In this document: piece after piece, positions 1-45,979 of the stretch
Layout: every line of letters begins with the position of its first letter
How positions within the stretch are numbered: position 1 is the stretch's first letter
Source of the DNA: a virus
Direction: 5' to 3' (one strand)
Length of the DNA: 45,979 nucleotides
Virus record (IMG/VR): IMGVR_UViG_3300022674_000016
Span: 1-45,979 of that record
Position numbers and translations under genes: made by a program
The notes under the pieces: generated by a model
What the model saw: the letters and a program-made list of their open reading frames with translations, nothing else
What the model was told of the DNA's origin: nothing
Databases searched by the model: none

Positions 1-85
1 AAAGCGAATCCTCCCATACCTTTTCACCACAGTGGGGGCATTCGATTTCGTATGGTTCATAGTCATCTTCTCTTCGATAGTTCAT
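1..85 (-). CDS. Zinc-ribbon protein, partial: 5' end only
   Basis: Start codon at 85-83 on the minus strand. The first 28 codons are present and the gene runs off the left edge. It is the same sequence as the 5' end of the gene at 45672-45965 and contains the first CxxC pair (CPHC). On the circular genome the two are one gene. Confidence 0.9.
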   Translation of the reverse strand, partial: MNYRREDDYEPYEIECPHCGEKVWEDSL

Positions 86-99
86 TTTTCTTTTCCTCC
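1..99. repeat. Direct terminal repeat, left copy (assembly closure)
   Basis: These 99 bases are identical to 45881-45979. An exact repeat of about one assembly k-mer at both contig ends is the usual sign of a circular or circularly permuted molecule. It also cuts through a gene rather than lying between genes, which argues against a biological terminal repeat, though a short true repeat cannot be excluded from sequence alone. Confidence 0.93.
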
Positions 100-127
100 C
101 TTGACAGGCGTTTGTGCTACATGATCC

Positions 128-343
128 TTAATCACTAGGTCCAATTTCCGGGTCCAGGTTGGAAGGAACAATGGAAATGCTCCTTACATCCCTCCCCGCC
201 TCTTCGTTGGTCCTTGATACCGTTTCGGCCCAACTATCCGCATCTCTTTCCCTTGCGAACCTTGAGGATTTGTGTTCTCTAACCCCACCAAGAAGAACAC
301 CAGTTCCAGCCCTAACAACAGCAAAGAAACTTCCCTTTTCCAT
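128..343 (-). CDS. Small early protein, 71 aa, function unknown
   Basis: No family is recognised. The start is Met at 343, because AAAGGGGA lies just upstream; the longer frame to 412 lacks a good ribosome binding site and would overlap the neighbouring gene. The N-terminal half is hydrophobic and glycine-rich (FFAVVRAGTGVLLGG) and the rest is charged. The stop codon lies inside a conserved intergenic element (116-137). It is the last complete gene before the window edge in the leftward early operon. Confidence 0.65.
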   Translation of the reverse strand: MEKGSFFAVVRAGTGVLLGGVREHKSSRFARERDADSWAETVSRTNEEAGRDVRSISIVPSNLDPEIGPSD

Positions 344-392
344 GATATTTCCCCTTTCTTGTCTAGTACAACATGACGGTGAAACATGTTGT

Positions 393-641
393 TCAGTCCG
401 CAACCAATTCACGCATTGCTTCGTTCAGTTCCTTGTAAGACAACCGACTTCCCATCCATGCAATGTTATCCGGTGTTCTCTCGTGCTGCATCCCCATTGA
501 CCGGATGAACGCTGCATAAGGGGCCCTCCCCTTGTATCGCCCCAAGAAGTCTACAGCTGCCCCGTAAAGGCCCTCATTGTTACTAATCCAGAGAAACACG
601 TTCCACGTTTGCCTGTTTTTCCATCCGTTATACTTTTCCAT
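393..641 (-). CDS. Small phage protein with NGW-TWNV-LW motif, 82 aa
   Basis: The N-terminus reads NGWKNRQTWNVFLW, a signature of a family of small proteins seen in many phages and some archaeal viruses and plasmids (typically NGWxNxxTWNVxLW). Their function is unknown. Aromatic residues dominate the first 40 residues and the C-terminus is helical and acidic. It sits 12 bp downstream of the gene at 654-875 and is followed by a conserved intergenic element at 367-390, consistent with polycistronic expression from the divergent region to the right. Confidence 0.8.
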   Translation of the reverse strand: MEKYNGWKNRQTWNVFLWISNNEGLYGAAVDFLGRYKGRAPYAAFIRSMGMQHERTPDNIAWMGSRLSYKELNEAMRELVAD

Positions 642-653
642 TTCAAACCCCCT

Positions 654-875
654 CTATTTGGGCTGTTTGTGGGTTTCCCAATATTCGTAATGGCAAGCCT
701 CTTTGAACAGATGCTCTTTGAATCCGGGGTTGAATGACTTGCAAGCCCCTGATACCGCATTGACACATTTCCCCCAAGCATCATGGGCTTCCACGCCATC
801 CGGTCCGGCTTCATGGACATAAGGTTCGACTTTTGCCAATTCCCAAGCCAGCTTGTCAAAATGCTGTTTAGTCAT
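654..875 (-). CDS. Small HF-KLA family protein, paralogue 1, 73 aa
   Basis: Starts MTKQHFDKLA and later has C(V/K)xA…C…NPxF…LFxxAC. The gene at 1666-1869 shares the same spaced pattern (MTRKHFEKLA, CVKA, C, NPRF, LFIAAC), so the two are paralogues. Similar short proteins starting MTKKHF and ending NPxFDxxxFxxAC are common in phages and some bacteria, with no known role. AAAGGGG precedes the start. The same intergenic element (894-915 here, 1895-1917 there) lies just upstream of both paralogues. Confidence 0.82.
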   Translation of the reverse strand: MTKQHFDKLAWELAKVEPYVHEAGPDGVEAHDAWGKCVNAVSGACKSFNPGFKEHLFKEACHYEYWETHKQPK

Positions 876-913
876 TTCATTCCCCTTTCACAATCGAACA
901 TGATGGTTAGTCA

Positions 914-1234
914 CTATCCCTTTTCGACTTCCAGCATAGTCATGTCATCCAATTGCCCGTATTCTCCGTAATACACGCAATCGGTGCAAATCTCGTAACA
1001 CTGACCTTCCTTGGTTGTTGGGTTGTATCCGGTCGCATGGTATCGACTGCCACCAAGGTTCCGGTCGCAGCAATCGCAGCGAGTCCAAGAGAAATGCTCG
1101 TCGCCATCGACAAGCCCGCCACATATCGGACAATCGTGCTCGTCGCCGGATTCTGATGTTAGGTTGGTTATGCCTTCCTTTTCCATGAAGTCGGCAACCG
1201 CCTTCTTGTATTCAACATACTCTGTTCTAGTCAT
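914..1234 (-). CDS. Zinc-ribbon-like early protein, 106 aa
   Basis: Contains several metal-type cysteine pairs: CPIC near residue 35, CDCC near 54 and C…CTDC near 80-88, with an intervening GGSRYHATGYN stretch typical of a recurrent phage hypothetical family. It probably binds one or two zinc ions; the partner is unknown. Start Met at 1234 is chosen because GGAGGGA lies 7 bases upstream; the upstream in-frame Met at 1249 overlaps that ribosome binding site. Confidence 0.75.
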   Translation of the reverse strand: MTRTEYVEYKKAVADFMEKEGITNLTSESGDEHDCPICGGLVDGDEHFSWTRCDCCDRNLGGSRYHATGYNPTTKEGQCYEICTDCVYYGEYGQLDDMTMLEVEKG

Positions 1235-1264
1235 ATTCTTTCCCTCCATTTGTAGACATGATCC

Positions 1265-1624
1265 TTAATCACTTTGTTCTTCCAGCTTCTTGATTTTGGC
1301 CTGTGTATGCTCAATCTCTGCATTAAGATCGTCAAGTGCAACCTTGAGCATATCCTCATAATAACCTCCGGGTTGCTTGAACTGTTCCTCAGACTCATAG
1401 GAGCAACACCCTAGAAAGTCGGTTCCCTCGAATCCTTCCCATTTAGCCGACACCTTGACGCAACACCAAGCCCAATCATTCCCGGCTTCGAGTTGATCCC
1501 TTACTAACTGTTCTTGTCTTCGGTCGGTTTCCTCATCTATCGCGCAACAGTTCCCCTCGATTGGTGTAAATTCAGGCAAGCACTCAAGGGTGAATTCTAC
1601 GTCTTTTTCTGTGAGTTTTCTCAT
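1265..1624 (-). CDS. Phage protein with PIEGN and AWC-V-V motifs, 119 aa
   Basis: The pattern FTLECLPEFTPIEGN, then DWAWCCVKVSAKW, then GTDFLGCCSYESEEQF matches a frequent family of uncharacterised phage proteins (PIEGN…GDxWAWxxVxV…FxGxDYLGxCSYxxExdF). The C-terminal 30 residues form a charged helix. Met at 1624 is used because GGGAG lies just upstream; the longer frame to 1684 runs through the neighbouring gene. It lies between intergenic elements at 1251-1273 and 1638-1661. Confidence 0.78.
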   Translation of the reverse strand: MRKLTEKDVEFTLECLPEFTPIEGNCCAIDEETDRRQEQLVRDQLEAGNDWAWCCVKVSAKWEGFEGTDFLGCCSYESEEQFKQPGGYYEDMLKVALDDLNAEIEHTQAKIKKLEEQSD

Positions 1625-1665
1625 GGCATCTCCCTTTCTACAACGTGACGGTGAATCATGTTCGA

Positions 1666-1869
1666 TTAGATACTGTTCACGCAAGCCGCAATGAACAGCC
1701 TTTCGCTAAACCTTGGATTCTCTTCCTTGCAGACGGCCGCAATGGCCTTGACACACAGTTCCCATTTGTTCCAATGCGTCATGAACAGTTCTTCGGCATC
1801 AAAGTCGAGTCGATCCGGTCTACAGGATTTCAAAGCCAATGCCAGTTTCTCGAAGTGTTTTCTAGTCAT
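1666..1869 (-). CDS. Small HF-KLA family protein, paralogue 2, 67 aa
   Basis: Paralogue of the protein at 654-875. It begins MTRKHFEKLA, contains WELCVKA, CKEENPRF and LFIAAC, and lacks the C-terminal extension. The start at 1869 has a strong AGGAGG upstream. The conserved element 1895-1917 precedes it exactly as element 894-915 precedes the paralogue, so gene and leader appear to have been duplicated together. Confidence 0.8.
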   Translation of the reverse strand: MTRKHFEKLALALKSCRPDRLDFDAEELFMTHWNKWELCVKAIAAVCKEENPRFSERLFIAACVNSI

Positions 1870-1922
1870 GGTCAATCCTCCTCCTTTCATAGTTATCGAA
1901 CATGATGGTTAGTCACCTTGTT

Positions 1923-2189
1923 CTAGCTGATATGGACGTGTCCAGCGATCGCATCTGTCCCATAATACCAGACCCTAAAAGCTCTCTTGTCTCGGATGTA
2001 GTGAACCTGGAATGGCCTAAACTCTTTATTGTACCACGTATCTTGGCCACTCATATTTCGGAGTGTGTCACAGATTTGACAAATCTCTTCCTGAAATCGT
2101 GGTATCCACCCCGGCCCCCTTGACCGGTTAACCACTCCACTCCCAATTACATAATCCAAGCAATCGTCAAAACAAGTAATTTCTTTCAT
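1923..2189 (-). CDS. Small early protein, 88 aa, function unknown
   Basis: Not recognised. Soluble, rich in aromatic and charged residues, with two cysteine pairs (CFDDC near the N-terminus and CQIC in the middle) that could bind metal or be incidental. Met at 2189 is chosen because GGGGAT lies a few bases upstream; the Met at 2204 has no ribosome binding site. Confidence 0.65.
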   Translation of the reverse strand: MKEITCFDDCLDYVIGSGVVNRSRGPGWIPRFQEEICQICDTLRNMSGQDTWYNKEFRPFQVHYIRDKRAFRVWYYGTDAIAGHVHIS

Positions 2190-2235
2190 ATTATCCCCTT
2201 TCATTTTGGCGTGATGTGTGAGATTCACCTTCGAC

Positions 2236-2451
2236 TTAGTCAATCCGGTAGGCAATCGTTGACTCTGCAATATTCTTTATCCCTTGTTCAATGGTCTGGA
2301 TTGCCCAATCTGCTACGTTCTGGTCTGTTGGGTCTGCAAGGCTCCGGTGAATGGTCTGCTTCTCAACCTGCTCATTCACGTAGGCAACAAGCTTGGCAAT
2401 CCTCCGGTCAAGGCTTTTTCTTCCTTCTACAGTCTCATATCCGAATTTCAT
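2236..2451 (-). CDS. Small early protein, 71 aa, helical, function unknown
   Basis: Not recognised. Predominantly helical with a charged N-terminal half (GRKSLDRRIAKLVAYVNEQ). Met at 2451 is preferred over 2466 because the upstream Met codon overlaps a GGAGGG ribosome binding site. Intergenic elements flank it at 2208-2229 and 2475-2497. Confidence 0.65.
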   Translation of the reverse strand: MKFGYETVEGRKSLDRRIAKLVAYVNEQVEKQTIHRSLADPTDQNVADWAIQTIEQGIKNIAESTIAYRID

Positions 2452-2494
2452 AGTATTACCCTCCATTGTTAAGGTGCAACATGATCGGCTCTCA

Positions 2495-2764
2495 CTAGTC
2501 CAATTGCTCTATATGAACCTCGTGAGCAACTAAGGTCAGCCCGTGGTTCCCGGCAACTATCATATCGTCCAGATAATCGCCAGATGCGATATCTTCCTCG
2601 TTCAGGAAATAACCCATCCATCCCTTCTCTTCGGCGTGGTCCACAGCGTAATCGAGAGCATCCTGCGCGTGGTCAGCATTTACACAAAGGGGCTCGCCGA
2701 TCTGCGTGAGGTATACATGGAAAGAGTGTTTCCAGAACTTCTCATCCTCATTAATGTATTTCAT
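2495..2764 (-). CDS. Small phage protein with QDALDYA-AEEKGW motif, 89 aa
   Basis: First gene of the leftward operon after the large non-coding region. The segment VNADHAQDALDYAVDHAEEKGWMGYFL resembles a recurrent family of small phage and bacterial proteins (VxAxxxQDALDxAxDxAEExGWxG) of unknown function. AAGGAG lies 8 bases upstream of the start. The next upstream sequence is the last intergenic element (2782-2804) and then the AT-rich region, so this gene should be nearest the early promoter. Confidence 0.78.
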   Translation of the reverse strand: MKYINEDEKFWKHSFHVYLTQIGEPLCVNADHAQDALDYAVDHAEEKGWMGYFLNEEDIASGDYLDDMIVAGNHGLTLVAHEVHIEQLD

Positions 2765-2831
2765 GGTTTCATCTCCTTTCGTGCAACATGTTTGGCACTC
2801 ATTAGCCCATTTCTACCCTATACGGCCGGCA

Positions 2832-2859
2832 ATAATACATTGATCGAAAATTCAATAAA
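2832..2859 (-). promoter_or_regulatory. Possible leftward early promoter
   Basis: On the minus strand TTTATT (2859-2854), a 16-base spacer, and TATTAT (2837-2832). The -10 is good and the -35 weak. The position, about 70 bases before the first early gene, is right. AT-rich sequence produces such matches easily. Confidence 0.3.
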
Positions 2860-2916
2860 ATCAATACCTTACAGAGTATCAAATGTAACTCCTTGAAATT
2901 AAAAGATAAAATTATT

Positions 2917-3170
2917 TAACATCTATCTATTATCTTCATTTACCACATTTACCCCGCTCTGTCAAGTCCATTCTCATTTTCTCCTTGGCATTATAGGTTG
3001 ATGTTATAGTTAATAGATACATAGATATAATATATAGATATAATTAGGTATCTAAGGAAATGTAAAAATTTTTTCGGAATTTTGAGTTCCGATTTCGGAG
3101 ATTCGGATCAAAAACGAGGCCCACAGGGTTGGGTAAATGTGGTATATGGAGCTAATAGATAGATATAACA
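2917..3170. repeat. 38-bp imperfect inverted repeat flanking AT-rich core
   Basis: The left arm (about 2917-2954) and the reverse complement of the right arm (about 3131-3168) match at 33 of 38 positions by eye. Both contain ATCTATCTATTA and TACCACATTTACCC. The arms enclose about 175 bases that include the most AT-rich segment of the region. No ORF spans it. Confidence 0.85.
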
Positions 3171-3233
3171 TGGTCTAACTACCTGATTTTATTACATTTT
3201 GATAGTCAAAGTTTACATAATCACTCTTTTTTC

Positions 3234-3255
3234 CTGAACAATTTTTGAACACGTA
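3234..3255 (+). repeat. 11-bp repeat cluster 1 (two units)
   Basis: Two adjacent 11-base units: CTGAACAATTT (3234-3244) and TTGAACACGTA (3245-3255). The 18 bases CTGAACAATTTTTGAACA are identical to 35793-35810 upstream of the polymerase operon. Confidence 0.85.
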
Positions 3256-3446
3256 TTCACTACCTATTCAGTATGTTATTCATGAATTGTAAAAAGATTG
3301 TAAAATCTATTGGCATGATTCTTGCCCTCACTTAGCTTGGCATGAAGCTTGCTTTACTATTCATCCTCAATACATATTTTACTCACCAAAACATTCAATC
3401 CCATAATTGCGTTTCTGGTTTGATTGCACCGTTCTCTCTCAAATAT

Positions 3447-3508
3447 CTGAAATTTTCAAAAAATTTGAACAATTTCCGAACAATTTCTAAACTTTTTCTG
3501 AATAAAAA
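3447..3508 (+). repeat. 11-bp repeat cluster 2 (four phased units plus one)
   Basis: Consecutive 11-base units TTGAACAATTT (3465-3475), CCGAACAATTT (3476-3486), CTAAACTTTTT (3487-3497) and CTGAATAAAAA (3498-3508), plus a related CTGAAATTTTC at 3447-3457. The exact 11-base phase puts each unit on the same face of the helix. Confidence 0.85.
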
Positions 3509-3535
3509 TCGAACTATAGTAGATAGAGTTTTTAG

Positions 3536-3565
3536 TTGACACAATATATGGTGGTTTGCGAAAAT
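3536..3565 (+). promoter_or_regulatory. Possible rightward late promoter (-35 only)
   Basis: A perfect TTGACA lies at 3536-3541, about 70 bases before the first late gene. The matching -10 position (GAAAAT near 3560-3565) is poor, so an activator or a phage factor would be needed if it is used. Confidence 0.3.
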
Positions 3566-3609
3566 GTTGGGTAGAGATGTATCTTTTTGAAAGTAGAGGT
3601 TAGCTTGCG

Positions 3610-3834
3610 ATGAGGCTTTTCAAAAAGATCAGTTTGAGAGTTAAGTTTATTGAATTCATGTTCCACGTTTGGCGCATTTGGTATCGCTTTGTGGAATGGG
3701 TCAAGCGTGTTGGGTCGCTCGATTGGTATCCGATGATTGAGCTTGAGGAGCCAAGAGAGCGTAATAGAGTGAGAGCAACAAGAAGTAAGGTTCGAATGCG
3801 AATGCGAACCATGCGAAGAAGGAGAAGGAAATGA
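3610..3834 (+). CDS. Arginine-rich small protein, first late gene, 74 aa
   Basis: Not recognised. The N-terminal half is amphipathic with many aromatic residues (FIEFMFHVWRIWYRFVEW) and the last 25 residues are mostly arginine (RMRMRTMRRRRRK), suggesting nucleic acid or membrane binding. GAGGT lies about 9 bases before the start. Its stop overlaps the next start (ATGA), so the two are probably co-translated. Confidence 0.6.
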   Translation: MRLFKKISLRVKFIEFMFHVWRIWYRFVEWVKRVGSLDWYPMIELEEPRERNRVRATRSKVRMRMRTMRRRRRK

Positions 3835-4214
3835 CCTTCCGCTTAGTGATTGCCCTTTGCGTTATGGCACTCCTTCAGGGAGTGGCGATTGTCGGAGCAC
3901 AGGACGTCCCATTAAACCCTCAAGGTGTCAAGTGGGATGCGAACGTGGAGCCCGACTTGGCACTTTACAGGGTGTACCAAACCACGAACAGTGGCGTGTA
4001 CGTGTTCGGGAGCGGCCAGGAATACGCTCAATGCACGAAAGACGTTACACAGTTGATGTTCAGCGATTCTACCCCGCACTCAGACGGGACATATTTTTGG
4101 GTAGTGACCGCTGTGGATGCTGCCGGGAATGAGAGTGGTCCGTCGAACGAAGTAACCGCAGCATTTGATCATGGCGCACCAGCCCCGCCTACTGGGTGTG
4201 AAGTAATTCCATAA
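3831..4214 (+). CDS. Exported fibronectin type III domain protein, 127 aa
   Basis: The first ~23 residues form a typical signal peptide (MTFR, a hydrophobic LVIALCVMALLQGVAIVG core, then AQ). The rest is a single Fn3-like fold: LNPQGVKWDANVEPDLALYRVYQ…YFWVVTAVDAAGNESGPSNEV, the usual closing strand of Fn3 modules. Two cysteines flank the domain core. Such a product would be exported to the periplasm or cell surface rather than packaged, and might bind carbohydrate or protein there. It is unusual as a phage gene at the head of a late operon. A decoration domain is the alternative, but the signal peptide argues against it. Confidence 0.72.
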   Translation: MTFRLVIALCVMALLQGVAIVGAQDVPLNPQGVKWDANVEPDLALYRVYQTTNSGVYVFGSGQEYAQCTKDVTQLMFSDSTPHSDGTYFWVVTAVDAAGNESGPSNEVTAAFDHGAPAPPTGCEVIP

Positions 4215-4223
4215 GAGGAAATC

Positions 4224-4445
4224 ATGGCAAAATTAAATGGTATAGCTGGGGAGATACAAACGATAAAATTCTTAGTTGAAAAAGGTGACTTTGAATCCGC
4301 TCATCATATAGAAGATCAGTTGTTTCGATCCTTTATCGGTTGGCTTACTGCTGAATCTAGCGAACCAACCATCGAGACAGTAGTTGATATGGCGAAAAAG
4401 ATACTAAAAGTAACTGAGATTAAGTATCCAAGGTGGTGTGCATAA
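4224..4445 (+). CDS. Small protein, 73 aa, function unknown
   Basis: Not recognised. Soluble, helical and acidic. AGAGGAAA lies 5 bases upstream. It sits between the Fn3 protein and the small terminase subunit, with its end next to the terminase start region. Confidence 0.6.
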   Translation: MAKLNGIAGEIQTIKFLVEKGDFESAHHIEDQLFRSFIGWLTAESSEPTIETVVDMAKKILKVTEIKYPRWCA

Positions 4446-4458
4446 ACGAGAGGTGACG

Positions 4459-4980
4459 ATGCCAGAACATAGCTTAATGCAGTCACCAACGAGCGATCCT
4501 ACTTACCAGCGTAAGAGAAGGGCGAAAAAGAATGACCTCGTTCCCATTCCGCACAGGTGGTTTGAAGTAATCTCTATGCACCTGTCAGGAATGCCAACGA
4601 AAGAAATCCTCGAACTCACCGGATATAGCCTCGGTTCATATTACCGAATCATGAACAACCCTCGAAGCGTTGCTGTTCGTCAGCAATTGCTCTCAATGTA
4701 CCAAGACGATTTCGAAGCTCTCTTCACCAAAGTCGTTGACAATATCCGTGAGCAACTGGACAGCGAAGACATCCGTGTAAAGCAAGTAGCGCAACAGCAA
4801 TTCTTCCGGGCTGAAAACAAATTCAAAGTAATCCGCAAAAAGAAAGAAAGCGAATCTGCCGAAGACATGGTATCCAGGCTATTGAACGGCAACGACATAG
4901 AGCAAGTAAATGTTCAAGTCAATGTACGCCAAGAACCAAGACGGGATACAAAAGAGGCAGAGCTAAATGCCAACGAATGA
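4459..4980 (+). CDS. terS: Terminase small subunit, putative
   Basis: 173 aa from Met at 4459, chosen because AGAGGTGACG precedes it; an in-frame Met at 4438 would overlap the previous gene. Residues ~45-75 form a helix-turn-helix (TKEILELTGYSLGSYYRIMN), followed by a helical oligomerisation region and a polar tail, the usual TerS organisation. Its position directly before and overlapping the large terminase by 14 bases supports the call. It would recognise the packaging site and regulate the motor. Confidence 0.82.
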   Translation: MPEHSLMQSPTSDPTYQRKRRAKKNDLVPIPHRWFEVISMHLSGMPTKEILELTGYSLGSYYRIMNNPRSVAVRQQLLSMYQDDFEALFTKVVDNIREQLDSEDIRVKQVAQQQFFRAENKFKVIRKKKESESAEDMVSRLLNGNDIEQVNVQVNVRQEPRRDTKEAELNANE

Positions 4981-6547
4981 AGCCCTTGCCGTGGCAACCC
5001 TCTTCCATCTCCAGAACAAGAATGGAAAGAAGGTAAAATTCGTTTTCAACCAAGCCCAGGAGCAGCTAGATGACTGCGACAATCCTAACGGACGAACCCG
5101 AATAATTATCGCCAAAGCTCGTCAAAAGGGATTCTCAACAGGTGTCTTGGGAAAGTTTGCAGTTCGATGTCTTGGTGTTGAGGGAACACACGCTGTCGTC
5201 ATATCCCACGAAATCAATGCTACCCAACGCTTGTTGGATCGAGTCAATTACTTCTTCAAATACATAAACGGCCCAAAACCCGTCCTCGACATCAACTCCC
5301 GAAAGGAAATGGGCTTCCCCGTCCGTGACGCTACCTACTTCATAGGAACAGCCGGATCTAGAGTGTTTGGACGGGGTGATTGGATCACCGACCTCCATTG
5401 CTCCGAATATGCTTGGTGGGACGCTCCAGAGGACCATATAGCGGGACTTTTCCAGGCAGTCCCATACGATGGTCGCATTTACATAGAATCGACCGGAAAT
5501 GGGCGAAATAACGATTTCTACTACATTTGGGAAAACGCCGAGCAAATGGGCTACCAACGCCTGTTCTTCCCCTGGTTTGCCGACGACGAATACACCTTGC
5601 CCGTGACAAGCTGGAAACCGGACTTCCCCCAGTTCAACCACTACCTGATGGACCTCCAGAAAGCCCACGATCTTCCTCCCCAGGCTATGGCTTGGTACGA
5701 GATGAAGTTTAAAGAGATGCGTGGGAACATGCGCTTGATGCAGCAAGAGTACCCAAGCACACCCGAAGAATGCTTCCAAGCTACGGGGGGAACGATCTTC
5801 GAATATGTAAAATCGAGCGTCCACCCGCTTTGGGAACCGCACTACCACAACGGGTACTATGTCTACAAACTCTCCGACCACCCGAAAAAGGATCTTCATT
5901 ACACGATTGGGGCCGATCCTAGTGGTGGTACGGGAAACGACAACGCTGGATTGAACGTATTTTGCATTGAAACGGGTGAACAAGTCTTCGAAATGTCAAA
6001 CAACACCGTCAACCCAATTCAATTTGGCGGCATTCTGGTTCAAGTCGGTAAAACATACAACAACGCCTTCATCGTTTGCGAATCAAACAATCACGGAGCA
6101 GCCGTAATCCCCTATCTGAAAGACAACTACCCTCGTCATTGCATTTACAAACGAAAGTTCGCTACAAAGCTGACCCCTCCCATTTACGGATGGCACAACA
6201 CCGAAGCGAACAAACACGCTCTCGTTGGCATTATGCAAGAAAACTTGGATCAAATCGTCCTTTACGGAGCGCAAACAATCAAAGAATTGAAAAGCTATGA
6301 AGAAACAGCCGAAGGGAAGATGACGGCAAAGAGTGACGACCTCGTAATAGCTACTGGCCTTGCAATGATCGGTTTAAAAAGATTTGAATACCTCCGCAAC
6401 GATTACTGGGCTCCAAACGTAGAAACGCCGCAAGAGAAGCCAAACTACATGACATACACGCTTGAAGAAGTTTTAGCCAACATAGAGAAGCGAAGGGCGC
6501 AAATCGGTAGGTACGGAAGGCAAGCTGGGATAGGATACCCTAACTGA
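4967..6547 (+). CDS. terL: Terminase large subunit (packaging ATPase/nuclease)
   Basis: 526 aa, normal length. ATPase domain: Walker A-like AKARQKGFST at ~49-58, in the R-Q-K-G form common in TerL, and Walker B with catalytic glutamate DLHCSE at ~142-147. Nuclease domain: GADPSGG with Asp317, VCESN with Glu372, and a third acidic pair in KSDDLV near 474. EYPSTPEECF at ~261-270 is a characteristic linker motif. It starts inside the TerS end and overlaps the endolysin start by one base. It translocates DNA into proheads and cuts concatemers. Confidence 0.97.
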   Translation: MPTNEALAVATLFHLQNKNGKKVKFVFNQAQEQLDDCDNPNGRTRIIIAKARQKGFSTGVLGKFAVRCLGVEGTHAVVISHEINATQRLLDRVNYFFKYINGPKPVLDINSRKEMGFPVRDATYFIGTAGSRVFGRGDWITDLHCSEYAWWDAPEDHIAGLFQAVPYDGRIYIESTGNGRNNDFYYIWENAEQMGYQRLFFPWFADDEYTLPVTSWKPDFPQFNHYLMDLQKAHDLPPQAMAWYEMKFKEMRGNMRLMQQEYPSTPEECFQATGGTIFEYVKSSVHPLWEPHYHNGYYVYKLSDHPKKDLHYTIGADPSGGTGNDNAGLNVFCIETGEQVFEMSNNTVNPIQFGGILVQVGKTYNNAFIVCESNNHGAAVIPYLKDNYPRHCIYKRKFATKLTPPIYGWHNTEANKHALVGIMQENLDQIVLYGAQTIKELKSYEETAEGKMTAKSDDLVIATGLAMIGLKRFEYLRNDYWAPNVETPQEKPNYMTYTLEEVLANIEKRRAQIGRYGRQAGIGYPN

Positions 6548-6867
6548 TGACCAGAACAGAATTCACACACAAAATAACAACCCTCTTACAAAGAATGATC
6601 GACGAGGGAGAAAGCCCAATAATAGACTTCGTAAAACGAAGCGACGAGGAACAAAGAAGGCTTTTCGATGCTGGCCTGTCAAAGTGCGATGGAGTGAACA
6701 AAATCTCAATGCACCAATACGGCAAGGCTATGGACATATATTTCGTAGACAAGGAAACGCACAAACTCATCCCTCCATTAAAGGGTTTTGAATATTGGCA
6801 CTCTATGTGGGTAGAGATGGGTGGGGATGGGATTATTCTTTGGGACAAAGGCCACTTCGAAGGATAA
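6547..6867 (+). CDS. Endolysin, M15 peptidase (VanY/L-Ala-D-Glu type)
   Basis: 106 aa. It contains SMHQYGKAMDIYFVD (zinc ligands His56 and Asp63), a GFEYWHSMW segment with Glu82, and C-terminal GHFEG with His103, the H…D…E…H signature of M15 metallopeptidases that cut peptidoglycan cross-peptides. There is no cell-wall-binding domain or signal peptide, so a holin is needed for release; one lies 230 bases downstream. Start overlaps the TerL stop (TGATG). Confidence 0.9.
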   Translation: MTRTEFTHKITTLLQRMIDEGESPIIDFVKRSDEEQRRLFDAGLSKCDGVNKISMHQYGKAMDIYFVDKETHKLIPPLKGFEYWHSMWVEMGGDGIILWDKGHFEG

Positions 6868-6877
6868 GGGGAAAACG

Positions 6878-7081
6878 ATGCTTCCATTGTTGCAAATGGC
6901 AGGGGCAATAGCAAAAAGCAGAGTTAAAGGAAAAATGAACAAGAAGTGGGAAAAACACGGCGACATAATGGATGCTTTCGGCCTTGAACGGAGCGGTGAT
7001 TACGGCGTGAAAAAGAAAAAGAAGAAAAAGAAAACAGACAGAATGGGCAACACATACACATCAACAGTAATCGGAACATAA
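6878..7081 (+). CDS. Lysine-rich small protein, 67 aa, function unknown
   Basis: Met at 6878 is preferred because AAGGGGAAAACG precedes it. A hydrophobic N-terminus (MLPLLQMAGAIA) is followed by a basic region and a run of lysines (KKKKKKKK near residue 47). It lies between endolysin and holin, so an accessory lysis role is possible but unsupported by motif. Confidence 0.6.
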   Translation: MLPLLQMAGAIAKSRVKGKMNKKWEKHGDIMDAFGLERSGDYGVKKKKKKKKTDRMGNTYTSTVIGT

Positions 7082-7092
7082 AGGAGCAAGTT

Positions 7093-7278
7093 ATGAAAGG
7101 TTGGAAGACATGGACCGCTGCTGGGCTTGCCGCTGCCATTGCAGTTGTCCAGACGCTTGAAGCCGCTGGCGTTATCCCGGCAGGAATCGCAGATACCGTA
7201 TCCATCATTGTCGGAGCGTTGGCTGGTGCATTCGGTATTGCTGGCATTGGACATAAAGTGGAAAAACTCAAAAGCTGA
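7093..7278 (+). CDS. Holin-like membrane protein, 61 aa
   Basis: Two hydrophobic helices (about residues 8-26, WTAAGLAAAIAVVQTLEAAG, and 33-52, ADTVSIIVGALAGAFGIAG), basic N-terminal MKGWK and basic C-terminal HKVEKLKS, consistent with a small two-helix holin. AAGGAG is 6 bases upstream. Being directly downstream of the endolysin supports a role in timed membrane permeabilisation. Confidence 0.75.
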   Translation: MKGWKTWTAAGLAAAIAVVQTLEAAGVIPAGIADTVSIIVGALAGAFGIAGIGHKVEKLKS

Positions 7279-7312
7279 AACGAACTTGCTTTAAGGCGAA
7301 AAGGAAATTGCT

Positions 7313-8581
7313 GTGGCGAGCATACTAATGATCAGCAAGTATGGCGATGGAATTCCCCTGGCAATACGAATGGCTCAAGATGGAAACATCGTCAAAATCT
7401 GGATCAAAGACAAGGAAGCCCGAAAGTCACTCAACGGCTTCCGCAACCCAAGCAAGGTTAGCGATCCGTACAAGATGCTTGATCAATACGACTTGGTACT
7501 GAATGACATGGTTGGAACAGGCTCCGTTTGCGACACCCTCTCCTCAAAGGGGAAGCTCGTCCTTGGAGGTGGTTCATTCAATGACAAACTTGAACTGGAT
7601 CGTGAATATGGCTCTAAGGTTGCCCAAACACTTACGGAGGCAGCTATCCCGCCGACTGTATCAATTAACACAAAAGAAGAACTTATAAAATTTTTTGAAA
7701 AGACCAACAAGCCCCAAGTAATTAAACCCCTCGGCAACAAGCAAACCAACCTCACTCTTGTGTCGAGGGATAAAGAAAACCGAATGCTCAAAAGCGTTAT
7801 CGCAAAGAGAGCCGCCGAATTCGTACCTTGCATAGTCCAAGAAACTGTCGAAGGAATAGACATATCGACGGAAGGCTGGTTCAACGGAAAGGAATGGGTA
7901 AAACCATTCAATCACACCATTGAGTCGAAGCGGTTCATGGAAGGCGATAAAGGATGCCAAACGGGTTGTATGGGAAACATCGTGTGGCCCACAACCGGAG
8001 ACAAATTGACCTCAACCGTCCTTGAACCCTTGAGCAGTCTATTAGAGAAAGTAAACTACGTTGGCCCAATCGACGTAAATTGCATCGTAACGGAGGAGTC
8101 GGCCTATTTTCTTGAATATACGGCTCGCTTTGGCTACGATGCGATCCAAGCTTGGTCAGAATTGATCAAGGCATCCATCTTCGACTATCTCTATGGAATC
8201 GCTTCGGCTCAAAAGGATTCATTCACTTATCACAATGAATATGCAATAGCCGTTCGCTTGACGATACACCCCTTCCCAGGAAAGGGAGAAATTGAAGACC
8301 TTTCGGCAATACGTGTCATTGACCCTCCCCAAGCTGCAATGAAACACGTTTGGCTTGCTGACGTATCCCAGGACGAAGACACCTTCCTGATGGCGGGTGT
8401 TGACGGTGTAATCGGGGCCGTAACATCAAGGGGAATCTCTGTCAGGGAATGCCAGCGCAGGGCGTATCGAACGATAAACAATATCACACTCAGCGATGAT
8501 GTCCAGTACCGAAACGACATAGGAAACAACGTCGAAGACGATAAGAAGAAGCTGATAGAGTTTGGGTGGTTGAATGCCTGA
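7313..8581 (+). CDS. ATP-grasp ligase, PurD/GARS-like
   Basis: 422 aa from a GTG start (AAAAGGAAA upstream). Order matches phosphoribosylamine-glycine ligase-like ATP-grasp enzymes: an N-terminal Rossmann-like part with GG (LVLGGGSF ~83-90), the ATP-binding lysine in QVIKPLG (~135-141), QETVEGIDISTEGW (~176-189), and a metal-binding GPIDVNCIV…YFLEYTARFG (~251-274; Asp254, Asn256, Glu268). It probably forms an amide or similar bond on an acid substrate using ATP. A plain purine biosynthesis role is unlikely for a gene in a virion operon with no other purine genes; substrate unknown. Confidence 0.82.
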   Translation: MASILMISKYGDGIPLAIRMAQDGNIVKIWIKDKEARKSLNGFRNPSKVSDPYKMLDQYDLVLNDMVGTGSVCDTLSSKGKLVLGGGSFNDKLELDREYGSKVAQTLTEAAIPPTVSINTKEELIKFFEKTNKPQVIKPLGNKQTNLTLVSRDKENRMLKSVIAKRAAEFVPCIVQETVEGIDISTEGWFNGKEWVKPFNHTIESKRFMEGDKGCQTGCMGNIVWPTTGDKLTSTVLEPLSSLLEKVNYVGPIDVNCIVTEESAYFLEYTARFGYDAIQAWSELIKASIFDYLYGIASAQKDSFTYHNEYAIAVRLTIHPFPGKGEIEDLSAIRVIDPPQAAMKHVWLADVSQDEDTFLMAGVDGVIGAVTSRGISVRECQRRAYRTINNITLSDDVQYRNDIGNNVEDDKKKLIEFGWLNA

Positions 8582-9215
8582 AATCAAACCCATTGTCAAA
8601 GGAGCAATAAAGCTTGGTGAAGAGATTGTCGAGAAAAGAGCGGCAAAGAAAGCAGCAAAGAAACCTATCCGAAGGATGGCAAAAACATTGTATGACTTAG
8701 AAAAAGAAAACAAACAAAGCTTGCGAATGCGTCAACTCCTTGAGTCTGGTGAAAGAAGCAGCACTGAGCGCACGTTGGTTGGGGCTGACTTCATGGGGAG
8801 AAAAATAAAAAGAGTAGTCAAGGATGGACCGAAGCATCACGCAATCTTTTTAGACGATGGAACGGCACGAAGGGTGACAAAGCCTTTTGTTATAGATTTG
8901 GTAGAAGAAGTGGGCGGGTACAAGCATGTCTCCAAAAAGGTAGAAGAAGGCGGTCCAACCCTTCTTGACGCTGCGATCAAAGCTTACAACAAGGCAACAA
9001 CTCAATTCCAAACTGGCGCTTTGAACACATTCACGTCCCGAAGGCAAATAAAGCAATCACTTCAAGCTTACCAACAGCAAGTCGAACAAACCGGAATAAA
9101 AAGTTTACCACACGTTGCCGTTGAATGGATTTCCACCGGGGAACGAAAAATAATGAGCGAAGCCTACGCTAAAGCCCTTGAAGACGCAAATTTAGTAAAG
9201 ATCATTGCAAGGTAA
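8574..9215 (+). CDS. Head-region protein, 213 aa, function unknown
   Basis: Not recognised. A basic N-terminus (KRAAKKAAKKPIRRMAK) is followed by a compact region with GRKIKRVVKDGPKHHAIFLDDGTARRV, resembling a small beta domain, and a helical C-terminus rich in glutamine. It overlaps the ATP-grasp gene by 8 bases and is 11 bases before the portal, so a virion or head-assembly role is likely by position only. Confidence 0.6.
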   Translation: MPEIKPIVKGAIKLGEEIVEKRAAKKAAKKPIRRMAKTLYDLEKENKQSLRMRQLLESGERSSTERTLVGADFMGRKIKRVVKDGPKHHAIFLDDGTARRVTKPFVIDLVEEVGGYKHVSKKVEEGGPTLLDAAIKAYNKATTQFQTGALNTFTSRRQIKQSLQAYQQQVEQTGIKSLPHVAVEWISTGERKIMSEAYAKALEDANLVKIIAR

Positions 9216-9226
9216 AGGAGCCAAAA

Positions 9227-11005
9227 GTGGCGAAAAAGAAAAAGGTTGTTATTGACGAATTCACCCACGGATGGATGGAACAAATAAAAGCTGGGATTGA
9301 ATTTCGCAAAAAATACTCCACCAGAGAAAGTTGGGAAGACTACCGCAAATACTACCGTGGGCAATGGGCTGACGGCCTTGTCCCAATAAACAAAATCTTC
9401 AGCTACGGTCGAGCACTCATCCCAAGAGTCTACTTTCGAGCCCCAAGAGTTAGCGTCACGGCAACGCACCCCGACCTCGTTCTTCACGCTCAAGTAGTGG
9501 AAGCTCTTGACAACCTTCTCATCAAGGAATTGATGCTCAAAACGACTCTCAAAAAAGCATCCCTCAACACCTACCTTTGCGGAGTCGGCCCAATCAAGCT
9601 CGGCTACGATAGCGAATTCGGCTACATCCCCGATCAGTCAATAACGGAAAACGGGGAAACCGCTACTCAACTCTCCCGCACCGAAGAAAACGAACTCATC
9701 GAATACCACGAAAACATAAAGCCTGGAATGCCTTGGGCCTTGAGCGTTCGTCCTGAAGACATCGTAGTTCCTTGGGGGGCTGACGATCCGCAAGCCCTTC
9801 CCTGGATAGCTCACTACATCCTCCGTCCACTCGACGATGTAAAGCAGGACCAAAAGTACAAAAACACCTCCGACCTCCAAGGCACAAGAGCCCCTACAAT
9901 GGGTGAGGATACTCGCTCAAGGGAAACATTCCGACCTCGGGACTCAAGAGAAAAAGGAATGACCTATTGCGAACTGTGGGAAGTCCGTGACCGCAAGACA
10001 CGGCAAATACTTACCTTCAGCGAAGACACTTTACTGATGAGCGTCCCTGACGTTCTTCAATCCCCGGAAGGAATGCCTTGGGAATTTCTCTCTTTCAATC
10101 CCGATCCTGAATTCTTCTGGTCGATCCCTGACGCTCACATCCTGGCTCCGCAACAAGAAGAACTGAACGAAACCAACACTCAGGCCAGCCAGCACCGTCG
10201 AATTGCCCTTTTGAAATTCCTCTACAAAAAAGGCGCACTGTCAAAGGAATCTCTCGACCTTTTTCTGAGTCCGAATGTCGGCCCTGCTGTAGCCGTCGAA
10301 GACAACATAGAAAACTTAGCCACTGCAATCATGTCCCTCCAACCGCATGTTCCCCCTGAACTTTACCGGGACATGCAAGCTACGATGTCGGCAATGCGTG
10401 AGCAAATAGGCGTGGGCCAAAACCAAGAAGGCTCCTTCAGTCCGTACCACGGCAAGACAGCAAGCGAATCAATGATCGTTTCCGAAGCCAACGAAGAAAG
10501 AGTGGATGAACGAAAAGACACCGTAGCCGACACTCTCGTCCGAATAATCCGCAAGTGGAACTGGATGCTTTTCAACTTTTGGAAAGAAGAAAAAGTAATC
10601 CGCATTGTATCGCCGCTGGGCGATCCGCAATGGGTTCCCTTCACCGGGGATCAACTCAAGGCAGATTACATGTTGAATATAGACGCTGACTCAGGAATGC
10701 CAATCTCTCGGGCTCTCAAGCAACAACTTGGAACTGAAATGTTCAAGGCATTCAACGGCGACCAAATGATAAATCAACAATTGCTCCGTCAAATCGCACT
10801 TGACAACTACGCTATCGTTGACCCTCGAATCCCTCACTTGTTACAAACTGAATTCGGCGGGACTGACGAACTTCTCAGTGCCGAACGCCAACCTAACCCG
10901 ATGTACGGAAGCGGAGGAGGTAAAGGCTCTGCCGGGGGAAGGACGGGAGCTACACCAAAAAATCCTATCCCCTTCGATAAATTAAAGAAGGATCTTGGAG
11001 GTTGA
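9227..11005 (+). CDS. Portal protein
   Basis: 592 aa from a GTG start (AAAGGAG upstream). Typical portal features: N-terminal SWEDYRKYYRGQWAD, clip/stem region beginning HILAPQQEELNETNTQASQHRR, FSPYHGKTASESMIVSEANEERV, then KWNWMLFNFW and a polar glycine-rich tail. It forms the dodecameric ring through which DNA enters and leaves and to which the tail adaptors bind. Position after terminase and before scaffold and capsid agrees. Confidence 0.92.
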   Translation: MAKKKKVVIDEFTHGWMEQIKAGIEFRKKYSTRESWEDYRKYYRGQWADGLVPINKIFSYGRALIPRVYFRAPRVSVTATHPDLVLHAQVVEALDNLLIKELMLKTTLKKASLNTYLCGVGPIKLGYDSEFGYIPDQSITENGETATQLSRTEENELIEYHENIKPGMPWALSVRPEDIVVPWGADDPQALPWIAHYILRPLDDVKQDQKYKNTSDLQGTRAPTMGEDTRSRETFRPRDSREKGMTYCELWEVRDRKTRQILTFSEDTLLMSVPDVLQSPEGMPWEFLSFNPDPEFFWSIPDAHILAPQQEELNETNTQASQHRRIALLKFLYKKGALSKESLDLFLSPNVGPAVAVEDNIENLATAIMSLQPHVPPELYRDMQATMSAMREQIGVGQNQEGSFSPYHGKTASESMIVSEANEERVDERKDTVADTLVRIIRKWNWMLFNFWKEEKVIRIVSPLGDPQWVPFTGDQLKADYMLNIDADSGMPISRALKQQLGTEMFKAFNGDQMINQQLLRQIALDNYAIVDPRIPHLLQTEFGGTDELLSAERQPNPMYGSGGGKGSAGGRTGATPKNPIPFDKLKKDLGG

Positions 11006-11006
11006 A

Positions 11007-11285
11007 ATGCCTTTGTATGAATTCCACTGTGAAAGCTGCGATGCTCGATTTGAGGCACAAGCAATGATTGCAAAGCGTGATGACGTGATGTGCAAGTGCG
11101 GAGCAAAACCTAAACGCTTAATATCAAGGACTAAAGAAGATTGGTTCCGCCCCTTTGTGAGCGAAGACTTCAACGGAGAGCCAATCAAAGTGCGAACAAA
11201 AGAACATTACAAGAGGCTTTGCAAAGAACACAACGTCTATGCCCCACATTGCTTTGGGCAGGGATTCAACATAAGCGAGATTTAG
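11007..11285 (+). CDS. FmdB-type zinc-ribbon protein, 92 aa
   Basis: Met at 11007 with GGAGG upstream; begins MPLYEFHCESC, the FmdB signature, with Cys8/Cys11 and Cys29/Cys31 as likely zinc ligands, followed by KPKRLIS. Short zinc ribbons of this type often lie beside phage head genes, where their role is unknown. The C-terminal half (EDFNGEPIKVRTKEHYKRLCKEH) resembles the tail seen in phage versions. Confidence 0.82.
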   Translation: MPLYEFHCESCDARFEAQAMIAKRDDVMCKCGAKPKRLISRTKEDWFRPFVSEDFNGEPIKVRTKEHYKRLCKEHNVYAPHCFGQGFNISEI

Positions 11286-11287
11286 CT

Positions 11288-11533
11288 ATGGTCGGCCTTT
11301 TCAACAAGGACTCAAGAATCCACTACGTTGACAAAGACTACGTTGTCATCGACAACCCAACGGACAACTTCACCCCAACCATCGTCCACCGGGAGAAAGG
11401 AGATCCAGATTTCGGCAGAGTACGAACAATAGCAATCCTTCTTGGCATGACCCTGGATGGCGAACCCTTCCTTCGTAGCGATGGCTTGTGGTGCAACAAA
11501 TTGAAACTGAACGGAGCGAAAAATGGAAAATGA
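11288..11533 (+). CDS. Small protein, 81 aa, function unknown
   Basis: Not recognised. Start Met at 11288 lies 2 bases after the previous stop and has only a weak GAGA upstream, so translation may be coupled. The ORF to 11141 in the same frame merely overlaps the zinc-ribbon gene. Beta-rich composition; overlaps the next gene by 11 bases. Confidence 0.55.
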   Translation: MVGLFNKDSRIHYVDKDYVVIDNPTDNFTPTIVHREKGDPDFGRVRTIAILLGMTLDGEPFLRSDGLWCNKLKLNGAKNGK

Positions 11534-11729
11534 ACCTCACTTTGAAGCAATCATATCCCTCTCAAGTTCAACGGCGAGCGTTGACTTCAGTGGAGGAATC
11601 TGGACGAAAATGATGGTTGAAAAAGCGTACAGATGTATGCTCAACTCTCTCCCTGCATACATCGCCAAAATGAGAGCGGATGACCAAGTAAGCGAACCCC
11701 CAAAGAAAAGTGAAAGGAAAGCGAAATGA
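11523..11729 (+). CDS. Small protein, 68 aa, function unknown
   Basis: Not recognised. A helical C-terminal half and a lysine-rich tail (PPKKSERKAK). GGAG precedes the start within the end of the previous gene. Its stop overlaps the start of the scaffold gene (ATGA), fitting co-translation. Confidence 0.58.
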   Translation: MENEPHFEAIISLSSSTASVDFSGGIWTKMMVEKAYRCMLNSLPAYIAKMRADDQVSEPPKKSERKAK

Positions 11730-12382
11730 CTACGGAAAACGAAGATAAACTTGAACAAGCCCCTAGCAAAATTGAATTGACCGACGAACAGTACGCAGCG
11801 TTGCTTGAACGAACTGCGTCATTGGAAGAACTTGAAAACGCTACGAGGGAGAGCCGTCAAAAACCATCCCTTGACGACCTCGTACATGAAGGAACACAAA
11901 AGAAAGAGGAAGAGGAAAAACAGCTTCCCGCTGACCTTGACGAACTCAGTAACACTCAACTTGTAAACGTAGTCCTCGACGTTATCAATTCGCAAGCTGG
12001 TGAAAAGCTCAACAAGATTGAGGTTGCTGTTGAAACGCTTCGAATAGCAAGAGAAATCGACAAAGTCGAAGCTAAATACAACGATTTTTGGATGTACGAA
12101 GATGCGATACGTGACATATCCATGAACAACGAATCACTTGGCATCGAGGATGCTTATCAACTGGCGAAACTGAAGAATCCCCAAGAAACGACAGACGGCG
12201 AGAACAAAGAGCGCAAACAAACAAGAACTGAAAAGTTATTAAACCTCCCTCCAAGAACCTTTGGCGAAAAACCAAGCGTTGCCGTAGCATCAACAACTTC
12301 ACTCAACAGAAGCGAAACGCTGAAGAGTGCGGCTACAAAAGCTTGGGACGAAGTTGTTGGAAAGGGTAAGGTATCTGTCTAA
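11726..12382 (+). CDS. Capsid scaffold protein, putative
   Basis: 218 aa, strongly acidic and helical with coiled-coil-like stretches (YAALLERTASLEELENATRE; KKEEEEKQ), no cysteines, and a more basic C-terminal segment (SLNRSETLKSAATKAWDEV). This composition and the position directly before the major capsid gene are typical of internal scaffolds. No protease gene or prohead-protease motif was found nearby. Function inferred from composition and position. Confidence 0.75.
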   Translation: MTTENEDKLEQAPSKIELTDEQYAALLERTASLEELENATRESRQKPSLDDLVHEGTQKKEEEEKQLPADLDELSNTQLVNVVLDVINSQAGEKLNKIEVAVETLRIAREIDKVEAKYNDFWMYEDAIRDISMNNESLGIEDAYQLAKLKNPQETTDGENKERKQTRTEKLLNLPPRTFGEKPSVAVASTTSLNRSETLKSAATKAWDEVVGKGKVSV

Positions 12383-12406
12383 CCCTTTCAATCAAGGAGA
12401 AGTAAA

Positions 12407-14044
12407 ATGACAATTCCGTCATGGGATCAGACTATTGATACCTTTTTCACCTCCACTTGGGCGAACAGGAAAAAGGAAGCCATCGAGCAAGCCTTCCTGA
12501 AAACCCCGTTCATCTACTGGCTGCGTGAAAAGGGTCACATGGAGAACCAAGCTGGATTCCGTAGAGTAGAAATTCCCCTGGAGTACGGATCGAACGAAAC
12601 GATCCGCTGGATCGGGAAGGGATCGACCGTCCCAATTCAGGACAGTGAACTAATCACCATGTGCTACGAGCAGTGGAAGTACGTAGCCGCTTCCGTTGTG
12701 CGCTGGTTCACTGAAGATCAACAGAACCGTGGTCAGGCGGCGATGATCAAGCTGGCAGAGAAGAAGCTCGGAGCGGCAGAGCGTGGCCTCTACGAAGACC
12801 TCGAAAGGGTAACGCTTGGGGATGGGACCGGGACAAACGAGCCTAACGGCATTCAGAATATCATCTCTGCAACGCCTACTACCGGAACCGTCCACGGTCT
12901 GAACAGAGCGACTTACGATTGGTTTCGCAATCAGCAAAAGACTTCCACTGGAGCCGCCGCTGTCTACCTCGTCAGCGACATGCGAACCTGTCTCAACGAC
13001 ATCATTCAGTATTCCCGAAGTGAACTGAAGGACATCATTCTCGTCACCAACCAAACCATCTTCGAACTCTATGAAGATGTTTGCCTTGAGATGAAAGTCC
13101 TCCAGAACACCATGCTCGGGGATGCGGGGTTCGACAACGTGGTCTTCAAGGGCAAGCCTCTAATCTGGTGTCCGACCGCTCCATCCGGCAACATGTACTT
13201 CATCAACCCAACGTACCTCAAGCTCGTCTGTGACGAATCATTCTTCATGGAGATGACGGATAAACAAACCTGTCCGTCTAAAACCTTCTCTGATTACGGG
13301 GAACCCCACCTTAACTAATGGGCAACCCGAGGCAAGGCACGTTTATGTTTGAATCTCGAAAAGAATTGATGGCTTACTTGGCAGGGTTCCTCGATGGGGA
13401 AGGCAGTTTTATTATTATATTTGACTGCAACGGTGTCTTTTCAGGACGCATCAATGCAGGACAAGTTGATAGAAGACCCCTTGAATTGCTTGTTGCTACA
13501 TTTGGTGGACGAATCAGGAAGATAACAAAAAGTTATGTTTCTAAATTTGGAAACCAAATGGTAACCCAATGGGACATAACCGGACCAAGTATGTATAAAA
13601 TGCTTCTTGAGATTCAACCCTACCTCCTCGTCAAAGCCGAGCAAGCTGATTGTCTCATTTCTCTCCAAGAGTCAATCAACATGTATAAGGGCAGAATTGG
13701 TAAAAACCGAGAATTTCCTCTTCTCCCTGACGAGGTGATTTCGTATCGTAGAGAGCTTTATGAAAAATGCAAAGCTCTTAAACGTGGGCTAGCCGCAACG
13801 ACTAAGCGAGAAGGGTATTCCTTGGCTGGGAATACATGCGATAGTCTGGACTGCACAAATGGTAAATGTGCAGAGGTGGCAGAAATGACCACCCGCCTCA
13901 TGGCTGTGAGGTCATAAAAGTAACAGAGCGTGGAAGCAGATTCCTGACCAGCCCTTCGACAAGGTTGCTCAAATCGTCTGTACCTTGAACATGGTTTGCT
14001 CAAGGCCGATCTGTCAGAAGGTACTCACAAGCATCGCTGCTTAG
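12407..14044 (+). CDS. Major capsid protein, gene split by an intron
   Basis: Exon 1 is 12407-13261 (285 codons) and exon 2 is 13931-14044 (37 codons plus TAG); spliced product 322 aa. Unspliced reading would end at 13318. Exon 1 has HK97-fold-type capsid features: FYW-rich N-terminus, RRVEIPLEYG, VRWFTEDQQN, AAERGLYEDLERVTLGDGTG, and NMYFINPTYLKLV near its end. Exon 2 starts WKQIPDQPFDKVAQIV and holds NMVCSRP, a conserved capsid C-terminus that the unspliced frame lacks. AAGGAG precedes the start. The junction reads MEMTD/WKQIP. Confidence 0.9.
13262..13930 (+). ncRNA. Group I intron in the capsid gene
   Basis: 669 bases. P1: exon bases 13255-13261 (GACGGAT) pair over 7 bp with 13272-13278 (GTCCGTC), placing a U-G wobble exactly at the 5' splice site; the intron ends in G13930. 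A P4/P5-like segment AATGGGCAACCCGAGGCAAG is at 13317-13336. P7: GACTA in GCAACGACTAAGCG (13795-13808) pairs with TAGTC in CGATAGTCTGG (13839-13849). A hairpin TGCACA…TGTGCA (13852-13872) follows, then GGTGG…CCACC (13875-13893). All fit a group I ribozyme; subgroup not assigned. Splice sites are inferred. Confidence 0.88.
13318..13917 (+). CDS. LAGLIDADG homing endonuclease, intron-encoded
   Basis: 199 aa. MAYLAGFLDGEGSF (residues ~19-32) is a clear single LAGLIDADG motif with the catalytic acidic residue, followed by the family pattern …GRINAGQVDRRPLELL…FGGRI. A single motif implies a homodimer. It should cut intronless capsid alleles to spread the intron. The start at 13318 overlaps the exon 1 read-through stop (TAATG), as at other junctions in this genome; Met at 13345 is an alternative. 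Both ends lie inside intron core structure. Confidence 0.88.
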   Translation: MGNPRQGTFMFESRKELMAYLAGFLDGEGSFIIIFDCNGVFSGRINAGQVDRRPLELLVATFGGRIRKITKSYVSKFGNQMVTQWDITGPSMYKMLLEIQPYLLVKAEQADCLISLQESINMYKGRIGKNREFPLLPDEVISYRRELYEKCKALKRGLAATTKREGYSLAGNTCDSLDCTNGKCAEVAEMTTRLMAVRS

Positions 14045-14075
14045 TTGTGCTGTCGTGGTGTTGGAAAGGGAAGCT

Positions 14076-14456
14076 ATGCCTGAAATCAAGGGAACGTACT
14101 GCGATGAACACAAGATGACCTGTCAAGCGTTGAAGGATGCTCACAGAAGCATCGAAGATCATGAGCAGAACTTGAGGAAGGCGATGACAACAAGAGTAGG
14201 AATAAGTATGCTTACAGTCGTTACAACAATATTCTTGGGGTTGTTTGCAATTTCCATCGACCTTAACCAAGCAGCGATTGATGAAGTGAACAACCAGGCT
14301 GAAGAGAGAAAGGTGATGATCAGGCAGTTGTATGAACTGAACAGTGAAACAAAAGTGTCGATTGCTCAATTAAGTACCTCGATGCGTAGAATAGACAAGT
14401 CAATAGACTCTATGCAAGGGGAACTTAGAGAGCTTCACAAACCTTCACGGAATTGA
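14076..14456 (+). CDS. Single-pass membrane protein with coiled coil, 126 aa
   Basis: Residues ~45-65 (VGISMLTVVTTIFLGLFAISI) form one transmembrane helix between a short cysteine-containing N-terminus (CDEHKMTCQAL) and a long C-terminal coiled coil with heptads (STSMRRIDKSIDSMQGEL). Met at 14076 is supported by AGGGAAG. It lies between capsid exon 2 and the decoration-like gene. An inner-membrane spanin-like or virion role is possible; no lipobox partner was found, so function stays open. Confidence 0.7.
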   Translation: MPEIKGTYCDEHKMTCQALKDAHRSIEDHEQNLRKAMTTRVGISMLTVVTTIFLGLFAISIDLNQAAIDEVNNQAEERKVMIRQLYELNSETKVSIAQLSTSMRRIDKSIDSMQGELRELHKPSRN

Positions 14457-14506
14457 GTTTTCGTGGAGTACCTAACTAACCAAAAGTAGGACAAAGGAGA
14501 AGCAAG

Positions 14507-15256
14507 ATGGCAAATGAAAGGTATGCAGAGTTCATTGAAGAGACTCCGAAGAGTTACCTCCAAGGTCTGTTTGAGGAGTCGAGTACACAGAAGCACAAGC
14601 TCGGAACAGAGCGAAAGCTCTCTGATGGAAGGGTGTTTGTTTACGCCAAGATGGGAGCTACAAACGCAGTAGCAGGACAGGTATATCAAAGTGTTGTTGT
14701 TGATGCTAACGTGGCGAATGTAGCTGTAGCGAATGCCAACGTTAGTGATCGTACAATCACTGTCACTCCTGTTACTGTACTTACCGCTGATGCTGTGGCA
14801 AATGCCTTTGCGGAAGGATTCGCTCACATCACAACTGGCGGTGCGAACGGCATGGCATACAAGATTAAAAGCCACGGTGCGCTTACGGCAAATACCGCTG
14901 CAAACTTTGTCTTGTATGACAAGCTTAGAAGTGCCAACCTTGCTACATCTAAGGTGACACTTACAAGGCATCCTGTAAAGGATGTTATCGTTCATCTTTC
15001 CCCACCGACTTCTGGTCTGGTGGGCGTTCCAACCTTCGTTGTGACAGCCAATTACTATGCTTGGTTGCAGAAGAAGGGTCCATGCCCATGTGAAGTTGAT
15101 GGAACGGTTGTTGCTGGTGACAAGGCTATTTGTAGTGCGAATGCAAACGGAACGATTTCTCCCGCTGCAAATGGTCTTGAGACAGAGATCACGGTTGGAA
15201 AGGTTATTTACGCTGCTGCGAATGACCTTTGGGCGTTGGTTGATCTTGATCTTTAA
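14507..15256 (+). CDS. Head decoration/capsid-associated protein, putative
   Basis: 249 aa, AAAGGAG upstream. Beta-rich, starting with a helical tag and RVFVYAKMGATNAVAGQVYQ, and ending GDKAICSANANGTISPAAN…ITVGKVIYAA…WALVDLDL, a repeated-strand arrangement seen in capsid-associated phage proteins coded just after the capsid gene. Ala-Asn dipeptides are unusually frequent (ANVANVAVANANV). A hairpin follows the stop. Confidence 0.6.
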   Translation: MANERYAEFIEETPKSYLQGLFEESSTQKHKLGTERKLSDGRVFVYAKMGATNAVAGQVYQSVVVDANVANVAVANANVSDRTITVTPVTVLTADAVANAFAEGFAHITTGGANGMAYKIKSHGALTANTAANFVLYDKLRSANLATSKVTLTRHPVKDVIVHLSPPTSGLVGVPTFVVTANYYAWLQKKGPCPCEVDGTVVAGDKAICSANANGTISPAANGLETEITVGKVIYAAANDLWALVDLDL

Positions 15257-15265
15257 TCTTCAAAA

Positions 15266-15288
15266 GGGGGTCATTAAAAGTGGCCCCC
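15266..15288 (+). terminator. Stem-loop after the decoration-like gene
   Basis: GGGGGTCA (15266-15273), a 7-base loop, and TGGCCCCC (15281-15288) pair over 8 bp with one G-U. The tail ACTTTCGG has few Ts, so it is more likely a partial terminator or mRNA 3'-end stabiliser behind abundant structural genes than a full stop. Confidence 0.55.
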
Positions 15289-15304
15289 ACTTTCGGAGGC
15301 AAAC

Positions 15305-15544
15305 ATGGCTCAAATAAGTGGCTCTACAGCTTGGGAAGCTTTTGTCCAGAAGGCGTTTCCAGGAAATTACAGGATCAAAACTGGCAAACCACGAATCATC
15401 TGCGCTAACGCCGCTCCAGCTAATAGCTCAAATGCCGCTCCTATCGGTACACTTTGGCTTGAGATGGCGGCTAACAATCTTGAAGTGGCGAACTGTTGGG
15501 TTAACACAGCAAACGTAGGAACGTGGATTAAAATCAATGCTTAA
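15305..15544 (+). CDS. Small virion-region protein, 79 aa
   Basis: Not recognised. A GTLWLEM segment and the closing WVNTANVGTWIKINA resemble the small fibre- or base-like domains often found in tail proteins (T-L-W-x-x-x…G-x-W). Ala-Asn rich (ICANAAPANSSNAAP). CGGAGG precedes the start. Confidence 0.6.
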   Translation: MAQISGSTAWEAFVQKAFPGNYRIKTGKPRIICANAAPANSSNAAPIGTLWLEMAANNLEVANCWVNTANVGTWIKINA

Positions 15545-15576
15545 AGCGACAACCTACAAAACAAAAGGAGAAGGCG

Positions 15577-16278
15577 ATGTGGGAAAAACCAGTAAAGAAG
15601 GCGATCTTCACTCTGAACATCGACAACTACGCACCGGAGATAACAGAACTGACGTACCCGCTTCTCAATAGGTACGCAAAAAAGATCGGGGCAAAGTTCG
15701 TGATTATCAATGAGCGAAAATTTCCAGATTACCCAGTAACCTACGAGAAGTTCCAAATATACAAACTTGCTCAAGAGATGGGTAACGATTGGAACATTTA
15801 CATTGACAGTGACGCACTCATCCACCCCGATCTAATGGATTTCACGACTATCCTTGACAAGAACACGGTAGCGCACCACGGCTCTGACTTCGCTTCAATG
15901 CGCTGGAAATATGACCGCTTCTTCTTCAGGGACGGTAGACACATAGGGAGTGGGAACTGGCTTGCCATAGCGAGCGATTGGTGCATCGAATTGTGGAAGC
16001 CAATTGACGATATGACAAAGGACGAAATCATCGCCCACATATCGCCTACTGTCGATGAAACAATAAGCGGTGTAATAGACCCCGAACACTTGATCGATGA
16101 CTACACCTGTAGCCGAAACATCGCCAAGTACGGTTTGAAATTCAAGACAGTTCGAAAGATCATTGAAGAAATAGGCTTCCCTCCCCAAAATCACTTCTTC
16201 TGGCACCAATATCTAGTACCCATAGCTGCGAAAGTGGAAGGAATGAAAAAGGCTCTTAAAGAATGGAGAGTGTTATGA
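15577..16278 (+). CDS. Glycosyltransferase (DxD, galactosyltransferase-like)
   Basis: 233 aa. Begins KKAIFTLNIDNYAPEIT, then KIGAKFVIINER, KFQIYKLAQ, and the metal/sugar-nucleotide motif YIDSDALIHPDL (Asp77-Ser-Asp79), the layout of GMA12/MNN10-type and related GT-A enzymes. Later HIGSGNWLAIASDWCIELW fits the acceptor side. It would transfer a sugar from a nucleotide sugar in the host cytoplasm; the target (virion protein, surface glycan or DNA) is not shown. AAAAGGAG upstream; lies among virion genes, not DNA-modification genes. Confidence 0.82.
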   Translation: MWEKPVKKAIFTLNIDNYAPEITELTYPLLNRYAKKIGAKFVIINERKFPDYPVTYEKFQIYKLAQEMGNDWNIYIDSDALIHPDLMDFTTILDKNTVAHHGSDFASMRWKYDRFFFRDGRHIGSGNWLAIASDWCIELWKPIDDMTKDEIIAHISPTVDETISGVIDPEHLIDDYTCSRNIAKYGLKFKTVRKIIEEIGFPPQNHFFWHQYLVPIAAKVEGMKKALKEWRVL

Positions 16279-16598
16279 GCGACGATAAAAGCCCAAAAAG
16301 CGTCAACGAACTTGTTCAATTCAAAATTGTTGAAAAGCCATACGAGGTGAAGGTTCCAAAATTTGTTGACGTCACTGTTGACAAACCTGTGTACGTAAAC
16401 CGGACATACGAAGTGCCTGTGCTGAAAGAGAAGGAGTATATAAAACCTGTTCTCATCGAACAGCAACTCAACGAAGAAATTCTTCAGTACGTTAAGGGTG
16501 CAATTGACAAAGCAATACGAGAAACACTAGCAGGACTAACGTTCAACTTTGAGATCCCTGTTCCAAGGGTGCTTAAAGTAGAAAAAAGGAGTGGATGA
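16275..16598 (+). CDS. Val/Pro/Lys-repeat protein, 107 aa, function unknown
   Basis: Met at 16275 overlaps the glycosyltransferase stop (ATGA) and follows GGAGAG. Residues ~20-65 are a loose repeat of V/Y-E-V-P-V/K segments (YEVKVPKFVDVTVDKPVYV, YEVPVLKEKEY), suggesting an extended beta or polyproline-like strand, then a helix. Similar VP-rich proteins occur in other phages with no known role. Confidence 0.6.
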   Translation: MSDDKSPKSVNELVQFKIVEKPYEVKVPKFVDVTVDKPVYVNRTYEVPVLKEKEYIKPVLIEQQLNEEILQYVKGAIDKAIRETLAGLTFNFEIPVPRVLKVEKRSG

Positions 16599-17002
16599 TG
16601 GCAAGCTTGATTCTTTCTGATTACGCTATTACAGCTCTTGCAAATGATTCTGGGCTAAACTCGCTTCTCGATGGTGGGAATATGTTCATCTACGATGGAG
16701 TTAGTGATGGGCCTGACGCAGCTGCTAATGGCACACTTTTAGTTACTTTTGCACTGCCCCCTGCTGCGAACAATACACCAGCTAATGGTGTGTTGACTCT
16801 TGATACCATTGCTAATGCAAATGGCGTGGCAAATGGTAACGCTGGTTATGCTCGGTTTACTTCAAATGCTGATGCAAACGTAATTGGTGATGGCGATTGC
16901 GGAACATCAGGTAACACTGTTGTCTTTGACAATGTGAACATCGCTGTTAATCAAGTGGTAAGCGTATCAAGTGCTAACTTCACAGTGCCAGATGGATCGT
17001 AA
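16598..17002 (+). CDS. Tail/fibre-associated beta protein, 134 aa
   Basis: Two Met codons in a row (16595 and 16598); the second is better spaced from AGGAG. The pattern (L-…-ALANDSGLNSLLDGGNMFIYDG…ANGTLLVTFALP…NAGYARFT…GDGDCGTSG…FTVPDG) resembles small virion proteins predicted to be fibre or tail-tip components. Very rich in Ala-Asn pairs. Confidence 0.6.
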   Translation: MASLILSDYAITALANDSGLNSLLDGGNMFIYDGVSDGPDAAANGTLLVTFALPPAANNTPANGVLTLDTIANANGVANGNAGYARFTSNADANVIGDGDCGTSGNTVVFDNVNIAVNQVVSVSSANFTVPDGS

Positions 17003-17011
17003 AGAGAGTTT

Positions 17012-17050
17012 ATGGCGCAACCACTAATCATCAAAGAGGAGCCAAAGTAA
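17012..17050 (+). CDS. 12-codon leader mini-ORF, tentative
   Basis: ATG at 17012 and TAA at 17048-17050 encode MAQPLIIKEEPK. It ends immediately before the TTG start of the 670-aa tail protein and contains that gene's GAGGAG ribosome binding site, so if translated it could couple or tune initiation there. It may be only chance. Confidence 0.25.
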   Translation: MAQPLIIKEEPK

Positions 17051-19063
17051 TTGGCTGCAAATGTATTTTACTCGGTATGTCCCTACGGCACCGGGGATCT
17101 AAAGACCGGAAGCCCAACCATTTCTATCACCTCCGGCGTGGCAACGCTGTCTGTCCCACAAACGGGAAACATTGGTGTCGGGTGTGAGATAGACTACGAC
17201 ACAGGAAACACGAAGGCGTACATCTCTGCGGTAAATTCTGCGACTTCGTTCGATGTAGTTACGGTCATTGGCGGGACTCCAGGGAACACGGGCGGCGCAT
17301 TAACGGTCAACTCGATCCATCATGTTTGTGGTAGTTTGCAAGACGCTTTGGATCAGGCAGATGACGCCGATCATTTAGACGATTCCGATTTAACAAGTTT
17401 GGATGTGATACTTAACATAGCTTGTTATACAGATCATGACGCCGGGGCCGCTGATGGTATAGCTAAATTGATTTCAGGTATGTACACTACCGATGCCACC
17501 CGTTATCTTAAAATCTATACTCCAAATAGTGCCTCCGAATGTGTTTATGATGCGTCTGGTGTTGGAACGTATCAAAGACATAATGGAGTATATCCTACTA
17601 CTGGATACCGTATCGAGCATTCTTCCTTAGGAGGAGATGCTGGTTTGTATCTGGCTAGTCATAATTATGTGAAAATAGAGGGTATTTCTATACGTTTAAA
17701 TAGTAATGGATATGATGGAGGCTACTGTTTCCGTCCCCTTGGTGCTAGTCCTGGTAATACATTAATAGATAGTTGCATTTTTGTATTTAACACTGAAGAG
17801 AGTTCTGGAGGATATTTAATAGATGCTGCATCTGGTGGGCATTCTGTAACAGTCAGAAATTCTATTGGGTATCATATAGGCTCTCCAAGTGGTACACGAG
17901 GATGGCTCTTGCGGGGGGAAGGAAGTCTCATACAGAATACAGCTTGTATTCTGACCGTTGCAGATGCTGGAAGTGCAAGAGGTATTTGGTGTTATTCAAG
18001 TGGTTATGTTACAGCAACGAACTGTTATGCGCGTGGGTATGGTTCAAAGGACGGTTATTATGGTACTTTCAATGCCGCATCGGATTATAACAGTTCGGAT
18101 TTAAGCGGGGATGCTCCAAACTTAGGTGGGTCAGGAAATAATAATACAGTCTCTCCTTGGTATTCTGGTGCGACCGCAGATGCTGCTATATTTGTCAATG
18201 CTGCTACTTATGATTTCCATCTTACAAGCGATTCTACTCTTTTTAGTGGTGTGGGCGATGATTTATCTGGGCAGTTTACAGATGATATAGATGGAGATTT
18301 ACGTGCGAATTGGGATCTGGGTCCAGATGAGTATGCGGCTGAAGGGGCTGGTGGGGTAACAGCTACAATTACTGGACAACTTTATCCAATAACAAGCCTC
18401 ATTAACGCAAACTTTCTAATCGGCTCCGCAGTAAGCGGGAATCTTTCAGCTATAACAAGCACTACGGAGGACAAAGTACTTGTTGATGCCGAAATCATAG
18501 CAACGCTTACGGCAATATCAAGTGTTATAAACGCCCAAACTGTTAATGATAGAATTGCTGTTGTTGACGCAACTCTTTCAGCAATAACATCTTTATCTGA
18601 AGTTAACGTTTTGGTTTCCAGTCAACTTGCTGGTGAACTGGCAGCGATTACAAGCGTCTTCGAAAACCAAGCCCTTGTTGACGCAATCATTGCTGGAAAT
18701 CTTCAAGCGATTGTTGCCTCTATAATTTCCAGTGCCGTGCCATATCGTCATGTTACACTTTCTGGAACTTTGGCGGCAATCACAAGCATTATTACTGGGC
18801 AAACATTAATTGGCTGTAGTGTTGCAGTTGCGTTTAGTCCAATAACAAGCACTATTCAAATTACTACTCAAGTTCAAAACATCATCATTGCATCCCTCAA
18901 AGCTATTGAAGCTGTTGTAGAAGCAAACGTTTTTGTCTCCAATGAAATAGTAGCTACGCTTGCAGCTATAACAGCGCGAATAAGAGCAAGGACAACTGTT
19001 GCAACAGGTGTTATTGGATTTCCTTGTATTGATGGTGGAACAATTACGATTCTTGGAGGCTAA
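17051..19063 (+). CDS. Beta-helix tail/receptor-binding protein with 21-residue repeats
   Basis: 670 aa from a TTG start; no ATG or GTG is in a suitable place and GAGGAG lies 9 bases upstream. N-terminus (~1-100) is a virion-type domain. Residues ~100-435 read as a right-handed parallel beta-helix, like pectate-lyase-type tailspikes (NYVKIEGISIRLN, IDSCIFVFN, VRNSIGYHIG, IQNTACIL), ending DGDLRANWDLGPDEY, typical of such helices. From ~443 there are about ten 21-23-residue repeats around LxAITSxxxxxxLV. No catalytic residues assigned. Probable host-recognition spike. Confidence 0.75.
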   Translation: MAANVFYSVCPYGTGDLKTGSPTISITSGVATLSVPQTGNIGVGCEIDYDTGNTKAYISAVNSATSFDVVTVIGGTPGNTGGALTVNSIHHVCGSLQDALDQADDADHLDDSDLTSLDVILNIACYTDHDAGAADGIAKLISGMYTTDATRYLKIYTPNSASECVYDASGVGTYQRHNGVYPTTGYRIEHSSLGGDAGLYLASHNYVKIEGISIRLNSNGYDGGYCFRPLGASPGNTLIDSCIFVFNTEESSGGYLIDAASGGHSVTVRNSIGYHIGSPSGTRGWLLRGEGSLIQNTACILTVADAGSARGIWCYSSGYVTATNCYARGYGSKDGYYGTFNAASDYNSSDLSGDAPNLGGSGNNNTVSPWYSGATADAAIFVNAATYDFHLTSDSTLFSGVGDDLSGQFTDDIDGDLRANWDLGPDEYAAEGAGGVTATITGQLYPITSLINANFLIGSAVSGNLSAITSTTEDKVLVDAEIIATLTAISSVINAQTVNDRIAVVDATLSAITSLSEVNVLVSSQLAGELAAITSVFENQALVDAIIAGNLQAIVASIISSAVPYRHVTLSGTLAAITSIITGQTLIGCSVAVAFSPITSTIQITTQVQNIIIASLKAIEAVVEANVFVSNEIVATLAAITARIRARTTVATGVIGFPCIDGGTITILGG

Positions 19064-19065
19064 TC

Positions 19066-19362
19066 ATGGCGTGGAAAGCTCTTAGTTCAGGCAAGCTTAC
19101 ATCTGGTGGAATAGTTCACACTGGTCCCTGCTTTTACTTTGGCTTTGTTTGCAGAAATGAAGGAGCAGCGTTTGTTATAACGCTTTACGATAATATAACA
19201 GGTAGCGGAAAAGAGGTGGATGATTACATAACAGATGCTAACAAAGAAATGGAGGGCCACGTTCTAAACTCACCAGTAACATGCAGCAATGGATTGTACT
19301 TAGCGTTGGGTGGTGGATCGGCGATTGTTTATTACACACCACTCAAAGAAGGGGTACAGTAA
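19066..19362 (+). CDS. Small virion-region protein, 98 aa
   Basis: Not recognised by name. A beta-rich protein (GPCFYFGFVCRNEGAAFVITLYDN…GKEVDDYIT…NGLYLALGGGSAIVYYTPL) of the kind found beside phage fibre genes, perhaps a fibre cap or capsid decoration. GAGG before the start; the stop overlaps the next start (TAATG). Confidence 0.6.
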   Translation: MAWKALSSGKLTSGGIVHTGPCFYFGFVCRNEGAAFVITLYDNITGSGKEVDDYITDANKEMEGHVLNSPVTCSNGLYLALGGGSAIVYYTPLKEGVQ

Positions 19363-19472
19363 TGCAAGCGAAATGTACGCACAAAAGGTCATTTTTCAGA
19401 TTGTTACACGATGAGTACAGAGACAAACTGCAAGACTTAGAGAACAAGGCGATGAAAGGAGCAAAAGAATGA
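19362..19472 (+). CDS. Very small basic protein, 36 aa
   Basis: Starts within the previous stop (TAATG) with AAGGGG upstream, and its own stop overlaps the radical SAM start (ATGA). Sequence begins MQAKCTHKRSFFRLLHD and ends basic and helical. The tight overlaps on both sides support it being translated. Because it directly precedes a radical SAM gene, a peptide-substrate role can be considered, but nothing in it proves that. Confidence 0.55.
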   Translation: MQAKCTHKRSFFRLLHDEYRDKLQDLENKAMKGAKE

Positions 19473-20425
19473 AAGCACTATGCGACATGGACACAATCCA
19501 GATCGAGTTGACCACAGCATGCAAGCTATCTTGCAGCAATTGCACCCGCTTCTGTGGGCACAAGAAGCCCTGGTTCATTTCACAAGAGGACTTCGAAAAA
19601 GCCGTCTTGTCTATGGTCGGCTACCCAAAGATGACAGGCTTCATGGGTGGTGAACCATTACTGCATCCGCAATTCGAAGAGTTCTGCCTGTTCGCGCAAA
19701 AGCACATACCCAAAGCTCAACTTGGCTTGTGGACTTGCTTGCCGAAAGGGTACGAAAAATATACAGACATAATATGCAACACCTTTGATCACATCTTCAT
19801 CAACGACCACTCACGGAGTGACATCTATCATGGGCCGATCTTGGTGGCATCGGAGGAGATCTTTACTGAAAGACATGAACTATTTTATGTGGCAAATAGT
19901 TGCTGGCTTCAGAACAATTGGTCGGCTTCCATTAATGAGAATGGAGCGTTCTTTTGTGAAATTGCTGCGTCGATGTCTCTTCTTTTTGACGGAATGAAAG
20001 GATGGGATGTCGAGCCTGGATGGTGGTGGAAAACACCAAAAGATTACACAGCGCAAGTTGAAGAGTTTTGCCCCAAGTGTGGATGTTGTGTTCCTCTACT
20101 GCGCCGACCAAGCACCGATGGAATTGATGACATCTCCCCAGGCAACTACGAAAGGCTCAAAAACTTCTCGCTTAAAATCAAAAACAAAAAGTACGCTATC
20201 CATGATCTCAAGATGGCAACGCCAGAGCAACTAGAAGCTCAACCTATGGCGCGATACAAAGATTTCAGTTACCGGCAGCACATTGCAGCTAGGTATGGAA
20301 TGTACCTTTCTGTCAACAACAAAGGGTTCATCACACCTTACAAATCTAACAGCATAACTTTGCGTGACAAGTCGATTTTCGAAGAGTATCAAGAGAAATA
20401 TTCAAGGAGGCAATCACATGTCTAG
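19469..20425 (+). CDS. Radical SAM enzyme with C-terminal Cys cluster
   Basis: 318 aa. Canonical CxxxCxxC at Cys18-Cys22-Cys25 within LTTACKLSCSNC, and the SAM-binding MGGEPLLHP (~59-67). C-terminal cysteines in FFCEIAA (Cys163) and CPKCGCC (201-207) suggest an auxiliary iron-sulfur (SPASM/twitch-like) domain, common in peptide- or protein-modifying members. Phage proteins with the same EPGWWWKTP…QVEEFCPKCG region exist beside structural genes. AAGGAG-like site in the preceding gene. Likely modifies a peptide, protein or small molecule; substrate unknown. Confidence 0.85.
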   Translation: MKALCDMDTIQIELTTACKLSCSNCTRFCGHKKPWFISQEDFEKAVLSMVGYPKMTGFMGGEPLLHPQFEEFCLFAQKHIPKAQLGLWTCLPKGYEKYTDIICNTFDHIFINDHSRSDIYHGPILVASEEIFTERHELFYVANSCWLQNNWSASINENGAFFCEIAASMSLLFDGMKGWDVEPGWWWKTPKDYTAQVEEFCPKCGCCVPLLRRPSTDGIDDISPGNYERLKNFSLKIKNKKYAIHDLKMATPEQLEAQPMARYKDFSYRQHIAARYGMYLSVNNKGFITPYKSNSITLRDKSIFEEYQEKYSRRQSHV

Positions 20426-20744
20426 CGTTCTCACCATATCAATGGGTGGACAGCCTTATGGGCCTGTCACAGCTACAAGTGCAAATGCAAACCAAGCGTT
20501 GCCAGATTCCATTTTGGTAAACAGTTCCAGAAATGTAGTACGTGTTGTCATTACATGTGAAACAAACCCTATAAGGTACGCTTTTGGAGGAATCATCCCA
20601 ACACCTGGAAACCTTGGTCACGTTCTTGCAGCAAACGAATCGTTAGTCATCAATCACCCTTCTGGGGCTAACTCATTTCGTTACGTGAGTAGTGTTGCGG
20701 GCAATCATGGAGTTCTTCAAATCACCGGAGAATACGCACCATGA
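20418..20744 (+). CDS. Small virion-region protein, 108 aa
   Basis: Met at 20418 with AAGGAGG; overlaps the radical SAM gene by 8 bases. Beta-rich: VLVNSSRNVVRVVITCETNP-like strands and LGHVLAANESLVINHPSGANSFRYVS, resembling small decoration or fibre-associated proteins of tailed phages (a jelly-roll-like N-P-I-R-Y-A-F-G pattern). No enzymatic motif. Confidence 0.58.
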   Translation: MSSVLTISMGGQPYGPVTATSANANQALPDSILVNSSRNVVRVVITCETNPIRYAFGGIIPTPGNLGHVLAANESLVINHPSGANSFRYVSSVAGNHGVLQITGEYAP

Positions 20745-20756
20745 GAAAGGTGGAAA

Positions 20757-21140
20757 ATGGAACTTTTAGCAGAACATTGGAGAATTCTAACCGGAGTTTT
20801 CATTGGAGCGTTTGGGGCAGGTATTATTGCAATGATGTACTTTCGGGAAGGGGTTCGTAAAATGGTTGCAGACAGTACTGCTACAGGAAGCAATTGTCCA
20901 ATTGTTATCAAGGGTGAAACTCCATACAGCAAAACTCAGCACGATGTTGACTGTAGTAGAAGATGGGCCGAGCATGACAAAAATAGTATAGAACGTGCAA
21001 AGACCACAACCTTGATAGCAGAGAAAGATCGCACAATGGTAATGGCTGAGATTGATCATTTGCAGAAGGGCATGGAAAAGATGAACAAGACAGTTGATAA
21101 GATCTTTGACAAATTAGAAAGGATACACAATGCCACTTAA
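20757..21140 (+). CDS. Single-pass membrane protein with coiled coil, 127 aa
   Basis: Residues ~8-28 (WRILTGVFIGAFGAGIIAMMYF) are an N-terminal transmembrane segment; the rest is soluble, with a C-terminal heptad region (MEKMNKTVDKIFDKLERI). This is the topology of inner-membrane spanin subunits but also of many other phage membrane proteins. AAAGG before the start. Confidence 0.65.
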   Translation: MELLAEHWRILTGVFIGAFGAGIIAMMYFREGVRKMVADSTATGSNCPIVIKGETPYSKTQHDVDCSRRWAEHDKNSIERAKTTTLIAEKDRTMVMAEIDHLQKGMEKMNKTVDKIFDKLERIHNAT

Positions 21141-21303
21141 ACGTGGTAAAAGCAAAGAAACACTTTCCGCTAACATTGCAGAGCTTATTCGCTCTCATAA
21201 AAAGGGAGGCAGCTTCGCAAAAGGCAAGAGTAAAAAGAAAGCAAGAAAGATGGCAACAGCCGCTGCGTTCGATTTGAAACGACGAAGCAAAAAGGGAAAG
21301 TAA
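21130..21303 (+). CDS. Small basic phage protein, 57 aa
   Basis: ATG at 21130, TAA at 21301-21303, with AAAGGA upstream; overlaps the previous gene by 11 bases. It begins MPLKRGKSKETLSANIAELI and ends with a lysine/arginine-rich tail. Short proteins beginning MPLxKGKSKxxISxNI are widespread in phages and metagenomes, with unknown role, usually near structural genes. Confidence 0.75.
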   Translation: MPLKRGKSKETLSANIAELIRSHKKGGSFAKGKSKKKARKMATAAAFDLKRRSKKGK

Positions 21304-21951
21304 ATGACAACTTTTCTTGAATTCAAAAACCTCATTTACACAAACATAGGGCGGGATTCAACAGACTCGGCTATGGCTCTTGTCGTCCCTGTTGCAATCA
21401 ATTATGCTCTTAAAACCGCCGCCGCCCTTTTCAAGCCGCCTGAGATGTTTACGGAAACGGATCAAGTCGTTACCAACGGAACGAATTCACACACATTCAC
21501 AAGCTCCTTCATTGACTTGATAAGCATTTACAATGTCACCGGGAGCAATGAGCTTGGCTTCATTGCGTATGAAAACTTTCGAGTCTTAGTACCCACGACA
21601 ACTGACGTTAAGTATTATACGGTGTTTGGACGGTACATAATTTTAAATACTACTGTCTCCGCTGATACTACATTGAGAATTGGGTACATAGCTTACCCTG
21701 ATGACCTTGAAAATGACGATGACGAACCATCGTTCGATGAACACGACTCTTACATAGTTTCAGTTGCGACAGCGATTTGCTGGGCAGTTCTAGAAGAAGG
21801 CGACTCGGTGCAAGTTTGGGAAAGCGTTGCAAGTGCGCTTGGCCTTCCGATGTTGAAAGCGTCCCAAGCGAAGGAAGTTTTTTCCGGTAAGATGGCATTT
21901 CTTGAATCGGCTGTTACCGGAACCCTTACCGGCAGTCAAGGGGGTCAATAA
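21304..21951 (+). CDS. Head-tail adaptor-like protein 1, 215 aa
   Basis: Helical N-terminus (FLEFKNLIYTNIGRDS…VAINYALKTAAALF), a central beta part (SFIDLISIYNVTG) and helical C-terminus (IVSVATAICWAVLEEG) match the pattern of podophage adaptor/tail-tube-A-like proteins and of the next gene. Its start directly follows the preceding stop. It would bind the portal and connect the nozzle. Confidence 0.62.
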   Translation: MTTFLEFKNLIYTNIGRDSTDSAMALVVPVAINYALKTAAALFKPPEMFTETDQVVTNGTNSHTFTSSFIDLISIYNVTGSNELGFIAYENFRVLVPTTTDVKYYTVFGRYIILNTTVSADTTLRIGYIAYPDDLENDDDEPSFDEHDSYIVSVATAICWAVLEEGDSVQVWESVASALGLPMLKASQAKEVFSGKMAFLESAVTGTLTGSQGGQ

Positions 21952-22652
21952 TGGCAACAACGTATGGTGAGCTTATTCGAAGGGTGTTGCTCAATTTACA
22001 GCCAAGAACAGACGGTATCGCAAGGATTGCGGTTGAGCAAGCTATCAACGATGCACAGAAGGTCATTGCGTGTGTCAAGGACTTTGACGAGTTGATGGTG
22101 CTGGACACTACGAACGCTGCAACAGTCGATGGAACGAAGCTTTATCACATAACGGATGACCTTTCGTTGGTTAGGCCAAAGGACATTTATTCTATTCGAT
22201 TGATGGACGAAGCCGAATCGAGGAAGCTTGAGTTCGTTCCGTATCGCTCCCTTGATAGCCGTGTACCGTATACCGAACTGGTCGGTGAGGGGAAGTCCAA
22301 GTATTATACGATCAGAGGGGAATACATAGAATTATTTGCAATCCCCGATGACGCTTACAATCTTTACATTCAGCATAGTCAGTGGCCCACGGTGCTTGAG
22401 GATAAAACGGACGAAACGGACTACTCAAATATTGACTATGTGATCGTTGCGTTGGCAACAGACATGGCGATAGCTTCCCTTGAAGGGGGGAGTAATGATT
22501 GGCTTACAAGGGCGAATCAGCTTCTTGGGTTTGCCAAGAGAGAAGACGACGAGCGGCCTGACCAAGCAAGGTTCGCACAACCTTTCAGGGCGACGAATCC
22601 TCTTCCTCCGGGGTCTTACTGGCTCAATCCTTGGGTGAAGGAACAACCGTAA
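21951..22652 (+). CDS. Head-tail adaptor-like protein 2, 233 aa
   Basis: TTYGELIRRVLLNLQPR…AVEQAINDAQKVIA, a central DLSLVRPKDIYSIRLMD beta segment, YIELFAIPDD, then YVIVALATDMAIASLEGG: the order of an adaptor/gatekeeper protein and the same architecture as its upstream neighbour, suggesting an old tandem duplication. Start overlaps the previous stop (TAATG). Likely part of the neck of a short tail. Confidence 0.7.
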   Translation: MATTYGELIRRVLLNLQPRTDGIARIAVEQAINDAQKVIACVKDFDELMVLDTTNAATVDGTKLYHITDDLSLVRPKDIYSIRLMDEAESRKLEFVPYRSLDSRVPYTELVGEGKSKYYTIRGEYIELFAIPDDAYNLYIQHSQWPTVLEDKTDETDYSNIDYVIVALATDMAIASLEGGSNDWLTRANQLLGFAKREDDERPDQARFAQPFRATNPLPPGSYWLNPWVKEQP

Positions 22653-22669
22653 CTTGATGGAGAAATGAG

Positions 22670-23455
22670 ATGGCAAATTCAGTTACATGGGATACTGCTT
22701 TTGAAGCTGACCCCGGCGATGACGATGTTGCTAACAACGGGGCAAATGAAATTAGAAAGTTGAAGCTTGCTATAAGTGAACGGCTTGAACCGGAGATGAA
22801 TTTCAAAGCTGGGTCAAGCCCGTTGCTCAAGCCTGGGATAGCTTCCGTTATTTACAGCGGGACGACTACGCAGATTAACGCATTGTCAAGTCCTGCAAAC
22901 GGTGCGCTTGCCATTGATACTACTACCAAGTCGCTGAAGAGGTACGGCGGGTCTTGGGCGAATATGACGATCAAGCACAGTACGTTGGCTAACTTGACTG
23001 ATTCAGATGATCACACGCAATATTTGAAAGTTGCTGGTGGGCAGACGTTAACGGGTAATCTTGCGGTTGCCGATGGGATTGAAATTGATGGTGTGGATAT
23101 TTCAGTACATTGGACTGCATATGTTGCTACAGCCGCCGCTTTTGTTGCCCATGCAGCTAACAATGTTGCTCATGCAAACACCTTTGGGGCATGGTCAACA
23201 AATCAAACTTTAAATGCTAATCACACAGCAAACACAGACGGTATAGTTGTTGCTTCTGGGCCAGCTACTTATATAGGAATTTACACTCCATCAACCGCAC
23301 CAAACATAACACTTCGAGTCGGGAGCAGTAATTCATCAAACATATATGACCATTCAGTAACATGTCCCGTTAAAAAAGGTGATACATGGAGAGTGTATGT
23401 TCAAAATGAAGGTGCAGGTAAAGTTACAGCTTATTTTCTCCCCATAGGCTCATAA
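22670..23455 (+). CDS. Tail fibre protein, putative, 261 aa
   Basis: AGDDD-type N-terminus with EIRKLKLAISERL, then the common phage fibre module LTDSDDHTQYLKVAGGQTLTGNL followed by VADGIEIDGVDIS, seen in many fibre shafts. The C-terminus (TDGIVVASG…IYTPSTAP…VKKGDTWRVYV…AYFLPIGS) resembles fibre head domains. Probably adsorption apparatus. Confidence 0.75.
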   Translation: MANSVTWDTAFEADPGDDDVANNGANEIRKLKLAISERLEPEMNFKAGSSPLLKPGIASVIYSGTTTQINALSSPANGALAIDTTTKSLKRYGGSWANMTIKHSTLANLTDSDDHTQYLKVAGGQTLTGNLAVADGIEIDGVDISVHWTAYVATAAAFVAHAANNVAHANTFGAWSTNQTLNANHTANTDGIVVASGPATYIGIYTPSTAPNITLRVGSSNSSNIYDHSVTCPVKKGDTWRVYVQNEGAGKVTAYFLPIGS

Positions 23456-23456
23456 A

Positions 23457-24116
23457 ATGACAGACTACAAAGTCAGAAAGAACCCAGCATTACCAGCCAT
23501 TCCAAGTGAGAGTGATTGGCAAGACTTCGACCGCATTATAAAGTGGCGAAGGGGGCATCTGACTGTTCTTCAACAGCTTCATAGTGATACTTATGATGAC
23601 GTTCATACGTTGGAAAATGCTACGGCTAATAATGCCAATGACATAGCGAACAATGCTAACGACATTTCTAATAACGCAAATGCTATTGCTAATGTTGCTA
23701 TATATCAAGATGTCATACTGTATCCTTGGGAAATGTCTAATTATGGAGCATCCAATTGGGCAGCGGTTGTATCTGCGAATCAATTTTTCAATGGGTATTA
23801 TCACAATGTAACTGCTAACAATTTTGATGCTTTATATAGGACGCAATATTTAAGAGCAGGAACATATTTATGGGGTGTATTTGGAATTACAACAGCAAAT
23901 AGTGGAATTGCTTCACTACAAATAGATGCTACTACTTATGCAGCCATTGATATGTATACGTCATCAACTGGGTATAATTATTTTGCTTCTAACTCAAGTG
24001 TTGTTGTTGGTTCATCAGGCACACATGCGTTATATGTTAAAGTTAACAGCAAAAATGCATCTTCATCAGGGTACAAGCTATACATTACATACTCGCATCT
24101 CAGGAGAGTTTCTTAA
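23457..24116 (+). CDS. Tail fibre protein with coiled-coil stalk, 219 aa
   Basis: Residues ~55-80 repeat IANNAND/ISNNANA in 7-residue steps, typical of a trimeric stalk, followed by a beta-rich C-terminal head (FFNGYYHNVTANNF…YLRAGTYLWGVFG…HALYVKVNSK). Short gap from the previous fibre gene, and the stop overlaps the nozzle start, so the products are probably assembled together. Confidence 0.72.
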   Translation: MTDYKVRKNPALPAIPSESDWQDFDRIIKWRRGHLTVLQQLHSDTYDDVHTLENATANNANDIANNANDISNNANAIANVAIYQDVILYPWEMSNYGASNWAAVVSANQFFNGYYHNVTANNFDALYRTQYLRAGTYLWGVFGITTANSGIASLQIDATTYAAIDMYTSSTGYNYFASNSSVVVGSSGTHALYVKVNSKNASSSGYKLYITYSHLRRVS

Positions 24117-25684
24117 TGAAGAGACAACCCTACCCAGTAGCGCAAATGACAGGCGGTCTTGACGTATCAGTTGACCCGATCTTTCTCATGGACACATTGA
24201 GCCCTCATGTCGAGAACATCTGGCTTCACAAAGGGCTTATCAAGAAGGGATTGGGATGGAAGGTGTTTGGCGAAGAGAGTGCACCTGATGGGGATGAAAC
24301 AGGGCTCCCACTTGTAGGTACAGTTAGGTTGATAGATTCTTTTCCACTTTCTACAGGTGATATATTCTATCTCGTTGTGACGGATGATTATGTTTATCAG
24401 TATCGGCCTTCGACGAATGATTATCTTATTAAGAATAGTGACACTGGGGTCACGATCTTTACAGGTACAGAGGAAGACAATTTCTGTTCAGCTATTGGAT
24501 TGAGTGCGGCAGGTGCGGAATGGTTCTTTTTAACAAACGGAGTGAACCCTATTCAATACTGGACAGGCGGCGGGAGTGACGAGTTTGAAAGTCTAGCTGG
24601 TTGGTCAACAAACTTGAAGGCAAAGCAGATTATCTATTGGAAAAATCGGCTGATTGCTGGTGGAATTGTTGATACAGGAACGGATTGCCCAAAGAGGATT
24701 CAATGGTCTGTTGCTGGGGATGTTACAGATATATCGGGAACAGGATCAGGCTTCTTCGATCTTGTTGACACATCCGATTGGATTATTTGCTTCGTCTTGA
24801 TGGGAGACAAACTTTATGTCCTCAAAGAACGATCAATATGGGAACTCGAATACGTTGGCGGGACGACAGTTTTTAACCCTGTGCTTAAAGTTGACGGTGT
24901 TGGCACTTATTCGCCGCATGGTGTTGTTTCTTTAGATGAAGAGATGATCCTTTACGGGAGTGACAATGTCTACATGTTCGATGGGTTCAGCTTGAATCCC
25001 GTTGGCGGTCAGATTTATGGGTATCTGTACGAAGCGCAAGAGAGGATTATCAATCAATCCGTAGCATACAAGTTTCCTTCAGCGTACATTGAAGAGTTGA
25101 AGCATTACAAGATATGCTTGGCGAGCAAGGACAAGACTGTACCCGATACGCTTTTTTCCTATGACTTCGATTACAAGGCTTGGACCCGCCGACCCAGAGA
25201 GATAACGGCTATTGGGTATTATGGCGTTGGAAGCGGGTCTACATGGGCCGAGCTTGAGGATACTTGGGCCGATCAAGATTGGGTATGGCGCACCGTAAAC
25301 TTGGCCCCCGGCGCACCTACAACATTGATTGGCGATACAAACGGATATGTATATGAAGACGATAGACTTACCCACTCCACGGATTACATGTGTTATGACA
25401 CGAAGGACTTCATATTTGAACACGCCGTTAGGTGGACGGAGTTTAGATTGAGAGTGCTTGGAGGTCCGTTTTCTGTCAAGTATTCGACAGACGGCGGGGA
25501 TACATGGTCTGTCGAGAAGCAATTTGCAGAGGTTACGGCATGGTCTGAGTGCGTTTGGTTACTAAACATAACGAGTGCAAAGATCCGATTCAGGATAGAG
25601 TGCGAAGCGGAAGACCTTCAGATAAAGTGGCTTGAGCCTTGGTACATTCCAAGAGCGAGAAGCAAGGTATTGGTGACATCATGA
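24116..25684 (+). CDS. Tail nozzle/stabilisation protein (tubular B-like), 522 aa
   Basis: MKRQPYPVAQMTGGLDVSVDP, LHKGLIKKGLGW and repeated blade-like segments (IIYWKNRLIAGG; VLMGDKLYVLKERSIWELE; EEMILYGSDNVYMFDGFSL), then TWAELEDTWADQDW, match the beta-propeller nozzle proteins of short-tailed phages. CAGGAG before a start overlapping the previous stop (TAATG). It would close the tail tip until DNA ejection. Confidence 0.8.
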   Translation: MKRQPYPVAQMTGGLDVSVDPIFLMDTLSPHVENIWLHKGLIKKGLGWKVFGEESAPDGDETGLPLVGTVRLIDSFPLSTGDIFYLVVTDDYVYQYRPSTNDYLIKNSDTGVTIFTGTEEDNFCSAIGLSAAGAEWFFLTNGVNPIQYWTGGGSDEFESLAGWSTNLKAKQIIYWKNRLIAGGIVDTGTDCPKRIQWSVAGDVTDISGTGSGFFDLVDTSDWIICFVLMGDKLYVLKERSIWELEYVGGTTVFNPVLKVDGVGTYSPHGVVSLDEEMILYGSDNVYMFDGFSLNPVGGQIYGYLYEAQERIINQSVAYKFPSAYIEELKHYKICLASKDKTVPDTLFSYDFDYKAWTRRPREITAIGYYGVGSGSTWAELEDTWADQDWVWRTVNLAPGAPTTLIGDTNGYVYEDDRLTHSTDYMCYDTKDFIFEHAVRWTEFRLRVLGGPFSVKYSTDGGDTWSVEKQFAEVTAWSECVWLLNITSAKIRFRIECEAEDLQIKWLEPWYIPRARSKVLVTS

Positions 25685-26109
25685 GATGTATTATTAACAT
25701 CCCGTTTGCCGATGCTCCAAAGGAATTGATAGAGCAATTGAACAGTTGTGACTTCACATACTACGATTACAGGTCATGTTGTCCACTGTACGATGAGCTT
25801 CCCGTGTACTGGAATTTTGCGGTTGTAGAAGATGACCAAATAATCGCTTTTGTTTGGGGAATACTTGAACCTCTTGAAAGGTTCTTGCATGTTGTCAGGT
25901 GTTCAATATTGCCTGAGTACAGACGGAGTGAGGTAAACTTTTTGGCCCATGTGAGCGACTTCATACGGGAAGCGGCGATAGAGATGGGAGCGGTAAGAGC
26001 TTTTTACATTACGGATCGACCGGAAATTTATCTTGACAAGATCCCAAGCAAGGCGATTCTTTCCAATAGTAAAGTTGTGGAGGTTTCATTCTATGAAAAT
26101 TTACACTAA
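25681..26109 (+). CDS. GNAT-like acyltransferase fold protein, 142 aa
   Basis: Met at 25681 overlaps the nozzle stop (ATGA). Strand-helix order and WNFAVVEDDQIIAFVWGILEPLERFLHVVRCSILPEYRRSEV resemble GNAT proteins, with PEYRR in the place of the acetyl-CoA-binding motif, although the glycine pattern (Q/R-x-x-G-x-G/A) is degenerate. Similar proteins lie between tail and ejection genes in other short-tailed phages. Could acetylate a protein or serve only structurally. Confidence 0.6.
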   Translation: MRCIINIPFADAPKELIEQLNSCDFTYYDYRSCCPLYDELPVYWNFAVVEDDQIIAFVWGILEPLERFLHVVRCSILPEYRRSEVNFLAHVSDFIREAAIEMGAVRAFYITDRPEIYLDKIPSKAILSNSKVVEVSFYENLH

Positions 26110-27079
26110 GCTTGTCCTTGACATGAGTAACTGGGATGTGTTGGAAGAGGAAAGTTTCGAGTACAATGGGCCTGTTGCTCAATGTGTGTCATTTGATATG
26201 GGTGGAGGGGCATCAAAAGGTAAGCCTGTCAAGCTGCCTAACTGGAATCTTCAGCAACAGGTACTTTGGAAGAAGGATTTGTACCCAAGCTTGAAGGATA
26301 CGTTGAGCAAGCCCCCTCCAAGTTACCCTAGACAGATGTACGTCCCAAGAACCGATGAAGAGGAAAGCTACTTTGGGCGAACGTCCGACCTTGCCCGTCA
26401 GATTGCGGAGCTTAAAGCAAGGAGTCAGGCGGCGTTGGCAGAGCAAAAGGCCAGGGGTGAGCAAGTGAGTTCGGAACTTGCCAGACCAGCGTTTGAGATA
26501 ACACCGGAAACAACGGAGCAATACTATCAGCAAGCCATCCGTGATCCTGCTATGCGACAGTGGGAACAGTTCACTCAGCCTGGAATTAATGAAGAGTTTG
26601 TTGGTGCGGGATACTGGGGAACGGCAAGAGCGCAAGAACAGATGAGGGCCAGAGAAAATCTATCTACGGAGCTTGGCAGGGCAAGAGCCGATCTATATTA
26701 CAAGGATGAACAGGACAGAAGGCAAGCATTGACGGACGCATTGAACAGGCAGCTTGAGTTCGAGCAAACGTATGGTGGACAGCTTGCAGAGGCTAACGCA
26801 AGGAATGCGGATACATGGGCGCAAGCAGCCATTGAAGAAGAGAAGATGGCGAATATGACAGCCAAGGAGAAGGCTGAGTATTCGAGACAGATTGAACAGG
26901 AGAAGGTAGCCGCCGATTTCCAACGGTGGTTGATGGGTGAAGAGGTTGACGGGGAGTCGGCAGGGTATAATAATCCTTACTACCAATTACTGTTCCAAGC
27001 TCTCGGGCTTACTCCGTTCAGTTACGGGCAGGAGACTGAATCGGCTGAGGCCCAAGCTAGTATGGGTATTCTTGCATAA
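26093..27079 (+). CDS. Internal virion/ejection protein A-like, 328 aa
   Basis: Met at 26093 with GGAGG upstream; overlaps the GNAT-like gene by 17 bases. N-terminus MKIYTKLVLDMSNWDVLEEESFEYNGPVAQC is a recognisable beginning of podophage internal proteins; then glutamine/alanine-rich helices (~100-270) and a polar end. Consistent with a protein ejected with the DNA. Confidence 0.7.
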   Translation: MKIYTKLVLDMSNWDVLEEESFEYNGPVAQCVSFDMGGGASKGKPVKLPNWNLQQQVLWKKDLYPSLKDTLSKPPPSYPRQMYVPRTDEEESYFGRTSDLARQIAELKARSQAALAEQKARGEQVSSELARPAFEITPETTEQYYQQAIRDPAMRQWEQFTQPGINEEFVGAGYWGTARAQEQMRARENLSTELGRARADLYYKDEQDRRQALTDALNRQLEFEQTYGGQLAEANARNADTWAQAAIEEEKMANMTAKEKAEYSRQIEQEKVAADFQRWLMGEEVDGESAGYNNPYYQLLFQALGLTPFSYGQETESAEAQASMGILA

Positions 27080-27090
27080 GGAGATAATCA

Positions 27091-28557
27091 ATGCCTGGAT
27101 TCAGTAACATGATGGCTGAAATGATTGCCCGATCCAGACCGCAACAGGCTCCTCCTCCTGGGCGTGTTAACGTGGCTAGCGGTGGGGGAGAAGGGGGGAT
27201 TAAGCATAAGGGGAAGAAGACGGCGGTTGCGGCGAGCGTTGATGCGGGAGCGTTGATGAGACTGCTTGGGCACAAGACTCCTGAAGAGAAGAGAGAGATT
27301 GGGCAAAGATATGTTGAATCTTACAATACCGCATCCGAATCAGATCGTGTAGCGATGGGGTTAGACCCTAAGATTGTTCAAACTTGGGATCAGATGCACA
27401 AGGCGGGAGTGGATGGGTTTGTCAAAGGGGAGAATGATACTCACGCAAGACCTATGCTTTGGTCAGAGGAAGAGAGGGCGTTGAGGAAAGCTAAATCAAT
27501 GGAGAAGGATGACTATATAGCACTTGGCGGTCCTGAAGCTGAGAACACCCTTAAAGGAGAAGAGAGGCTTATTGAAGCGCGAAATAAAGAAACTCCTTTA
27601 CAAGAGGAAGAAGCTAGAGCAAGAATTGAGTATAACCAAGCACAAACTCATTTAGCTACTCTTGCAGCGGATACAGAAAAGATAGAAAAGCAAAGAGCAT
27701 TGCAAGGAATGAAGTATGACACATCTGAAAACATGTGGAAGAAATCTTACTACGCTGCATTGGAAGCTAATGCAAACAAAGACAACACAAGAGAGGATGC
27801 AACGTTAAATCTGAACAGAACCAAAGCTGACAATGAACGAATGGCAGCTATTGATAAAGATTATGCTTACGTTTATTCAAATCTTTTCGGTGAGTACAGT
27901 GATATGAAAGACAATACACCGGAAGGAAGATTTCCGTTGATGTCGGCTCTTGCAGCTTCAGCGGTAAAGCATAGCACTGACATGAACCAAGTGATCAGGG
28001 AGCTTAGAGAGCGACAAACCGCCGCAAATCCCGAATACGTTCCAAGCCCTGATGACTACGCACGAAACGAAGGTCCGATCAGACAGTTCGCCATGCTTGC
28101 TCAAGATGATTTTAATACAGAAATGCCAAAGAAAGGCCAAATGGCAGCGAACAGAAAAGCACTTCTCATGCAGTTGTTGGATAAATATGTTAACATGCTG
28201 AATATATCTAGAGCCCCTTCAGATGATCTTTATCATGAGGTTGTCAATATGGGAGTTAAAATTAATCTCACTGACAATCAGATAATGGATCTTTTGTATC
28301 GAACTGGGATTTCTGAAACAGATGTCAATACTATCATGGATGCTCACACTCCCGACATGGGTGTGCAACCTCCACCGGAAGTAAAGGATCTGAAAAAAGA
28401 AGGAGGCAGTAGGTGGGCTCCTGAACAACCTTTGATTCCAGAACAGATAAAAGAACCAATAAGAAAAGCAGGGGAGAAAGCCAAAGAGGTTGCTAAAGAT
28501 GTAGCCGCTTCGATGAACAAAACCTCCGGTTCCATTTATGATGTCGTTGGGAGGTAA
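27091..28557 (+). CDS. Helical internal virion/ejection protein, 488 aa
   Basis: Almost wholly helical, charged and low in cysteine. A Pro/Gly-rich N-terminus (RSRPQQAPPPGRVNVASGGG) is followed by long coiled-coil-like stretches (~130-250, LIEARNKETPLQEEEARARIEYNQAQ region) and an alanine/lysine-rich C-terminus. AAGGAG upstream. Position between A-like and large ejection proteins suggests an inner-core component. Confidence 0.62.
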   Translation: MPGFSNMMAEMIARSRPQQAPPPGRVNVASGGGEGGIKHKGKKTAVAASVDAGALMRLLGHKTPEEKREIGQRYVESYNTASESDRVAMGLDPKIVQTWDQMHKAGVDGFVKGENDTHARPMLWSEEERALRKAKSMEKDDYIALGGPEAENTLKGEERLIEARNKETPLQEEEARARIEYNQAQTHLATLAADTEKIEKQRALQGMKYDTSENMWKKSYYAALEANANKDNTREDATLNLNRTKADNERMAAIDKDYAYVYSNLFGEYSDMKDNTPEGRFPLMSALAASAVKHSTDMNQVIRELRERQTAANPEYVPSPDDYARNEGPIRQFAMLAQDDFNTEMPKKGQMAANRKALLMQLLDKYVNMLNISRAPSDDLYHEVVNMGVKINLTDNQIMDLLYRTGISETDVNTIMDAHTPDMGVQPPPEVKDLKKEGGSRWAPEQPLIPEQIKEPIRKAGEKAKEVAKDVAASMNKTSGSIYDVVGR

Positions 28558-29244
28558 GTGATGCCTAGAGTACCTGTAAAACCGCTGATCAAACTTTCCA
28601 AGAAACAGCTTGCCGCCGTGTTTGAAAGGGAACTGGACAGGAGCGGAGGTAAGCTTACGCAAGAAGGGATAAGCAACATTCGAAAGTTCGAGCCTCTTGT
28701 CACAAGAGAGACAGGAGCGTTGACAACCAAGAGTGCAGAGAAAGGGATGAGTACCGTTGAGCGTCTTCCTATTGAGGATGCAAGGAAGAAGTTTTACAAG
28801 AACCCAGAAATGTATACTCCTCACAAGGGCGGTCCACCAGCATTGGAGATTCGTCCGTCTGTCCCTGGAGAGGAAGCGGAGGTTGGGAGACATCTTTCTT
28901 ACGAGAGAGTGAGGAATCTTCCCGTTGATACAGCCAAAGCAAGAAGAGAACATTTGATGTCCACACCTGTCAGTGAAATTGTAAGCAATGATGCTCATGC
29001 CGAAAGGATATGGGGAATGATAGGTGGTGGGCGTTCAGTTGGTGGTAAGTTGTGGGAAAGATTCAGACAGAGTTCAAGGCTTTCAAGTAAGATAAATAAT
29101 TCCAAGGATTATTTCAAAAGCTCTTTCATCCGGTGGAAGGAACAACCGAAATCGTTCAGAAAAAATTTCCCAAGAGAAGCAGCTATTCTTGATGAAGTAT
29201 GGTCGAAGTACAGCGCACCCAATGTTGAAGGAGCCGTTGAATAA
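28558..29244 (+). CDS. Ejection-region protein, 228 aa, function unknown
   Basis: Not recognised. Basic, soluble, with a helical C-terminal end. GGGAGG precedes a start that adjoins the previous stop, and the stop overlaps the next start (TAATG), so it belongs to the same translation unit as the ejection proteins. Confidence 0.58.
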   Translation: MMPRVPVKPLIKLSKKQLAAVFERELDRSGGKLTQEGISNIRKFEPLVTRETGALTTKSAEKGMSTVERLPIEDARKKFYKNPEMYTPHKGGPPALEIRPSVPGEEAEVGRHLSYERVRNLPVDTAKARREHLMSTPVSEIVSNDAHAERIWGMIGGGRSVGGKLWERFRQSSRLSSKINNSKDYFKSSFIRWKEQPKSFRKNFPREAAILDEVWSKYSAPNVEGAVE

Positions 29245-31844
29245 TGGAAGAGGGAAGAAGGCTTTCTTATTCAAGAGGAACGCAGCCGCAAAGATACCGT
29301 CCCATGTCAAGTATGGAAGCGCAGCCTATTGACAGTAGCAGGACGTTGCGTAGCCGATCTTTTGACATCCCTCAAAGGGAAGAGGAAGAGGAGTCTGGAT
29401 TCTTCAGCAAGGAAACGGCTATTGACATGGCTCTTTTCGTTGGTGCCGGGGCTGTGGCTGGCGTAGCCGGGGCATTCATGGGACCAGCCGCTCCCGTTGG
29501 TGTGCCTCTACTTGCCGCTGGATTGTACGGTGGAGCCAAGGCAGCCGAAGCGCACATGGAGGGAAGAGAGCGAAGATCCATGACGGAAGAGTTGAGTGGG
29601 AAAGAGTTTTCTCCCATTGTCAGCAATGCAGTTGCCTTGGGTGAAGATGCGTTGATGTTTTGGGGAGGTGGGAAGTACCCGGCGAAGATTATTGGTGGTG
29701 CTTCGAAGAAAGTTTTGCATGGGGTTGAGCTTGCAACAAGTAGGCCGATGTCGTGGATTGGCGATCAAGCCAAGATGAGGGCTAAAGCTACTCTTGAAGA
29801 TTCAAAGGTTTGGGAAAAGCTCAATCAGGTTATTGTTAATCCTCTTGACATCAAACCCTTTGGAGCCAACCGTTCAGCTAGGGAACTTTTCCAACCTGGA
29901 ATTGAACGGCTTGCGAAAAGCAATGTGCCTGTGTTGTCACAATCCGCTGCATCCATTCGAGCCGCTGAAGTCCAGAAGCGGCATGTGTCAAGGATACTTG
30001 GGGATGTCAGTAAGGATATAACTCCCCTTGGTATGCAGGAGAGGACGGAAGTTGTTCTTGGGCTGTCTAAGAAAAGTATTCCTAAATCTCCAAAAGCAAT
30101 TGAAGTTGTTGACCGCTTTCATAGCAGGATAAGTGATCTTCATTTGAAAACTCCTTATGATCTTGCTTTGCGTGAGAACGTAGCAAAACAGATGAGTGCT
30201 TCTTTTGAAGCTACTGAGAAAGTATTCGAAGAGTACACCCCTGAAGCACTTGAAAAGGTTTTCAGCGGTTGGGGTGACAGGCTAAAAGCTGGTGAGACAA
30301 CGAAGCAAATTCAAAAGGGGATACAGGAGATAATTGAAGACCCCAATATTGAGGGAAGGTTGAAGAAGTACGCTGTTGATATGTATAGCGCACCAGCTAG
30401 AGTTCCAAAGGCTGTTGTCAAGTCTTCTCGAAAAGCGCAGATTGAGTACATGACGCAGAAGTTTTTGAATAACAGAGGGTTGCTCTCGCCTGTAGAAAAA
30501 GCTGGGTATGAAGAATTCAAATGGGGAATGTTCAGGCAAAGTTCGAAAAAATACTTCGCTCCAAGGGATCTTGTCTTACAGATGAAAGATATGGACAAGA
30601 TAGAGGAGCTTGCCACGGTTACTGGATCACGTTTGATGTCCATGTGGAAATCTGGAAAGACGATTGCCCGTCCAGCTTACCATATAAGGAATTTGATTAG
30701 TAATGCTATCCTTGCCGATTGGGGAGGGTTGCCTATCTACAGGATGGACATTTATAGTCGAGCTTTCAAAGGAATGCGTAACGGATCGAGTGAGTGGAAA
30801 GAGTTTGCCAAGTTTACAGCGGCTCAAGGAACATTTACGCAGAACGATTTGAACTTGCTTGGCGAAGGGCTTGAGTACGGGTCTACGATTTTTGACAAAG
30901 CCTTTCATGTATTTGAAAAGGCTGTTGGCCCACTGGCGACACTTCAGAATGCCGAAGAGAACCTGTTCAAATTCGCTAAGTATATTCATAGCACTACTGA
31001 ACTTGGAATGAGCAAAGCGGAAGCTGTTCTTGATGCACAGAAGTATCTGTTGAATTATGGTGAGGCTTCGTTGGGTGCGGCTAAGTTAAGAAAATTCTGG
31101 ATGCCTTTTGCTACATGGTTTACTAAGATCATTCCGCTCACTGTTGATACAGCTACTAATCATCCGTTGCGTTTTGGTAAATGGATCATGTTTGGTGCGG
31201 CACTTCAGAATTACGCTATAGATCAAACAGGTATTGGTGAACATGAGTGGGAAAAGATCAAAGGGAACATTCCTGAGTATATGAATAATGGCATGTACCT
31301 GTTAATGCCTTGGAGAGATGACAAGAACAGATTGAACCTGATGAACACTACGTTTATCATGCCTGGACTTGGCGACATGGCAGAGCTTTACAAGTTGTTG
31401 GACATGACAAGTGGTGGAGGGCTGCAAGTTCCAAACCCAGTTGTTTCAATGGTTGCGTCCCTTGCCAGTAAAGAGAAGTCCAGCGGTGCGCCACTCTATT
31501 TTGATTGGGAACCACGCAGCACACAGTGGGCCAAGATAGCATCGTATGCTTGGGATCAGTTCATGCCGGGGATGGCCCCCTTTGGAACGGATTGGGATGC
31601 TTTGTCAAGGTCAATCAATGAAGATAAAAATGCTCCTACCATATCGAAATCCTTGATGAGTTCGTTGGGGATGAAGCTGACTCCTATTGAACCTCGTGAA
31701 TTGGCAAAGAAGAAAAGGATTATTGACAACATCCACAAGAGGGAATGGATGAGCCAGTTCAAGCGGGAAATGCGTAGAGCAAAGAATGCAGAAGACAAGC
31801 ACAAGATCATTGAAGAATTCAGACAGACTCGTCCTGGGCGTTAA
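29244..31844 (+). CDS. Large internal virion/ejection protein, 866 aa
   Basis: Largest gene here and last of the late operon. A hydrophobic Gly/Ala segment at ~68-100 (VGAGAVAGVAGAFMGPAAPVG) could insert into membrane. The middle (TGSRLMSMWKSGKTIARPAYHIRNLISNAILADWGGLP and …HVFEKAVGPLATLQNAEENLFKFAKYIHSTTELGMSKAEAV) resembles the large polyvalent and internal-core proteins that line the DNA-ejection channel. It ends 26 bases inside the convergent HTH gene with no obvious bidirectional terminator. Confidence 0.72.
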   Translation: MEEGRRLSYSRGTQPQRYRPMSSMEAQPIDSSRTLRSRSFDIPQREEEEESGFFSKETAIDMALFVGAGAVAGVAGAFMGPAAPVGVPLLAAGLYGGAKAAEAHMEGRERRSMTEELSGKEFSPIVSNAVALGEDALMFWGGGKYPAKIIGGASKKVLHGVELATSRPMSWIGDQAKMRAKATLEDSKVWEKLNQVIVNPLDIKPFGANRSARELFQPGIERLAKSNVPVLSQSAASIRAAEVQKRHVSRILGDVSKDITPLGMQERTEVVLGLSKKSIPKSPKAIEVVDRFHSRISDLHLKTPYDLALRENVAKQMSASFEATEKVFEEYTPEALEKVFSGWGDRLKAGETTKQIQKGIQEIIEDPNIEGRLKKYAVDMYSAPARVPKAVVKSSRKAQIEYMTQKFLNNRGLLSPVEKAGYEEFKWGMFRQSSKKYFAPRDLVLQMKDMDKIEELATVTGSRLMSMWKSGKTIARPAYHIRNLISNAILADWGGLPIYRMDIYSRAFKGMRNGSSEWKEFAKFTAAQGTFTQNDLNLLGEGLEYGSTIFDKAFHVFEKAVGPLATLQNAEENLFKFAKYIHSTTELGMSKAEAVLDAQKYLLNYGEASLGAAKLRKFWMPFATWFTKIIPLTVDTATNHPLRFGKWIMFGAALQNYAIDQTGIGEHEWEKIKGNIPEYMNNGMYLLMPWRDDKNRLNLMNTTFIMPGLGDMAELYKLLDMTSGGGLQVPNPVVSMVASLASKEKSSGAPLYFDWEPRSTQWAKIASYAWDQFMPGMAPFGTDWDALSRSINEDKNAPTISKSLMSSLGMKLTPIEPRELAKKKRIIDNIHKREWMSQFKREMRRAKNAEDKHKIIEEFRQTRPGR

Positions 31845-31971
31845 GCTCTTTCATTTTCAAGCAGAGTGATGTCCTTCCGCACTCCCCTTCAGTCAGCTTG
31901 GCTATTTGTTTTACGCTCAATCGTTCTTGCTTGTTCAGATGATAAAGGACTTCCTTCAGTGTCCACTCCAT
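31819..31971 (-). CDS. Small helix-turn-helix protein overlapping the helicase tail, 50 aa
   Basis: WTLKEVLYHLNKQERLSVKQIAKLTEGECGRTSLCLKMKEL has the spacing of a winged helix-turn-helix. Met at 31971 is chosen because AGGAGG lies 11 bases upstream; Met at 32046 is possible. The 5' half overlaps the end of the DUF3987-like gene in another reading frame, and the 3' end overlaps the large ejection gene by 26 bases on the opposite strand. The helicase tail there is low in complexity, so the HTH frame is the more protein-like. Confidence 0.5.
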   Translation of the reverse strand: MEWTLKEVLYHLNKQERLSVKQIAKLTEGECGRTSLCLKMKELNAQDESV

Positions 31972-33295
31972 CCTCTCCCCTACCTCCTGTGGCTGGGGTT
32001 TGCAATGCTTCATCAGTTTTAATCTCACATTTTCCCAATAGATCATCTTTCTTTCCTTTCCCTCTGAATGAAAGTTTGAAGACAAATCCTTTTGTTGCTT
32101 CATCCGATCCATCTCCCTTCGGTGCCACTTCGATTTCGCCTGACTTTTTCATGATGGAAAGGGCTTCGTAGTATTGACGTTCGCCTTGTGACAGGCTTCG
32201 GTAAACCTTACTCAGCAAGTCGCCTTCCGATAACTCTCCAAAAGTGTGAAGGAGTTCCTTTATTTCTTGGATTAGGTGCATCCTTGGGTGTGTTGTGAGT
32301 GATCGTATCCTAGAACGAGTTTCTGGCAATATTGCCTTGAGTATGTTTCTAGCTTGCTCTATGCTTTGCTTGCTCAAGCGCATGTTGTGCTTGTTCAATT
32401 CCAAGAGCATTGCTATCTTCAAGGCTTGCTCCACTTCGGCTTCCATGTAGGCATCGTACTGTTCATCGTTCGTTGGGGTGTACATTTCGTAGTATCTTCG
32501 GTAGTAATTTCGACCTTCATCAGTCCATCCCATTTGTCCCTCAAGGTTGTGGAAAGCTCTAAATCGCTCAACGATACTGTCCCAAGCAGCATCACTTGGA
32601 CGGGAAGGTTCCGCTACTCTACGGTTGAATGTCGATGGCATCTCGACAATGATGAAACGCCTCATGAAACCGCCTGTGAATGCGTCCTGTGGGATCATGC
32701 TTTGCAGCCATTTAGGAGTTGAGCCAGCTATGATGGAGATGCAGTTGTTGCGGAGGACTTCTTTCCCTCGTCCGATCGTTTCGCTTCGCCACTCCTTGCG
32801 GAAATCGTAGAGGTCCGTTATCAAGCTGACCATCCCGGTGTTGTATTGCTGTTTGCCGAAGAGGACGCTCATCTCGGGGGCTTTGATCAAGCCTGTTGCG
32901 TCCCTTGGGCCGATGCGGATCATTTCCCTTGGGGTCATCGGGCTCGCAAGGGCATGGACAACGGCTTCGGGAGTGAGCTTGTCGGCAAGGATGCGAACGT
33001 CCTCGAAGGCTTCTGTCAGGCAGTTTACAGCCATGTTGATTGTTGAGGATTTGTGGCCCCGGTATGGAGGGGCAAGGAGCGTGACCCAAGGGTTGGGCAT
33101 CAAGCGGTCTAGCAAGCCTTCGTCACCTCTTTGTATCCAGACCTTGTTATTGATAGCTGCACCCATTACGCAAGCCGCCGTGAAGAAGCGGAAGCGGGGG
33201 CAAGCTTCAAGTTCGTTGGTGAAGTCTAAATAAGCCCCTAACCAACCTTCGGTGGGAAGGTATTCTGTTATTGCATCGTATGTGTTTCCTTTCAT
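31889..33295 (-). CDS. DUF3987-type helicase/primase-like ATPase, 468 aa
   Basis: Met at 33295 overlaps the polymerase stop (ATGA). N-terminal FRFFTAACVMGAAINNKVWIQ then PNPWVTLLAPPYRGHKSST, where YRGHKSS stands for a Walker A loop (~75-84), then IIAGSTPKWLQSMIPQDAFTGGFMRRFIIVEMP with the sensor-like arginines: the DUF3987 pattern found in phage and mobile-element replication proteins. Probably the replicative helicase that partners the neighbouring polymerase. No TOPRIM primase seen. Confidence 0.8.
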   Translation of the reverse strand: MKGNTYDAITEYLPTEGWLGAYLDFTNELEACPRFRFFTAACVMGAAINNKVWIQRGDEGLLDRLMPNPWVTLLAPPYRGHKSSTINMAVNCLTEAFEDVRILADKLTPEAVVHALASPMTPREMIRIGPRDATGLIKAPEMSVLFGKQQYNTGMVSLITDLYDFRKEWRSETIGRGKEVLRNNCISIIAGSTPKWLQSMIPQDAFTGGFMRRFIIVEMPSTFNRRVAEPSRPSDAAWDSIVERFRAFHNLEGQMGWTDEGRNYYRRYYEMYTPTNDEQYDAYMEAEVEQALKIAMLLELNKHNMRLSKQSIEQARNILKAILPETRSRIRSLTTHPRMHLIQEIKELLHTFGELSEGDLLSKVYRSLSQGERQYYEALSIMKKSGEIEVAPKGDGSDEATKGFVFKLSFRGKGKKDDLLGKCEIKTDEALQTPATGGRGEDGVDTEGSPLSSEQARTIERKTNSQAD

Positions 33296-35520
33296 GATCG
33301 TATCTCGATAGCTATCTTTGTGAAGTCCCGCCAATTCGTACCAACGCCAAGGGAAACAGGGAAGGAGTGGTCGTTCATCTCGGGAACGGGGCTTTCCATG
33401 ATGAGCATCATGTCCCTTGCAACGTCCATTGAGTCGCATATATCAGCCTGGATAGTTATTGAATCATGGACAGTGAAGCAGAGGTCAAAGCCCTTGGCAT
33501 AGAGGGTGTTCAAAGCTTTCATGCAGATGTCGCTCCCTGATGATTGGATCGGAGTGTTCAGGGCTTGGGTAGCAGTTTGAATGTGGCGGGAGCGTCCGAA
33601 GGGTGTATAGCTTTTGCTTGTTGATTCAAAGATTGAAGTTTGCTTATCACGATAGCGGATGAGGCCAGGGTACTTTTTGATACAGGCAACTTGCCATTGT
33701 TCTGCTTCTTTAATCGTAACGCCGAATTGCCTCGCAATAGCTGTAGGTCCACGACCATAAGCTGTTCCGAATACGACGTTCTTTGTCCAGACTTTTTCCT
33801 TGTCCGTAGCATCTTCCCATTCCTTTCCGAAGATTATTTTACACATCTGGTGGTGGACATTGAGGCCATTGGCTATTTCTGAGAGCATCGTTGCTTCTTC
33901 AGCTATGACAGCTAGGACTCGCACTTCCAGTTGAGAGTAGTCAGCGTCTATGAATACTTTTCCTTCATCGGGGATGTAGATGTGGCGCATCGCTTTAGGT
34001 ACGTTTTGCAAGTTTGGATTAGTGCTTGACAATCGGCCTGTCCCTGCACCACCGCACTTGTAGTGGGTGTGAATGCGTCCGTATTCAAGGCGGTCCATCA
34101 CGCCTTTAACGTAGGTTGAGCAAAGCTTTGTTATGGAGCGGTACTCAAGAAGCTTTACCATCAGGTCGCTCTTTGGATGGTTGTGCTTGATATGGTATTG
34201 AAGGAGTTGAACGCCTGTGGATTCGATGTCGAAGTATTCTTTGAGTTGCTTCGGGGAGCTTGGGTTGATGTCAATTGGATCGAAGTAGGTTTCTTTTATG
34301 TCGTTGGCTTTGGGTAGGAGGTCTTCTTCTATCTTGAATAGTGTATCGACATCGACAACGCACCCACGCTTTTCCATTGCGTTAACGGTGTAGGCAAGGG
34401 GGATTTCTATCTGTTGAAGGACATCGAGGTTTCCTTGATCCATCACTTCCATCTGCTTTTCGTAGACTTGGAAGGTGACGAGAGCGTCGAGACAACCGTA
34501 GCGCAATCGGCGGTCCCTTTCCCACGTTGCAATGGTTTTCATCTCAGCTTTGGTCGGCTTGTAGCTCTTGATGTTTGTGTACTTGCTTCTGAGGAATTCG
34601 AGGGAGCCGGGAAGCTCACTGGATAAAAGGTGTTCAGCAAGGCGGGTGTCAAAGATAAGTCCTTTTGTCTGGATGCCGTGAGCGTCCACCATTGCCAAGT
34701 CGAACTGAGCATTCTGCATTATCTTCTTGGCGTTGGGGTCTTCGAGCCAGCGTTCTAAGACAGGCCACTTCGGGTCTGTTTCATGGAGGTCAAAGGCGAT
34801 GGCCTTGTCATGCTCGAAAGAGAGGGATGCGCCAATCACCTTGTCTTTGCGAGGGTTGAGTCCGGTGGTTTCGGTGTCGAACGCTGTTGGGTAGCGAGAT
34901 GCTTTCTCCAAGTAGTCGGCTAGGACGTATTCGTCAACTTCAGTAATGAATGTTGGGTCTTCGTCAACTTCGATAGCTACACCAAGGGAATATTGGATTG
35001 ACTTTTCTATGTCTTGGATTGCGATATCTATCCATTGGCGTTGTCGCATTACGAAGCTCGGGTGGAGCATGAACATGACGGGGCAGTTGTAGCCGTACCA
35101 ATCGAGGAGAGGTGCCGTCGATCCTCTCAAGTTGCCGATGGTGCGGAGTCCGGTCAACGCTCGGGCCGGCACTTCGCCAAGGGCGACGATCAGGTTGGGT
35201 TGGCATTGGTGGATGTCAGAGTTGAGGAAGTAAGAACAGCATTCGATTTCCTTTACGCTTGGTTTGAGGTCATCGGGAGGAGCGCACTTGCAAGTGTTCG
35301 ACAGGTTTATTCGGAGCTTGTTCATAGAGGCTTTGTTCATGAGGGACCAGAGCATTTTGCCAGCGGGTCCGGTGAAGGGCTGGCCTGTTATGGTTTCGAC
35401 TTGGCCTGGGGCTTGACCTACGAAGAGGATGCTGTACTGTGGGTTCTCGGGGAAGTAGGGCTTGACGTATTTGTATTGCTTGAGGGTGCAGGATTCGCAG
35501 ATTTGTTCGTTAGGTTTCAT
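33292..35520 (-). CDS. UDG-domain/3'-5' exonuclease/family A DNA polymerase fusion
   Basis: 742 aa. Residues 1-~175: uracil-DNA-glycosylase-like domain with cysteines Cys8, Cys11, Cys77/79 and Cys94/95, positioned as in iron-sulfur family 4 enzymes; motif GQAPGQVE…GQPFTGPAG (35-54, Glu replaced by Gln in the first motif) and HPS (153-155). ~210-360: DnaQ-like exonuclease (FDTETTG, Asp215/Glu217). Rest: family A polymerase motifs A (DADYSQLEVRVLA), B (KNVVFGTAYGR) and C (TVHDS). An N-terminal UDG-like domain is known in SPO1-type phage polymerases. Overlaps both neighbours by ATGA. Confidence 0.93.
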   Translation of the reverse strand: MKPNEQICESCTLKQYKYVKPYFPENPQYSILFVGQAPGQVETITGQPFTGPAGKMLWSLMNKASMNKLRINLSNTCKCAPPDDLKPSVKEIECCSYFLNSDIHQCQPNLIVALGEVPARALTGLRTIGNLRGSTAPLLDWYGYNCPVMFMLHPSFVMRQRQWIDIAIQDIEKSIQYSLGVAIEVDEDPTFITEVDEYVLADYLEKASRYPTAFDTETTGLNPRKDKVIGASLSFEHDKAIAFDLHETDPKWPVLERWLEDPNAKKIMQNAQFDLAMVDAHGIQTKGLIFDTRLAEHLLSSELPGSLEFLRSKYTNIKSYKPTKAEMKTIATWERDRRLRYGCLDALVTFQVYEKQMEVMDQGNLDVLQQIEIPLAYTVNAMEKRGCVVDVDTLFKIEEDLLPKANDIKETYFDPIDINPSSPKQLKEYFDIESTGVQLLQYHIKHNHPKSDLMVKLLEYRSITKLCSTYVKGVMDRLEYGRIHTHYKCGGAGTGRLSSTNPNLQNVPKAMRHIYIPDEGKVFIDADYSQLEVRVLAVIAEEATMLSEIANGLNVHHQMCKIIFGKEWEDATDKEKVWTKNVVFGTAYGRGPTAIARQFGVTIKEAEQWQVACIKKYPGLIRYRDKQTSIFESTSKSYTPFGRSRHIQTATQALNTPIQSSGSDICMKALNTLYAKGFDLCFTVHDSITIQADICDSMDVARDMMLIMESPVPEMNDHSFPVSLGVGTNWRDFTKIAIEIRS

Positions 35521-35750
35521 TTTTCTTTCCCTTTATACAAGAAGAAGACAGGTTGTAATTCCAAGTAGCCTTGAACGCATTTGAAGCATGTTTCATAACT
35601 CTCTTTCCATATATTTTTTGCTGTTGTTAAATCTTTTACTTTGTCTTCCAAGTCGTGTAGTTCTCTCCGCGCTTTGTCTGCAAGGTCGCGATCCATGAAT
35701 TCATAATTATCAAGAAATGTATCAAGAAATGTAGCGATTGCTTTTGTCAT
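35517..35750 (-). CDS. Small helical protein before the polymerase, 77 aa
   Basis: Not recognised. A charged helical protein (KARRELHDLEDKVKDLTTAKNIWKE) with two cysteines near the end. Met at 35750 (GGGGGA upstream) is preferred; a longer start at 35786 has only A-rich sequence before it. Stop overlaps the polymerase start (ATGA), so it opens the replication operon and may serve with the polymerase. Confidence 0.62.
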   Translation of the reverse strand: MTKAIATFLDTFLDNYEFMDRDLADKARRELHDLEDKVKDLTTAKNIWKESYETCFKCVQGYLELQPVFFLYKGKEK

Positions 35751-35781
35751 CGCTTTTTCCCCCAAATAAAAATTTTCATTT

Positions 35782-35814
35782 TTCAAACTTTTCTGAACAA
35801 TTTTTGAACAATCA
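35782..35814 (-). repeat. 11-bp repeat cluster 3, upstream of polymerase operon
   Basis: Plus-strand units TTCAAACTTTT (35782-35792), CTGAACAATTT (35793-35803) and TTGAACAATCA (35804-35814), again in exact 11-base phase. They fill the gap before the first gene of the replication operon. 35793-35810 is identical to 3234-3251. Confidence 0.85.
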
Positions 35815-36093
35815 CTTGTTAAGTTCGTTGTTGAGAATTTCTAACCGAAGCTTGAGCAATCGGCATTCGGCCTTATCGCAGTCGTTCGTAAACTTGGAGC
35901 AATCCGTTGTGGTGTAACGGTCTTGGAGTTGCCAAAGGCGTTGCTGGGTTTGGTAGCGTTCGTCGGCCTTGATTTTTTGTTCAAGGCGCATATCAACAAG
36001 TTTCAGGTCGGAGTCTTTGGCGAAGTAGGTTACGCCGCCGCCAACGGCTGCTACCAGGGTAGTGAGAGCGATACCGCTTTGTATCCAGTTCAT
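35812..36093 (-). CDS. Small membrane-anchored helical protein, 93 aa
   Basis: Met at 36093 has GAGGAGG upstream. Residues ~5-23 (SGIALTTLVAAVGGGVTYFA) are a probable transmembrane segment, and the rest is a charged helix ending in a Cys-containing region (DCSKFTNDCDKAECRL). This is Rz-like in topology, but it is encoded with replication genes and not beside the endolysin. Function unknown. Confidence 0.6.
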   Translation of the reverse strand: MNWIQSGIALTTLVAAVGGGVTYFAKDSDLKLVDMRLEQKIKADERYQTQQRLWQLQDRYTTTDCSKFTNDCDKAECRLLKLRLEILNNELNK

Positions 36094-36122
36094 TTGAATT
36101 CCTCCTCTAAAAATTTTACTAT

Positions 36123-36521
36123 TCACCCATAAAGCCAAAAGTAATCAGCCAACGCATACGCCTCTTTTTCGATAGATTTTTCTTTCATTCGTTCGTAGCT
36201 AAATCCGCTCGAAACCCATTCCCAAAGGTATTGAGACATGAATGTTGACCATCCCCAATCTTTTTGCTGGGCAACGTGTACAAGTTCGTGAAAAATAATT
36301 TTTGCTTGCCACTGGCAGTTGTCGCTTTCACAGAGGGCTTTACTCAAGACGATGTAATCTTTGTGGAAGGTGATCCCTCCCATTTTGAAGAGAGTCATGA
36401 ATGGTCCGGCGATTCGGAAGGTGGCTTGGTTGAAGAGGTCTATTGGTTTATGGTGTCTGATTAGAACCGACGAAGCAGTAATTTTTTGGATTACCGTCAT
36501 TGGCGGCGTAAACACTTTCAT
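36123..36521 (-). CDS. HExxH putative zinc metalloprotease, 132 aa
   Basis: Contains IIFHELVHVAQQKDWG with HELVH at residues 78-82, the zinc-binding HExxH, and a downstream SIEKEAYALAD where a glutamate near 118-120 can be the third ligand, the arrangement of DUF4157-like minimal metallopeptidases. No signal peptide or extra domain, so cytoplasmic unless exported otherwise. GAGGAG before the start. Could act on host proteins or in lysis; no substrate visible. Confidence 0.75.
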   Translation of the reverse strand: MKVFTPPMTVIQKITASSVLIRHHKPIDLFNQATFRIAGPFMTLFKMGGITFHKDYIVLSKALCESDNCQWQAKIIFHELVHVAQQKDWGWSTFMSQYLWEWVSSGFSYERMKEKSIEKEAYALADYFWLYG

Positions 36522-36799
36522 TTTCTTGGCTCCTCATCTTTTTCATTTTCATTGAGAATCCATATTCTACACAGGTAATGCGCTGCTTTGAGCAAGTCTA
36601 ATTGATTGTGAGTGTACGGTTGGCGAATGACGTATTTTATTACGTCTTTGGCCCACGCTATCGTTGCGTTTATTTTGTGTTGGCTTTCGAAGAAGTCGAT
36701 AACGTCTATCCCTCCTTGGGCGTAGTGGCCCTGTTCGGTGTCTTGGATGTGTTGTAAGACTGCGTTTGAAAATTCTTGCCATGCTTCACTTTTTGTCAT
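36518..36799 (-). CDS. DUF3310-like protein, 93 aa
   Basis: HYAQGGIDVIDFFESQHKINATIAWAKDVIKYVIRQPYTHNQLDLLKAAHYLCRI follows the DUF3310 pattern (HY…GIEVIDFIE…GNVIKYVxRaxxK…eDLxKAxWYL) common in phages and sometimes annotated as nucleotide kinase-like; activity is not established. Overlaps the metalloprotease-like gene (ATGA). Confidence 0.85.
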   Translation of the reverse strand: MTKSEAWQEFSNAVLQHIQDTEQGHYAQGGIDVIDFFESQHKINATIAWAKDVIKYVIRQPYTHNQLDLLKAAHYLCRIWILNENEKDEEPRK

Positions 36800-36814
36800 T
36801 GCTTTTCTCCTTCT

Positions 36815-37168
36815 TTATTGAGTGATAGCACCCACATCCAGGTCGGTCACAAAGTCATCTGAGATAGAAATGTCTTCTCCAGACCACTGAGGCCACTCGG
36901 AAACAGGGGTAACTTTCATCTGGATGGAGCACGCATCGTTGTGCCTGGTCTTGATCTCCCGCTCCTTGGCTGCGGCCTCCTCCAGGGTTAGGGAATTATA
37001 GGTGATCGTGACTGTGAACCGGAATTTCTCCAGGTTGAATTTATTGCTACGCTCCTCTCCGTAGGCTTTTCCAATCATCCCCAGGATGGCGACACAGCAC
37101 GCCATAACTAGGGTGAACAGCACTACCCACATAGCCAACCATCCCCAGGTTCGTTCATGTGCTTTCAT
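36815..37168 (-). CDS. Membrane-anchored protein, 117 aa, function unknown
   Basis: Met at 37168 with GAAGGAG. Residues ~6-32 (WGWLAMWVVLFTLVMACCVAILGMIG) are one hydrophobic helix, followed by a soluble domain (KFRFTVTITYNSLTLEEAAAKEREI) of likely alpha/beta type. Topology suggests an inner-membrane protein with a periplasmic domain or the reverse. Not recognised. Confidence 0.62.
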   Translation of the reverse strand: MKAHERTWGWLAMWVVLFTLVMACCVAILGMIGKAYGEERSNKFNLEKFRFTVTITYNSLTLEEAAAKEREIKTRHNDACSIQMKVTPVSEWPQWSGEDISISDDFVTDLDVGAITQ

Positions 37169-37211
37169 AGCTTCTCCTTCGTCGTAGGTGATGTTGTCAT
37201 CCTTCATTTCA

Positions 37212-37526
37212 TTAACCTCTGTGGGGTCTCTCTTCCGGCACCAGTGCTGCTAACGCCTCCTCTCGTGTTAAATATACCCAGTTATTTTGCATCCCCCTGC
37301 TTTTTGGCGGATAGATGTATGGGTCAATACAGACATATGCTGAATATCGTTTGGGTACTCGAACATAATAGTACCACCGGCCCTCCTCCATCTCGTTGTA
37401 TGACAAATATGAAACTTCTCCCTGAATCACCTTAGGATGGCTTAGCCCTGCATAGATCAGACACCACACCCTAGTGCCTGGAAACAAATAGTCTCGTGGC
37501 ATTATATGGTTTGATTCAATGGCCAT
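37212..37526 (-). CDS. Small protein, 104 aa, function unknown
   Basis: Not recognised. Beta-rich and aromatic: GTRVWCLIYAGLSHPKVIQGEVSYLSY…VRVPKRYSAYV, ending in a helix TREEALAAL common in small phage accessory proteins. GGAGG before Met at 37526; Met at 37502 is possible. It follows a duplicated leader (37574-37610). Confidence 0.6.
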   Translation of the reverse strand: MAIESNHIMPRDYLFPGTRVWCLIYAGLSHPKVIQGEVSYLSYNEMEEGRWYYYVRVPKRYSAYVCIDPYIYPPKSRGMQNNWVYLTREEALAALVPEERPHRG

Positions 37527-37573
37527 CGTCCTTGCCCTCCAACGTCTGTTTAGCCAGCCCGTAAAGCCTAGGC

Positions 37574-37610
37574 TTGATAGAATTACCTATACTTGTTTGT
37601 CATAGCACTA
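37574..37610 (-). repeat. Duplicated gene-junction sequence, copy 1
   Basis: 37574-37595 matches 39512-39533 at 21 of 22 bases, and both are followed by TAGCACTA (37603-37610, 39536-39543). Each overlaps the stop of one gene and precedes the next, so it is a shared junction. The second copy contains the dyad CTATAC-TT-GTATAG. Confidence 0.85.
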
Positions 37611-37692
37611 TTGCGACTATCGACCCCCAGAAAACGGCCAAGAAGCCAAGGAGTACCCACCAGGCTAATGCTCGCTCTTTCTGCTCGGTCAT
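37600..37692 (-). CDS. Very small membrane protein, 30 aa
   Basis: Starts with ATGA overlap on the previous gene and AAGGAG 6 bases upstream. Encodes a charged N-terminus (MTEQKERALAW) and a hydrophobic helix (WVLLGFLAVFWGSIVAIVL). Overlap and ribosome binding site make translation likely; role unknown. Confidence 0.65.
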   Translation of the reverse strand: MTEQKERALAWWVLLGFLAVFWGSIVAIVL

Positions 37693-37964
37693 AGGTTCTC
37701 CTTACCTGCTAAGGCATCACGGGCTGTAGCTATTCTCCGCTCCCAGACCTCTTCTGACAGACCACATCTATCGTCTGAATTGGCATCTAAACCATCAAGC
37801 AAATCTATAATTATGTCTTCTAACTCTCCTATACGTTCAACTTGTTTGTTTTCGTCGAGCAGCCTGTCCCGCTCTGCCTCGGCCTTCTTCCTCTTTTTCT
37901 CCTCATCTTCGTATAAATTGAAAAGCATGTGGCAGTCGGCGCATTGCTTATTATAGTCGCTCAT
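37689..37964 (-). CDS. Coiled-coil accessory protein with CxxC, 91 aa
   Basis: N-terminal CADC then a charged coiled coil with EKKRKKAEAERDRLLDE and a helical end. GGAGGG before the start. The coiled coil shares AEAERDRL, and about 23 identical bases, with the gene at 39127-39492, so a segment was exchanged or duplicated. Function unknown. Confidence 0.65.
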   Translation of the reverse strand: MSDYNKQCADCHMLFNLYEDEEKKRKKAEAERDRLLDENKQVERIGELEDIIIDLLDGLDANSDDRCGLSEEVWERRIATARDALAGKENL

Positions 37965-38509
37965 CGCTCACCCTCCTTTTCTTGGCTTCTCGCCTTGCAA
38001 AGAGCAGCCAGTTTCTCGTGACGTTCCGCTGACGCCCGATCCCTCTTTGCCTCTCGTAGATGATAGCCAGCGTTCCATGAAAATTTCTTGTGGACGTTCT
38101 TCTTTATCAGGTCTGCCCTTGTCTCTTGCTCCTTCTCCAGAGCCGCCTTCAATTCTGCACCCTTTACGGCGGCCTCTTCTTTGGTAGGGAAAAGGGTGTC
38201 GTCCCTGTAGACAAAACATCTATCTCGGTACTCTGCTTTTACCGTGGTCTCAGTTACTTTTAGTTCCACGGCTGTGATGTTGACGAGTTTCGGCTCGATG
38301 ACATATTCGTATTCAGAAACCTGTCCGGTTGGTGGATTGAAACCAACGTGACAGTAGTCGCAGGGGAGGGCAACGTGGTCCCCGTTACCCAAGATAAGCG
38401 TAACCTGTCTCTCCCCAAAACAGACAGGGCAAGGCTTTTTTATGGGCAGGAAATCACATCTGGCATGCCACACCGTATCCCCAACTTGGTATTTCGATAG
38501 ATTCTGCAT
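37961..38509 (-). CDS. Zinc-binding accessory protein, ~182 aa
   Basis: Y-VGDTVWHA then CPVC near residue 28 and a CDYC near 50, a DnaJ-like two-pair zinc site around ALPCDYCHVGFNPPTG. A central region (AEYRDRCFVYRDDTLFPTKEEA) and helical C-terminus follow. Of two adjacent Met codons the second (38509) is 7 bases after AGGAGG. Known only as a recurring phage hypothetical. Confidence 0.68.
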   Translation of the reverse strand: MQNLSKYQVGDTVWHARCDFLPIKKPCPVCFGERQVTLILGNGDHVALPCDYCHVGFNPPTGQVSEYEYVIEPKLVNITAVELKVTETTVKAEYRDRCFVYRDDTLFPTKEEAAVKGAELKAALEKEQETRADLIKKNVHKKFSWNAGYHLREAKRDRASAERHEKLAALCKARSQEKEGER

Positions 38510-38518
38510 CATGATCCC

Positions 38519-38555
38519 TCCTCACTTTGTCTCTGGGTCTGGTGTTTGTGAGTCA
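38519..38555 (-). repeat. Duplicated 37-bp junction sequence, copy 1
   Basis: Identical to 40635-40671 except one base. In the copy at 40635 it encodes the last residues (SQTPDPETK) and stop of a gene; here it is untranslated just behind a stop and carries the ribosome binding site of the next gene. It looks like the remnant of the same gene end. Confidence 0.88.
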
Positions 38556-38762
38556 CATTGCTTCTGTTCCGCACTTCGGGCATCTGTAGGCATGAAAAAT
38601 ACAGCCGAAGTCCTTGCGGGGTTGGAGCGGCACGTCTTCATGGTCACACTCTGGGCACTCTGCCCGTATCAGGTTAATTGCACCGCCCGAATAGCATCTG
38701 CCCCAGAACTCGCTGTCCTTGTGGAACTCGAAAAACTTGCACGTCTCACAGATTTTTCGCAT
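38553..38762 (-). CDS. Small zinc-ribbon accessory protein, ~69 aa
   Basis: ICETCKFFEF…GRC…CPEC…CPKCG: three cysteine pairs, a typical small phage protein. Two adjacent Mets (38765, 38762) follow GGAG. It may bind two zinc ions; role unknown. Confidence 0.68.
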   Translation of the reverse strand: MRKICETCKFFEFHKDSEFWGRCYSGGAINLIRAECPECDHEDVPLQPRKDFGCIFHAYRCPKCGTEAM

Positions 38763-38777
38763 CATGTCTCCGTATCA

Positions 38778-39125
38778 CTACGCTTTTCTCCATTCGTCGA
38801 AAGTCTCATAGACGGCCCTATCAAAGTCCCGCATCCCTTCGCCAAGGGCTTCCTCTGCCATCCCCTTCATGCATTCCATAAGTGTGTCGTGGAGCTTCTT
38901 CGGATGAAGGACGGGAATAGAGGCGTCCCCATTCGTGAACGGAAGATCGGGGAGGTCTTCGGCTCCCCACAAGCTCAATTCCTCCGGGTTCATTGCGTAG
39001 ATAATCACCCCTGCCGGAGTGTCGCAGGACCGGCATCCTGCGTAGACCTGCAAAACATAAGTGATGTCCTCGGGTCCGTTAAATTTATAGTCCCCCCGGA
39101 AATCTCCACACCCGCAAGCACCCAT
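38778..39125 (-). CDS. Cys-rich accessory protein, 115 aa
   Basis: Met at 39125 with AAGGAG. MGACGCGDFRGDYKFNGP…GCRSCDTPAGVIIYAM has a GACGCGDF start and CxxC that could bind metal, followed by a helical C-terminus with DFDRAVYETFDEWRK. Recurring phage hypothetical, role unknown. Starts one base after the upstream gene's stop. Confidence 0.68.
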   Translation of the reverse strand: MGACGCGDFRGDYKFNGPEDITYVLQVYAGCRSCDTPAGVIIYAMNPEELSLWGAEDLPDLPFTNGDASIPVLHPKKLHDTLMECMKGMAEEALGEGMRDFDRAVYETFDEWRKA

Positions 39126-39126
39126 A

Positions 39127-39492
39127 TCAGTCTCCTTTCGAATGTGACTCTTGCTCACTTCCCCACGTTTTGCCCTTTGATAACGCTAACGAGGCAATGT
39201 CGCCGATCGAACGCAATGCGTGCATTGGATCTGTTTTGGGCAGTCTGTTTTGTGTAATTGATGTTGCGAGAAATTCGATTTTATTGAGTGCTTCCCGCAG
39301 CCGGTCCCGCTCTGCCTCGGCCTTCTCTTTGGCGAACCGCTCTGTGTCGTTATTGTCGAACGACTCCACTAGCCACTCTTCAAGTTGGGTAATGCGCTGT
39401 TCCAAACGGGCGTTGTCGGCCTCGGCCTTCTCTGCTCGCTTCGCTGCACCCCGCCATATATCGTAATAGTACGACTCAGCCTCTCGGTTCAT
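39127..39492 (-). CDS. Coiled-coil accessory protein, 121 aa
   Basis: Long helices with EKAEADNARLEQRITQLEEW and AKEKAEAERDRLREAL: the Ead/Ea22-like coiled-coil style of lambdoid accessory proteins. GGGAGGG before the start. Shares DNA with the gene at 37689 and follows the second copy of the junction repeat (39512-39543). Confidence 0.65.
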   Translation of the reverse strand: MNREAESYYYDIWRGAAKRAEKAEADNARLEQRITQLEEWLVESFDNNDTERFAKEKAEAERDRLREALNKIEFLATSITQNRLPKTDPMHALRSIGDIASLALSKGKTWGSEQESHSKGD

Positions 39493-39511
39493 GTTCAGGC
39501 CCTCCCTTCAT

Positions 39512-39543
39512 TTGATAAAATTACCTATACTTGTATAGCACTA
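39512..39543 (-). repeat. Duplicated gene-junction sequence, copy 2
   Basis: Second copy of the junction repeat at 37574-37610. It overlaps the stop of the gene at 39541-39855 and lies just before the coiled-coil gene ending at 39492. CTATACTTGTATAG at 39525-39538 has two perfect 6-bp half sites. Confidence 0.85.
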
Positions 39544-39855
39544 TGCCAAGTCGCTTTCGCAGTCCTCGATCTTTAGGACACAACAGACTTCTCCCCTGTC
39601 GTCGTAGAACTGAAGGTTCATCTTCGAGCGATGGGGCCATGTATTCTTGCGCTGAATACTTTTGAATAGGACGGTAACGCCCCCCGGCGAGTGCAGGTAT
39701 GAGTGATTTACGTACCACTCAATCTGATATTTTAGCCCATGCACCATGAAGGTTCGCCATCGCTCGAAAGACTCTATAGGGTTAGCCGACTTCATCACCT
39801 CTATTGTGGGGTAGTTCAAAACCATGTCTACTTGTTCTATAGTAAATTCAGGCAT
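39541..39855 (-). CDS. Accessory protein, 104 aa, function unknown
   Basis: Not recognised. Soluble alpha/beta composition, rich in Trp/Tyr/His in the centre (LKYQIEWYVNHSYLHSPGG). GAGAGGGG before the start, which overlaps the previous stop (TAATG). Confidence 0.62.
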   Translation of the reverse strand: MPEFTIEQVDMVLNYPTIEVMKSANPIESFERWRTFMVHGLKYQIEWYVNHSYLHSPGGVTVLFKSIQRKNTWPHRSKMNLQFYDDRGEVCCVLKIEDCESDLA

Positions 39856-40550
39856 TATTTCCCCCTCTCTCCGTTGAGGTACTCAAACAACCTGCGTGTC
39901 TGCCATTTTCTTTCTGAGTCCCAGCCCACGGCGACTGCGTCCCAGGCTGCATCGGCTGTGGCCCTGGCTGCGGCGACTGCGGCCTGCCATGCATTGTCTG
40001 CGGCCCAGGCTGCATTGTCTGCGACTTGCCATGCGGCGGTTCCGGCGGTTGCGGCCCAGGCTGCATCGTCTGCGGCCTTGGTTGCGGCCTGCCATTCGGT
40101 GGCTGCGTCCCAGGCTGCGTCCCTGGCCGCAGCCAACTCTTGCTTGGTGGCCGCCCCATTAGCAAACCGCCGCGCGACACTAATAGCCTCGACGCTCCGC
40201 TGATCTGGACTGTCGGTTAGTGCCAGTGCTCGCTCGGCACAGTCGCACGCAAACAGCCGCGCAGTCCGCTCGGTCCATGTGTCGAGTCTACGTAGCAACC
40301 TAGCCTGTTCAACAACCGTTTTGTCGATTACCTGTATTTTTACCCCTCGAATCTCCACCTCGTAGATTTCTGGGCCAAGCCATTCAACGAGATCCTCCCG
40401 CCTGCACACATTGTAACCCCGCACATATGGTTTTGGCTTCGGTATGGGGGGCATCCACTTACCGGGTCGCTTCCCCTTCGGTAGGTGCCAAACCCCAGTA
40501 CCGCCGCGATAGGCGGCCCCACCCTCGGACAGAACCTTATAGAATTTCAT
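39855..40550 (-). CDS. Ala/Trp-repeat protein, Imm5-like, 231 aa
   Basis: Two parts. Residues 1-~95: MKFYKVLSEGGAAYRGGTGVWHLPKGKRPGKW…EWLGPEIYEVE, a compact N-terminal domain. Then TARLFACDCAERALAL…RSVEAISVARRFANGAAT, matching the start of Imm5-like immunity-domain proteins, followed by ~75 residues of Ala-rich helix with regularly placed Trp (AAWDAATEWQAAT…). GGGGGTAACC before the start. The family also has uncharacterised members in phages; an immunity role here is conjecture. Confidence 0.7.
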   Translation of the reverse strand: MKFYKVLSEGGAAYRGGTGVWHLPKGKRPGKWMPPIPKPKPYVRGYNVCRREDLVEWLGPEIYEVEIRGVKIQVIDKTVVEQARLLRRLDTWTERTARLFACDCAERALALTDSPDQRSVEAISVARRFANGAATKQELAAARDAAWDAATEWQAATKAADDAAWAATAGTAAWQVADNAAWAADNAWQAAVAAARATADAAWDAVAVGWDSERKWQTRRLFEYLNGERGK

Positions 40551-40559
40551 GGTTACCCC

Positions 40560-40628
40560 CTATACTATCGTTGTGAGACCGTCCAACACCTTCCGCAGCC
40601 GATTGCGTTCGTTGTACAACGTCTGCAT
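40560..40628 (-). CDS. 22-aa coiled-coil peptide or gene remnant, tentative
   Basis: ATG at 40628-40626, TAG at 40562-40560, GAGGA upstream. MQTLYNERNRLRKVLDGL resembles the AERDRLREAL segment of the coiled-coil accessory genes, so it may be a truncated copy still having a start and stop. Confidence 0.35.
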   Translation of the reverse strand: MQTLYNERNRLRKVLDGLTTIV

Positions 40629-40634
40629 GAGTGT

Positions 40635-40671
40635 TCCTCACTTTGTCTCTGGATCTGGTGTTTGTGAGTCA
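40635..40671 (-). repeat. Duplicated 37-bp junction sequence, copy 2
   Basis: Second copy of the 37-bp sequence at 38519-38555 (one mismatch). Here it covers the last codons and stop of the gene at 40638-40961 and the ribosome binding site of the next small ORF. Confidence 0.88.
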
Positions 40672-40961
40672 TGTAGCTTTTCTGGTAGAGCGGGTGAGCC
40701 ATAGGGCCACCCCACGTCTAGGCTCACGTTCAGTACCCGCCTTGCCATAACTGCCCACTCGGGCGAAATCCACCAAGCATTTAATACTCGCCCCCTTCGA
40801 ACCGATTCCGCAAAGTTTCGGTCTGAGCATTCTTGGCACCACCATTCTAGGTCCGGTGGCTCCATGTCGTAGGAATGGCCCCAAGGAATCCCGCTATCAG
40901 ATCCGTATGGGGTAAACTTCCCGCACTCACAGCACCGTATGTCGTAACGCCAGTTGTACAT
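40638..40961 (-). CDS. Zinc-finger accessory protein, 107 aa
   Basis: N-terminal CCECGKF and, 25 residues later, WWCQEC form a two-pair zinc site around YGSDSGIPWGHSYDMEPPDLE. The rest is soluble, ending SQTPDPETK, encoded by the duplicated 37-bp sequence. GGAG before the start, downstream of a stem-loop (40979-41005). Confidence 0.68.
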   Translation of the reverse strand: MYNWRYDIRCCECGKFTPYGSDSGIPWGHSYDMEPPDLEWWCQECSDRNFAESVRRGRVLNAWWISPEWAVMARRVLNVSLDVGWPYGSPALPEKLHDSQTPDPETK

Positions 40962-40978
40962 AATGTCTCCGTTCTGCT

Positions 40979-41005
40979 GGGACTCCCCTTTCGCTGGAGA
41001 GTCCC
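40979..41005 (-). terminator. Intergenic stem-loop (attenuator or mRNA end)
   Basis: GGGACTCCCC (40979-40988), a 7-base loop, and GGAGAGTCCC (40996-41005) pair over 10 bp with one G-U. On the minus strand no T-run follows and the next ribosome binding site is close, so it is more likely a partial terminator or RNA-processing hairpin between two early genes. Confidence 0.5.
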
Positions 41006-41015
41006 TTTCTCATCG

Positions 41016-41270
41016 TTAAACAACTTTCGTCTTCGTCAAGTGCTGCATCTCAAGCAACGCTCTAGCTTCGGCGGGTTCAATCTCGGGATTCATCGCCATC
41101 AGGACGTTCGAAGCCATGACCATTTTGTCAGCCCCGGTAGGCTTCTGGCCTGAACTGTCGAACAGTCCCTTTGCCCACTCTTCAGCAATGTCGTAAGCTT
41201 TTTCGAGAGCCCACATAAGCAGAGGTTTCAAGAGGGATAAGACTTGTTTCCAATCAAATTTGAGTCCCAT
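41016..41270 (-). CDS. Small helical protein, holin-superfamily-like, 84 aa
   Basis: WKQVLSLLKPLLMWALEKAYDIAEEWAKGL is amphipathic-hydrophobic, and TGADKMVMASNVLMAMNP…EARALLEMQ resembles the C-terminal half of some small phage holin-like proteins (GxxKxxxAxxxL). It lacks a strong transmembrane helix, so holin is only one option. AAAGGA before the start. Confidence 0.55.
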   Translation of the reverse strand: MGLKFDWKQVLSLLKPLLMWALEKAYDIAEEWAKGLFDSSGQKPTGADKMVMASNVLMAMNPEIEPAEARALLEMQHLTKTKVV

Positions 41271-41288
41271 GTCAGTTCCTTTCTTTGG

Positions 41289-41498
41289 TTAAGCAAATCG
41301 TTCAACATCCATCTCGCAAGTGATGCGAACCCTTTCAGCCTTGCCTTCGCCAAACGCTCTTTCCGCATCCTTCTTGTAGCGGTATTGGCAAAGCTTCATG
41401 TCATCTCGCATCCATTGCGGGAAGAGTCCGGCTTCGTATAAAATGTCGTTCTCCCTTTGCCCACGCTTCACCCATCTTGTCACGCTGATCTTTGGCAT
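41289..41498 (-). CDS. Small basic protein, 69 aa, function unknown
   Basis: Not recognised. Strongly charged and aromatic (RWVKRGQRENDILYEAGLFPQWMRDDMK), possibly nucleic-acid binding. AAGGAGAA 7 bases before the start. Confidence 0.62.
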   Translation of the reverse strand: MPKISVTRWVKRGQRENDILYEAGLFPQWMRDDMKLCQYRYKKDAERAFGEGKAERVRITCEMDVERFA

Positions 41499-41557
41499 GT
41501 TCGTTCTCCTTTCGCTTGAAATGTTGAATGATCGCCAAACTTGGTATTGTTTTTGGT

Positions 41558-41953
41558 TTACTCCTTCTCAACTTTCTCCTTCTCAACCTGTTTAGCATCG
41601 CTTTTCCCCACTTTCTTCGGTAACATCCCTTTGATTTGTTTCTCTCTGTAAATTGCACCTTGTAAAACTATGATGTCAATTTGCATCTGTTGAACTTGCT
41701 TTGTTAATTGAGGGAGTACCTTCTGGTATTCGTCGAGTTGCTGTTCAAGTTGATCCAGGGTTGGGATAGGTGGAGTTACGGGAGGTGGAGCCTGTACAGG
41801 CGGTGGATTTGCCAAGACAGCCGGAACCTCCTCTGTTTCCCCGTTCATGGGAAGTGGAGGGGATGTGGTTGAGTGGTGCATTATGTACCAAGTGGCACCC
41901 CCAACAGTCAGGACGATTAGAAGGACTAGAAGTAGGAATGGGATAGGCTTCAT
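41558..41953 (-). CDS. Membrane protein with Pro-rich stalk and coiled coil, 131 aa
   Basis: Residues 5-24 (PFLLLVLLIVLTVGGATWYI) are a single N-terminal transmembrane helix, then a proline-rich stretch (NPPPVQAPPPVTPPIP), a coiled coil (LDQLEQQLDEYQKVLPQLTKQVQQM) and a Lys/Glu-rich end. This is i-spanin-like or a TonB-like stalk, but no outer-membrane lipoprotein partner was found. GAGGAG before the start. Confidence 0.65.
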   Translation of the reverse strand: MKPIPFLLLVLLIVLTVGGATWYIMHHSTTSPPLPMNGETEEVPAVLANPPPVQAPPPVTPPIPTLDQLEQQLDEYQKVLPQLTKQVQQMQIDIIVLQGAIYREKQIKGMLPKKVGKSDAKQVEKEKVEKE

Positions 41954-42078
41954 TTTTCGCTCCTCGCTGCCAAAAAGGGGTCATTTTAAGGGGAAAGAGC
42001 CGGGAGGCTACCCCGGTGCCAGAATACCCATTGGGCCGGTTCAACGGGCATCCTAGAGCAACCCCCCGGCAAGTTAGT

Positions 42079-42387
42079 TTATTCCTTCCTCCAGATGCAG
42101 AAGCCTTCCTCCTCGACCTTACAGACTACCTTCACGTCTCGACGCTTTGCTGCTCCCATGATGGCGGCTCGCAGGGTGTCGTGGTTGACGTTCGTTGCGC
42201 CAGGAGGGATGCAGAGGCAGTCTCCGATTGCCATTGTAGCAAGGAAGCCGTACTTCGAATCGCTCCCTTCGGCGGGGATCGGCTTGTCAACGGAAGTCAA
42301 AGTGTCAATCTTGACAATCTGCTTGGGTCCGGTCGCCTTCTTCTTGGGGGTTTTCGCCTTCTTTGGAGTGGTTTTTTCGTCGCTCAT
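42079..42387 (-). CDS. Small phage protein with basic tail, 102 aa
   Basis: Lys/Pro-rich N-terminus (KTTPKKAKTPKKKATGPK) followed by IGDCLCIPPGATNVNHDTLRAAIMGAAKRRDVKVVCKVEEEGFCIWRK, a compact domain recurrent in phages (…LRxAixxAakRxgxKvxxRvEexGxRIWR), probably a DNA-binding fold. It lies next to the recombination genes. Confidence 0.65.
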   Translation of the reverse strand: MSDEKTTPKKAKTPKKKATGPKQIVKIDTLTSVDKPIPAEGSDSKYGFLATMAIGDCLCIPPGATNVNHDTLRAAIMGAAKRRDVKVVCKVEEEGFCIWRKE

Positions 42388-42409
42388 TTGTATGTCCTTT
42401 CATCTTTCT

Positions 42410-42856
42410 TTAGATTTGGTTGTGTTTTGATGTTAAAATGGGGGTGCGTTCGCCTACTTCAGTTCGCTCATCAGTTGATTTGCCGTCATTCGGGACCGCA
42501 AGGTTGAGGACTAAGTTGAATCCCATGTTCAAGAGGGCATCGCTGAGGAGTTGTTCGAACTCTTCCTGAGAGAAATCTCCTTGCGGGATGCGCTCCCCGG
42601 TGCAACTTTTGTAGAGGTCGTTCAACTTCCAAAGGGCTTGAGGCTGAAGTGAAAAAGTTTCGAGGACCGTTTCCCCCGTGGTCGGCCCTTCACCGCTCGC
42701 CGTCCCGTCCAATTCTTCGGTCAGGACGTACTTTACGGTGAGCTTTGGGTTTCCGGTTGATGACTTGCCAAAGATCAAACTTTGAATCTCGGCAACGGCA
42801 ACGCCTTCCATCTTACGCAATGACGATCCGATGTCTTCCGGTACTGTGTAGCGCAT
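42410..42856 (-). CDS. ssDNA-binding-like protein of the recombination module, 148 aa
   Basis: GSSLRKMEGVAVAEIQSLIFGKSSTGNPKLTVKYVLTEE… then ETFSLQPQALWKLNDLYKSCTGERIPQGDFSQEEFEQLL resembles the OB-fold-type phage proteins (DUF669-like) coded beside Sak4 ATPases and nucleases. It probably coats single-stranded DNA during phage recombination. AAAGGAG before the start. Confidence 0.7.
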   Translation of the reverse strand: MRYTVPEDIGSSLRKMEGVAVAEIQSLIFGKSSTGNPKLTVKYVLTEELDGTASGEGPTTGETVLETFSLQPQALWKLNDLYKSCTGERIPQGDFSQEEFEQLLSDALLNMGFNLVLNLAVPNDGKSTDERTEVGERTPILTSKHNQI

Positions 42857-42867
42857 TTTACTCTCCT

Positions 42868-42900
42868 TTGTTCGTTTGTTGGTTTGTTGGTTTGTTTAGT
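42868..42900 (-). repeat. 8-base tandem repeat before the ssDNA-binding-like gene
   Basis: About four imperfect units of GTTTGTTG (plus strand) occupy the gap directly upstream of that gene's ribosome binding site. Change of copy number would alter leader length. Confidence 0.75.
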
Positions 42901-42901
42901 T

Positions 42902-43744
42902 TCAATCGCCTTTGCCATTTACTGTTTCTTCATCGGCACCTCCTTTCTCCGGTTTATAGTGTGTAAAGAAAGCTTTCCTTGCACCAGGACTGTCATGTTC
43001 GCAAAGCACTTTGTAGGGGCATTCGTTGCCGTAACTGTAGCATCGGGCCGATTTGTAGAAGTCACCCCTTTGGATGGAGCGGTACGTTCCTTCGACTGCC
43101 TCAAGCATCCGGTCAATGGCCTTGCGGTTGCATCGAGTCATGGCTCGTTCGAATTTTGGAATCTTTGTCTTGATGAGCATGTTGTACATTGTACCTTGGA
43201 GCGTTTCATTGAAGAGGGTTTCCGTTAGGTAATCATAGATCGACCCTTGCAGCCCCGTTGTCAGACCACTCAAATAGTTTTTGTCTATCCTTGCAGCCGT
43301 CTTGTACTCTACTCGCCAAAGCAAATCACTCTCATCTCTGGCCCAAGCGTCAGTTCGTCCGGTTAATATGTATTGGCCCATATCATGTTCGAGCGTTGTT
43401 TCACCTGGGATCAAGTGGTAGACTGGGTCATTGCCGTAAGCGTTGATCCATCCACTGACAAGGGTTGAGGCTTCGCTGGCGCAACGCAAGCAATAATCCT
43501 CGTCGTCATTTTGGTACACCTCTTGGACGAGATTCTTTACCTTGTTGTAATCTTGGATGTCTTCAAGGGACCATTCCTTTGCTGCCCAGAAATGTAAGAG
43601 TTGATGAACGATGTCACCTAATTTGAGAGCGTGACTTTTGGTGAGTGGAGCTAAGTTCTCGTGATAAATCCAAACGTACTTTTGTCTACAATGCATCCAT
43701 GTTTGGATTTTTGTATGGCTCAGTTTAAGCTTATCGCCGCTCAT
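42902..43744 (-). CDS. Cas4/RecB-like PD-(D/E)XK nuclease, 280 aa
   Basis: LSHTKIQTWMHCRQKY at the N-terminus (Cys19), GDIVHQLLHFW (His47), LTGRTDAW (Asp132), RVEYKTA (Glu146, Lys148) and C-terminal cysteines 235, 242 and 248 (CYSYGNECPYKVLC): the catalytic residues and four-cysteine iron-sulfur site of Cas4/AddB-type nucleases. It likely resects DNA for recombination. Overlaps the Sak4-like gene by ATGA. Confidence 0.88.
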   Translation of the reverse strand: MSGDKLKLSHTKIQTWMHCRQKYVWIYHENLAPLTKSHALKLGDIVHQLLHFWAAKEWSLEDIQDYNKVKNLVQEVYQNDDEDYCLRCASEASTLVSGWINAYGNDPVYHLIPGETTLEHDMGQYILTGRTDAWARDESDLLWRVEYKTAARIDKNYLSGLTTGLQGSIYDYLTETLFNETLQGTMYNMLIKTKIPKFERAMTRCNRKAIDRMLEAVEGTYRSIQRGDFYKSARCYSYGNECPYKVLCEHDSPGARKAFFTHYKPEKGGADEETVNGKGD

Positions 43745-44496
43745 GACATTTCCTCCTTGAAAATAAGTGAAAAGTCAGCGGGAACCGTTGTCTCAAGGTC
43801 ACGGCTCGTCCTGGCAATGCACTTGCCAACGGGCTTTGTCGTTACGATGTATTCAACGCCTTTTCCCGATGTCTTTACGCTTGTGTGATAGACTTCTTCG
43901 AAATATTTCCCTACCTTGTTACGCATCGAGCCTTGGATAGCGGGGAGGATGTCGAGCAACCTTCCGCTGTCTTCATCGTAGATGGCTTGTTCGTGAGCGA
44001 TGATATTGACATGCCGGAAGGTGGGTTGGAGGGCCATCATTGAATAGAAAAAGTCTTCAAGATTGCTCAAAACGATGGCCCATTCATCGAACTCGAACTT
44101 TACCTTCTTGCTCATTGACATGATCAGGCGAAAGAGGTGTTCGAGCAGGGAGGTAAGGGAGTCTACGACCAAGACTTGGTATTCTTGGGGCTCACCCGCC
44201 TTGATCGACGCTTCAATTTCGGAGATGCGGTCACAGAATTCGAGGTAGCCTAGAGGACGCTTTGCAATGGCAAGCTGGGGGGTGAGAATACGCTGCTTGA
44301 GAGTCGATTCGGTCAATTTCGCCTCAATCGGGATGACCTTGATATCGCCTGACTCTATCAATCCTTGCAAGTTTACCATTGATTTTATCTTCTGGTCAAC
44401 ATCTAAAAATAAAACTTTGTGCCCCAGCTTAGTGAAGGTTGCTGCGAGCGTTGTTTTACTTGTTCCTGGTTTGCCGTAGGTTAATATAAATGACAT
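43741..44496 (-). CDS. Sak4-like RecA-family ATPase, 251 aa
   Basis: Met at 44496 is chosen: GGAGGTG lies upstream and the protein then starts MSFILTYGKPGTSKTTLAA, with the Walker A loop (8-16) at the usual place. FLDVDQK follows, and Walker B VLVVDSLTSLLEHL at ~108-121. Length and neighbours (SSB-like protein, nuclease) fit Sak4, a phage single-strand-annealing/recombinase ATPase. Confidence 0.85.
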   Translation of the reverse strand: MSFILTYGKPGTSKTTLAATFTKLGHKVLFLDVDQKIKSMVNLQGLIESGDIKVIPIEAKLTESTLKQRILTPQLAIAKRPLGYLEFCDRISEIEASIKAGEPQEYQVLVVDSLTSLLEHLFRLIMSMSKKVKFEFDEWAIVLSNLEDFFYSMMALQPTFRHVNIIAHEQAIYDEDSGRLLDILPAIQGSMRNKVGKYFEEVYHTSVKTSGKGVEYIVTTKPVGKCIARTSRDLETTVPADFSLIFKEEMS

Positions 44497-44497
44497 A

Positions 44498-44707
44498 TCA
44501 CACCTCCATATTTGCAACTGCATTTTGAAATTTATGGGCAAGCTCAACGCCATCTCCATTCCCGAAATGCAGGGCAACGTGGTAAACGCTTCCGTTGTTT
44601 TGCTCACGCAATTCGATACATAGGCAACGTCCAGCCTCTTTCTGTAGGAATACTTTAATTTCTGCCCACTCCTTAGCCGGGAATACGTTTTGGCTTGTGT
44701 AGAACAT
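44498..44707 (-). CDS. Small protein, 69 aa, function unknown
   Basis: Not recognised. Alpha/beta, one Cys pair (CLC). AAGGAGG before the start; it directly precedes the Sak4-like gene, separated by 1 base. Confidence 0.62.
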   Translation of the reverse strand: MFYTSQNVFPAKEWAEIKVFLQKEAGRCLCIELREQNNGSVYHVALHFGNGDGVELAHKFQNAVANMEV

Positions 44708-44709
44708 AG

Positions 44710-45087
44710 CTATCTCCCTCCTTTAACATTGTACCGTGATGGCGGCGTATACATAATTCCAATTGCCGAAATGTCTTGCTGGTCTGACTTCGCATTGAAA
44801 TCAAACCTTCTCCAGCTTAGTAAAGAGAACATCTTGTGAAAAAATCCCTTTCTGTCCCTTTTCAACATCCATTCCCCATCACTCAATTCGCCAAGGTAAT
44901 AGTTGCCCTCCATGTGTGTTATTTGTTTGATGTTTTCGTATCCATTGCCATTCAACATCACTGTGAATACGCCTTCATTTACAATTTCGAGTCCCTCCTT
45001 TCTGTCTCGCCATTGTAAAAAGTGGTTAAGGACAAGCAACTCCTCCTCTGTATATTGATAACAAAATTCAATCTTTCTCCTGGGCAT
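44710..45087 (-). CDS. Protein of 125 aa, function unknown
   Basis: Not recognised. Met at 45087 overlaps the previous stop (TGATG) after GAGGTG. N-terminal MPRRKIEFCYQYTEEELLVLNHFLQW then a central basic region (DRKGFFHKMFSLLSWRRF). Encoded between the regulator-like gene and the recombination genes. Confidence 0.6.
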   Translation of the reverse strand: MPRRKIEFCYQYTEEELLVLNHFLQWRDRKEGLEIVNEGVFTVMLNGNGYENIKQITHMEGNYYLGELSDGEWMLKRDRKGFFHKMFSLLSWRRFDFNAKSDQQDISAIGIMYTPPSRYNVKGGR

Positions 45088-45488
45088 CACCCACCTCGCA
45101 GCTTTCTGGCAATATGCTTCTCCCATTCTATGTCGATTGGATCGGGCTCCCCATCGCTTTCCATAGCTTCCGTTACGCTCAGACCTTGCTTCTTGAGAGC
45201 GGCTACGAATTCTGCGTGTTCTCTTTGGTCCTTTTTGTTTGCATATTTCAGTTCATGCAAGACGCTCTTTGCCATTTCCAGGTCGACTTCATATAGGCCA
45301 ACGTCAATCTTCCTTATGATGCCTTGCTCAAGCAAAGGTGTTATCACATAGACATAAGGCTGGGCCGGATAAATCCTCCGGTCTGGTCGAATCATCTTGT
45401 ACCAATCTAAAACGTGCTTGGCCCGGAATTGCCTGATCCCGCCGTCGATGACGGTTGTTAAGAATTGATAACGGATTGTTAGCTTCAT
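45087..45488 (-). CDS. Winged-helix-like protein, possible regulator, 133 aa
   Basis: Met at 45488 with AAAGGAAAGG upstream. The central part (RAKHVLDWYKMIRPDRRIYPAQPYVYVITPLLEQGIIRKIDVGLYEVD) has the spacing of a winged helix (…V..LL..GII…V..G.Y.V), followed by a helical C-terminus. It is the first gene after a probable promoter and the TGCCAGAAA repeats, so self-regulation is possible. Confidence 0.55.
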   Translation of the reverse strand: MKLTIRYQFLTTVIDGGIRQFRAKHVLDWYKMIRPDRRIYPAQPYVYVITPLLEQGIIRKIDVGLYEVDLEMAKSVLHELKYANKKDQREHAEFVAALKKQGLSVTEAMESDGEPDPIDIEWEKHIARKLRGG

Positions 45489-45510
45489 TTTCGTTTTCCT
45501 TTCCTTTGAG

Positions 45511-45625
45511 TTTCTGGCATTATCATATCCCCCACCACACATCCATCTCATCCTTTTGCGTTTCTGGCAAATTTCTTGCCCAGCGCATTTCTGGCAATAT
45601 TAGATGCAAAAAGGTTTGGACAAAA
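45511..45625 (-). promoter_or_regulatory. Promoter with TGCCAGAAA operator-like repeats
   Basis: Minus-strand TGCCAGAAA at 45519-45511, 45569-45561 and 45596-45588, with further copies inside genes at 45111-45103 and 32328-32320. A TAATAT -10 (45602-45597) abuts the first copy; a weak -35 (TTTTGT at 45625-45620) is 17 bases before it. This would drive the operon starting at 45488. Confidence 0.5.
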
Positions 45626-45665
45626 TAATGGGATGGCCCTACCATTTGGCAAGGCTCATCCCATT
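45621..45665 (-). terminator. Rho-independent-type terminator after the zinc-ribbon gene
   Basis: AATGGGATG (45627-45635) pairs with CATCCCATT (45657-45665) over 9 bp, with a further 3 bp inside, 6 bases after the stop of the gene at 45672. On the minus strand the stem is followed by ATTATTTTG. It separates this gene from the next operon. Confidence 0.72.
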
Positions 45666-45671
45666 GTTATA

Positions 45672-45965
45672 TTATTTGGTCAATTTCTTGAGTCTGTTTC
45701 TCAGGCATGCTGTAGTATCGGTAAGCTCATCAATTGTTGCTATGCTACTGTACGCGTATTCTAAGTAGCCTACTAGAAAACTTGACTCATCAATTTTGAA
45801 TAGATCATCAACAACCTTTTTGAACTCTTCTCTTTGTGCCTCCAATTCATCCAGTTGGCATTCTTTGCACATGCCATTGAAAAGCGAATCCTCCCATACC
45901 TTTTCACCACAGTGGGGGCATTCGATTTCGTATGGTTCATAGTCATCTTCTCTTCGATAGTTCAT
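45672..45965 (-). CDS. Zinc-ribbon protein, last gene of the early operon, 97 aa
   Basis: YEIECPHCGEKVWEDSLFNGMCKECQLDELE holds two CxxC pairs about 17 residues apart, then a helical C-terminus. GGAGG would lie at 45971 onward, read across the circle junction; the same start is seen at 85. It is the most distal gene of the leftward operon that begins near 2764 on the circular map, and a terminator follows it. Confidence 0.78.
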   Translation of the reverse strand: MNYRREDDYEPYEIECPHCGEKVWEDSLFNGMCKECQLDELEAQREEFKKVVDDLFKIDESSFLVGYLEYAYSSIATIDELTDTTACLRNRLKKLTK

Positions 45966-45979
45966 TTTTCTTTTCCTCC
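45881..45979. repeat. Direct terminal repeat, right copy (assembly closure)
   Basis: Exact copy of 1-99. Removing one copy leaves about 45,880 unique bases and makes the zinc-ribbon gene continuous with the operon at the left edge. Confidence 0.93.

Follow-up and report, generated by a model that had tools for sequence, protein, structure and literature searches.

A probable mobile group I intron with a LAGLIDADG endonuclease gene in the major capsid protein gene of a tailed double-stranded DNA virus

INTRODUCTION

In the virus record IMGVR_UViG_3300022674_000016 (the window is this whole stretch of DNA, 45,979 nucleotides in length) the capsid reading frame is broken after position 13261 and picked up exactly at 13931, which raises the question of how a complete capsid protein could be made from the gene. 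The initial annotation attributed the break to a group I intron carrying a LAGLIDADG gene, and this proposal is borne out by the analysis described here. We propose, with a probability of about 0.93, that the 669-nt insert is a group I intron, mobile and self-splicing, within the gene for the major capsid protein of a tailed dsDNA virus. This reading is supported jointly by homologues with an empty site, by the anatomy of a group I core and by an I-CreI-like LAGLIDADG reading frame.

RESULTS

Uninterrupted relatives delimit the insert

The gene and its insert comprise the following parts:

12407-13261, + strand: major capsid protein gene, exon 1 (285 codons), from an alignment to 17 relatives without interruption
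13262-13930, + strand: probable group I intron, 669 nt, from the exact empty site in 17 relatives and the core fold
13931-14044, + strand: major capsid protein gene, exon 2 (37 codons and the stop)

The unspliced capsid frame (12407-13318) encodes 303 amino acids, its final 57 nt belong to the insert and it ends with TAA at 13316-13318, in agreement with the read-through stop that had been placed at 13318. Joining 12407-13261 to 13931-14044 gives 322 amino acids in frame, with GAT (D285) followed directly by TGG (W286), and the capsid C-terminus does resume at 13931 as had been claimed. The expected loss of about 37 residues in the absence of splicing proves to be exactly 37 native C-terminal residues, with 18 foreign ones added in their place.

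The spliced product is matched along its entire length by phrog_9953, a major head protein family (E 1.4e-40), and, in the alignment to capsid proteins suggested by the initial annotation, is 65-77% identical, end to end, to five uninterrupted relatives. Across the viral and genome scans the junction is covered in 17 relatives (16 contigs from IMG/VR and one from a MAG, each counted once); in all 17 the capsid gene is unbroken across the exact junction and in none is there an insert, so that clearly no homologue ends in the manner of the unspliced exon 1. TGGAA, just 3' of the junction, is invariant in 17/17 relatives, and W286 and K287, directly after the join, are invariant in a 16-sequence alignment. 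Exon and intron bases differ at both sites, which fixes the position of the junction.

The product is an HK97-fold major capsid protein, as judged from the phrog_9953 family match and from a Foldseek search with the model of a relative (L012; pLDDT 55, moderate), for which phage capsids and encapsulins rank highest (best E 9.9e-8). In the same model, of moderate to low confidence, the C-terminal 37 residues hold two strands (292-308 and 313-318), and the region is conserved in all relatives aligned. A capsid protein made without splicing would, on this model, miss both strands.

The insert contains the helices of a group I core

The elements of the predicted RNA are all on the + strand:

13255-13278: P1, formed by 13255-13261 and the internal guide 13272-13278, seven pairs, U.G at the 5' splice site
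13284-13290 (CCUUCUC) with 13808-13814 (GAGAAGG): P3, minimum-energy fold
13297-13300/13326-13329: P4, minimum-energy fold, inside the sub-threshold RF00028 match 13297-13329
13305-13308/13319-13322: P5, minimum-energy fold, inside the same match
13331-13345: 5' strands of P6 and P6a, with partners 13779-13786 and 13792-13794
13800-13804 (GACUA)/13842-13846 (UAGUC): P7, the guanosine-binding helix, by direct reading and pattern search
13815-13822/13828-13835: P8 hairpin, minimum-energy fold
13851-13857/13867-13873: P9, from the fold; its loop region is common to psbA intron 2 of S-CBWM1
13875-13881/13886-13893: P9.1, from the fold
13895-13901/13906-13912: P9.2, from the fold
13930: terminal intron G (omega-G), direct reading

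Both splice-site features of group I introns are found, with the U at the 5' site pairing with G in P1 and G as the last intron base; the seven-pair P1 and the terminal G had both been noticed in the initial annotation, as had a P4/P5-like segment and a P7 pairing, which are likewise present. When the reading frame (13348-13776) was excised and replaced by GAAA, the unconstrained minimum-energy structure gave ten helices in group I order: P1, P3, P4, P5, P6, P6a, P8, P9, P9.1 and P9.2. The predicted P3 has 7 bp and spans >500 nt of natural sequence, and P6a and P8 have 8 bp each. Without its ORF the intron has a predicted folding energy of -89.2 kcal/mol, whereas dinucleotide shuffles average -68.0 (sd 4.8; z = -4.5), and none of the 500 shuffles is as stable. 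P7 is missing from this structure because a nested fold cannot hold it together with P3; GACUA and UAGUC nevertheless sit exactly at its expected place, giving the P3-P4-P5-P6-P7-P8 order together with the P3/P7 pseudoknot. The order CGGG-GAA-CCCC...GGGCAACCCGAGGCAAGG resembles the Q and R elements of group I introns such as that of Azoarcus. Any P10 helix would have to be very short, which counts against the group I reading.

A structure-only descriptor for P3-P4-P5-P6-P7-P8 has five matches in the 46-kb window when both strands are searched, so the shape by itself is not unique there. The intron site is the only one of the five with a canonical GACUA P7, and the only one within an insert delimited independently by protein homology.

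Covariance models and searches for relatives of the intron

The test set in advance by the initial annotation, a match to a group I covariance model, gave a negative outcome: the window has no RF00028 (Intron_gpI) match at the Rfam gathering cut-off, and Rfam searches of sub-stretches at permissive E values up to 5 or 10 returned no group I match. A direct RF00028 search of the record yielded one match, at 13297-13329 (9.3 bits, E 0.26, model positions 62-94), whose location on the predicted P4-P5 makes it weak but well-placed support. By itself a 9-bit match proves nothing, since the records of relatives contain a 12-bit match (in contig G013) that lies antisense to an ORF and is presumably due to chance. 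We do not count the missing match as a refutation, because the ORF divides the model, the record's only sub-threshold match falls on P4-P5 and the fold recovers the other helices; failing the cut-off reflects the detection criterion of one model and not a defining biological feature. The failure is attributed to the 430-nt reading frame inside P6, which splits the model, and probably also to its overlap with the core, which suggests that similar introns are under-counted in virus collections. A similar difficulty has been described for Bastillevirinae introns, in which a long loop separates partial matches (PMC11878797).

No close homologues of the intron or its endonuclease were found in IMG/VR, phage DNA or plasmids. 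When the intron was compared with 2.3 Gb of phage DNA by distant blastn, the top match was the annotated group I intron 2 of psbA in Synechococcus phage S-CBWM1 (E 0.2), and the stretch in common is the P7' strand plus the P9 region. The exact P7'-P9 pattern is matched by a single contig in IMG/VR (139,069 bases). Further relatives of the S-CBWM1 intron 2, which have a long P7-P3' segment, are placed at or close to several loci, terminase and psbA among them.

The endonuclease frame and its overlap with the ribozyme

13345-13917, + strand: putative LAGLIDADG homing endonuclease gene, 190 aa from ATG 13345 (199 aa from ATG 13318), motif LAGFLDGEGSF

The frame has a single LAGLIDADG motif and similarity of the I-CreI type: chains of the I-CreI family in the PDB match over about 110 residues with E values from 6e-5 to 1e-3, and an engineered variant matches at 8.5e-9. 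Pfam LAGLIDADG_1 stays below threshold (E 0.011, 17.1 bits against a cut-off of 23.1), a shortfall that concerns detection and not biology. The frame also matches phrog_5046 (E 2.9e-16), for which the PHROGs label 'HNH endonuclease' is contradicted by the LAGLIDADG motif. An AlphaFold model built from the one sequence reached pLDDT 37 and was left out of the argument.

Translation probably starts at ATG 13345 rather than at ATG 13318; AAGG lies seven bases upstream of the former, and the N-terminus from there matches the length of I-CreI. The read-through stop of exon 1 and the ATG at 13318 overlap as TAATG (13316-13320), and a start at 13318 could be translationally coupled to that stop.

The endonuclease frame passes through P6', P7, P3', P8 and the P9 hairpins up to 13917, so that roughly the last 45 codons also serve as the 3' core of the ribozyme. 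Intron ORFs are usually confined wholly to loops, according to a review (PMC3984707), and we regard the overlap as a variant of detail. Translation could hinder folding, because the exon 1 and endonuclease frames both cross core helices.

DISCUSSION

Proposed mechanism and alternative explanations

In the proposed mechanism the transcript would fold so that P1 presents the U.G pair at 13261/13272, a guanosine bound in P7 would attack the 5' splice site, and the freed U would then attack after G13930, joining the exons to give the 322-aa capsid protein; RNA left unspliced would yield the 303-aa form missing the last strands. The I-CreI-like endonuclease predicted from the P6 loop would probably cut capsid alleles that lack the intron, in the neighbourhood of the conserved junction, and the intron could thereby spread by homing. 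Splicing would have to be efficient, as we infer it is, capsid genes being those that demand the most efficient splicing.

An intein is ruled out, as the insert has in-frame stops and no read-through, and a group II intron was set aside, there being neither a GUGYG start nor a reverse transcriptase. The very low RF00028 score and the ORF tail that crosses the core could be taken to indicate a degenerate insertion that no longer splices, leaving a broken capsid gene in a defective genome record. This is very unlikely, given that the core helices are all intact together with both splice-site nucleotides, the endonuclease frame is open, the two exons are intact and conserved, and the remaining structural and replication genes look intact.

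It is less probable still that incomplete splicing yields the 303-aa exon 1 product as a minor but functional form of the capsid, so that one gene gives two proteins. The upstream frame does enter the intron by 18 codons and its TAA overlaps the ATG at 13318, but in-frame stops after exon 1 have been described in many bacterial group I introns (PMC3984707), and the product would be without the two C-terminal strands of the low-confidence model, in a region conserved in all relatives. Least probable of all is a free-standing homing endonuclease gene within the capsid gene, or an assembly chimera, without a surrounding ribozyme. Such an insert would destroy an essential gene, the joints are base-exact and restore the frame, and the group I core is formed by ∼80 nt on the 5' side of the endonuclease domain and ∼150 nt on its 3' side. 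In favour of this alternative, related endonucleases do occur as free-standing genes beside capsid genes, as in Stenotrophomonas phage StenR_269, whose 'intron homing endonuclease' adjoins the capsid gene and is not part of an intron within it. A self-splicing group I intron is the reading that we retain.

Host and other genes

The single relative found in a cellular genome, contig JAOQII010000011.1 (L028) of a Candidatus Syntrophoarchaeum MAG, has a related capsid operon. It is probably a circular viral contig of 39 kb, and the positions of its capsid and terminase genes point to circular permutation. Host assignment through MAG binning is weak, and infection of anaerobic archaea, as the Candidatus Syntrophoarchaeum binning would imply, is doubtful; if true, an archaeal tailed virus would here be carrying a group I intron and its endonuclease in its capsid gene.

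Several other genes of the window and its relatives were noted. A PurD/GARS-like ATP-grasp enzyme is encoded near the terminase (7313-8581; Pfam GARS_A, E 1.7e-13), and a frame of similar size and look (L047 177-1439) adjoins the terminase of a relative, IMGVR_UViG_3300002220_001155. The large terminase subunit of that relative (L047 1441-4110) is encoded by a frame of 889 aa, interrupted in frame by ∼350 aa with Hint-like and LAGLIDADG-like motifs; this insert is probably an intein, with no Pfam match above threshold. At 33295-35520 on the - strand of the window, a uracil-DNA glycosylase domain (Pfam UDG, E 2.3e-26) is fused ahead of a DNA polymerase of family A (DNA_pol_A, E 2e-58) that also has a 3'-5' exonuclease. 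The relative contig G013 (L030 2067-3108) appears, from sequence reading only, to encode a QueE-like protein and an adjoining small FolE/QueF-like protein, a pair that may suggest 7-deazaguanine chemistry.

Comparison with known introns

The predicted endonuclease resembles I-CreI, from the chloroplast 23S rRNA intron of Chlamydomonas, in having a single LAGLIDADG motif and in the ∼110 residues aligned. Overall similarity is weak, the final acidic position in the motif is E (LDGEG) where I-CreI has D, and the C-terminal tail of the present protein is encoded by the ribozyme core. The psbA intron 2 of S-CBWM1 (L010 1319-1545) has core motifs in common with the present intron, namely GCAACGACTA, TAGTCTGG in the P7' strand and CACAAATGGTAAATGTG at P9, but it lies in psbA and is without an ORF. 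In S-CBWM1 and related introns the P7-P3' spacing is long (IA-like P7.1/P7.2), whereas here only 3 nt (13805-13807) separate the 5' strand of P7 from the 3' strand of P3, leaving out the P7.1/P7.2 of group IA; the intron is thus not of the S-CBWM1-like, IA-like layout.

Lactococcal phage Tuc2009, as far as its citation in PMC3706429 goes, offers another group I intron in the gene for a phage capsid subunit, in a different phage group. The closest arrangement already known is that of the Cluster J mycobacteriophage LittleE, in which an insertion of approximately 819 bp in the major capsid gene, most likely group I according to its authors, was proven to splice by RT-PCR and N-terminal protein sequencing, LittleE being the sole phage of its group with a capsid intron (PMC3706429). 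Compared by description, the two share the location in a capsid gene and an I-CreI-related LAGLIDADG ORF, and in both exon 1 ends in U and the intron in G. They differ in capsid family, host and insertion site, and the endonuclease, on the opposite strand in LittleE, is here in the sense orientation within P6. The present intron is a further case of this arrangement, and with its 17 empty-site relatives it is a clean one, joining the few known group I introns of phage capsid genes.
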